Shown here in pieces: positions 1-38,535 of a stretch of 38,535 nucleotides of DNA. Under the pieces are notes generated by a model. That model was not told where the DNA came from. It searched no databases and saw nothing but the letters and a program-made list of their open reading frames with translations. Position 1 is the stretch's first letter, and the number at the start of each line of letters is the position of its first letter. Source of the stretch: Prochlorococcus sp. AG-402-B05 (GTDB lineage Bacteria > Cyanobacteriota > Cyanobacteriia > PCC-6307 > Cyanobiaceae); the NCBI GenBank assembly GCA_003279635.1, contig QCHK01000013.1, forward strand, positions 1 to 38,535. The letters run 5' to 3'. The position numbers and the translations under genes are program-made.

Positions 1-56
1 TAGTTAAGGGTTGGACAAACACAACATATAGTTAGACCATTCTTAAGACAGGTTGA

Positions 57-371
57 GAATGCTCACTTAATGGATTGAAGTATTGGATTGGGTAATATAC
101 CTCTGGTGAAAATAATGATCGAGCCGTTGCTCAATCATTTCTTGTCTCTGATGAATTCAAAGAACGCAATGGAGCTAATGTAACTAACGCCAAATATATA
201 GAAACGCTCTACGTCAATGTCCTAGGTAGAGACTATGACCAAAATGGTTATAACCATTGGTTGGGTAATCTAAATTCGGGGGAAGAGACAAGATATGAAT
301 TGCTTTTAGGCTTTGCCGAATCAGCTAAAAACAAGACTCTCTTTACTGAAATCACGGGATTTTTTAAGTAA
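57..371 (+). pseudogene. Decayed 3' end of a DUF4214-domain protein gene
   Basis: The frame ending at the TAA at 369-371 reads as tandem DUF4214 units. These are short helical repeats common in secreted or surface proteins of marine cyanobacteria. Visible hallmarks are KYWIG, then YTSGENNDRAVAQSFLVSDE, then YIETLYVNVLGRDYDQNGY, HWLGNLNSG, LLLGFAESAKNKTLF and a terminal TGFFK. The frame is broken: the codon after KYWIG is TAA (93-95), where the family usually has Gln (CAA), and a second stop, TGA, lies at 54-56. What remains is one fairly complete repeat plus part of another, with no plausible start codon. I read it as a pseudogene remnant. A gene whose 5' part lies outside the window, ending early at 54-56 or 93-95, is possible but less likely, because coding similarity continues past both stops. 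Confidence 0.72.
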
Positions 372-693
372 TTAAAATTCTAAAATTTTCACTTAATCAG
401 GAAGGGTTCATCAGCTTCAAAGCCGAAGGAATCAGTCTCGATTATCTCAAAACCCAGCTATTTAGTCTTAAAAAGTTAAACTAATGATTAGCCTAACTAA
501 TTAAGATTATTGACATAATTGAACTGCTATACGTTGAATAAAGACTCCATCACGTCCAGTCACACCAGTTGATTAAAGCCAAAAAATAGGGTTAGACATA
601 AACGCTAAAAAATTAGACAACCAGACGAGCCATCTTGAGATTCCAATAAGTCTTTGAACTGAACTATCATTAAAATTCTTTCGGAAAGAATGG
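372..693. other. Intergenic stretch holding the left island boundary
   Basis: No gene is supported here. It contains the second copy of the ychF 3' end (523-556) and, just inside it, two copies of TTAGACA (592-598 and 613-619) spaced 21 bp apart. The same heptamer recurs near the other boundary at 3143-3175. Confidence 0.6.
523..556 (-). repeat. attL-like second copy of the ychF 3' end
   Basis: This segment matches 3202-3235, the last codons of ychF, at 31 of 34 positions in the same orientation. Mismatches are at 536, 543 and 551. On the minus strand it would encode DVMESLFNV followed by a stop, against DVMEFLFNV in the intact gene. A displaced gene 3' end bounding inserted DNA is the usual footprint of site-specific integration into a gene end. 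No integrase gene is visible between the two copies. Confidence 0.7.
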
Positions 694-1407
694 TTACGCG
701 AACCCTCGCCCTCTGGATTTAGTGACATCACCCACCGTTAAGAAGTGAGTCTGATCACTGCCAACGTCATAAAGAGTGTAATTAGCCCCTGCTCCAATTC
801 CTATCACTGCACGTTTAGGAAGAGTATGTTCCTGGTTTCGTTTTCCATTTAAATCTTTTACTTTTGAGTCAACTACAGCATCAGTTAACTCAAGATGAAA
901 TTGCTGTTTACTTCTAGCTGTGAATAATCTATTCACATTAAGGCGGGTAATTCGATCAAGAAGAGTAAGTGGAGGTGTTTGCATTGTCAGAATGTCTCCT
1001 ACATCTTTTGAGCTTCCATGAATCAAACCACAATCAAGTTCTACAAATCCAAATTGTAGTGATGATATCCATCCCAAATAATATGGATCTACAGCATTCA
1101 TAAGAGCATTGACAGCATCGTCTCCTTTATTGAGTCGTAAAGCATCTGCCTTTCTCTCTCCACGGTAACCTGATTCTGCCAATAATTGTTCCTCCCACCA
1201 GCCATAGATACAGTTAGGTTTCAAATCACCACGATGAGGATTTACTAATCTATTTAAAAGTGCATCACAATTCTTATCTGGTCCTACAACGTCTCCTAAA
1301 ACAAAAAGAGTTATATCTCCGCGAGTATTTTTTAAATCTTTTTGAATCAATTCATAGGTCTCAAGATCACCCATAAGACCACTTAAAAGTGCCCAACGTT
1401 CAATCAT
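694..1407 (-). CDS. Metallophosphoesterase-fold protein that has lost the catalytic motifs
   Basis: A 237-residue protein, third gene of the island operon. It follows the motif order of YfcE/Prp-type calcineurin-like phosphoesterases, but most metal ligands are changed. The first motif, normally D-x-H, reads GLMGD (residues 10-14). GDVVG (38-42) is kept. The G-N-H/C-D block is GWWEE (69-73). HGSS (130-133) is kept. The GHTH block is replaced by ARSK (164-167), and the NxGSVG block by GIGAGAN (203-209). It is therefore probably not a classical phosphoesterase and may be a regulatory or partner subunit of its upstream paralogue. I chose the ATG at 1407 because it overlaps the upstream stop as ATGA, which suggests translational coupling; an ATG at 1416 is the alternative. 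The fold assignment is inferred from motif spacing. Confidence 0.62.
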   Translation of the reverse strand: MIERWALLSGLMGDLETYELIQKDLKNTRGDITLFVLGDVVGPDKNCDALLNRLVNPHRGDLKPNCIYGWWEEQLLAESGYRGERKADALRLNKGDDAVNALMNAVDPYYLGWISSLQFGFVELDCGLIHGSSKDVGDILTMQTPPLTLLDRITRLNVNRLFTARSKQQFHLELTDAVVDSKVKDLNGKRNQEHTLPKRAVIGIGAGANYTLYDVGSDQTHFLTVGDVTKSRGRGFA

Positions 1408-2219
1408 CGTTCGCACACGTGACTAGCATCTTCAGCCAGTTCAGCAAATTCAAAACCGTTGCTCAAGCGCCATGCAAACACATGGGGTAGACCAGCCTCA
1501 ATAATTGCCTCACATGTTCGATCAATGTCGTAAGCAACTTCTCTAATCTCAACATCATTCTTTATATCGTCATGAATAACATAGGTAGCATTTACTCCTC
1601 CATGACGAGGTTCTCCGACAGATCCAGCATTTACAATTCTTCTAATAGGTAAAGTCATTTTTATATCTTCTCTTTCACGATCGGAAGCATTTTTAATATT
1701 TACGCGAATTGATCCATTCCCTAATTCACGTACATATGGAAGATGAGTATGACCGCAAAACAAAGTATCGGCTCCACTCATTTCAACTCTTTCTAATGCT
1801 GCGAATGCATCCATATCTGGAAGCAGATACTCATGCTGACTGTTGGGACTTCCATGTACGAATAACGATCTACCTCTTCTAATCGAGGTTGGGAGACTAG
1901 CTAGAAATTCTTTGTTTTCATAAGTCAACTTCTCCGTTGTCCATTGATGAGCCATATGTCCTCGCCTTTCTGCAAGCTGAGATGGATAGCTGCAATAACA
2001 AGCATCAAGACCATCAATTATGTCTTCATCCCAGCAACCCTGACAGGTTTCTATCTTCCTATCTCTAATAAGCTCAACAACTTCATTTGGCTGAGGACCA
2101 TAACCAACAAGATCGCCAAGACATGTAATGGTCTCAATTCCTTGCCGATCAATATCACTTAGCACAGCTTCAACTGCTGAGAGATTAGCATGTAAACAAG
2201 AAATTACTGCGTGTTTCAT
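1404..2219 (-). CDS. Divergent YfcE/Prp-like metallophosphoesterase
   Basis: A 271-residue calcineurin-like phosphoesterase, second gene of the island operon. Family motifs in order: SCLHAN (7-12) where DIHGN is usual, GDLVGYGP (35-42), GCWDED (61-66) where GNHD or GNCD is usual, HGSP (122-125), CGHTH (155-159) and NAGSVGEPR (197-205). The second-half metal ligands are intact, but the first Asp is Cys and the bridging Asn is Cys. That could change metal preference or activity. Relatives cleave phosphodiesters, phosphoproteins or dinucleotides; the substrate cannot be read from sequence. The start is the ATG at 2219, only 4 bases after the CobW-like gene. An upstream extension to 2294 would run deep into that gene and looks non-coding. 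It ends in an ATGA overlap with the next gene. Confidence 0.78.
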   Translation of the reverse strand: MKHAVISCLHANLSAVEAVLSDIDRQGIETITCLGDLVGYGPQPNEVVELIRDRKIETCQGCWDEDIIDGLDACYCSYPSQLAERRGHMAHQWTTEKLTYENKEFLASLPTSIRRGRSLFVHGSPNSQHEYLLPDMDAFAALERVEMSGADTLFCGHTHLPYVRELGNGSIRVNIKNASDREREDIKMTLPIRRIVNAGSVGEPRHGGVNATYVIHDDIKNDVEIREVAYDIDRTCEAIIEAGLPHVFAWRLSNGFEFAELAEDASHVCER

Positions 2220-2223
2220 ATCG

Positions 2224-3021
2224 TCAAGTTGAATAACTAGGCTGCATTTGTGTATCTCTAAGAGGGGCTTGATGAAGCTCCAAAACTGAATCATTCAAGA
2301 GACAAAGCTGAATAGTTGATTCAATTCGTACGGGGTCAAGATTTTTCCCTTGAACAACAAGTTCAGATATTCTTGTAGGTCTACCACTAGGAGGTGAGAC
2401 AGTATTAAGAGGTAAAAATCGAGAACCTTTTTGGCTAACAATCCAGTTAAAGAACATAGATCTACCATCGGGGATATTCATCAAGGCTTTAGCTCTATAA
2501 ACATCTCCATAAGCACCATTTACCAGCTCGAACCAAAAGGTATTCAGACTAGGTGGATCCCAAACATTCCGATGAAGCTTGAACCTGCATGATTCAATTT
2601 GATTGAAATTCAATGTGTCATTAATGGGTAATTCCCTATCACGTCCAAAATGAAGGTATTTATCTGGTTCAAGGTTTAAAGTTGCAAGTTGTTTGATTAC
2701 GCGCGGATCAATCCCAGCAAAACCAAGCTCTTTAGGAATTCGAAACTGAGGAAGCTCAATCAATATAAAAGAATCATCTTGATGCGAAATAGAGTCTGCA
2801 CTGGACTTTGATAAATCTATTAAATGAGGAATTTGATCTTTAAGAAAGGCATAGTCAATATCTGTAGAAGCTACTTGCTGTAGATCAATATCTCCGTAAC
2901 CAGATAGACGCAAAAAGCCACAACGGCCTTTGTGTGACTTGAGATTATTAAGAATCCAATTCGTTTTGCCACAGCCTGGCGGTCCTGAAATCAGCCACGT
3001 ATTGCTGTCCATACAGCACAT
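2224..3021 (-). CDS. Divergent COG0523 (CobW-like) P-loop protein
   Basis: A 265-residue P-loop protein and first gene of the island operon. Walker A is GPPGCGKT (13-20). A Walker-B-like strand ILIELPQ (87-92) sits where CobW-family proteins have IIETSG. The C-terminal half carries two CobW_C hallmarks, VYRAKA (174-179) and RISELVVQGKNLD (217-229). COG0523 proteins are metal-handling GTPases, often zinc-related. This one lacks the usual CxCC metal-binding motif after the P-loop and a clear NKxD guanine-specificity motif, so both nucleotide and metal specificity are open. A CC pair is present at residues 2-3. ATG codons at 3021 and 3012 are both possible starts and neither has a strong Shine-Dalgarno. 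A Fur/Zur-type palindrome lies 33 bases upstream. A role in metal supply to the downstream phosphoesterase-like proteins is inference. Confidence 0.72.
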   Translation of the reverse strand: MCCMDSNTWLISGPPGCGKTNWILNNLKSHKGRCGFLRLSGYGDIDLQQVASTDIDYAFLKDQIPHLIDLSKSSADSISHQDDSFILIELPQFRIPKELGFAGIDPRVIKQLATLNLEPDKYLHFGRDRELPINDTLNFNQIESCRFKLHRNVWDPPSLNTFWFELVNGAYGDVYRAKALMNIPDGRSMFFNWIVSQKGSRFLPLNTVSPPSGRPTRISELVVQGKNLDPVRIESTIQLCLLNDSVLELHQAPLRDTQMQPSYST

Positions 3022-3036
3022 AAATCAATGTATAGA

Positions 3037-3076
3037 AATATACACTGGAAATGAAAACGATAATCATTATTGTTTT
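3037..3076 (-). promoter_or_regulatory. Fur/Zur-type operator with overlapping promoter
   Basis: A 23-bp near-perfect palindrome is centred on C3065 (3054-3076). Its 11-base arms match at 10 of 11 positions. The core, GATAATCATTAT, matches the GATAAT-N-ATTATC pattern of Fur-superfamily sites. On the minus strand a -10-like TATATT lies at 3042-3037, so the operator would cover the -35 region of the CobW-like operon. Zur is favoured over Fur because COG0523 genes are frequent Zur targets; that choice is inference. Confidence 0.7.
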
Positions 3077-3142
3077 ACTACCTAGATATTTGATTATTTA
3101 GGCTCCCTGTCTCAAAAAAACAACCTTTCCCGTCTCAAAAAA

Positions 3143-3177
3143 TTAGACAAAAGGTTAGACATGAGTTTTGTCTAACC
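3143..3177 (-). terminator. Probable ychF terminator within a TTAGACA repeat cluster
   Basis: GGTTAGACA (3153-3161) and TGTCTAACC (3169-3177) form a perfect 9-bp stem with a 7-base loop. Read on the minus strand, downstream of ychF, the hairpin is followed by TTTTGTC and then a run of six T. The same bases include TTAGACA at 3143-3149 and 3155-3161 and its inverse at 3169-3175, matching the heptamers at 592 and 613. The site may therefore be a terminator, an integrase-arm-like repeat, or both. Confidence 0.5.
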
Positions 3178-3201
3178 CTGGAGGACCCTTGGTATAAATG
3201 C

Positions 3202-3235
3202 ACTGCTATACGTTAAATAAAAACTCCATAACGTC
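3202..3235 (-). repeat. attR-like copy: true 3' end of ychF
   Basis: These bases contain the last codons and stop of ych[10 protein letters not shown] then TAG. They match 523-556 at 31 of 34 positions in direct orientation. As the copy attached to the functional gene it is under selection, whereas the detached left copy is not. Confidence 0.7.
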
Positions 3236-4297
3236 TCCTTCATTCACTATATATTCTTTACCTTCACTTCTTAGCCAACCTTTGTTTCGAGCTTCTACTA
3301 AAGATCCAGCTTCAAGTAGTTTTTTGTATGAGATTGTTTGAGCTCGAATAAATCCCTTTTCAAAATCTGTATGTATTACCCCAGCAGCTTGAGGAGCTCT
3401 CATTCCATCAGAAATAGTCCAAGCTTTAGTTTCTTTTTCTCCAGTGGTGAAATAAGTGCTTAAGCCCAGCAATCGATATGTAGCTTTAATAAGACTAATT
3501 AAGCCTCCTTCTTCAACTCCCAAACCATTTAGATAATCATCTCTTTCCTCCTCCCCTAATTCAATTAACTCAGCCTCAACTTGCGCTGAAATCTTCACAC
3601 ATTCAGACCCTTCTTTCGTTGCCAGTGTATTTACTTCATCTGAAAAGGAATTACCCTTCGCAAGTTCATCTTCCCCAAGATTAGTTGCATAAATAATTGG
3701 TTTATCAGTTAATAATCCTAATGGTTTAATTAATTTTTTTTCTTCATCAGTTAATGAAACACTCCTAACTGCATTTTCATTTTCTAGTGCTTCACTTAAT
3801 TTTTTTAATACATCATCTTCTAACTTTGCTTCCTTACTAGTAGTTATTTGTTTTTTTAATCGAGTTCTACGTTTTTCTATTTGATTTAAATCAGACAATG
3901 CTAATTCTAAATTTATTATCTCAATATCTCTGGATGGGTCAACTGATCCAGAAACATGAATAACATCATCATCTTTAAAACACCTAATCACATGAACAAT
4001 TGCATCCACTTCTCTTATATTTGCTAAAAATTTGTTACCCAGTCCCTCCCCTTTACTTGCTCCCTTAACAAGACCAGCAATATCAACAAACTCCATTCTC
4101 GTTGGAATAATTTGCTTACTTTTACTAAGTTCACCAAGCTGATTCAAACGTTGATCAGGGACAGAAACAGAACCTACATTGGGTTCTATCGTACAAAATG
4201 GAAAGTTTGCTGCTTGAGCTTGAGCATTCGCGACAAGAGCATTAAACAAGGTGGACTTTCCAACATTAGGAAGTCCAACAATTCCGGCCTTAAGCAT
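3206..4297 (-). CDS. ychF: Redox-regulated ATPase YchF (Obg family)
   Basis: A full-length 363-residue YchF, the same length as the E. coli protein. It is a ribosome-associated P-loop ATPase of the Obg/TRAFAC class, implicated in translation and stress responses. The P-loop is GLPNVGKST (8-16). [19 protein letters not shown] is the G3 region. ATNLGED stands where GTPases have NKxD and YchF has NxxE, consistent with ATP preference. The C-terminal TGS domain ends with [17 protein letters not shown]. The start ATG at 4297 gives the canonical N-terminus [15 protein letters not shown]. The gene is divergent from the membrane-fusion protein gene and convergent on the island. Its last codons are duplicated at 523-556, as though the island used this gene end as its target. 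Confidence 0.97.
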
Positions 4298-4461
4298 TGA
4301 AATGGTTCTTTAAAGGAACCCAGCTGATTAATCTGACTAAATTAAGCCCAATCGTGCCCATTAACAGCGAAAATATTGTTATAAATCCCTTAAGAAAAGT
4401 TTTTAAGCTTTTTCTTTACATTGTACAAACTTCAAACTCTTGAGTAATTGATTTTCACAAA

Positions 4462-5535
4462 ATGATTTGGAAAAATTTCAAAAAGAAAAAAGTTTTAGGC
4501 CTTATTGCACTTTCGGCCTTAAGTGTTGGTGGAATAAGTTTTAAAGTTTCACAAGACAAGGTATCGAATAAAGACATAACTGAATTTACAATTGCTGCTG
4601 AAAGCGGCAGTTTGCCAGGTTTGATAACTGCAAGTGGTGAATTAAAAGCAAATAAAAGCGTAAATGTAAGCCCCAAAAGACAAGGAATACTTAACGAAAT
4701 CTTCGTGGAGGAAGGAGATCAGGTTAAGAAAGGTGATCTAATTGCGAAAATGGATTTTGGAGATTTGGAATTTAGAATTGAAGAGATAAAAGCTAATTAT
4801 GAGACTCAAAAAGCAAGCTTTAAAAGAAGGGAGATGCTTTTCAATGAAGGAGCCATAAGTGCCGAAGAGTATGAAGAATATAAAAATAGATTCTTAAAAA
4901 GCGAAGCAAGATTCAAACAAATAGAAGTCGAAGAGAATGAGATAAGCATTAGAGCCCCATTTAGGGGAGTAATAACTAGCAGATACGCAGTCCCTGGGGC
5001 ATTCGTAACTCCTACGACCTCTGCTTCTTCGTCAAGAGAGGGTGGTGCCACAAGTTCATCAATAGTCAAACTTTCTCAAGGTCTTGAAATAGTTGCGAAA
5101 GTTCCTGAGAGTGATATTGGAAGAATAAAAACAGGTCAAGAAGCAAGTATCAGAGTAGATGCTTTTCCTGATAAGCGTTTTAAAGCAGTTGTTTCCAAAA
5201 TCTCTCCAAGTGCAATCAAGAACAACAACGTAACTTCATTTGAAGTTACGTTGTTGTTGGAGAATAGACCTGCAGATTTACGCCTTGGCATGACATCTGA
5301 TATCAACTTTCAAACTGGAGCGACCAAAATCAGCACGCTTATTCCAACAGTCGCAATTGTCACAGAAGAGGGTAAAACGGGGGTTCTAATAGTCGGCAAT
5401 AACAGTCAACCAGAGTTTAAAAAAGTTGAATTAGGTACAAGCAGTGGCAGTAAAACTGCAATAATAACTGGATTAGAACCTGGAGAGAGAGTTTTTATTG
5501 ATCTTCCTTCTTGGGCTAAAAAAAGAAAAAGTTAA
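4462..5535 (+). CDS. RND/ABC-type efflux membrane-fusion protein (HlyD/DevB-like)
   Basis: A 357-residue periplasmic adaptor that would link an inner-membrane transporter to an outer-membrane channel. Residues about 9-26 form an N-terminal membrane anchor after a lysine-rich start. A lipoyl/barrel-sandwich half follows (GSLPGLITASGELKA, then ILNEIFVEEGDQVKKGDLI). Next come a short coiled-coil hairpin rich in Glu and Lys, the second lipoyl half (APFRGVITSRYAVPGAFV), and a beta-barrel with LRLGMTSDINF. It sits 26 bases upstream of polA on the same strand, with no transporter or outer-membrane partner alongside. DevB-like heterocyst exporters and macrolide-type exporters share this layout, so the substrate is unknown. 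The coding sequence contains a perfect 18-bp inverted repeat (5221-5258). Confidence 0.85.
   Translation: MIWKNFKKKKVLGLIALSALSVGGISFKVSQDKVSNKDITEFTIAAESGSLPGLITASGELKANKSVNVSPKRQGILNEIFVEEGDQVKKGDLIAKMDFGDLEFRIEEIKANYETQKASFKRREMLFNEGAISAEEYEEYKNRFLKSEARFKQIEVEENEISIRAPFRGVITSRYAVPGAFVTPTTSASSSREGGATSSSIVKLSQGLEIVAKVPESDIGRIKTGQEASIRVDAFPDKRFKAVVSKISPSAIKNNNVTSFEVTLLLENRPADLRLGMTSDINFQTGATKISTLIPTVAIVTEEGKTGVLIVGNNSQPEFKKVELGTSSGSKTAIITGLEPGERVFIDLPSWAKKRKS
5221..5258. repeat. Perfect 18-bp inverted repeat inside the membrane-fusion gene
   Basis: The left arm AACAACAACGTAACTTCA (5221-5238) is exactly mirrored by 5241-5258, with only two bases (TT) between. It lies in frame, encoding NNNVTSFEVTLLL, and no T-run follows, so it is not an obvious terminator. 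Single-stranded DNA or mRNA could fold it into a very stable hairpin. Confidence 0.95.
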
Positions 5536-5561
5536 TACATTAATCACACTTCGACTGATTC

Positions 5562-8513
5562 ATGACAGAAATAAAAAAGCCAACTTTATTATTAGTTGAT
5601 GGCCATTCACTAGCTTTTAGAAGTTTTTATGCTTTTAGTAAAGGAGGGGAGGGAGGTCTCACCACAAAAGAGGGATTCCCTACGAGTGTCACCTATGGTT
5701 TTCTAAAAAGCCTTTTAGATAATTGCAAATCTATCGAACCTAAAGGAGTCACAATTGCTTTTGATACTGCTGAGCCTACATTTCGCCACAAGCAAGATCC
5801 AAACTACAAAGCTAATCGAGATGTCGCACCAGATATATTTTTTCAAGATTTAGATCAACTTGAAGAGATTCTCAAAGAAAGCCTGAATCTTGCAATCTGC
5901 AAAGCCCCAGGGTATGAGGCAGATGATGTTTTAGGAACACTCGCTAATGATGCCGCTGACAAAGGATGGAGTGTCAGAATACTTTCTGGAGATAGAGACC
6001 TATTCCAATTAGTGGACGATGAAAGAGACATAGCGGTCTTGTACATGGGGGGAGGTCCTTATGCCAAAAGCGGAAGTCCTAAATTAATTAATGAAGAAGG
6101 CGTCAGAGAGAAACTCGGAGTCAATCCAAACAAAGTTATTGATCTGAAAGCGTTAACTGGTGATAGCTCAGATAATATTCCAGGTGTTAAAGGAGTTGGC
6201 CCTAAAACAGCAATAAATCTTTTAAACGAAAACAATGATCTTGATGGAGTTTATAAATCACTAAAAGAGCTAGAAAAAGAAGGAGAGAAAGCTAAACGTG
6301 GAGCTATAAAAGGAGCAGTAAGGTTAAAGTTAAAAGCAGATAAAGACAATGCCTATCTCTCAAGAAAACTTGCAGAGATATTAATAAAAATTCCTATTGA
6401 TCTAAAAATAAACTATGACTTAGAAGGAATCAACGAATCAAAGCTAGCTGAAAAACTTGAAAGACTTGAGTTGCATAGCTTATCAAAACAAGTTCCAACT
6501 TTTAAAGCTGTATTCGCTAAAGAAGGGTTCTCAAAAAAAGATTTAAACATTTCAAAAAAAGAAATTAAGATTGTTAGCAATAAGACTAAAAATAGTGAGA
6601 TTAATACTCTTAATGAAACAAAAGAGATTCCTCAGATAGAGCCTAAAATAATAAAAAATCTTGAAGAACTTAATAATTTTGTTGCACAAATAATGAAACA
6701 TACTGATGCGAAAAAACCAATTGCCCTTGATACCGAAACAACCAATTTAAATCCTTTTAAAGCTGAACTTGTTGGCTTAGGATTTTGTTTTGGCGAATCG
6801 TTAAAAGATATAGTTTATATACCTATAGGACATCAAAATAAAGAGGACGATTTAATAGGAATAAATCAGTTAAAGATTGAAGAAGTTATCTTTGCACTTC
6901 TGGATTGGTTCTCTAGCAATGAAAATCCTAAAACCCTACAGAATGCAAAATACGACAGACTGATTTTGCTAAGGCACGGAATTATATTAAATGGCGTTGT
7001 GATTGATACCTTACTTGCAGACTATATATATGATGCAACCCTTAAACATAGTTTAGATGAAATTGCTTATAGAGAGTTTGGATTTAAGCCCAAAAGTTTT
7101 TCTGATGTTGTCAAAAAAGGAGAAGACTTCTCTTATGTGGACATTAAGTCTGCAAGCTTGTACTGCGGGATGGACGTTTATTTAACAAGAAAATTAGCAA
7201 TAATTTATATTAATAGATTAAAAGAAACAAATATAAAATTAATCAAATTACTCAAAGAAGTTGAACAACCACTTGAGCAGGTTTTAGCGGAAATCGAATC
7301 CACAGGCATCATTATTGATACACCTTATCTAAAAGATTTATCTTTAGAGTTAACAAAAAAATTAAATACTATCGAGAAAGAAGTTTATAATATTGCAGGA
7401 AATGATTTTAACCTTTCATCACCTAAACAGTTAGGTGAATTACTTTTTGAGAAACTTGATTTAGATAGGAAAAAATCAAGAAAAACAAAAACAGGATGGA
7501 GTACAGATGCAGCTGTATTGGAAAAGCTGGAATCAGACCATCCAATAGTAAAAATGATCATTGAACATCGCACTATAAGCAAGTTGCTTAATACTTATGT
7601 AGATGCTTTGCCTCAGCTTATTGAAAAAGAAACGGGAAGAGTACATACAGATTTCAATCAAGCCGTAACCGCTACTGGAAGATTAAGTAGCAGCAATCCA
7701 AATCTGCAAAATATCCCTGTCAGAACTGAATTTAGTAGAAGAATAAGAAAAGCTTTTCTTCCGCAAAATGATTGGAAACTTCTAAGCGCAGACTATTCAC
7801 AAATTGAACTTCGTATACTCACACATCTTTCAGGTGAAGAAGTACTAAAAAATGCTTATTTAAAAAATGAAGATGTCCACTCTTTAACAGCAAAAATTTT
7901 ATTTGAAAAAGATGCTATTGATGCCGATGAAAGAAGAATTGGAAAAACAATAAATTTTGGGGTTATTTATGGTATGGGGGCTCAAAGGTTTGCAAGATCA
8001 ACGGGCGTTTCATTAATAGAAGCAAAATATTTTTTAAGTAAATTCAAAGAACGTTATCCAGCCGTTTTTAAATTTTTAGAATATCAAGAAAGACTTGCCC
8101 TAAGCCAAGGGTTTGTTGAAACATTGCTAGGGAGAAGACGATATTTTCATTTCAATAAAAATGGGCTTGGAAGACTTCTGGGAACCCCACCAAATGAAAT
8201 TGATTTAACTACTGCCAGAAGAGCAGGGATGGAAGCACAACAATTAAGAGCCGCAGCAAACGCACCTATTCAAGGCTCAAGTGCAGACATAATTAAGGTC
8301 GCAATGATTAAATTGCACTCTTCGTTGAAGCAGACTGGATTGGCTGCGAAAATTCTACTTCAAGTGCATGATGAACTCGTGCTAGAAGTTAATCCCAAAG
8401 ATTTGGAGGAAACAAAACTTCTTGTCCAAAACACTATGGAAAATGCTGTAAAACTTAGTATCCCTCTTATCGTTGAAACTGGCGTTGGAGTAAATTGGAT
8501 GGAGGCAAAATAG
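5562..8513 (+). CDS. polA: DNA polymerase I
   Basis: A 983-residue three-domain DNA polymerase I for Okazaki-fragment maturation and repair. The N-terminal 5'-3' exonuclease begins LLLVDGHSLAFRSFYAF and includes GYEADDVLG, LSGDRDLFQL and LTGDSSDNIPGVKGVGPKTA. The 3'-5' proofreading domain looks intact, with DTETT at about residue 390; many bacterial enzymes such as Taq have lost it. The polymerase domain has motif A with D744 (SADYSQIELRIL), the O-helix RRIGKTINFGVIYGMG, and motif C VHDE with D937. It starts at an ATG 26 bases after the membrane-fusion gene. The linker around residues 330-370 is lysine-rich and variable. Confidence 0.98.
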   Translation: MTEIKKPTLLLVDGHSLAFRSFYAFSKGGEGGLTTKEGFPTSVTYGFLKSLLDNCKSIEPKGVTIAFDTAEPTFRHKQDPNYKANRDVAPDIFFQDLDQLEEILKESLNLAICKAPGYEADDVLGTLANDAADKGWSVRILSGDRDLFQLVDDERDIAVLYMGGGPYAKSGSPKLINEEGVREKLGVNPNKVIDLKALTGDSSDNIPGVKGVGPKTAINLLNENNDLDGVYKSLKELEKEGEKAKRGAIKGAVRLKLKADKDNAYLSRKLAEILIKIPIDLKINYDLEGINESKLAEKLERLELHSLSKQVPTFKAVFAKEGFSKKDLNISKKEIKIVSNKTKNSEINTLNETKEIPQIEPKIIKNLEELNNFVAQIMKHTDAKKPIALDTETTNLNPFKAELVGLGFCFGESLKDIVYIPIGHQNKEDDLIGINQLKIEEVIFALLDWFSSNENPKTLQNAKYDRLILLRHGIILNGVVIDTLLADYIYDATLKHSLDEIAYREFGFKPKSFSDVVKKGEDFSYVDIKSASLYCGMDVYLTRKLAIIYINRLKETNIKLIKLLKEVEQPLEQVLAEIESTGIIIDTPYLKDLSLELTKKLNTIEKEVYNIAGNDFNLSSPKQLGELLFEKLDLDRKKSRKTKTGWSTDAAVLEKLESDHPIVKMIIEHRTISKLLNTYVDALPQLIEKETGRVHTDFNQAVTATGRLSSSNPNLQNIPVRTEFSRRIRKAFLPQNDWKLLSADYSQIELRILTHLSGEEVLKNAYLKNEDVHSLTAKILFEKDAIDADERRIGKTINFGVIYGMGAQRFARSTGVSLIEAKYFLSKFKERYPAVFKFLEYQERLALSQGFVETLLGRRRYFHFNKNGLGRLLGTPPNEIDLTTARRAGMEAQQLRAAANAPIQGSSADIIKVAMIKLHSSLKQTGLAAKILLQVHDELVLEVNPKDLEETKLLVQNTMENAVKLSIPLIVETGVGVNWMEAK

Positions 8514-8556
8514 TTGCTGACAAATTCAATAATTTCTCACATTTTTATCTAAGAAA

Positions 8557-10059
8557 TTGTCCCTAAAATTCACAAACACCTTATCCAAAAAGAAAGAGGA
8601 TTTTATTTCTATAAATCCTAATCAAGTAAAAATATATTGTTGTGGTGTAACTGTTTATGATCTTTGTCATCTTGGTCATGCAAGAAGTTATCTTAATTGG
8701 GATGTATTAAGACGGTTTTTAACTTGGAAAGGATTTGAAGTTAAATTTGTACAAAACTTCACTGATATTGATGACAAAATTATTAATCGAGCAAATAAAG
8801 AAGGATGTTCTACTGATGAATTAAGTGAAAGAAATATTGATGAATTCCACAAAGATATGGATACTCTTTCAATTCTTAGACCAACGAGCATGCCAAGAGC
8901 AACAAAATGCCTCCATCAAATTATTAATTTCATAGAAGAATTAGAACAAAAAAAAGTAGCTTATTCATCAAATGGTGATGTTTATTTTTCAGTCGACAAA
9001 CATAAAAATTATGGGAAACTTAGTGGAAGAGAAATTGAGAATCAGATAGATAATGCAGCAGGGAGATTAAAAAAAAATCAAAAAGAAAGTAAAAAGAACT
9101 CGCTTGATTTTGCTCTCTGGAAAAAGTCCAACTCAGATGAGGTTAGTTACTCTTCGCCTTGGGGAAACGGCAGGCCAGGTTGGCATATTGAGTGTTCAGC
9201 AATGGTTAAACAAGAATTAGGAGAAAGTATTGATATTCACCTTGGTGGATCAGACCTGATATTTCCTCATCATGAGAATGAAATAGCTCAATCTGAAGCC
9301 TGTAATGGGAAAGAGTTAGCAAAATACTGGCTTCACAATGGAATGGTTAATGTGGGGGGTGAAAAGATGAGTAAATCACTAGGAAATTTTACAACCATTA
9401 GGTCTTTATTAGATAAAGATATTTCACCTATGACTTTGAGATTTTTTGTGTTACAAACTAATTACCGAAAGCCCCTAGATTTTACTGAAGAAGCTCTAAA
9501 AGCTGCTTCAAAAGGATGGGAAAGATTAAATAATTGCCTCTCTTTTGGTTATATTTATAAAATCAAAGATCAAGCTAAAAATGAAATCAATATAGATAAA
9601 CCTATAAAAAGATCTTTCTTCAATAAACTTGATGAAGACTCATTTAAATTATTATCAGACTTCGAAAAATATATGGATGATGACCTTAATACATCTGGAG
9701 CTTTATCAATCCTTTTTGAACTATCTCAACCAATAAAGAAGTTTATAAGTTTCTTAAAAGAAAAAGATATTAATGAAGTTGATCAAGAGGAATTAAATGA
9801 AGTTTTTAATAAATGGCAGTTACTTTCTGAGTTAGCAGGAGTTCTAGGATTGAAAGTAAATTTAAATCAAGAAAAACCAACAAACAATACTGAACTTGAC
9901 ACTAATAAAATTGAAGAACTTATCAAGAATAGATCCTTAGCAAAAGCTAATAAAGACTTTTTACTCGCTGATAAGATAAGAGCTGAATTGAAAAATATTG
10001 GAGTTGATTTAATTGATAAACCAAAAGGGGTTACTGAATGGAAACAACTTTCAGATTAA
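8557..10059 (+). CDS. cysS: Cysteinyl-tRNA synthetase
   Basis: A 500-residue class I aminoacyl-tRNA synthetase that charges tRNA-Cys. The HIGH motif is HLGH (38-41) in YDLCHLGHARSYL. Cys29 in CCGVTVYD is the expected first zinc ligand, GWHIECSAM supplies the second, and HHENE supplies further ligands. KMSKS is at 270-274. The start is a TTG at 8557: it gives the family-typical beginning MSLKFTNTLSKKKEDF, and no ATG lies nearby in frame. The gene follows polA on the same strand by 43 bases and overlaps the convergent transporter gene by 4 bases. Confidence 0.97.
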   Translation: MSLKFTNTLSKKKEDFISINPNQVKIYCCGVTVYDLCHLGHARSYLNWDVLRRFLTWKGFEVKFVQNFTDIDDKIINRANKEGCSTDELSERNIDEFHKDMDTLSILRPTSMPRATKCLHQIINFIEELEQKKVAYSSNGDVYFSVDKHKNYGKLSGREIENQIDNAAGRLKKNQKESKKNSLDFALWKKSNSDEVSYSSPWGNGRPGWHIECSAMVKQELGESIDIHLGGSDLIFPHHENEIAQSEACNGKELAKYWLHNGMVNVGGEKMSKSLGNFTTIRSLLDKDISPMTLRFFVLQTNYRKPLDFTEEALKAASKGWERLNNCLSFGYIYKIKDQAKNEINIDKPIKRSFFNKLDEDSFKLLSDFEKYMDDDLNTSGALSILFELSQPIKKFISFLKEKDINEVDQEELNEVFNKWQLLSELAGVLGLKVNLNQEKPTNNTELDTNKIEELIKNRSLAKANKDFLLADKIRAELKNIGVDLIDKPKGVTEWKQLSD

Positions 10060-11381
10060 GCAAATGTTTCTATTGTAGATAAGACTGTTAAATAAAGTCC
10101 AATAGCAATAACTGGTGGAGACACCCAACGCAGCATAAACTTTAGATACTTTCTAACTCTTAGATTAGCATTAGAATTTGCAAGATCCTCATCATAACGA
10201 TTTGGAACGATCCAACCCAAAAGAATTGAAATTAGAAGACCACCTAATATCAAGAGTGTATTACATATAGCATCGGACTTGCCTAAAAAGTCTGTAGAAA
10301 TAGCAGACGGTATTCCAATTAAAAAGATCACTAATGTTGAAATCCAAACGGCTTTCTTCCTACTCCAATTCAGCCTGTCCATTAAAGAAGATACTGGTAC
10401 TTCCATTAATGAAATAGAAGAAGTAATAGCAGCTATAAATGCCAATCCGAAGAAGACGGCAGCAATCAATCTCCCAAACAATCCAAGATTTGCAAATCCA
10501 GTTGGAAGAGCAATAAATAAAGTCCCAACAGTTGATTCACTAATAACATCTTTCAAACCAAAACTCATAACGACAGGGAATGTAATCAGTCCTGCAAGTA
10601 AACCCACAGCTGTATCCAAAGTTGCAACTCTCAAAGCTTCTTTAGGAAGATGATTTTTACGGTTTAGATATGAGGAATAGGCAACCATAATTCCAATACC
10701 CAAACTTAAAGAAAAGAAAGCTTGTTTAAATGCATTACTTATTGTGTTTTTATCAAAAAGTTGAGATGAATCCCATTTAAGTAAAAATGATGTATATCCT
10801 TCCCATGCACCAGATAAAGTTGCAGCCCATATAGCTAACAACAAAAGGAGTCCAAATAAAAATGGCATTGCCCATTTTGTTAGTTTTTCTATACCTCCTC
10901 GAACACCTGCAACCACAACAAAAGCAGTTAACAATAAGCTGATTATTTGACCTACAAATACACTATTACCACTGCTAATTTTACCAAAAAATTCTCCCGC
11001 CTCAGTCATGTCTGAGGGTAGGCCAATAAATAAAGAATGGAAGAAAGTATCAATTGTCCATCCCATTATAACTGCGTAATAAGAAAGAATTCCACAAGAA
11101 GCTATTGCAAATAACCAACCTAGAGGTTTCCAATTCTCTCCAGCAGCTTTGATTGGAGCAAGGAAAGGACTACTTGCAGTGCTTCTCCCCAAGACCATCT
11201 CTGCAACTAAGACGGGTAGGCAAACAACTAAAACAACCAATACATAAAGGATAAGAAAAGCAAGTCCACCGCCTTGAGATGACCTATAAGCAAAGCCCCA
11301 AAGATTTCCAAGCCCTACAGCACTACCGGCCGCAGCGAGCGCGAATCCCAATCCTGATCTCCATTGTTCCCTTTCTTGCAT
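10056..11381 (-). CDS. Sodium-dependent transporter, NSS/SNF family
   Basis: A 441-residue inner-membrane protein with about 11 hydrophobic segments, in line with LeuT-type bacterial NSS transporters. TM1 contains the family signature GSAVGLGNLWGFAYRSSQGGG-like stretch (from about residue 18), where unwound backbone and Na+ ligands bind substrate and sodium; only its first part is quoted in families as GxxxGLGNxWRFP, and here the usual RFP is GFA. A second family patch is SFFSLSLGIGIMVAYSSYL (TM6 region). Substrates in the family are amino acids or related compounds, and the substrate here cannot be read. It is convergent with cysS and divergent from dxr. No partner gene is visible. Confidence 0.88.
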   Translation of the reverse strand: MQEREQWRSGLGFALAAAGSAVGLGNLWGFAYRSSQGGGLAFLILYVLVVLVVCLPVLVAEMVLGRSTASSPFLAPIKAAGENWKPLGWLFAIASCGILSYYAVIMGWTIDTFFHSLFIGLPSDMTEAGEFFGKISSGNSVFVGQIISLLLTAFVVVAGVRGGIEKLTKWAMPFLFGLLLLLAIWAATLSGAWEGYTSFLLKWDSSQLFDKNTISNAFKQAFFSLSLGIGIMVAYSSYLNRKNHLPKEALRVATLDTAVGLLAGLITFPVVMSFGLKDVISESTVGTLFIALPTGFANLGLFGRLIAAVFFGLAFIAAITSSISLMEVPVSSLMDRLNWSRKKAVWISTLVIFLIGIPSAISTDFLGKSDAICNTLLILGGLLISILLGWIVPNRYDEDLANSNANLRVRKYLKFMLRWVSPPVIAIGLYLTVLSTIETFA

Positions 11382-11473
11382 AATAAATCTCTATTAAAAT
11401 CCAGAAGAAACTGGTAAATATATAACTGGGTTATACCTTTAAATGGGAGACTGGTCATACTTGACTTCACAAT

Positions 11474-12712
11474 GTGAAAGCCATAAGCGTTTTAGGCTCA
11501 ACAGGATCTATTGGAACTCAAACCCTTCAAATTGCAGAAGAGTTTCCTGATCAATTCAAAATTGTTGCACTAACAGCAGGAAAGAATCTTGATTTAGTAA
11601 TCAAACAAATTGAAACTCATCAACCTGAAGTCGTTTCACTAGCAGATGAGTCTCTTTTGCCAGAACTGACTAGGCGAATAAATAGTCTAAATAAAGATTC
11701 AAAAATACTAAAGAAGCCCTTATTGATGGCGGGAGCCGAAGGACTTAATACTGCAGCAGCTTGGGAAAGTGCAGATCTTGTTGTAACTGGAATAGTTGGC
11801 TGTGCAGGCCTTCTACCAACACTTGCAGCTATTGAAGCAGGGAAGGATCTAGCTCTAGCAAATAAAGAAACTTTGATTGCAGCAGGACCAGTTGTCATTC
11901 CTGCTTTAAAAAAAAGTGGAAGTAGACTCTTGCCTGCAGATTCTGAACACTCAGCGATATTTCAATGTCTCCAAGGAACGCCATGGGCTGACAATGCAAG
12001 GCTCTCAACTGGAGTGCCTACTCCAGGATTTAAATCAATACAATTAACTGCATCAGGAGGAGCATTTAGAGATTGGAAAGCAGAAGATTTAGTCAAAGCC
12101 ACTGTCGAGGATGCGACTAGCCATCCCAATTGGAGCATGGGAAAGAAAATAACTGTAGATTCTGCAACCCTCATGAATAAGGGACTCGAAGTCATTGAAG
12201 CGCATTATCTTTTTGGTCTTTCATATGACCAAATCGAAATTATTATCCATCCACAAAGTATCATTCACTCGATGGTTGAATTGGATGATTCATCAGTTTT
12301 AGCTCAATTGGGATGGCCAGATATGAAGCTACCTATTTTGTACTGCTTAAGTTGGCCTAGTCGACTTAAAACACCATGGCCAAGATTAAAGCTTACTGAA
12401 ATAGGCAGTTTAACTTTTAAAGAACCAGATACTAAAAAATATCCATGTATGGAACTTGCTTACAGCGCAGGAAAATTAGGAGGGACAATGCCAGCAGTGC
12501 TTAATGCCGCTAATGAAAAAGCAGTAGAACTTTTTCTAAAAGAAAGGTTTAAATTTATCGATATTCCAAAAGTAATTGAGGCGATTTGCGAGAAACATAA
12601 ATGCGACTTAAATCTAAATCCAAGCCTCAGTGAAATTCTTGAAATTGACAATTGGGCAAGAGAAGAAGTCTTAGATTATTCAGAAAAAAATATTAAAAAA
12701 ATGCAGTTTTAG
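11474..12712 (+). CDS. dxr: 1-deoxy-D-xylulose 5-phosphate reductoisomerase
   Basis: A 412-residue second enzyme of the MEP pathway. It converts DXP to 2-C-methyl-D-erythritol 4-phosphate with NADPH, feeding carotenoid, phytol and quinone synthesis. The NADPH-binding loop GSTGSIG is at 8-14. Other signatures are [31 protein letters not shown] and the metal and substrate patch [20 protein letters not shown], followed by [14 protein letters not shown]. The start is a GTG at 11474, giving [14 protein letters not shown]; the overlapping ATG at 11472 is immediately followed by a stop. The gene is convergent with the YheT-like hydrolase, with one base between the stops. Confidence 0.98.
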
Positions 12713-12713
12713 A

Positions 12714-13820
12714 TTAAATAGTTTTCAAAGATAAAAACCACTTACAAACAACCTGATCCCCCCAGCATCCTTCAATGCCATGAAATCCATTGTGTCCACC
12801 TTTCTCAGTAAAAATAAATTGATTGATTTTTTGATCATTCGAAAATTTCATTTTTTCCTTTAGTTTTTCAGCAGCCAAACAAGGAACCCAAGGATCATCT
12901 TTAGATTGAATAAATAATATTTTGGGAAGAGATTTTTCATTCTTAATAAGAGAGAAAAAAGGAGATGCTTTCGCATAATATTCCTCAACATTTTTATATC
13001 CCCACCTAGGAGCAGTTATAAAATTATCAAAAGATCTAATATCATTTATTTTTCTTTTTTTATCTTTTTTATTTATTAATAATGCATTTCTTTCTATTTC
13101 TTCTATCCCAAAAGGATCTTCTAAAGTTTGCCTAATTAAACGATTTAACAACCATTTTTGATAAATGAAATTTCTTGGCCTTTCAATAGAAGAACTACAT
13201 TCATGCAAATCCAAAGGACTACTGATACATACCAACCCATCCAATAAAGATTCTTGACTTATGCAAGCATTTAAAAGAATAGTTCCACCCAAAGATATAC
13301 CAGCCCCAAAAAGAGGAATATTTTTTTCACATTCATACTCATGAGTTAATTGATATGAAATCTCTCTGGCACGCTTTAAGACAGGAATTAAATCACTATT
13401 ACACTCAGCAGCATAGGTACCATCGACATAATTCCTACAAGGATCTGAACCTCTCAGATTAAGTTTCAAAACAGCGAAATTTGATTGCACCAAAGCACTC
13501 GCCATACGAGTTAAACCTTTTCTGCGAGTAGAGCCTCCAAGGCCATGCAGAAGTAGAACTAATCCATTAATACTCGAATCAATTGGTGGTTTATCTAGGA
13601 AGGCAACTAATGATCCACCCCCTGTTTTTCTACTCTTAAGAGGTGGGACACTTATACGAATTTCAGATGAATTTGCATCAGGCAATTCATCTGAAGCGAA
13701 GGTATCTCTAAGTGTCTGAAGATCAGGACCAATCCATGGGATGCGCTCCTTAAATGGTTGTAGACCTAAGTCTGAAAGTAACTCCTCTCTTTTCAAATTA
13801 TCCTTTGCTACCAACTCCAA
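12714..13820 (-). CDS. YheT/EMB8-type alpha/beta hydrolase
   Basis: A 368-residue alpha/beta-fold hydrolase of the COG0429 family, whose substrates are poorly defined. The family N-terminal patch IPWIGPDLQTL is present. The oxyanion segment HGLGG is at 92-96, the nucleophile elbow GISLGG has Ser176, QSKDDPWVP holds the acid region, and GGHNGFHG holds the catalytic His. It follows pntB on the same strand and overlaps its end. All candidate starts are TTG. The one at 13820 overlaps pntB by 23 bases. The one at 13796 lies just after the pntB stop with AAAGGA about 5 bases upstream, and may be the true start (MKREELLSDLG). Linkage to transhydrogenase is probably only transcriptional. Confidence 0.88.
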   Translation of the reverse strand: MELVAKDNLKREELLSDLGLQPFKERIPWIGPDLQTLRDTFASDELPDANSSEIRISVPPLKSRKTGGGSLVAFLDKPPIDSSINGLVLLLHGLGGSTRRKGLTRMASALVQSNFAVLKLNLRGSDPCRNYVDGTYAAECNSDLIPVLKRAREISYQLTHEYECEKNIPLFGAGISLGGTILLNACISQESLLDGLVCISSPLDLHECSSSIERPRNFIYQKWLLNRLIRQTLEDPFGIEEIERNALLINKKDKKRKINDIRSFDNFITAPRWGYKNVEEYYAKASPFFSLIKNEKSLPKILFIQSKDDPWVPCLAAEKLKEKMKFSNDQKINQFIFTEKGGHNGFHGIEGCWGDQVVCKWFLSLKTI

Positions 13821-15234
13821 GCTCTTTTAATTCCAACAAAAGATCTCCAAGTACTTTTTTTGCATCTCCAAAGACCATAGAAGTATTAGGCAGGTCAAAA
13901 AGATCGTTTTTTATGCCTGAATATCCAGCGCTCATTCCTCTTTTAACGACAAAAACAGTTCTAGCTTCTTGAACATCTAAAACTGGCATTCCATAAAGAG
14001 GAGAAGACTGATCAGTCTTAGCCTGTGGATTAACCACATCATTTGCTCCTAGAACCAAAACAACATCCGTAGCAGGGAATTCAGGATTAATTACATCCAT
14101 TTCTTTTAGTTGCTCATAAGGTACATCTGCTTCCGCCAAAAGAACATTCATATGACCGGGCATCCTTCCAGCGACGGGATGAATGGCATAGGTGACTTCA
14201 ATTTCGGAATTTTCTAAAACTCTGGTAACTTCCCTAAGAGTGTGCTGAGCCTGAGCCACTGCAAGGCCATAACCTGGGACAATTACAACTCTCTCTGCAG
14301 CCTCTAGAGAGAGTGCACATTCTTCTGGGCTGCAACTAGTGATATTTGTATACTCTCCACCTCCTCCTGAAGCAACTGAACTAGAACCAAGTGCGCCTCC
14401 AAACAAGACCGAAATTAAAGATCTATTCATCCCATCGCACATAACCTGTGTAAGTATTAGCCCAGCAGCTCCAACCATTGCACCAGCAACAATCAAAAGT
14501 TGACTGCCAACGACGAATCCAGCTGCTGCTGCTGCAACCCCTGAGTAGCTGTTCAGTAGAGATATGACTACTGGCATATCTGCACCACCAATGGGAAGAG
14601 TTACTCCAACACCAAGCAAAGACGAGGCAATTACAATAAGAAAAAGACCATTTTGTCCATCGATTGAAAGATAGATTCCTCCGATCAAAGCAAGAACAGC
14701 GCAAAAAATATTGAAGAAGTGCCTAGCCTTACTTTGAGTCCAAGAAGGAGTAGACAGCCAGCCCTGAAGCTTAGCCATTGCAACTATTGATCCGGAGAAT
14801 GTAATAGCTCCTACAAAAAGTGAAACGACTATTGAAAAATTCCTAATAAGTTCACCAACAACGCCATCAGAGCCGTCTGAGGATGGGAACAAAGCCACAC
14901 CAAGTGCGACCAATAACGATGACATCCCTCCACAACCGTTAAACAAAGCAACTATCTCAGGCATTGCAGTCATTGGAACCCTTTTAGCCGTTAAAGCTCC
15001 TAAAAGCCCTCCAATTAAAGTTCCACAAATTATCCAAATCCAAGAGTTAATAGAAATCCCGGTGGTGCCTTGAGAGTTAAGCAACACTCCAACAGCAGCC
15101 AACAACATAGCAATACCGGCAAGCCTATTTGCCTCTCTTGCTGATCTAACTTTTGAAAGGCCTTTAATGCCTAGAGCAAGCAATAAAACTGCCAGTAGAT
15201 CAATAGCAAACTTAATGGGAGCAATAAAAGTCAT
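13798..15234 (-). CDS. pntB: NAD(P) transhydrogenase subunit beta
   Basis: A 478-residue proton-translocating transhydrogenase beta subunit. It uses the proton gradient to drive hydride transfer from NADH to NADP+. The N-terminal half has roughly nine membrane segments, including ALFNGCGGMSSLLVALG and GGADMPVVISLLNSYSG, both conserved in the family. The C-terminal NADP(H)-binding domain shows VIVPGYGLAVAQAQH, HPVAGRMPGHMNVLLAEA, LVLGANDVVNPQA and VVKRGMSAGYSGIKN. The start is the ATG at 15234, 11 bases after pntAB. It forms a pntAA-pntAB-pntB operon, the split arrangement usual in cyanobacteria. Confidence 0.98.
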   Translation of the reverse strand: MTFIAPIKFAIDLLAVLLLALGIKGLSKVRSAREANRLAGIAMLLAAVGVLLNSQGTTGISINSWIWIICGTLIGGLLGALTAKRVPMTAMPEIVALFNGCGGMSSLLVALGVALFPSSDGSDGVVGELIRNFSIVVSLFVGAITFSGSIVAMAKLQGWLSTPSWTQSKARHFFNIFCAVLALIGGIYLSIDGQNGLFLIVIASSLLGVGVTLPIGGADMPVVISLLNSYSGVAAAAAGFVVGSQLLIVAGAMVGAAGLILTQVMCDGMNRSLISVLFGGALGSSSVASGGGGEYTNITSCSPEECALSLEAAERVVIVPGYGLAVAQAQHTLREVTRVLENSEIEVTYAIHPVAGRMPGHMNVLLAEADVPYEQLKEMDVINPEFPATDVVLVLGANDVVNPQAKTDQSSPLYGMPVLDVQEARTVFVVKRGMSAGYSGIKNDLFDLPNTSMVFGDAKKVLGDLLLELKELGVGSKG

Positions 15235-15245
15235 AAGAGATAATC

Positions 15246-15539
15246 CTATTTACCAGTTTTTTTACGACTAAACATTGCAAGCATCCTGTCTGTAACCAGA
15301 AAGCCACCAATCACATTAAACAAAGCAAATCCAAGAGATATTGAGCCAATTATTAGTAAAGGTAAGTTGTCTCCTGATTTTATTATTAATGTTAAAGCCG
15401 CCAACATGGTGATACCTGAGATTGCATTAGCTCCACTCATTAATGGAGTATGCAAAGTTGGAGGGACCTTACCTATTAGCTCCAACCCCAATAGGCTTCC
15501 TAGGAGCAGCACCCAAAGAGCTTCACTAAAAAAACTCAT
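15246..15539 (-). CDS. pntAB: NAD(P) transhydrogenase alpha subunit, membrane part
   Basis: A 97-residue membrane protein with three or four hydrophobic helices, corresponding to the C-terminal domain of the single-chain PntA of enteric bacteria. The patch PPTLHTPLMSGANAISGI is the hallmark of this domain and contributes to the proton channel. It starts at an ATG at 15539 that overlaps the end of pntAA by four bases, so translation is likely coupled. The protein should assemble with PntAA and PntB into one complex. Confidence 0.96.
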   Translation of the reverse strand: MSFFSEALWVLLLGSLLGLELIGKVPPTLHTPLMSGANAISGITMLAALTLIIKSGDNLPLLIIGSISLGFALFNVIGGFLVTDRMLAMFSRKKTGK

Positions 15540-16681
15540 GACCTAGTTCCTCCATTCTCAACAATTTCAGATTTGAGTATTACCCCATCCTTACTAATCA
15601 AAGAACCAGAAATAAGCTCATCATCGTTATCAATCAAAAACTTACCCTCTTTAAACATTGGTTGGAGAAGAGACAATAAATTTCTCGAATATAGAGAACT
15701 GGCATGATTTGGAATTGAACAGGGAAGATTAGAAGCACCAATAATCTTAACCCCTTCTCTAACAATGGTTTCACCTGGTTTTGAGCATGCGCAATTTCCA
15801 CCACTCAGAACAGCAAGATCAATTACTACAGAACCAGGGCGCATGACATCTAACATTTTTTCATCAATGAGCTTGGGGGCCTTTTTACCCGGCACCTGAG
15901 CGGTGCAAATTGCTACATCAGCATCAGACAATTGTTTTGCCAATTCTTTTCTTTGAGCAATTATAAATTCATCAGAGACTTGTTTTGCGTATCCACCTGA
16001 CTCTGATGGTGTTTCGTTAATCTTTGGAAGTTCAATAAATCTTGCTCCCAGTGATTCAACTTGCTCCTTTACAGCTTCACGAATGTCACTCACATAAACA
16101 ACAGCACCAAGTCTTTTTGCTGTAGCAATAGCTTGGAGACCTGCAACACCAGCACCTAAAACAACAATTTTCGAAGGCTGAATAGTACCTGCAGCAGTCA
16201 TCAACATTGGAAAATATCGGTCAAGAGCGCTTGCCGCTAAAAGTACAGATTTATAACCTGCAATATTTGCCTGAGAAGACAATGCATCAGATGATTGAGC
16301 TCTGCTAATTCGAGGGAGCAACTCCAACGCTATTGCAGAAATATTTTTAGATTTTAATGTTTCGGCTAATAATTTATTTCCGTAAGGGTTCAAAAGGCCA
16401 ACAAGAAAAGAACCTGGTTTTAAATGCGAAAGAAAATTTTCGGTAGGAGGTTGGACACACAGAACAATGTCAACAATTTTTTTTACTTCATCGTTCTCTA
16501 TTTCAACTAATTCAGCCCCAGCGTCCATATAAGTATTATCTAAAAAGCCTGCAGCCTTTCCTGCACCTTTTTCAAAAAACACTTTACAACCCAAGTCCAA
16601 AAACTTTTTAACGGTCTCTGGAGTAGCTGAAACGCGTGTTTCTCCTAAAGCTGATTCAAAGGGAATTAAGAAACTGACCAA
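15536..16681 (-). CDS. pntAA: NAD(P) transhydrogenase alpha subunit, NAD-binding part
   Basis: A 381-residue soluble NAD(H)-binding subunit, related to alanine dehydrogenase. It begins FLIPFESALGETRVSATPE. The nucleotide-binding loop is VLGAGVAGLQAIATAKRLGA, followed by VSDIREAVKEQV. TAQVPGKKAPKLI and SVVIDLAVLSGGNC are also typical of the family. The start is a TTG at 16681 with AGAGGA about 18 bases upstream; no ATG is available near the conserved N-terminus. It is first gene of the pnt operon, whose promoter should lie in the 16682-16828 gap shared with the divergent downstream gene. Confidence 0.96.
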   Translation of the reverse strand: MVSFLIPFESALGETRVSATPETVKKFLDLGCKVFFEKGAGKAAGFLDNTYMDAGAELVEIENDEVKKIVDIVLCVQPPTENFLSHLKPGSFLVGLLNPYGNKLLAETLKSKNISAIALELLPRISRAQSSDALSSQANIAGYKSVLLAASALDRYFPMLMTAAGTIQPSKIVVLGAGVAGLQAIATAKRLGAVVYVSDIREAVKEQVESLGARFIELPKINETPSESGGYAKQVSDEFIIAQRKELAKQLSDADVAICTAQVPGKKAPKLIDEKMLDVMRPGSVVIDLAVLSGGNCACSKPGETIVREGVKIIGASNLPCSIPNHASSLYSRNLLSLLQPMFKEGKFLIDNDDELISGSLISKDGVILKSEIVENGGTRS

Positions 16682-16828
16682 AGTAAAAAAATTTATCCTC
16701 TTAAAGATTAGAGGCGTAAACGATTAGAGGAGTAAACGTTTGAATACCAGCATTTTTAGTTAAGAAAGGTTTTCGTAATAGTTTTTCTTGGCTATTAAGT
16801 AAATGAGAAAAGTTATCGATCAGAAAAA

Positions 16829-17407
16829 ATGAGCCTTACTGCGATCGAATGTCCAGATGGTGTCTGTCATAGCCATCACGGTGGCCACGCTGTTCCAAGA
16901 ACAGCCATGCAAAAGAATCTTCAAACTCATGGGAAAGAATGGTGTGAGCGCTTAGCAGAACGAATTTATGAAATGTCTGTAGATACTTATTCTCAGACAG
17001 TCATGCCTAGCCTTCATTCATCTGGATGGCAAAGAAAACATCTTGACTGGGAATTCAAGCTAGCGAATAAAGAATCAGAGCCTGATGAAGCATTGGTTGA
17101 GGGGATTATTAATGCTACTGAAAGTTTTTTAAGAAGCAGTGAAGTTCATCGTTTGTTTATCCAAGAACTTGTACAAGGAACATTTGCTGAAGCAAAGGAT
17201 GACAAATTACCATCTAAAGCTGTTAGAAAAGTAATAGAAAATGAAATAATAGTAATGATCGAAGGAAAGAAAGAAGAGTTAACAAACAGAATAGCTAAGG
17301 CATTAGAAGATGAGGCGAAAGGAGACTTCGAATTAGCAAAAAATGCAGCGATTGAAGGTATAAATGATGTAGAAAAGTTATTAATCAATCACACACAAGC
17401 AGTTTAA
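16829..17407 (+). CDS. Conserved cyanobacterial protein of unknown function
   Basis: A 192-residue soluble protein I do not recognise as a named family. The N-terminus is rich in Cys and His (CPDGVCHSHHGGHAVP, residues 9-24), a possible metal-binding patch. The rest is mostly helical and charged, with WCERLAERIYEMSVDTYSQ in the middle and alternating Lys/Glu helices near the end. There is no signal peptide or membrane segment. The ATG at 16829 is divergent from the pnt operon. Regular coding character and local composition suggest a core gene of marine picocyanobacteria; that is inference. Confidence 0.75.
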   Translation: MSLTAIECPDGVCHSHHGGHAVPRTAMQKNLQTHGKEWCERLAERIYEMSVDTYSQTVMPSLHSSGWQRKHLDWEFKLANKESEPDEALVEGIINATESFLRSSEVHRLFIQELVQGTFAEAKDDKLPSKAVRKVIENEIIVMIEGKKEELTNRIAKALEDEAKGDFELAKNAAIEGINDVEKLLINHTQAV

Positions 17408-17616
17408 TCAGCCAATCACCCCTTGTTAATATATTCTCCTAAGATTAACTATTAATACCTCTACAAATAAACATATAAATAATTTACTGACAATTGTTAA
17501 GAGAATCTAAAATCTTAAGTGATAATTTCGTTTTCCAGACAAAACGCTAATTTGTACCAAAAAACACAAGTTAACCTCCCATCGGCATGTCAATGTGTTG
17601 ACGTTGGGGATTAATC

Positions 17617-17847
17617 ATGAATGCTTCTTTCAATAAAAGAATAAGTATTGCTAGCTGTTGGGCTGCAAGCCGAATTGCTTTATTTGATAGCGTGGAAAGA
17701 TACGAAGATAGTTACGCTATCAGCCAAGAATTTTGTGAATGGATTACTTGTATAAACACTTACCCTGAGGGATTAAAAGCCTCAACTTTAAAGGTTCCTG
17801 ATTTCCAAAGAGAAAATTTTGATGCTGATGAACTTTTAGAACGCTGA
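17617..17847 (+). CDS. Small hypothetical protein, paralogue of the ORF at 37323
   Basis: A 76-residue small soluble protein of unknown function. Its central segment YAISQEFCEWITCINTYPEG resembles LAIAQEYKEWINCISASDF in the ORF at 37323-37517. Both share the pattern (I/A)-x-QE-(F/Y)-x-EWI-x-CI, which points to a small paralogous family. The ATG at 17617 follows an AT-rich gap of about 200 bases in which I see no other gene. It precedes the NTRC gene by 106 bases on the same strand. Confidence 0.6.
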   Translation: MNASFNKRISIASCWAASRIALFDSVERYEDSYAISQEFCEWITCINTYPEGLKASTLKVPDFQRENFDADELLER

Positions 17848-17953
17848 TTCTAAATAAAGTTGAGATTAAAAAAATAATCCAATTTATTAATGCTTTAAAT
17901 ACACTTTCACTATTTTTTCTTATATCGTATAACTCAGTCTGATTTGGTATTGC

Positions 17954-19330
17954 ATGCCAGCCGAGAACAAAGAATTGAAAACTGAAAATCTAGTAATTAT
18001 AGGTTCAGGACCCGCTGGATATACCGCTGCCATCTATGCGGCAAGAGCGAATCTACAACCACTTATTATTACTGGGTTTGAAAAAGGTGGAATTCCAGGT
18101 GGTCAATTAATGACAACAACATTTGTAGAAAATTTCCCAGGTTTTCCAAATGGAGTTCAAGGTCCAGAATTGATGGATTTAATAAAAGCACAAGCTGTAA
18201 GATGGGGCACAAATCTAATTGAAGAAGATGCCATATCAATTGATCTAAGCAAAAGACCCTTTTCTATTGTTACTACTACCCAAAAAATTAAAACAAACTC
18301 CTTAATTATTTCAACCGGAGCAAGTGCCAATCGTCTAGGTCTTAAAAATGAGAAATTATTCTGGAGTAAAGGTATCAGTGCCTGTGCAATTTGCGATGGA
18401 GCAACCCCTCAATTCAGAGATGAAGAACTTGCCGTAATTGGAGGAGGGGACTCGGCTTGTGAAGAAGCCGAATACCTAACTAAATACGGAAGCCATGTAC
18501 ATTTGTTAGTCAGATCAACGAAACTAAGGGCTTCAGCGGCAATGGCCGATCGAGTAGAAGCAAATCCCAACATTACTATTCATTGGGAGACAGAGCTTTT
18601 AGATGTTTTGGGTAATGATTGGCTCGAGAAATTAAAAGTTAAACGAAGAGACACTAACCAAGAAGATGAAATTTTAGCCAAGGGACTTTTTTATGCCATT
18701 GGACATACTCCCAACACGTCTTTATTTACCAATCAGTTAAGTACAGACTCAAAAGGTTACTTACTAACAAAACCTGGGAGGCCTGAAACCTCATTAGAAG
18801 GTGTTTATGCTGCTGGAGATGTTGCTGATTCGGAATGGCGTCAAGGTGTTACTGCAGCAGGCAGCGGTTGCAAAGCAGCTTTGGCTGCTGAAAGATGGCT
18901 CACAAAAAACAACCTAGCAACACTTATTAAAAGAGTTCAATTAGAGCCCTCAAAGGCTGAGACAACAAAAACTTTAGAAATTAGCAACGAGGAAAATTTC
19001 GACCCCGAAAAGACATGGCAAAAAGGAAGTTATGCACTAAGAAAGTTGTATCATGAGACAGAAAAACCTCTCTTCGTAGTTTACACATCCAGTAGCTGTG
19101 GCCCTTGTCACATTCTGAAGCCACAACTTCATAGAGTTCTTAACGAGTCAAAAGGGGAAGCTATAGGAGTTGAAATTGATATTGAAAAAAACCAAGATAT
19201 TGCAAATCAAGCTGAAGTAAGCGGGACTCCAACGGTACATCTTTTTAAAAATAAGGAATTAAAAAAACAATGGAAAGGTGTTAAAGCAAGAAGTGAATAT
19301 AAAGCCGCATTAGATGAACTAATTAATTAG
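17954..19330 (+). CDS. trxB: NADPH-thioredoxin reductase with fused thioredoxin (NTRC)
   Basis: A 458-residue fusion of a full thioredoxin reductase with a C-terminal thioredoxin domain, the NTRC type of cyanobacteria and plastids. It passes NADPH electrons to 2-Cys peroxiredoxins and other redox targets. The FAD loop [10 protein letters not shown] is at 17-26. The reductase redox centre is CAIC (144-147). The NADPH loop is [15 protein letters not shown], and the FAD-closing patch is [10 protein letters not shown]. The thioredoxin active site is CGPC (382-385) in [12 protein letters not shown], and the cis-Pro segment is [10 protein letters not shown]. The start ATG at 17954 is supported by the fold. 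It is convergent with infA, 11 bases apart. Confidence 0.97.
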
Positions 19331-19341
19331 CGATTAAAGGT

Positions 19342-19611
19342 CTATCTTTTTCTTGGCCCTCCTGGTCTATTACCACCTTGCCTTCCTCCTCCAGGGCCTA
19401 CGTTTCTTTCTCTATATGTAATACGGCCACGTGTTAAATCATAGGGGCTGATTTCAACAAGAACTTTATCTCCCGCTAGCAATTTTATTCTGAATTTAGT
19501 TAATTTTCCTGCTGCCCTACACAAGCATTGATGTCCAGCGGGCTGTTCTAGAGTTACAAGATAAAATCCATTGCCTTGTTCTTTTTCAATAACGCCGGAT
19601 GTTTCAATCAT
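19342..19611 (-). CDS. infA: Translation initiation factor IF-1
   Basis: An 89-residue IF-1, a single OB-fold protein that binds the ribosomal A site during initiation. Signatures include ETSGVIEKEQGNGFYLVTLE, KLTKFRIKLLAGDKVLVEISPYDLTRGRITYR. It is longer than the usual 72 residues because of a Gly/Arg/Pro-rich tail (GPGGGRQGGNRPGGPRKR), which I take as a lineage feature that may add RNA affinity. It is the last gene of a minus-strand series after petM, ycf39 and a small gene. Confidence 0.93.
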   Translation of the reverse strand: MIETSGVIEKEQGNGFYLVTLEQPAGHQCLCRAAGKLTKFRIKLLAGDKVLVEISPYDLTRGRITYRERNVGPGGGRQGGNRPGGPRKR

Positions 19612-19687
19612 GTGTTTTTTTTTGCATCACTAATCAACTAAAAAGATTGTATTCTAAAAAGTCTTTAATTAACCAATAAATGTATAT

Positions 19688-19903
19688 TTAACTAAAAATG
19701 TCTTGCAACTCTCGAGCAGTTTGAAATTGTCCATAATAATAATTCGCAGAAGCTCTTAAGCCTGCATCAGCCAAACCATCAAAAGCTTCAAAACCAATAC
19801 TTTTCCATAATTCATTACCACATAACTTATCTAGCTCGGAAGACGCTTCTTTTGATAGATTTTCTAATCTCCTATTCAGGTTCTTAATTTGACTAATAGA
19901 CAT
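19688..19903 (-). CDS. Small conserved hypothetical protein
   Basis: A 71-residue, all-helical, soluble protein of unknown function. It has an N-terminal charged helix (IKNLNRRLENLSKEASSELD) and a tail with ASANYYYGQFQTARELQDIF. A single Cys lies in LDKLCGNELW. It sits between ycf39 and infA on the same strand, with 54 and 76 bases to its neighbours, and could share their transcript. The regular amphipathic pattern and clean ATG at 19903 support a real gene. Confidence 0.65.
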   Translation of the reverse strand: MSISQIKNLNRRLENLSKEASSELDKLCGNELWKSIGFEAFDGLADAGLRASANYYYGQFQTARELQDIFS

Positions 19904-19957
19904 GGCAAAAAATAGTTTCTCTTAATAGTACATATTAACTATTTTTTTTCAATAGTT

Positions 19958-20932
19958 TTAGATTGGGAATTTCTTTTTCTCTTCAATATCAAGATCAACT
20001 CCTATATCTTTAAGCCTTTTCAATATGACTCCATAATACTCTTTTATATAACCCTCCATTGTTGTTGTATCAGATTGATTCAACCCAAAAGCTGTATAAG
20101 TATCTTCCATCGGAGCATCCAACTTCCCTCCACTACCGCTCAATTCAGAGAAAGAGAGCCTCTCTGCAACATTCAATGTTGATTCGAAAAACGATACAAC
20201 TGATTGAGCAATAGAAATTATTGTTGGGGAAACTTTTAATACTCTTGCTCTTTTTTCACTGAACTTTTCACATAAATCTACTAATTCTTTAGCACTCCAT
20301 GCTTTCGGTCCAACTATTGGAAATCTTCCTTTTATAGTTTGAGGCCTATCTAAGGCTGAAACAGCAAATCGAGCAATATCCTGCGTATTCATATAAGCAA
20401 TATCAGTAGGATTTCCACTTATCCAAACTGGTTCATTATTTAAGATAGGAATAGCAAATTGACCTATAGCTCCTTGCATGAAAGCAACACCTTGCAAAAT
20501 GGTGTAATCCAAGGAGGAACTAACCAACAATTCTTCAGTACAGTATTTGATATCCATTAGTGGAATTTCTCTATACTTTTCTGCTGCTAACAAAGATAAA
20601 AAGACTACTCTTTTTACGTTTTTTTCTTCACACGCATTATATAGATTTAATTTTCCATCCCAATCCGTTTCGTAGACGCTGCGTGGATCATCAGGTCTAC
20701 TGGTTGCTGCATCGATAACAGCATCAACGCCATCAAGTGCATACTCAATATCTTCTTTATTTATTAAATTGCCACGTGTCAACTCACAGCCCCACTCCTG
20801 AAGGAATGAAGCAGCTTTTGGCTTCCTAACCATGCAACGCACTTTATGCCCTGCATCTATGGCGTTTTTGGCTATTTGGCGACCAAGCGTTCCTGTGCCA
20901 CCAATCACCAGAACTTGCATAGTTGAATTCAT
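19958..20932 (-). CDS. ycf39: Ycf39-type NAD(P)-binding PSII assembly factor
   Basis: A 324-residue atypical short-chain dehydrogenase of the NmrA/Ycf39 type. In cyanobacteria Ycf39 works with high-light-inducible proteins at an early stage of photosystem II assembly, when chlorophyll is delivered to D1. The dinucleotide loop GGTGTLG is at 11-17. Ycf39-like features include VRCMVRKPKAASFLQEWG, GVDAVIDAATSRPDD, FLSLLAAEKY and YTILQGVAFMQG. The last residues are highly charged (DIEEKKKFPI). ATG codons at 20932 and 20920 are both possible; the second gives MQVLVIGGTG. It lies just downstream of petM on the same strand, a common association in cyanobacteria. Confidence 0.92.
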   Translation of the reverse strand: MNSTMQVLVIGGTGTLGRQIAKNAIDAGHKVRCMVRKPKAASFLQEWGCELTRGNLINKEDIEYALDGVDAVIDAATSRPDDPRSVYETDWDGKLNLYNACEEKNVKRVVFLSLLAAEKYREIPLMDIKYCTEELLVSSSLDYTILQGVAFMQGAIGQFAIPILNNEPVWISGNPTDIAYMNTQDIARFAVSALDRPQTIKGRFPIVGPKAWSAKELVDLCEKFSEKRARVLKVSPTIISIAQSVVSFFESTLNVAERLSFSELSGSGGKLDAPMEDTYTAFGLNQSDTTTMEGYIKEYYGVILKRLKDIGVDLDIEEKKKFPI

Positions 20933-20975
20933 TACAAGAGTCGAGCTTAAATGGGCAAACTATGGATTGTGGAAA

Positions 20976-21074
20976 TTAATCACCTTGAAGTTTCAAGAGA
21001 AGTACTCCTCCTAAAAGCCCAACGGGAATCAAAACCCAAAAGACTGCAGCGATTCCAAAAATTTCTGATGCCAT
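20976..21074 (-). CDS. petM: Cytochrome b6f complex subunit VII (PetM)
   Basis: A 32-residue single-helix membrane protein of the cytochrome b6f complex, found by reading the minus strand. It begins [19 protein letters not shown] and ends LLLKLQGD, which is typical PetM: a short N-terminal lumenal segment, one membrane helix with a GLLGG turn, and a charged end. The ATG lies at 21074-21072 and the TAA at 20978-20976. It is probably co-transcribed with ycf39, whose start is 43 bases downstream. Confidence 0.93.
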
Positions 21075-21219
21075 TTGGATAACTTAACTCATTTACTATT
21101 AAAACCTAAAGACCTTACATTCAGACCAAAATCCAAAGGCATGAGCAGATTTTTTAAAATAAACTTAAAATGAAAATACAAGTGTTAAAAAAACAAAGTT
21201 AAAGCGAGTCTTGATCTAA

Positions 21220-22191
21220 ATGCAGCAAAATACTTTTAATAAAGAGCCTTTAATTGGAGTTCCTGATTGGGGTGAATCTAAATATTGGAGCTACAAAGAT
21301 CTTAGGGTTCACTTCAGAGTGACTGGAGAGGACTCTGATCCTCCCATTGTTCTAATTCATGGGTTTGGAGCTAGCAGCGATCACTGGAGAAATAATGCAG
21401 AAATATTTGCATCAGAAGGTTTTAGGGTCTTCGGGATAGATTTAATAGGTTTTGGGAAATCAGAGCAAAATCTTCAAAGTAAAATAAAGCATTTAGAGAA
21501 TCAATTTTGGGCAAATCAATTAGCTTCTTTTCTTGATGAAATTGTAGACATTCAAAAAAACGGAAAGGTTATATTAATTGGAAATTCATTGGGAGCTTTA
21601 ACTGCAATCACAACGCTCTCTAACAGACCAGAGTTAATAAAAACAATAATTGCAGCACCACTACCAGAGCCAGTTTTTGTTTATCCAATTAAATTTTCTT
21701 TTCCAAATTGGCTTTTAAAAGTTAAAAGTTTTCTTATAAAAATTGTTTTTCATTTATTTCCACTTAAGACATTAATAAATTTGATATCAAGAACAAAATT
21801 AATTACTTTTGCTCTTCAAAGCGCCTATTTTCGCTCAATTTCAAATGACACTCCTCTAAAAAGGATAGTTACAGTACCAGCCAAGAGAGTCAACGCATCC
21901 AAAGCTCTTAGAGCTATGTGTATTGGAATGAGCAATAGACCAAATTCGGCAAAAGGTCCATCTATTATCGAGAAGATTCAAAACCTTCCAAATCGTCCCC
22001 CTATTTTATTGATTTGGGGAAAACAGGATAAATTGATACCTATATTTTTAGCAAAAAAACTAATAAAGCTCCATCCTTGGCTTAAATTAACAGTAGTAAA
22101 CGAAGCAGGTCATTGTCTCCACGATGAATTACCGAAACATTTCAATCAAATTGTTATGAAATGGCTGAAGAACTTAAAAATTTCTAAGTAA
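21220..22191 (+). CDS. Alpha/beta-fold hydrolase
   Basis: A 323-residue alpha/beta hydrolase of the COG0596 type. The oxyanion loop HGFG is at 47-50, the nucleophile elbow GNSLG has Ser123, WGKQDKLIP holds the likely catalytic Asp, and [10 protein letters not shown] holds the His. The segment between, around residues 140-200, is a hydrophobic cap rich in Phe, Leu and Lys ([20 protein letters not shown]), suggesting a lipophilic substrate. Plant and cyanobacterial relatives include chlorophyll-related hydrolases, but I cannot assign one. ilvN follows after 4 bases on the same strand, so the two are probably co-transcribed. Confidence 0.85.
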
Positions 22192-22195
22192 AAAT

Positions 22196-22699
22196 ATGAA
22201 GCACACACTTTCAGTTTTAGTTGAAGATGAATCTGGAGCACTAAGCAGGATTGCAGGCCTTTTTGCAAGAAGAGGGTTTAATATTGATAGCTTGGCTGTT
22301 GGTCCTGCAGAAGCCAAAGGGATATCTAGATTAACAATGGTCGTTCAAGGGGACGAATCGACTCTTCAACAAATGACAAAACAACTCAATAAATTAATAA
22401 ATGTTTTAGAAGTTCTCGATTTAACAACTTTACCCGCTGTAGAGAGAGAGTTAATGCTCTTAAAAGTTTCGGCATCATCCGAAAACAGAGGGAAAATATT
22501 AGATCTTGTTCAAATTTTCAGAGCAAAAGTTGTAGATGTCTCGGATAGTGCTCTGACACTTGAAGTTGTTGGAGATCCAGGCAAACTTGTTGCTCTAGAA
22601 AATTTATTGAAACCTTACGGAATTTTAGAAATTGCGAGGACAGGTAAAGTTGCTCTTAAGAGGGCCTCAGGTGTAAACACAGAAATGTTAAAAACCTAA
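22196..22699 (+). CDS. ilvN: Acetolactate synthase small (regulatory) subunit
   Basis: A 167-residue regulatory subunit of acetohydroxyacid synthase, the first common enzyme of valine, leucine and isoleucine synthesis. The N-terminal ACT domain begins [20 protein letters not shown] and continues [15 protein letters not shown], and gives valine feedback. The C-terminal ALS_ss_C part includes [10 protein letters not shown] and the family-typical [21 protein letters not shown] followed by [14 protein letters not shown]. The ATG at 22196 lies 4 bases after the hydrolase stop. The catalytic subunit gene is not in this window. Confidence 0.97.
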
Positions 22700-22714
22700 A
22701 AACAATATTTTTCT

Positions 22715-23425
22715 TCAAGAATCAACTCTTTTAGCTTCAATTATGAAATCTTCTTCTTGAATTAAATCAACTATATCCATACCACTAATCACTTTTCCAA
22801 AAACAGCATACCTTCCATCAAGTTCTGGCAAAGATTTTAGTAAAATATAAAACTGCAAGCTTGCTGAATTTACTGCTTTAGACCTTGCCATAGATAAATA
22901 TGATCTTTTATGCTTAATTTCAATATTATTTATTTGACTAGGCGCATCAATTTCTTTTCCATATATTGGTAAATTCTTTGTTTTTAGTTTTATTTCTAAG
23001 GGAATATATCTTTTTTTTTCTGTTTTAGTATCTATAAAATTATTTTGACTTTCTACTGAACTATTGTCTCCTCCTCTAATGATAAAAGGGTAAGGTTTTT
23101 TAATAACCCTGTTAAAAATTGTTTTGTTATAGTAACCTTTTTCGACAAAATCTATAAAACTCCCAACAGTTATTGGAGCTGATTTACCATATAGCTCTAG
23201 TTTTATGTTCCCTTTATTAGTAATAAATAAGACATATTCATTTGATTCTAAGCAGGGTAGTTTTGTCTTAGAACATATATCCATATCTTCGCTTTTATTT
23301 ATATTTGAACATCCGGAAATCAAAGAGAAATTAACAAATAGAAAAATATAAAATGGTTGAAAAAATTTATAAGATAAAATTGAATTATATGAAAGTTTTG
23401 TAGTTTTATTTTTAAATTCCTTCAA
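22715..23425 (-). CDS. Cyclophilin-type peptidyl-prolyl isomerase, probable lipoprotein
   Basis: A 236-residue cyclophilin-type isomerase. The N-terminal hydrophobic segment ends in a lipobox LISGC (Cys39), so a membrane-anchored extracytoplasmic lipoprotein is likely. Cyclophilin landmarks are [35 protein letters not shown] and [19 protein letters not shown], with the end region [18 protein letters not shown]. The start is a TTG at 23425 with AGAGG about 7 bases upstream; no other start fits. It overlaps the end of ycf4 by 14 bases, suggesting coupled translation. Substrates in the photosynthetic or outer envelope are unknown. Confidence 0.88.
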
Positions 23426-23987
23426 GGTTAACCTCTAAAAATCTCGCAATTTCAGCTCCCTCATTCTCCAAATCTAACAATGGTTTAGGAGATCCAACTC
23501 TGGAAATAGGTAAATCCTTCCTACCTTTAATTCTTAAAGATACTCTTCTTAGTGGATTAAAACCTTCTCTTACCTCTAATTTCACGGCTTTAATCTCATC
23601 TATGGGGATTTCTATTTCTATATTTTTGAATAAACCTCTCCTAGATAAAGATAAAATTCCTTTGTTTTTATCAAATCTATTTACGCCAGAACCATAATCA
23701 ATATTTATGAGTCTCCAAAAATAAATGGCCAATAAGACAGCCCCTACACCATATAGACCCATAACCAAGCCTTGAGGAACAAAAATCAGGGTAGAAGGGT
23801 TTCCTAGTGGTAAAAAGTCTCTTCCAAAATAACTAGAGAATGAAGCCAATAAAAATCCAACACCGCCGATACTTAGCATCGAAGCAACAAGATAGTTCGA
23901 AACCTTACGAGAACCTTTAATTTTCTGTTCTAGAACCAAACCAGATAACTCTTTTTCTGATTGGCTTAAACTTGATTCAGATGACAT
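23412..23987 (-). CDS. ycf4: Photosystem I assembly protein Ycf4
   Basis: A 191-residue thylakoid protein that assists photosystem I assembly. It has the family's two membrane segments, around residues 30-50 ([19 protein letters not shown]) and 65-90 ([20 protein letters not shown]). A soluble C-terminus follows with [10 protein letters not shown], the family patch [15 protein letters not shown] and [16 protein letters not shown]. The Phe-Val-Pro-Gln-Gly segment is highly conserved in Ycf4. ATG at 23987. It is divergent from psbD, the gap holding about 200 bases in which promoters for both should lie. Confidence 0.95.
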
Positions 23988-24187
23988 AATCTAATGAAAT
24001 TGGGAAGCACATCCCTTTCAAAACATTATAGAGACTAAGTTTTTGACTATTAATAAGTAGCAATAAAAAAAATTAGTTTTATCTCATTTCAATACAAGGG
24101 ATTTCATCAAGTTAAAGATTTACCCACAAACCCCGTCATCGTTGTTAAAGTCCTCGACGTATACAAAAGCTCAGCAACGCTCCTCCC

Positions 24188-25264
24188 ATGACGATCGCTG
24201 TTGGAAGCGCAACAGAACGAGGTTGGTTTGACGCCCTCGATGACTGGTTAAAGCGCGACCGATTCGTATTTGTTGGTTGGTCTGGACTACTACTCTTCCC
24301 TACAGCTTTCCTAGCTATTGGTGGATGGTTTACTGGTACAACCTTCGTTTCTTCCTGGTACACCCATGGTGTAGCCAGTTCTTACCTTGAGGGATGCAAC
24401 TTCCTCACAGCCGCTGTTAGTACTCCTGGTGATGCCATGGGTCACAGTCTTCTATTCCTTTGGGGACCAGAAGCTCAGGGCGATTTAACACGTTGGTTCC
24501 AACTTGGTGGCCTCTGGAATTTCGTTGCTCTTCACGGTGCATTTAGTCTTATAGGCTTCATGCTTCGTCAGTTCGAAATTGCAAGACTAGTTGGTATCCG
24601 TCCTTACAACGCACTTGCTTTCTCAGCAGTTATTGCAGTATTTACTGCTTGCTTCCTTATTTATCCTTTAGGTCAGCACAGTTGGTTCTTCGCTCCTTCT
24701 TTTGGAGTTGCAGCAATATTTCGTTTCATCCTCTTCATTCAAGGATTCCACAACATCACGCTTAACCCATTCCACATGATGGGAGTAGCTGGAATTCTTG
24801 GTGGTGCTCTACTTTGTGCTATTCACGGTGCAACTGTTCAGAACACTCTTTACGAAGATTCAAGTGTTTACTCTGACGGTAAAAATCAGAGTACAACTTT
24901 CAGAGGTTTCGATCCAGTTCAAGAAGAAGAAACTTACTCATTTATTACTGCAAACCGTTTCTGGAGCCAGATTTTCGGTATTGCTTTCTCAAATAAGCGT
25001 TTCCTTCACTTCTTGATGCTCTTCGTGCCAGTAACAGGCATGTGGGCTGCTTCAATAGGAATTGTTGGATTAGCTCTAAACCTTCGTGCTTACGACTTCG
25101 TTAGCCAAGAAATCAGAGCTGCTGAAGATCCTGAATTCGAAACTTTCTACACCAAAAACATCCTTCTTAATGAAGGTATGCGTGCATGGATGTCTTCTGT
25201 AGACCAGCCACACGAAAACTTTGTATTCCCTGAGGAGGTACTCCCACGTGGAAACGCCCTTTAA
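24188..25264 (+). CDS. psbD: Photosystem II D2 protein
   Basis: The 358-residue D2 reaction-centre protein, which with D1 binds P680 chlorophylls, pheophytin, QA and non-heme iron. It begins with [21 protein letters not shown], very close to the family. Five membrane helices are expected. Landmarks include [54 protein letters not shown] with iron and chlorophyll His ligands, and [18 protein letters not shown]. The start ATG at 24188 is chosen from the family N-terminus. psbC begins inside its last codons. Confidence 0.98.
25232..25250 (+). promoter_or_regulatory. Shine-Dalgarno and GTG start of psbC
   Basis: GAGGAGGT (25232-25239) lies 8 bases before the GTG at 25248, inside the end of psbD. 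It fixes the start of psbC. The upstream ATG-type reading from 25221 has no comparable site and would add residues not found in CP43. Confidence 0.85.
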
Positions 25265-26630
25265 TAGTTTACTTAAAGCCCCTAATCAAAGTCTTGAGGA
25301 GACTGGTTACGCCTGGTATGTAGGAAATGCAAGGCTAATCAACCTTTCAGGAAGATTATTAGGTGCTCACATTGCTCACGCAGGACTAATGGTTTTCTGG
25401 GCAGGCGCGATGATGCTTTTCGAAGTAAGTCACTTCACCATGGATAAACCCATGTGGGAGCAAGGCTTAATTTGTATGCCTCATGTAGCCATGTTTGGAT
25501 ACGGCATTGGCCCAGGCGGAGAAGTTACAGATGTTTGGCCATTCTTCATCGCAGGTGTTATTCACCTTGTTGCATCTGGAATCCTAGGCTTTGGAGGGGT
25601 TTTCCACTCTTTAGCTGGACCAGAGAAACTTGAAGAAGCTTTCCCATTTTTCTCTACTGACTGGAGAGACAAAAATCAAATGACCAATATTCTTGGTTTT
25701 CATTTGATTGTATTGGGTATTGGATCTCTTCTATTTTCACTTAACTGGATGTACTTAGGTGGTGCATACGACACTTGGGCACCAGGAGGAGGAGAAGTTA
25801 GGTTGATCAACCCAACACTTGATCCAAGAATTATTTTTGGATATCTAGTTTCAACCCCTTGGGGTGGACAGGGTTGGATAGTTGGTGTCAACTCAATGGA
25901 AGATATTGTCGGAGGACATGTTTACCTAGCGGTTATAGAAATAATTGGTGGTATATTCCATGTACTTACTGGGCCTTATGGATGGGCAAGAAGAGCCTTT
26001 ATCTGGAATGGTGAAGGACTTCTAAGTTATGCATTAGGTGGAATTTGTGTCGCAAGTTTTGTTGCTTCATGTTTCATCTGGTTTAACAACACCGCTTATC
26101 CATCTGAGTTCTACGGTCCAACAAACGCTGAAGCTTCTCAGGCCCAGAGTTTTACATTCCTAGTTCGTGACCAACGAATTGGAGCAAATGTAGGTTCAAC
26201 AATGGGTCCTACTGGTTTAGGTAAATACCTAATGCGTTCTCCTACTGGTGAAATCATCTTTGGTGGAGAAACTATGCGTTTTTGGGATTTCCGAGGACCA
26301 TGGCTTGAGCCTCTTAGAGGACCAAATGGTCTCAGCCTTGAGAAGATCCAAAATGATATTCAGCCTTGGCAAGTTCGCCGTGCTGCTGAATACATGACAC
26401 ATGCTCCAAACGCTTCTATCAACTCAGTTGGTGGAATCATTACTGAGCCTAATGCTGTTAACTTTGTTAACTTGCGTCAATGGCTAGCTGGTGCTCAATT
26501 CTTCCTTGGTTGGTTTACTTTTGTAGGTCATCTTTGGCATGCTGGTCGTGCGAGAGCCGCTGCAGCTGGATTTGAAAAAGGTATTAGTCGTTCACAAGAG
26601 CCTGCTCTTTCAATGCCTGATCTAGATTAG
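25248..26630 (+). CDS. psbC: Photosystem II CP43 core antenna protein
   Basis: A 460-residue CP43, the inner antenna of photosystem II, which also donates a ligand to the manganese cluster. It begins [14 protein letters not shown] from a GTG. Six membrane helices are expected, with His pairs for chlorophyll such as [37 protein letters not shown] and [21 protein letters not shown]. The large lumenal loop includes [18 protein letters not shown] and [19 protein letters not shown], containing the Glu and Arg region near the Mn cluster. It overlaps psbD by 17 bases; the psbDC dicistron is standard. A strong terminator follows at 26645-26677. Confidence 0.98.
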
Positions 26631-26644
26631 ATCTATCAATAAAT

Positions 26645-26677
26645 AAAAAAAGCCCTCTATTAAGAGGGCTTTTTTTA
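26645..26677. terminator. Bidirectional terminator after psbC and maf
   Basis: AGCCCTCT (26651-26658) pairs with AGAGGGCT (26663-26670) around a 4-base loop, with A-run before and T-run after. It serves psbC on the plus strand and, by the A-run, probably the convergent maf gene. Confidence 0.93.
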
Positions 26678-26706
26678 TGGTTAAAAATATTTGATCTTAA
26701 TATTAT

Positions 26707-27342
26707 TTATCTATCTAAAAGCAAGCGAGATAAACCAAATTTTTCTAAATTATCTTTTAACCAAGGTAAGCTAAGACCAATAACATTACTAAAACATCCA
26801 TCTATTTTTTTAATAAAAAGTCCTCCATTACCATCAATCGCAAAGCCTCCTGCACAATTGTATGGTTCTAAAGTTGAAGCATATTTATTAATCTCAAAAT
26901 TGGACAAATTCATAAATTCAATTTTTGTACTCACAACTCCTTCGCAACTATTATTTTGTGAAATGCCTTCCATATCAGATTTGGAATTATCCAAAGAAAT
27001 CAAATAGTGACCAGTATGTAAAAAACCAGATTGACCAGACATCCTTTGCCATCTAGATATCAATTGCTCTTTATTAATTGGCTTTTCGAAAATTTCCCCC
27101 TTAAACTCAAACAAAGAATCACAACCTAATAAAGCTTGAAAGGAATTTGAAGCTTTATTTTCTTTCATCAACTTTTTTAAGGCAGAATTAGCTTTACCTT
27201 TGGCTAATAATTTGACCTTCAAAATTGGATCTGGTTCCTGAAGCTGTGTCTCATCAAAATCACTTACAATTACTTTGTGTCTCAAAGCTATTTGATCAAG
27301 TAATTTTTGACGTGCTTTGGATGCAGAGGCAAGCACAAACAT
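26707..27342 (-). CDS. maf: Maf-family nucleoside triphosphate pyrophosphatase
   Basis: A 211-residue Maf-like protein. The family hydrolyses non-canonical or specific nucleoside triphosphates (dTTP/UTP or m7GTP) to monophosphates as a house-cleaning step. The N-terminal signature is FVLASASKARQKLLDQ. VSDFDETQL has the conserved DE pair. KLLAKGKANSALKKL, GCDSLFEFKGEIFEKP with the catalytic Asp, and GCFSNVIGLSLPWL near the C-terminus also match. An insertion between 130 and 145 (NSKSDMEGISQNNSCEG) is lineage-specific and polar. Convergent with psbC. The name maf follows the family; the nucleotide it prefers is not known. Confidence 0.93.
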   Translation of the reverse strand: MFVLASASKARQKLLDQIALRHKVIVSDFDETQLQEPDPILKVKLLAKGKANSALKKLMKENKASNSFQALLGCDSLFEFKGEIFEKPINKEQLISRWQRMSGQSGFLHTGHYLISLDNSKSDMEGISQNNSCEGVVSTKIEFMNLSNFEINKYASTLEPYNCAGGFAIDGNGGLFIKKIDGCFSNVIGLSLPWLKDNLEKFGLSRLLLDR

Positions 27343-27413
27343 AGAAAACTAAATTTTTTAATACTTACGATCATTATTGATCTTCTATTTAAAAAATAAA
27401 TCCTTTTAATTAA

Positions 27414-27788
27414 ATGTTGCTGATTGACCAAAAAATCATTAGAAGAGCAAAGAAAGGGATTAGGAATTGTCCCTTTAACTTATTTCTTTTTCAAAGTCTT
27501 CAAAAAGAGAGTCTCAGTGCTCAAGATATTTTTGAAAATAAATCAAAATATTTAAATCAAGAATTTATGTTTATCAATAGTTCTTTATTCATAGAGAATG
27601 AATTTCTTAAATTAATTAAAATTGGCGTATTAAGAAGGGAAGTTGATGGCCAAGGGCTTACTTCAAAAGTTCGTATTACACCAACAGGAAGAAAAGTACT
27701 AGAAAGCCATGCAGATTTATTTACTAAAAGAATATCGCTTATAAAAAAATTAATTACATGCCTAAAGTATCAATTATCACCGAGATGA
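27414..27788 (+). CDS. Small winged-helix-like protein, probably Npun_F0494 family
   Basis: A 124-residue soluble protein coupled to cobQ. The C-terminal half, LKLIKIGVLRREVDGQGLTSKVRITPTGRKVLE, reads like the wing and last helix of a winged-helix domain, here split for quotation as IGVLRREVDGQGLTS and VRITPTGRKVLE. The N-terminus IRRAKKGIRNCPFNLFLFQS is basic and helical. It resembles the cyanobacterial family annotated as Npun_F0494, from memory, with no known function. Its stop overlaps the cobQ ATG (ATGA at 27785-27788). Direct DNA-binding is possible but not shown. Confidence 0.65.
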   Translation: MLLIDQKIIRRAKKGIRNCPFNLFLFQSLQKESLSAQDIFENKSKYLNQEFMFINSSLFIENEFLKLIKIGVLRREVDGQGLTSKVRITPTGRKVLESHADLFTKRISLIKKLITCLKYQLSPR

Positions 27789-29299
27789 ACATAGATCTCA
27801 AAAGGACTCCACTAATGGTTTTAGGGACCTCAAGTGGCGCAGGTAAAACGCTCATAGCTACTGCTATTTGTCGATGCTTAAAAAGGAAAGGGGAACAGCC
27901 AATACCTTTTAAGGGCCAAAACATGAGCAATAACGCCTGGGTTGATACGCAGGGAAGAGAAATGGCATATTCTCAAGCCCTTCAATCTTGGTCTGCAGGC
28001 TTAGAGCCAAGTGCTGAAATGAATCCTGTGCTTCTAAAGCCAAAAGGGGATTGTACAAGTGAAGTAATTCATCTAGGCAAAAGTGTCGGCACTAGCAGAG
28101 CGATCAATTATTACGAAGACTGGTTCGATTCAGGTTGGGAAGCTATTAAAAAAGGCCTAGCAATATTATTAAAGAGTAAAACCGACGGAAGACTGATTCT
28201 TGAAGGGGCTGGAAGTCCCGTAGAGGTGAATTTGCAACATAAAGATCTTACAAATTTGAAATTAGCAAAATATTTAAATGCAAATTGTATTTTAGTAGCA
28301 GATATTGAAAGAGGAGGCGTTTTCGCTCAAATCATTGGAACAATTGCGTTGATGAAGCCTGATGAAAAAAAATTAATTAAGGGAATAATTATTAATAGGT
28401 TCAGAGGTGATAAAACATTATTTGAAACAGGAGTTACATGGATAGAAAAAGAAACAGGAATCTCAGTTTTAGGAATATTACCTTGGCTAAAAGAGATTTT
28501 TCCACCTGAAGATTCCCTTGATTTACTTGAAAGAAAACAAATAAATCAAAGTGCAGAAATAGAAATTGCAATAATAAAATTGCCTAGAATCAGCAATTTT
28601 TCTGATCTAGATCCTTTCTTTAGCGATTCAAGTATTCAAATGCGATGGATAGAACCTGGCCAAGAGCTAGGAGAACCAGATGTATTAATAATTCCTGGAA
28701 GCAAACAAACAATTAAAGATTTAGAAAGTCTAAATGAAACTGGTTTGAGCAATCAAATAAAAAATTATGCCAAAAAAGGGGGCAATATTTTTGGCATATG
28801 TGGAGGGTTACAAATGCTAGGAAAATCATTGGAAGACCCACATCAGCAGGAAAGTATTAACGAAATCAGTGCATCTTCAAATATAGGGATGAACCTTCTT
28901 CCAATCAAAACAACTTTTGGAGAAATAAAGCACACCTCACAAAGAGAAGAAAAAGTTTCATGGCCATGTTCTCAGAATATAAAGGGGTTTGAAATGCATT
29001 ATGGTGAAAGTGATTTGATCAATAATAAAGATTCAGAAATTAATTCTCTTTTTAAAAACAATTCTTTGGGATGGGTAATTGAAAAGAAAGATAAAAGCTT
29101 TATTGGAGGCACTTATTTACATGGAATTTTTGAAAATGATGAATGGCGTAGGCAATGGATCAATAAAATAAGACAGAAAAAGGGATTAAATAATTTAAAA
29201 ATAAATGAAGAAAATAATAGTAATAAAAGAGAAAAATTATTAGATTTATTAACTGATGCCTTCGAAAAAAATATAAATATAGATAGTTTAATCAAATGA
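27785..29299 (+). CDS. cobQ: Cobyric acid synthase
   Basis: A 504-residue glutamine-dependent amidase of the corrin pathway that amidates four side-chain carboxyls of adenosylcobyrinic acid a,c-diamide. Marine picocyanobacteria make pseudocobalamin. The N-terminal synthetase domain begins VLGTSSGAGKT (12-22), followed by PFKGQNMSNNAWV and LILEGAGSPVEVNL. The class I glutaminase domain contains LIIPGSKQTI, GICGGLQMLG with the nucleophile Cys339, and the terminal GTYLHGIFEND with catalytic His. I chose the ATG at 27785 because it forms an ATGA overlap with the upstream stop. An ATG at 27758 would overlap by 31 bases. Confidence 0.95.
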   Translation: MNIDLKRTPLMVLGTSSGAGKTLIATAICRCLKRKGEQPIPFKGQNMSNNAWVDTQGREMAYSQALQSWSAGLEPSAEMNPVLLKPKGDCTSEVIHLGKSVGTSRAINYYEDWFDSGWEAIKKGLAILLKSKTDGRLILEGAGSPVEVNLQHKDLTNLKLAKYLNANCILVADIERGGVFAQIIGTIALMKPDEKKLIKGIIINRFRGDKTLFETGVTWIEKETGISVLGILPWLKEIFPPEDSLDLLERKQINQSAEIEIAIIKLPRISNFSDLDPFFSDSSIQMRWIEPGQELGEPDVLIIPGSKQTIKDLESLNETGLSNQIKNYAKKGGNIFGICGGLQMLGKSLEDPHQQESINEISASSNIGMNLLPIKTTFGEIKHTSQREEKVSWPCSQNIKGFEMHYGESDLINNKDSEINSLFKNNSLGWVIEKKDKSFIGGTYLHGIFENDEWRRQWINKIRQKKGLNNLKINEENNSNKREKLLDLLTDAFEKNINIDSLIK

Positions 29300-29307
29300 T
29301 TTAAACA

Positions 29308-29541
29308 ATGAATACTGTAAAAATAAACTGGCCTAATAAGAAATCAAGCAATTGCTCTCCTGGCGATGATTGGTTGAAAGCTGCCTATGATGCTGATATC
29401 GAGATTCCTACTGGATGCCTAGGAGGAAGCTGTGGGGCTTGCGAAATAGAAGTCAACGGGGAAGTCGTACGTGCATGTATTGCCAATGTTCCGAACAAAA
29501 AAGAACTAAATGTTGAATTTTTTAGTGATCCTTATTGGTAA
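29308..29541 (+). CDS. Short [2Fe-2S] protein with a CoxS/XDH-type cysteine spacing
   Basis: A 77-residue ferredoxin-like protein. Four cysteines at 37, 42, 45 and 57 form C-x4-C-x2-C-x11-C in TGCLGGSCGACEIEVNGEV. Plant-type ferredoxins have about 29 residues before the last Cys. The 11-residue spacing matches the first cluster domain of molybdenum-hydroxylase small subunits (CoxS and the xanthine dehydrogenase N-terminus), yet no second cluster domain follows. An extra Cys16 lies near the N-terminus. It starts 8 bases after cobQ, so probably shares its transcript, and may serve as a small electron carrier. The partner is unknown. Confidence 0.85.
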   Translation: MNTVKINWPNKKSSNCSPGDDWLKAAYDADIEIPTGCLGGSCGACEIEVNGEVVRACIANVPNKKELNVEFFSDPYW

Positions 29542-29568
29542 AAATAAATAAATCCAACTTTTTGATAA

Positions 29569-30210
29569 TCAATAATATTTCTCTGCTCTTCTAATAGCTT
29601 TAATAGAACCTTTATAATCTCCTATTTCATATTTTGATTCACTAATAATCTCTAATTCACTTATTACCTCATCTTTTCTCTTCTCACTAATCACTTTTTT
29701 ATAATCAGCAATTAAATCATATTTACTTTTTCTTATTTCTGAACCTTTAATAAGTGCATTATATTTAGGTTCTAGATCTATTGTTTTAAATGTACCTAAC
29801 AAAATATTTTTATAATCTATTTTAGTGTTATCTAATTCATTGGAGTTATGAAGTTCCAATAATCTAATTTTTTTAGCTTTTCTTTTGTCATTTATTGCTC
29901 CATGATAATCTCCATTTTTATATCTAGAATTACTCCTACCACTAAATGAAATGTCTTTAGACCTTTGTTTAATAATATCTATTTTAGATTCAAAAAAAAT
30001 TGACTTTGAGAAGTCATCTATAGCAGATATATTTTCACCTAACTTATCATTTAAGAAACCACAATTTAAATATGCTAAAGCAATATCATCTGGGTTTTCA
30101 AGACTATCAATATTCTTTTTAATAGAGTTAATGGCCCCATCATAATCATCTAAATCAATCAAATTGATTGCTTCATAATAAAAATATGAAGGCTCTTCTA
30201 ATTTTTTCAA
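29569..30210 (-). CDS. TPR-like repeat protein
   Basis: A 213-residue, all-helical soluble protein with degenerate tetratricopeptide repeats. Repeat-like segments are DLDDYDGAINSIKKNID, a block AYLNCGFLNDKLGENISAI, YKNGDYHGAINDKRKAKKI and YEIGDYKGSIKAIRRAEKY. The recurring pattern is (N/D/I)-GDY-x-G-(A/S)-I. TPR proteins are scaffolds for protein contacts; the partner is not predictable. It is convergent with the cobQ-ferredoxin transcript and very AT-rich. The start is the ATG at 30210. It sits between that operon and tRNA-Ser. Confidence 0.75.
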   Translation of the reverse strand: MKKLEEPSYFYYEAINLIDLDDYDGAINSIKKNIDSLENPDDIALAYLNCGFLNDKLGENISAIDDFSKSIFFESKIDIIKQRSKDISFSGRSNSRYKNGDYHGAINDKRKAKKIRLLELHNSNELDNTKIDYKNILLGTFKTIDLEPKYNALIKGSEIRKSKYDLIADYKKVISEKRKDEVISELEIISESKYEIGDYKGSIKAIRRAEKYY

Positions 30211-30308
30211 TGATTTTCACCTCTTATTTATTTTAAGCACATTTAATAAAGTCAGTTTAAAAGTCTTAAAGAAAATATGTTAAAAAAAAAGTAACTTCTG
30301 TGCAATAC

Positions 30309-30394
30309 GGAGAGGGTGGGATTCGAACCCACGGATAGTTTTAGCTATCAAACGATTTCGAGTCGTTCGCTTTCGACCACTCAGCCACCTCTCC
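30309..30394 (-). tRNA. tRNA-Ser (anticodon CGA)
   Basis: The minus strand folds into an 86-base class II tRNA. The acceptor arm pairs GGAGAGG with the complementary CCCTCTCC end, the anticodon loop is CTCGAAA (CGA, reading UCG), a long variable arm of the serine type is present (GATAGCTAAAACTATC), and the T-loop is GGTTCGAATCC. No CCA is encoded. Confidence 0.97.
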
Positions 30395-30468
30395 CTAGAA
30401 GTTAGTTTAAGGCAATCTTCTATTTCCACTCAAGAATAAGCAGAATTAAAAATCTAATTCTTAATTAT

Positions 30469-31494
30469 TTAATCCCAACCTGCCTTTCTCATGAGCTGTA
30501 TTGCTTTTTTATTATTTGCTCCTAATTGATCAATGGTCACGCTATCAGGTGTAAATCCTCCAAATTGTGCAACCTCATCGGTTTTATTAAAACCAACTAA
30601 AGGGTGTTCAAATGTTGGGCCAGCTAACCCACTACTCCCAGCAGGAGAGGCAAGATATTCTAGGAGTTGAATAGCTTCTTCTTTGTTTTCAGCATATTTA
30701 GCAATCCCACCTGCACTGACATTTACATGAGCAGGATCCGGAGTAAGAACCTTTACTTTTTTAGCCAACCTTTGATCTTTTCTACCATTGACACCTGCAA
30801 GCATTCTTGAAACATAGTAGTGATTTACAACACCTACGCCGCATTTACCCTGAGCCACAGCTCTTATAACACCAATATCACCAGGGAAAAAAGGCTGAGA
30901 AATATTTGAAATCATCCCTTTCAACCACTCTTTAGTTTGGGCTTCTCCTTTTTTGACAATTTGATTAGCGACTAAAGATTGATTGTATGGACTGCTCCTT
31001 TTTCTCACACAGACGAGACCGTCCAAAGAAGGATTAGCAAGGTCTGAATAATCTTTAATTGAATTTATATCAACTTTCTTAGGATTAGCAACCATGACTC
31101 TCACTCTTCTTGTTAAGGCATACCATCTTGCTTGAGGATCTCGATATTCCACTGGAACATTTTTGTCTAATTTGGAAGACCTATATGACTGAAGAAGACC
31201 ACTTTTAGCAGCATTGCTAATTCGCGCCGCATCAACAAGAAGAATCACATCAGCTTTAGAATTTGATCCTTCCCTTTTCAATCTTTCAACTAGAGAAATT
31301 CCTGTCGCTTCGATTAATCGGATTTTTATCCCAGTCTCCTCTGCAAATTGCTTATATATCTCCTTATCGGTATTGTAATGTCTGCCTGAATAAATTCTTA
31401 CTTCTCTCTCAGAGGCTTTTACATGATTAAAACTTGAAGAGACTAAAAGAGTACCTGCTATTACTGTAGTAAAAAGACGCTTAATTAAATTCAT
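30469..31494 (-). CDS. futA: Ferric iron ABC transporter substrate-binding protein (IdiA/FutA)
   Basis: A 341-residue periplasmic Fe(III)-binding protein. The signal peptide covers about residues 1-27 (MNLIKRLFTTVIAGTLLVSS then an AxA site VKA). The mature start REVRIYSGRHYNTDKE is typical of the family, with Tyr and His contributions. The iron-binding Tyr pair is Y226-Y227 in GVVNHYYVSRM. The end region is LVGFNKTDEVAQFGGF. In cyanobacteria the IdiA/FutA proteins feed an iron ABC transporter, or in one form protect photosystem II in iron limitation. It is divergent from the piuC gene, a common arrangement under Fur control. I could not pick out a convincing Fur box in the 148-base gap. Confidence 0.93.
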   Translation of the reverse strand: MNLIKRLFTTVIAGTLLVSSSFNHVKASEREVRIYSGRHYNTDKEIYKQFAEETGIKIRLIEATGISLVERLKREGSNSKADVILLVDAARISNAAKSGLLQSYRSSKLDKNVPVEYRDPQARWYALTRRVRVMVANPKKVDINSIKDYSDLANPSLDGLVCVRKRSSPYNQSLVANQIVKKGEAQTKEWLKGMISNISQPFFPGDIGVIRAVAQGKCGVGVVNHYYVSRMLAGVNGRKDQRLAKKVKVLTPDPAHVNVSAGGIAKYAENKEEAIQLLEYLASPAGSSGLAGPTFEHPLVGFNKTDEVAQFGGFTPDSVTIDQLGANNKKAIQLMRKAGWD

Positions 31495-31642
31495 TAATCT
31501 ATCTAGGGAAGGGATTAATAACCTTGCATAGACTAGACAAGAAGATACTGCTAAAAATAGATTCTAAAATTTGATACGTATTGAAGTATAAATTGATATC
31601 TTATTTATACTTTATGATTGAAATTAAACCTAGAAACTAAAG

Positions 31643-32308
31643 ATGGAATATTTAACTCATTCCCTAATAGATGAATCAGAAGCTCTTCAAATAGTCAACA
31701 AGCTAAAAGCAGAGAAATCATCCTGGCAAGATGGCAAAAAAACTGCAGGAAGTCATGCTGCAGAAATCAAATCCAATTTTCAATTAGATAAAAATTCAGA
31801 ATCATCAATGGAGCTTAGAGATATCATTGTTAATAAAATAATTTCGAATCCACTTCTAAAAAGTTTTACATTACCTAGCCTTATTCATGGAGTCATGTTT
31901 ACTCAATCCCTAGCCGGGCATCGCTATGGGTCACATATTGATAATCCTTATATGCCTTCAGGGAGAAGTGATCTATCTTTTACCTTATTTTTAAACGCGC
32001 CAGAAGATTATGACGGTGGTGAATTATGTATCCAAACGATAAATAAAACTGAAAAAATTAAACTTTCTGCTGGAGAAATGATAATTTATCCGAGCACTCA
32101 ACTACATTCTGTTGCTGAAGTCAAAGATGGTGAACGTCATGTATGTGTAGGCTGGATTCAAAGCTATGTTCAAAACAATGAAGATAGAAATTTCCTATTT
32201 GGACTAGACGCAGGAGCAAAAGGCTTACTAGCAAAACATGGAAGATCCGATGAATTAGATTTAATTTTTCAGGCTTACAGCAATATCCTAAGAAGATTAG
32301 GAGATTGA
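31643..32308 (+). CDS. piuC: PiuC/YbiX-type Fe(II)/2-oxoglutarate dioxygenase
   Basis: A 221-residue PKHD-type hydroxylase of the PiuC/YbiX family, induced by iron limitation in several bacteria. The iron-binding triad is H98 and D100 (RYGSHIDNPYM) with H155 (STQLHSVAEV); R165 (DGERHVCVGW) would bind 2-oxoglutarate. GGELCIQ lies between. The true substrate of the family is not established. ATG at 31643. The start faces away from the FutA gene, and shared iron regulation is inferred from gene pairing. Confidence 0.93.
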   Translation: MEYLTHSLIDESEALQIVNKLKAEKSSWQDGKKTAGSHAAEIKSNFQLDKNSESSMELRDIIVNKIISNPLLKSFTLPSLIHGVMFTQSLAGHRYGSHIDNPYMPSGRSDLSFTLFLNAPEDYDGGELCIQTINKTEKIKLSAGEMIIYPSTQLHSVAEVKDGERHVCVGWIQSYVQNNEDRNFLFGLDAGAKGLLAKHGRSDELDLIFQAYSNILRRLGD

Positions 32309-32394
32309 ATCGATCACTTTATACAAGTAGAGGTAAAAAAAGAACTTTCATTAGAAGTCACGACCTATCAAAATAGGACCAAATCAAACTAGAC

Positions 32395-32640
32395 ATGCCA
32401 AGTAAAACACCCATCGGAATATTTCTAGCGGCAGCAGCTGCTTTAACTACTAATGCAATTATTCCAGACAATTCAATTGCTGGTGAAAAGCACGGAGATA
32501 TGGGTGGCTTAAAGGAATGGACCACTGATCAAGAAGCAGATGAAGATGGAAAGCTTGATGAAGCTGCTCAGAAAGCTGCTGATAAAGCTAAAAAAGCTGA
32601 CGTTTGTATTCCTATTGGGGAAGGAGAGAATTGCTGGTAA
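32395..32640 (+). CDS. Small secreted protein of unknown function
   Basis: An 81-residue product with an N-terminal signal-like segment (TPIGIFLAAAAALTTNAI) and a possible cleavage near SIAGE. The mature part is acidic then lysine-rich (DQEADEDGKLDEAAQKAADK) and ends DVCIPIGEGENCW with two cysteines that could form a disulfide. A strong terminator follows 10 bases after the stop, supporting a real transcription unit. I do not recognise the family. Confidence 0.7.
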   Translation: MPSKTPIGIFLAAAAALTTNAIIPDNSIAGEKHGDMGGLKEWTTDQEADEDGKLDEAAQKAADKAKKADVCIPIGEGENCW

Positions 32641-32649
32641 GTATTAATT

Positions 32650-32677
32650 AAAAAAGGCCCTTAAAGGGGCCTTTTTT
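32650..32677 (+). terminator. Terminator of the small secreted protein gene
   Basis: GGCCC (32656-32660) and GGGGCC (32666-32671) form a GC stem with a short AT loop, flanked by six A and six T. Confidence 0.9.
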
Positions 32678-32685
32678 AAATGCAA

Positions 32686-32714
32686 AAAAAAACGCCCTGA
32701 AAAGGGCGTTTTTT
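32686..32714 (-). terminator. Terminator of the porin gene
   Basis: ACGCCC (32692-32697) and GGGCGT (32704-32709) form a stem, with A-run on the left and T-run on the right. It lies directly downstream of the minus-strand porin gene and back to back with the terminator at 32650. Confidence 0.9.
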
Positions 32715-32733
32715 AATGTTATGAGTTACTGAA

Positions 32734-33987
32734 TTAAAATCTGAATTCAGTTAACAGAACAGCTCCATTCACATCCTGATCTGTTCCTACAACATCTGAA
32801 CCACCAAACACTGCTGGAGTTACACTTACACCGTCATTAACTTTGAAAGTGTAATAAGCTTCCCAAACAAAGTTTTCTTCTGAAGGGTCTTCTGTAGTAG
32901 CTCCACCGGCCACATAAGAAGTTGCAGCCTGTCTTGATCCAAATGCAACACCGGCTCTACCACCATCTATGAATAGATCTTTCCATCCAAGACCTACCAT
33001 CCATGCAGTCATTTCATCTGGATCACCAGCAGCTGCATTATCAACAGAAGCTATGTCGTAACCAACTTGTACTTCAGGGATAGATCCAGTTGTATCAGGC
33101 TTCCAATATGCTCTCAAACCAATAGAAGTCAAATCAGTTGAGTAATCCTTACCTTGTGCTGTGTGATAGTAACCATCATATGCTGCTCCATTTGTCTTAT
33201 TTGCATATGCCGCAGATACTTGCCACTGAGGTGTGCCATATTCAACTTTCGTAAGGAAGAATTCATTGGAATCTTCATTTAAAAGTCCAACAGTTGGAGA
33301 AGCACCACTCTTTCCGGTGTAGTTCATGCTTAATGCGAACCTTCCATCAGAAGGATCATCTACTGATTGAGTCCAAGCAGCTCCGAAACCAGGGCTTGTG
33401 CTGGACCCATAGGTAGAAGCGTTACCACCAAGAGCAAATTGCTTTGTTACTGGCTTATAGATTGATGGAGCACTAGCCAACATGTAGTAGTTCTCAATCC
33501 TTGGACCAACCCAAACCTGAAGGCTGTCTCCTACTGGGAACTGATACCAAATTTTGTCAACAGAAAGTGCTTCAGTTGTACTTGATTTAGTAGCAGATAA
33601 GTAAGCACCAGTTGACTTGTCTGCAAACACAGAAGCTGTATTACCAGTTTTGAGCCTTGTATAAAGAAGATCTTCACCAGTGAAACTGGAGTTCATGTTC
33701 AACTGATACATGTAAGTCATAGTGACTTCATCAGCTCCAGTTGTGTCTGAGTCATCTTCAACAGAACCAACGATGAAAGCAGCCTTACCGCTCATTGTTG
33801 TGGTTGAAGAGAAAGAACCAGCTTGTATTTCTCCTAACTGAGCTTCAACTCCGTCAATACGAGCTTGAATAACTTCAGAACTTAAATCTGATTCGTTAGA
33901 TACCGCAGCAACGTCGGCATTTGCAGCTAGTGGTGCCATAAGGCCCAAAGCAGCAGGAGCTACCAGCAAACGCTGAAAAAGTTTCAT
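32734..33987 (-). CDS. Outer-membrane porin of the cyanobacterial Som type, without an SLH domain
   Basis: A 417-residue outer-membrane beta-barrel. The signal peptide MKLFQRLLVAPAALGLMAPL ends at ANA, with predicted cleavage before Asp25. A short helical stretch EVIQARIDGVEAQLGEIQAG follows, where Som-type porins have an SLH domain and coiled coil; here it is much reduced. The rest alternates aromatic and polar strands and ends VLLTEFRF with a terminal Phe, the outer-membrane insertion signal. I chose the ATG at 33987 because GAGGA precedes it by 6 bases; an ATG at 34011 would add eight residues before the signal. Whether it favours iron or other solutes is unknown. Confidence 0.88.
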   Translation of the reverse strand: MKLFQRLLVAPAALGLMAPLAANADVAAVSNESDLSSEVIQARIDGVEAQLGEIQAGSFSSTTTMSGKAAFIVGSVEDDSDTTGADEVTMTYMYQLNMNSSFTGEDLLYTRLKTGNTASVFADKSTGAYLSATKSSTTEALSVDKIWYQFPVGDSLQVWVGPRIENYYMLASAPSIYKPVTKQFALGGNASTYGSSTSPGFGAAWTQSVDDPSDGRFALSMNYTGKSGASPTVGLLNEDSNEFFLTKVEYGTPQWQVSAAYANKTNGAAYDGYYHTAQGKDYSTDLTSIGLRAYWKPDTTGSIPEVQVGYDIASVDNAAAGDPDEMTAWMVGLGWKDLFIDGGRAGVAFGSRQAATSYVAGGATTEDPSEENFVWEAYYTFKVNDGVSVTPAVFGGSDVVGTDQDVNGAVLLTEFRF

Positions 33988-34149
33988 TGTGTCCTCACAC
34001 AAATATTTCATTCAGATATTAGTGTATTCAATAAGACATTCCAGGGCGAAAGCTCTTAGAAGTATCTTTTTATACAGCGAGATATATTATTCGATCTATT
34101 TATTACCGAATTAATCTACAATTATAACTTAGAGTTAATTAAGAGTTAA

Positions 34150-35022
34150 TTAATTTTCGGCACAAAGAGGGAAGCCAAGGGCATCTCTTTCCTCTAGCCA
34201 AGCTTCAGCAACCTTACGAGCTAAAGATCGAATTCTTGCAATAATCTTAGTTCTCTCAGTAACAGAAACAACCCCTCTTGCTTCTAATAAATTAAATGTA
34301 TGACTGCATTTTAAAACGTAATCAAGGCTAGGTGCAGGTAGCTTTTTAGCAATTAATTGATGAGCCTCTTCCTCATAAATTTCAAAAAGTTTCCTTAAAT
34401 TTTCCGAGTTAGATTCTTCAAAATTATACTTACATTGACCTTTTTCAAAAGGAAGCCAGATATCACCATATTTAGTCTTTTTATTCCAGGAAAGGTCCCA
34501 AATACTTTCAACATTTTGTAGATACATTGCCAATCTCTCCAAGCCATAAGTGATCTCAATTGAAACAGGCTTGCAATCAAGACCTCCACATTGTTGAAAA
34601 TAAGTAAATTGGGTAACTTCCATCCCATCAAGCCAAACTTCCCAACCCACTCCCCATGCGCCTAAAGTTGGAGATTCCCAATTATCCTCAACGAATCTAA
34701 TATCGTGGTCTTCAGGTGAAATCCCCAAGGCTTCAAGAGAAGATAAATAAATTTCTTGTATACCATCTAAAGAGGGCTTGATAAGAACTTGATATTGAAA
34801 ATAATGCTGCGCTCTATTTGGATTGTCTCCATATCTGCCATCAGTCGGTCGTCGACAGGGCTCTGGGTAAGCTACAGCCCAAGGCTCAGGACCTATCGCT
34901 CTTAAAAAAGAATGAGGGCTCATCGTCCCTGCGCCCTTCTCTAAATCATATGGCTGAAGCAGCAAACAACCTTTCTCGCTCCAGAAATTATTGAGGCTAG
35001 AAATTATGTCCTGAAAGTACAT
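34150..35022 (-). CDS. glyQ: Glycyl-tRNA synthetase alpha subunit
   Basis: A 290-residue catalytic alpha subunit of the heterotetrameric bacterial glycyl-tRNA synthetase. Signatures are [39 protein letters not shown] with [24 protein letters not shown], and [19 protein letters not shown]. It starts at an ATG at 35022 and has the usual family length of about 290-300. It is a single gene transcribed toward the porin; the beta subunit gene (glyS) is not adjacent, which is usual in cyanobacteria. Confidence 0.98.
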
Positions 35023-35485
35023 TAGTGTTGATATAACTGGAGCTAGAGGTAATCAGCTTAACTTGGCAGGGCTTACAACAAAGAAGTAACTCCATTACCC
35101 CTCGTTTTCAAATAGCTCAACCGAGAAAATCAGTTAGATTCTAAATCAACTATCGAGCATTTAAAGCTGAGTATTTAGATGAGGACAAACCTAAGATTGA
35201 GTATATATACTTAGGAGGCAAAAAAACAAAAAACGCATGCTTAGGTAATTACACAGAAGTAAAATTAATCAGCCTACTAATTAAAATTATAATTTTTAAT
35301 TACATATTTTTCCTAGAATTAACATATAAAAGAATAAATAGTGTAAATAATTACTAATCAAAAGAGATAAAAACTTTTACTTACAAAAAAAAAAGAATGC
35401 TTTAACCATGAATTCGGAATAATTTATCCTAGGTCAAAGATATTCGATTGCAATCAAATATCACTTAGCAAAGAACTAAAAAGAT
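35023..35485. other. Intergenic stretch with an open frame lacking a start
   Basis: No accepted gene lies here. A plus-strand frame of 70 codons (35145-35354, stop 35355-35357) has no ATG, GTG or TTG near its start. It reads FKAEYLDEDKPKIEYIYLGG, then KKTKNACLGNYTEV, and is coding-like for its first half before becoming AT-rich. I take it as a remnant or chance frame. The rest is AT-rich with no hairpin or repeat I can support. Confidence 0.4.
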
Positions 35486-35499
35486 AGTACATTAGTATC
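35486..35499. promoter_or_regulatory. Near-match to a cyanobacterial LexA box
   Basis: AGTACATTAGTATC matches the pattern RGTACNNNDGTWCB at all but one defined position (T instead of C at 35498). It lies 54 bases before the ATG of the next gene. Its inverse shares TACTAATGTAC with the exact box at 37778. Confidence 0.45.
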
Positions 35500-35552
35500 C
35501 ATTGTTCCGATTCGTCACAAGACGTATATTAAACGAGTACTTAGCTAAACCC

Positions 35553-36173
35553 ATGGAATTATCGCCTACAGAGGTGGTTGGCTTATCGAATATTTCGCTC
35601 AACAGCGAAGTCACTAAGGGGCTGGTACCCGCGCAAGTAGAGTACGTCAAAGAATCTGTCGTAGAAATCAACGAAGAGCTGAGCTGCGTTGGGCAATCAC
35701 TGAGGGCCGTGGCGGCCAACCTCTCCGATATAAAGAGCAACATCAAGCCTGGGAACTGGAGAGCCTTCTTGAAGTCAGGAGCGATCAACTGCTCAGAAAG
35801 GTTTGCTGTTGACCTTGTAAGTGCATACACAAACTGGCTAGGCGGCTCCGACATAGACGACAACATGCTTGCGTCACTAACGCCCAGATCGTTGGCATTG
35901 ATGGGAAGCAAAGGAGTGACCGACAAGGAGCGACAAAAGGTATTCGAAGCCGTTGGGAACGGCGAAAGAATGACGGAAGCAACTGTAAGAACCCTAGTAA
36001 AAGGGAACAAGAAAAACGCTAATAAAGCCTCGCAAAAAAGTGAAAGCGAAAAGATTAAATCACTGACAAAAAAGATCGAGACTTACAAAAAAGTCATCAA
36101 TAACCTTCAAGATGAAAATAAAAAACTTAGTAAATTACTTTCGAATAGGGAAAAAATTGAATCCCTTGTCTAG
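35553..36173 (+). CDS. Accessory protein with a GC-rich helical domain and a C-terminal coiled coil
   Basis: A 206-residue protein of unknown function. The N-terminal two thirds are helical: KESVVEINEELSCVGQSL, IKPGNWRAFLKSGAINCSER then FAVDLVSAYTNWL. This is weakly reminiscent of DUF3102-like or phage DNA-binding proteins. From about residue 150 it is a lysine-rich coiled coil (KIKSLTKKIETYKKVINN). Base composition is odd: 35641-35760 is about 52% GC, against under 40% in the neighbours, while the tail is AT-rich. That suggests acquired DNA joined to local sequence. I prefer the ATG at 35553 (MELSPTEVVG); a TTG at 35502 would add 17 residues and touch the LexA-like box. It leads a run of small genes. 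Confidence 0.6.
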   Translation: MELSPTEVVGLSNISLNSEVTKGLVPAQVEYVKESVVEINEELSCVGQSLRAVAANLSDIKSNIKPGNWRAFLKSGAINCSERFAVDLVSAYTNWLGGSDIDDNMLASLTPRSLALMGSKGVTDKERQKVFEAVGNGERMTEATVRTLVKGNKKNANKASQKSESEKIKSLTKKIETYKKVINNLQDENKKLSKLLSNREKIESLV

Positions 36174-36214
36174 CAATTATCGCAAAAAGCAATTCTCAAC
36201 TATTATTACTTAAA

Positions 36215-36388
36215 ATGAAAAGCACCAACTTTAGCTCTAGAATCTCTAAACAAATCAAATCAGAAAATCAAGAGGCACACAACTTAGAGAAAGGAATTAC
36301 GAAGGCATTACTTGACAAATACAAGCCCAAAGCTCTTTACAACATAGAGAACTTGAACGAAAGGAAAGTTCAAAGGAGAGTGGCTTAA
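36215..36388 (+). CDS. Small hypothetical ORF (57 aa)
   Basis: A 57-residue, highly charged ORF, beginning MKSTNFSSRISKQIKS and ending NLNERKVQRRVA. It has no membrane segment and no recognised motif. It is spaced 41 bases after the coiled-coil gene and 4 bases before the next ORF. It has no clear ribosome-binding site, so support comes mainly from its place in a compact run. Confidence 0.4.
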   Translation: MKSTNFSSRISKQIKSENQEAHNLEKGITKALLDKYKPKALYNIENLNERKVQRRVA

Positions 36389-36392
36389 GATC

Positions 36393-36554
36393 ATGAATAA
36401 GAATTCAAAGTCTAGGAATGGTTTTATCCATTTATACAATCCCAAGAAAGAAGGATTAGGATCATACGACGTACACTATATAAATGCCTACAAAAAAGAT
36501 AAAAGATTAGAAAATAATTTTAAAAAAAGTAATAGAGAGAGGTATGCAGCATGA
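36393..36554 (+). CDS. Small hypothetical ORF (53 aa)
   Basis: A 53-residue basic ORF, beginning MNKNSKSRNGFIHLYNPKKE and ending SNRERYAA. The stop overlaps the next ATG by four bases (ATGA at 36551-36554), which supports real, coupled translation. AAGGAGAG lies about 16 bases upstream, further than ideal. No domain recognised. Confidence 0.42.
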   Translation: MNKNSKSRNGFIHLYNPKKEGLGSYDVHYINAYKKDKRLENNFKKSNRERYAA

Positions 36555-36871
36555 TTCCATTCATCAGAAGTCTTTCAGAGCTAATGGCAATCACAGACTC
36601 AAGAGACAGCCAAAAGCAAGTCTCTCAATACAATGAGAGCTTTAGCTCGACAGTAGATAGCGGGCAAAGAAAACGATACATAAAGTCTCTTAACAAGAAA
36701 GAAGTCGAGCTGCCTGATTTACCTAAAACAATACGGCGTAAATGGATGCAAAATAAAACATCTATATCAAGATTCATTAATGATTTAGATTATAATAACC
36801 AAATACAATCTTCCTATGATCTGACCTTAATAGAAAGACAAAATAAGAGAAATCAACAGGATCTCGCCTAA
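36551..36871 (+). CDS. Hypothetical protein (106 aa)
   Basis: A 106-residue soluble, basic protein with no recognised domain. It begins MIPFIRSLSELMAITDSRD; the middle reads KRYIKSLNKKEVELPDLPKT, then IRRKWMQNKTSISRFINDLD. GAGAGG lies about 8 bases before the start. It overlaps the previous ORF by 4 bases and ends 2 bases before the next. Confidence 0.5.
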   Translation: MIPFIRSLSELMAITDSRDSQKQVSQYNESFSSTVDSGQRKRYIKSLNKKEVELPDLPKTIRRKWMQNKTSISRFINDLDYNNQIQSSYDLTLIERQNKRNQQDLA

Positions 36872-36873
36872 TT

Positions 36874-37215
36874 ATGAAAAAAATTAAAATAAATCAGGTG
36901 ATAGAGTATTTATCTCCGACATTGGTTTTCTCATATTTTTTTATTCATAATATTTTTCTAGTTCTTATTGGAATAACCTTTTCATTGTATTTAATAAATA
37001 TTAATATGATTAATAATCTCAAAAAATCTATTTATAAAAATTTAGCTGTAAAGAATGAATCCAAAGATTTAAATAAAAATGAAAAAAAAATAAATTCCAA
37101 TACTATTAATATAAAATCTATTAAAGAAGATAATAAGCTCACATTAGTTGAAGAAATAGAAGAGTTTGGATTTATACCATCAATAGACAAGAAAAATAAT
37201 AGTAATGCAGCATAA
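36874..37215 (+). CDS. Small membrane protein with a conserved-looking acidic tail
   Basis: A 113-residue protein with one or two membrane helices in residues 14-42 (LSPTLVFSYFFIHNIFLVLI then GITFSLYLI). A long lysine/asparagine-rich linker follows, then LTLVEEIEEFGFIPSIDKKN near the C-terminus. This last block looks conserved rather than random, and I recall similar tails on small Prochlorococcus proteins, without being able to verify it. The gene is extremely AT-rich (36961-37020 holds 11 G or C in 60). It is the last of the compact run. Confidence 0.5.
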   Translation: MKKIKINQVIEYLSPTLVFSYFFIHNIFLVLIGITFSLYLININMINNLKKSIYKNLAVKNESKDLNKNEKKINSNTINIKSIKEDNKLTLVEEIEEFGFIPSIDKKNNSNAA

Positions 37216-37322
37216 TTTTTTTAATATATAAATATCGCTCATAATTAGTTCTTCATTCAAAGCCTTTGATCTCTTTACAAACAAATTAATAAAAGGTAGT
37301 TTAGTATAAATGCCACAACTAG

Positions 37323-37517
37323 ATGCAAAAAGATTCAAAAAGCATAGAAGATTTATTAGTTAAGGGTTTATCTCATATTCTAAAAAGAACAGTAGAGGTC
37401 AGTCCAAGGGATCAATTAGCAATTGCCCAAGAATATAAAGAATGGATAAATTGCATATCTGCTAGTGATTTCTCAGAGCAAGAGATTCTAGTAATAGATA
37501 AGTTTACATTTACCTAG
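37323..37517 (+). CDS. Small hypothetical protein, paralogue of the gene at 17617
   Basis: A 64-residue soluble ORF. LAIAQEYKEWINCISASDF resembles the QEFCEWITCINTY block of the protein at 17617-17847. It begins MQKDSKSIEDLLVKGLSHIL. Its upstream region is AT-rich, with no strong Shine-Dalgarno. Function unknown. The resemblance to a second small gene raises the chance that it is real. Confidence 0.5.
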   Translation: MQKDSKSIEDLLVKGLSHILKRTVEVSPRDQLAIAQEYKEWINCISASDFSEQEILVIDKFTFT

Positions 37518-37943
37518 AATTTATATTTTAATTTGTTTAGAAATTTGATAAATATATATTTTTTTATTTTATAATTTATGACTAATAACATAAGTTAAAA
37601 ATAATTCTTTAAATTTAATATATATATAGTCAATCTATACACATATAACTAGAAGAGTTTAAATTTATCTTTATTTTTGATATTATTTTGTGTGATTTAC
37701 AATAAAACTATTTGTATAATTGAATCAAATAGCCAAGATCACTTTAAGAGATCAAGGAAAGGAAATTGACATTATTTAGTACTAATGTACCATAAAAAGA
37801 CGTTTCGATCGTATCGAAGAATCACGATTTTCTTTCACCCACTCTTACTAAATCATTTAATTTACTAAGCATGATTAATGAAACAGTCAAAAGAGGTAGG
37901 GAGATCTTCTCGTATTTAATCAACCAATCAACTGGAGTATCTA
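37518..37943. other. AT-rich gap containing a LexA box and a palindrome
   Basis: No supported gene. From 37518 to about 37740 it is nearly pure A/T. It holds the LexA-type box at 37778-37791 and, 13 bases further, TTCGAT-CGT-ATCGAA (37804-37818), a perfect 6-bp inverted repeat. Confidence 0.55.
37778..37791. promoter_or_regulatory. LexA (SOS) box, exact consensus match
   Basis: AGTACTAATGTACC fits RGTACNNNDGTWCB at every defined position. It lies 153 bases before the ORF at 37944, the nearest supported gene in that direction. Confidence 0.62.
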
Positions 37944-38138
37944 ATGGAATCTTCAAGCACTTCAAGCTGGGAATCGACAAAGAGCCTAAAGCTTTCAAGC
38001 GGACTAGAAATTGGAAAAGAAGCACTCATAACAAGCTCCACAAGAGAGTTAGTTGAATTTTACTGGACAAATCGGAAGCGATTTTCTGGTGGTTACTTAG
38101 GCTTCCCTTCAAAAATAAATAGTGATCAGGAGAAATAA
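37944..38138 (+). CDS. Small hypothetical protein, possibly LexA-controlled
   Basis: A 64-residue soluble ORF with a good Shine-Dalgarno (GGAG, 7 bases before the ATG). It opens with a Ser/Thr-rich stretch (MESSSTSSWESTKSLKL) and ends with ELVEFYWTNRKRFSGGYLGF plus a polar tail, a pattern that looks conserved and aromatic-rich. There is no membrane segment. Placement downstream of an exact LexA box suggests induction by DNA damage; small LexA-controlled proteins in other bacteria often block cell division, but no such homology is visible here. Confidence 0.5.
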   Translation: MESSSTSSWESTKSLKLSSGLEIGKEALITSSTRELVEFYWTNRKRFSGGYLGFPSKINSDQEK

Positions 38139-38232
38139 AAACTGAACTTAAAATTTCCTTTTTTTGTTTTTATCTAAGTAGATAATTTATTATTAAGGCT
38201 ATTACAAAAAACAAATTAATAAATAATGGTTA

Positions 38233-38448
38233 TCATTTATAATTATTTTCTTGATACGAATTCGGAGCAAGGATTAAAAAGACTATCCACCAAACAAGAA
38301 TAAAAAAGCTTAAAACAGAAGTTAATATAATGTTATTTAAAAGTTTAAAACTGAAAATTAAAACTAAAACTCCAAAGCTAATAATTGACCAAGGTTGACA
38401 CCAATAAGGCTTTGAATCCCAAAAACTTTTTTTTGCATTTGTATCCAT
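38233..38448 (-). CDS. Small membrane protein, probably DUF6737
   Basis: A 71-residue protein with two hydrophobic helices (about 22-36 and 40-58). The cytoplasmic start FWDSKPYWCQPWSI and the end of helix 2, WWIVFLILAPNSY, match my memory of a cyanobacterial family (K-P-W-W-C-Q-P-W-S-I and W-W-x-x-F-L) called DUF6737. Function unknown. It has a clean ATG at 38448. Confidence 0.7.
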   Translation of the reverse strand: MDTNAKKSFWDSKPYWCQPWSIISFGVLVLIFSFKLLNNIILTSVLSFFILVWWIVFLILAPNSYQENNYK

Positions 38449-38492
38449 TAAAGAAACTTGAGAAATGAATAAAGCTATCCAATACTAACGTC

Positions 38493-38535
38493 TTACCAAG
38501 GCTTATCTTCCTCAACAGGCTTATCTTCTTCAACA
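38493..38535 (-). CDS. C-terminus of an unidentified gene (partial)
   Basis: The minus strand enters at 38535 and reads a repeated acidic tail EEDKPVEEDKPW before a TAA at 38495-38493. The gene continues beyond the window. Two copies of EEDKP suggest a short tail repeat. The identity cannot be told from 13 codons. Confidence 0.6.
   Translation of the reverse strand, partial: VEEDKPVEEDKPW

Follow-up and report, generated by a model that had tools for sequence, protein, structure and literature searches.

Tandem gene cassettes bounded by copies of the ychF 3' end in low-light Prochlorococcus

The ychF locus and its first cassette

The window (the whole stretch of DNA analysed) is an entire 38,535-bp contig of a Prochlorococcus genome, and its ychF gene lies at positions 3206 to 4297 on the minus strand (PF06071, E = 2.8e-35). 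The last codons of this gene, M-E-F-L-F-N-V, form a core at 3204 to 3227 (minus strand, one mismatch to the pattern of the genus) that returns farther downstream. Positions 523 to 556 and 3202 to 3235 are identical at 31 of 34 bases in direct orientation, whereas the next-best match elsewhere in the window, on either strand, reaches 20 of 34, which bears out the repeat reported in the first-pass annotation. The right copy consists of the last codons of ychF and the left copy translates to DVMESLFNV-stop; in a repeat search of the window, the pair extends further only at low identity (87 nt, 71%). The sequence preceding the left copy, in the sense of ychF, is a cassette arm common to other junctions and not decayed ychF.

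Between the two cores lies a first cassette (547 to 3225, minus strand; start-to-start spacing of 2,679 bp, with borders approximate within the core). Immediately past the ychF stop codon is its right arm (3183 to 3205, minus strand), followed by an inverted repeat of GGTTAGAC and GTCTAACC at 3153 to 3177 that contains an arm-type motif and might also end ychF transcription. The cargo, all on the minus strand, encodes a protein with a CobW_C domain (2224 to 3021; PF07683 at 21 bits, below the cut-off of 22), a calcineurin-like metallophosphoesterase (1404 to 2294; PF12850), and a 240-amino-acid protein (694 to 1416) with no match in Pfam, NCBIfam, PHROGs, or PADLOC. The distal end carries the arm motifs TCTAAC and TCTAAT (591 to 620) and the left arm proper (552 to 571), both on the minus strand, and leads into the second core, at 525 to 548 on the same strand. 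The beginning of a next cassette (1 to 524) is broken off by the contig end; its plus strand encodes the end of what similarity suggests is a DUF4214-type protein, and it is 67 to 69% identical over 248 to 422 bp to cassettes at three other loci (L065, L073, and L052), in the last two of which the matching cassette sits directly behind ychF. The CobW/phosphoesterase operon, first taken for a single island closed by a decayed twin of the ychF end, is thus one cassette of an open-ended tandem array, the left copy is its junction with the next cassette, and, since the window is the entire contig, the array leaves the contig end 522 bp past that copy.

Arrays, turnover, and junction structure across strains

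In low-light ocean Prochlorococcus, the ychF end is a docking site behind which small cassettes are stacked in strain-specific arrays. Among 28 loci of the genus whose downstream sequence covers 900 bp or more, 23 repeat the ychF 3' end behind ychF, in agreement with the proposal that ychF is an integration site and that the element, flanked on both sides by the gene end in direct repeat, supplies its own copy of it. With junctions called at a core score of at least 17/21, or at 16 if an arm motif was present, 64 cassettes result, ranging from about 0.1 to 7 kb; their number and sizes are approximate because a missed junction is concealed in some long units (L067 at +5219 and perhaps L061 at +7985). 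Two cassette clusters, A and B, merge unlike cassettes through shared ends and were excluded as counts, as were two loci without ychF (L076 and L077) from the oriented set. At a score of at least 18/21, there are 51 forward and no reverse cores downstream of ychF (29 loci), and the one reverse match at the lowest threshold (L054 at +11740) scores 23/33, where shuffled sequences reached 22.

Cores are concentrated at this locus. In six single-contig genomes (G002 to G007), 20 of 21 core matches fall at the ychF locus, six being the ychF end itself and 14 following it on its own strand at no more than 9 kb; the remaining match is inside a 596-amino-acid reading frame and lacks arms. The core as a dispersed repeat family is accordingly unsupported in closed genomes. 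In five genomes (G008, G017, G027, G033, and G036), further junctions lie on contigs in which no ychF was detected, and these may be array fragments. Two junctions depart from the pattern: a short contig, G008:C38, has an inverted flank junction, and G027:C9 has an isolated junction with a PF00589 fragment 3.4 kb beyond and may represent another locus.

An empty site, as the first-pass annotation had predicted, is present at L068, in a single draft genome that is 54% complete, and its flank recurs 0.1 to 16 kb behind ychF in 15 other loci. A single-occupant site also exists, at L054, where ychF is followed by a CobW cassette, a core, and the flank. Of 14 long occupied loci, 7 have no core in the 160 bp next to the flank; at L065, L067, and L072 the flank is not reached within about 16.9 kb. 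The first-pass annotation had also named a left copy in strains lacking the operon as an observation against it; such copies do occur, because other cassettes bear the same kind of junction, and they extend the idea rather than refute it.

Cassettes behave as modules that turn over between strains. One three-gene cassette occurs as the first, second, third, and fifth unit of arrays, with homology stopping at the core, and the arms of one cassette type differ from strain to strain. Transfer is evident from two cassettes that show 98% identity between strains with ychF genes only 89% identical, and from cassette identity exceeding ychF identity in 66 of 66 pairs. The interior of the first cassette matches nine other copies at 97.0 to 98.2% identity; the comparison used ten CobW cassettes, a selection and not all that exist. 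Near identity across diverged strains makes it doubtful that the element is a relic, as had been suggested. The farther a core lies from ychF, the lower its score tends to be (rho = -0.45, p = 0.0002, n = 64), as if newcomers enter at ychF; the quality of the left arm shows no such fall (rho = -0.14, p = 0.27).

Each junction consists of a left arm, the core, and a right arm; the two arms form inverted repeats and contain TCTAAC motifs. Complementarity between left and right arms scores 12.1, versus 8.8 for shuffled arms and 8.5 for ychF coding DNA, and TCTAAC lies at most 110 bp to the left of 59 of 64 array cores, versus 55 of 1,012 interior windows scored for either motif. All nine left-arm matches, from 6 of 11 genomes searched, are behind ychF. 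The right arm moves as part of the cassette that follows it, and the sequence beside the core varies by cassette. Covariation between the two ends of an element is weak (p = 0.027; 0.087 after dereplication) and resembles that across junctions (p = 0.021), so the two do not prove which unit recombines. Junctions fold better than their shuffles (mean z of -1.18 for 64 junctions, -0.05 for 47 interior segments, and +0.27 for 23 ychF sites), with z below -1.5 in 30% of junctions versus 11% of interior segments; Rfam gave no match on four loci. Codons 358 to 362 of ychF vary little synonymously (0.08 to 0.15 versus a mean of 0.25), which by itself is no evidence of constraint at the gene end since six-codon windows elsewhere in ychF are lower (0.037).

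Similar arrays, in which the core allele is their own, occur in some other genera. Within the genus, 60 of 61 array cores are A-type; outside it, 18 of 19 are B-type, or 14 of 14 once five doubtful rows (L120, L122, L136, L143, and L145) are dropped. The array cores of the genus share three synonymous changes missing from the empty-site ychF.

Insertion mechanism and rival explanations

No integrase had been seen in the element by the first-pass annotation, and the same holds for the arrays. Neither PF00589 nor PF00239 has a match within any ychF array by coordinates, and no recombinase appears among 70 of the 111 array ORFs scanned singly (among the matches listed) or among representatives of the remaining 41. 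Serine recombinases were dropped as candidates: PF00239 matches in 20 of 41 genomes, never in an array. A resident candidate, a conserved tyrosine recombinase of 386 to 390 amino acids encoded outside the arrays, is present in 20 of 21 genomes tested, yet genera without arrays have it just as well, and the sole genome missing it is an array-bearing draft (G232); no recombinase was found to be linked to an array. A viral or satellite carrier was rejected as well, because three DNA patterns and two proteins found nothing in viral contigs; nine phage records match solely within ychF, and PHROGs matches to the cargo of the window are of phosphatase type only.

The repeated cores, the structure of the arms, an empty site and a single-occupant one, inter-strain turnover, core-decay polarity, and concentration at ychF are together best read, with good though incomplete confidence, as the ychF 3' end being the insertion site of an integrase-less cassette array served by a recombinase in trans. 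We infer that insertion proceeds through a circular intermediate and depends on a site-specific recombinase, most likely a tyrosine enzyme, which is placed in trans because none was found inside arrays; one brought along by donor DNA and the resident candidate are equally possible. The excised cassette would be a circle carrying left arm, core, and right arm, its core a near copy of the last ychF codons. Recombination between this core and that of ychF would insert the cassette directly behind ychF, which would keep an intact end and gain the cassette's right arm, while the old downstream DNA or an earlier cassette would be displaced outward, behind the new left arm and core. Repeated, such insertion would build a polar array.

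Polarity and junctions that fold better than shuffles would also be expected if an IntI-type enzyme in trans used the junctions as attC-like sites, folded from single strands, and ychF took the role of attI, and the outer boxes GTCTAAC/GTTAGAC fit the integron site consensus, RYYYAAC/GTTRRRY. However, the right arm moves with the following cassette, which places the exchange in the core and not at GTTAGAC, fewer than a third of junctions pass the folding threshold given above, and the best NCBIfam model for the resident recombinase, one that covers XerA and integron integrases, gives it 23.6 bits where the cut-off is 220; we regard this alternative as unlikely. Less likely again is Tn7-like transposition, with the inverted arms as transposon ends and the core as a long target-site duplication: inverted-repeat arms at element ends and one preferred chromosomal site suit it, but no transposase family appears in the array ORFs scanned (among the matches listed), and the cassette-specific sequence beside the core and the three synonymous changes of array cores speak against it.

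Homologous recombination after DNA uptake or transduction, swapping the cassettes of an old array through arms, cores, and ychF, would account for one cassette type having different arms in different strains and agrees with the weak end covariation, but it leaves cores at cassette borders, the single orientation, and polarity unexplained. As an alternative to insertion it is rather improbable, and it may act in addition. That the repeat, just 34 bp long in the window, is a decayed tandem ychF duplication or a chance match can practically be dismissed, given the 31/34 identity, recurring cores, and empty site seen with related genomes.

Known systems and biological meaning

Integron arrays hold tandem, same-orientation cassettes with palindromic junctions and insertion polarity, and their enzyme acts in trans to the cassettes. 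The ychF arrays share these traits, the trans enzyme by inference, but there is no integrase beside the array and no attI, exchange falls within a gene-derived core, and a cassette can contain as many as three genes, on either strand. Judged as integrative elements, they have gene-end direct repeats and an empty site (in one draft) but no integrase of their own, and as for phage satellites or prophages, no phage genes and no presence in viral contigs were found.

The original paper on Prochlorococcus tycheposons is reportedly that of Hackl et al. (2023). According to a later account, tycheposons have tRNA genes at their borders, span 4 to 200 kb, and contain a tyrosine recombinase (PMC10872708). 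They resemble ychF arrays as cargo-carrying elements at gene ends in the same organisms, whereas ychF cassettes measure about 0.1 to 7 kb, target ychF, and have no recombinase found inside; the sole tRNA of the window, at 30308 to 30394, is not nearby. The same account describes fGI-2 of "Candidatus Methylopumilus," an additive island with tRNA-Lys end repeats, such islands expanding through repeated insertion at one site (PMC10872708). Repeated insertion at one site, with content varying between strains, likewise marks the ychF arrays, but fGI-2 targets a tRNA gene, whereas the arrays use the end of a protein-coding gene and have inverted arms that are conserved; the passages describing fGI-2 mention no arms, empty site, or polarity (PMC10872708). 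Pneumococcal prophages and satellite prophages integrate in the intergenic region upstream of ychF (PMC8637289, PMC10383233); their attachment site also neighbors ychF, but on its upstream side, and they are not cassette arrays. SGI1 is an island in the 3' end of trmE with tandem integration on record (PMC8409611, PMC2297512), and so likewise uses the 3' end of a protein gene, but elements of this type are large mobilizable islands, unlike arrays of small, integrase-less cassettes.

Tentatively, and with somewhat less than even confidence, the arrays could constitute a stand-alone cassette-capture platform parallel in function to integrons, with the gene end of a conserved translation-associated GTPase as entry, enzyme-less cassettes, and a core that has co-diverged with the ychF allele of the host clade, and could be a main route of small-operon exchange in low-light Prochlorococcus. 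The flexible small genes of a phototroph that ranks among the most abundant in the ocean would come in through one defined port, and the order in which they arrived could be read; the movement of integrase-less cassettes would become a question about one core of 17 to 21 bp, and that core would offer a way of predicting cassette borders in single-cell genomes.

Copies of the ychF end behind ychF

In the window, bases 523 to 556 and 3202 to 3235, the latter being the end of ychF by domain match, are identical at 31 of 34 positions, and no other place in the window exceeds 20 of 34. The window is one entire contig of a genome in 62 contigs. The exact core pattern (the core being a near copy of the last codons of ychF) occurs in 29 stretches of the contig database, from which the records closest to the window's genome are perhaps omitted, and all 29 belong to records titled Prochlorococcus. 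Within the window's genus (which we take to be the LLI low-light clade), ychF is present in 29 of 41 genomes (E up to 1e-60); DNA behind it was taken from all 28 ychF-bearing relatives, plus two further contigs, and 29 loci, window included, were oriented. The last codons of ychF are repeated downstream, with up to six more copies. An additional core copy with an arm motif is found in 23 of the 28 loci having at least 900 bp downstream and is absent from the other five (L049, L068, L069, L070, and L073), and in six genomes of one contig each (G002 to G007), 20 of the 21 core matches either coincide with the ychF end or lie at most 9 kb behind it. Because such copies recur behind ychF in relatives and cluster there in the single-contig genomes, what the first-pass annotation described as a single island is a unit within an array; the ychF-end repeats on which that description was built are real.

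Read in the ychF direction, a junction consists of TCTAAC motifs, a spacer, a left arm (TTGGTATGACTGGACG type), the core (GGAGTTTTTATTCAACGT), a right arm (AGTCATACCAAGGG type), and often GTTAGA or TCTAAC. Of the 64 array cores, 59 have TCTAAC at most 110 bp to their left, and 63 of 87 cores have GTTAGA or TCTAAC on their right; in interior control windows, either motif occurs in 55 of 1012. The window's left copy, previously taken for a decayed twin of ychF, is a cassette junction of this anatomy. Left and right arms form imperfect inverted repeats (12.1 matches versus 8.8 when shuffled), but randomly paired array arms score 11.8, so their complementarity reflects a shared consensus. ychF carries the core and right arm; its left-arm position is coding sequence, with a complementarity of 8.5 and no excess. 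In a g7 genome without repeated cores (L110), a right-arm-like stretch with GTTAGAC follows the ychF stop and is perhaps a remnant.

Outside the genus, seven of 31 inspected loci (L115, L117, L131, L132, L133, L134, and L139) carry arrays with similar arms, some of the 31 having been picked for showing several core matches. Two core alleles, three synonymous differences apart, divide these arrays: copies inside the genus are A-type in 60 of 61 cases, and those outside are B-type in 18 of 19 (14 of 14 after dropping five doubtful rows). Genomes of genus g9, which is probably the high-light clade, show the core pattern at most once each (once in 63 of 68 and zero in 5, counted by eye) in a search that allowed one mismatch and that diverged copies would escape.

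An empty site and the polarity of the arrays

Comparison of the relatives' loci, the check proposed in the first-pass annotation, uncovered an empty site in one draft genome (L068 of G009, 54% complete), where the chromosomal flank, a terminator-like hairpin plus a conserved stretch, begins 45 bp behind a ychF lacking the right arm. Fifteen other loci of the genus have this flank: in L070 it lies 109 bp behind ychF, and in the remaining 14 the distance is 2.6 to 16.0 kb; a core (at least 15 of 21 positions) was found at most 160 bp before the flank in seven of these 14 and not in the other seven. The flank was not found in 13 loci of the genus, of which ten have less than 7 kb downstream, or in any of the 31 loci from other genera. 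Exactly one detected cassette, of the CobW type, separates ychF from the flank in L054, and the DNA beyond the window's left copy is 67 to 69% identical to cassettes directly behind ychF in L073 and L052.

The ychF core of L068 is B-type, with three synonymous differences, and that of 27 of the 28 other loci is A-type, the window lying one position off; this fits replacement of the ychF gene end by incoming cassettes, on the basis of one genome. Likeness to the consensus core drops with distance (rho of -0.45, P of 0.0002, n = 64, junctions of the same locus not being independent), as expected if cassettes enter at ychF; left-arm quality shows no trend with distance (rho of -0.14, P of 0.27).

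A Photo_RC (psbA-type) gene lies just past the array end in L051 (+12526 to +13609 bp behind ychF); its counterpart in L070, at +528 to +1071, is a short frame belonging to that cluster. A 3060-bp contig (G008:C38, L151) holds two junctions and a flank junction in inverted orientation to them, explained perhaps by an inversion or by a chimera formed during amplification.

Outside the tycheposon paper and most subscription literature, ychF was not met as a cassette site in papers on Prochlorococcus and ychF. Passages of Prochlorococcus papers that name ychF treat it as a marker or housekeeping gene; PMC1574289 also contains both terms. Pneumococcal prophages integrate upstream of ychF (PMC8637289 and PMC10383233), and the nearest parallel to the ychF arrays is fGI-2 of Methylopumilus (PMC10872708).

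Exchange within the core and candidate enzymes

Each right arm goes with the cassette that follows it and each left arm with the one before it, which places the exchange inside the core. Junction anatomy is the same as that of an attP-attB reaction; an integron-like reaction is also possible, the junctions folding with a mean z of -1.18. Arm covariation is weak at element ends and similar at junctions. The earlier remark that the element has no integrase holds for the arrays, none of which contains a PF00589 or PF00239 match by coordinates. Recombinase and transposase families are likewise missing among the best 25 of 40 and best 25 of 41 array-frame families, those beyond being, in one of the two scans, single matches weaker than 1.9e-6. 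A 386-amino-acid tyrosine recombinase encoded at L127, among neighbors that we name from sequence as hemH and pyrH, among others, is a candidate only for the array enzyme. Judged by length, several genomes with arrays (e.g., G001, G002, G017 to G020, G024, G057, G246, and G256) have it as their sole PF00589 match; it is present in 20 of 21 genomes tested, array-free genera included, and the one genome without it is an array-bearing draft. The 6.5 kb around it contain no arm motif.

Contig G027:C9 (L148) has an isolated junction at 14652, possibly away from ychF and preceded by a TPR gene, which is perhaps a second locus or a carrier remnant; a PF00589 fragment (18047 to 18211), adjoining a frame that we name from sequence as dehydroquinase-like, lies 3.4 kb beyond.

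Cassette cargo and mobility

Across 23 loci, 64 units between consecutive cores measure 137 to 7215 bp, some of the longest concealing a missed junction. The arrays contain 111 reading frames of at least 100 amino acids in 38 clusters; 70 were scanned individually and the remaining 41, in five clusters, through a representative of each. Cargo includes a CobW_C/metallophosphoesterase operon, a CP_ATPgrasp/Alpha-E/transglutaminase operon, TPR proteins (14 of 14 members of one cluster), DUF4214 (9 of 56), and carbamoyltransferase, nucleoside phosphorylase-type, short-chain dehydrogenase, T2SSE, pentapeptide, glycosyltransferase, methyltransferase, 2OG oxygenase, and NucS/MrcB nuclease families.

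A NucS/MrcB-type nuclease gene in the first-position cassette of L074 (+1224 to +2139) has PADLOC PDC-S02 matches (1.7e-43) and a possible defense function. The solo cassette of L055 and L056 (+190 to +760) encodes a protein of 189 amino acids whose NikA-like match is weak (E of 0.008, below the cutoff) and which could be a DNA-binding accessory factor.

The CobW-type protein occurs in 17 of the 41 genomes: 14 at at least 93% identity, two as diverged homologues elsewhere, and one as a 21-residue match. The diverged homologues (67 to 68%) lie away from ychF, at G014:C5:44377-45147, with a PF00589 match about 2.6 kb off, and at G007:C1:1601353-1602114. Immediately upstream of the window's CobW gene, at 3054 to 3076, is a palindromic motif (GATAATCATTATTGT type) that resembles a Zur/Fur box; the cassette may thus carry its own promoter and form an operon regulated by metal.

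The transglutaminase cassette occupies array positions 1, 2, 3, and 5 across seven genomes, and its homology stops at the core on both sides. Its interior averages 97.9% identity, versus 89.1% for ychF of the same strains (higher in 21 of 21 pairs), and ten CobW cassettes average 98.0% versus 89.2% (45 of 45 pairs). Since cassette identity exceeds and is uncorrelated with ychF identity (-0.21 for transglutaminase and 0.06 for CobW), sequence comparison points to lateral transfer of cassettes rather than inheritance of the locus by common descent.
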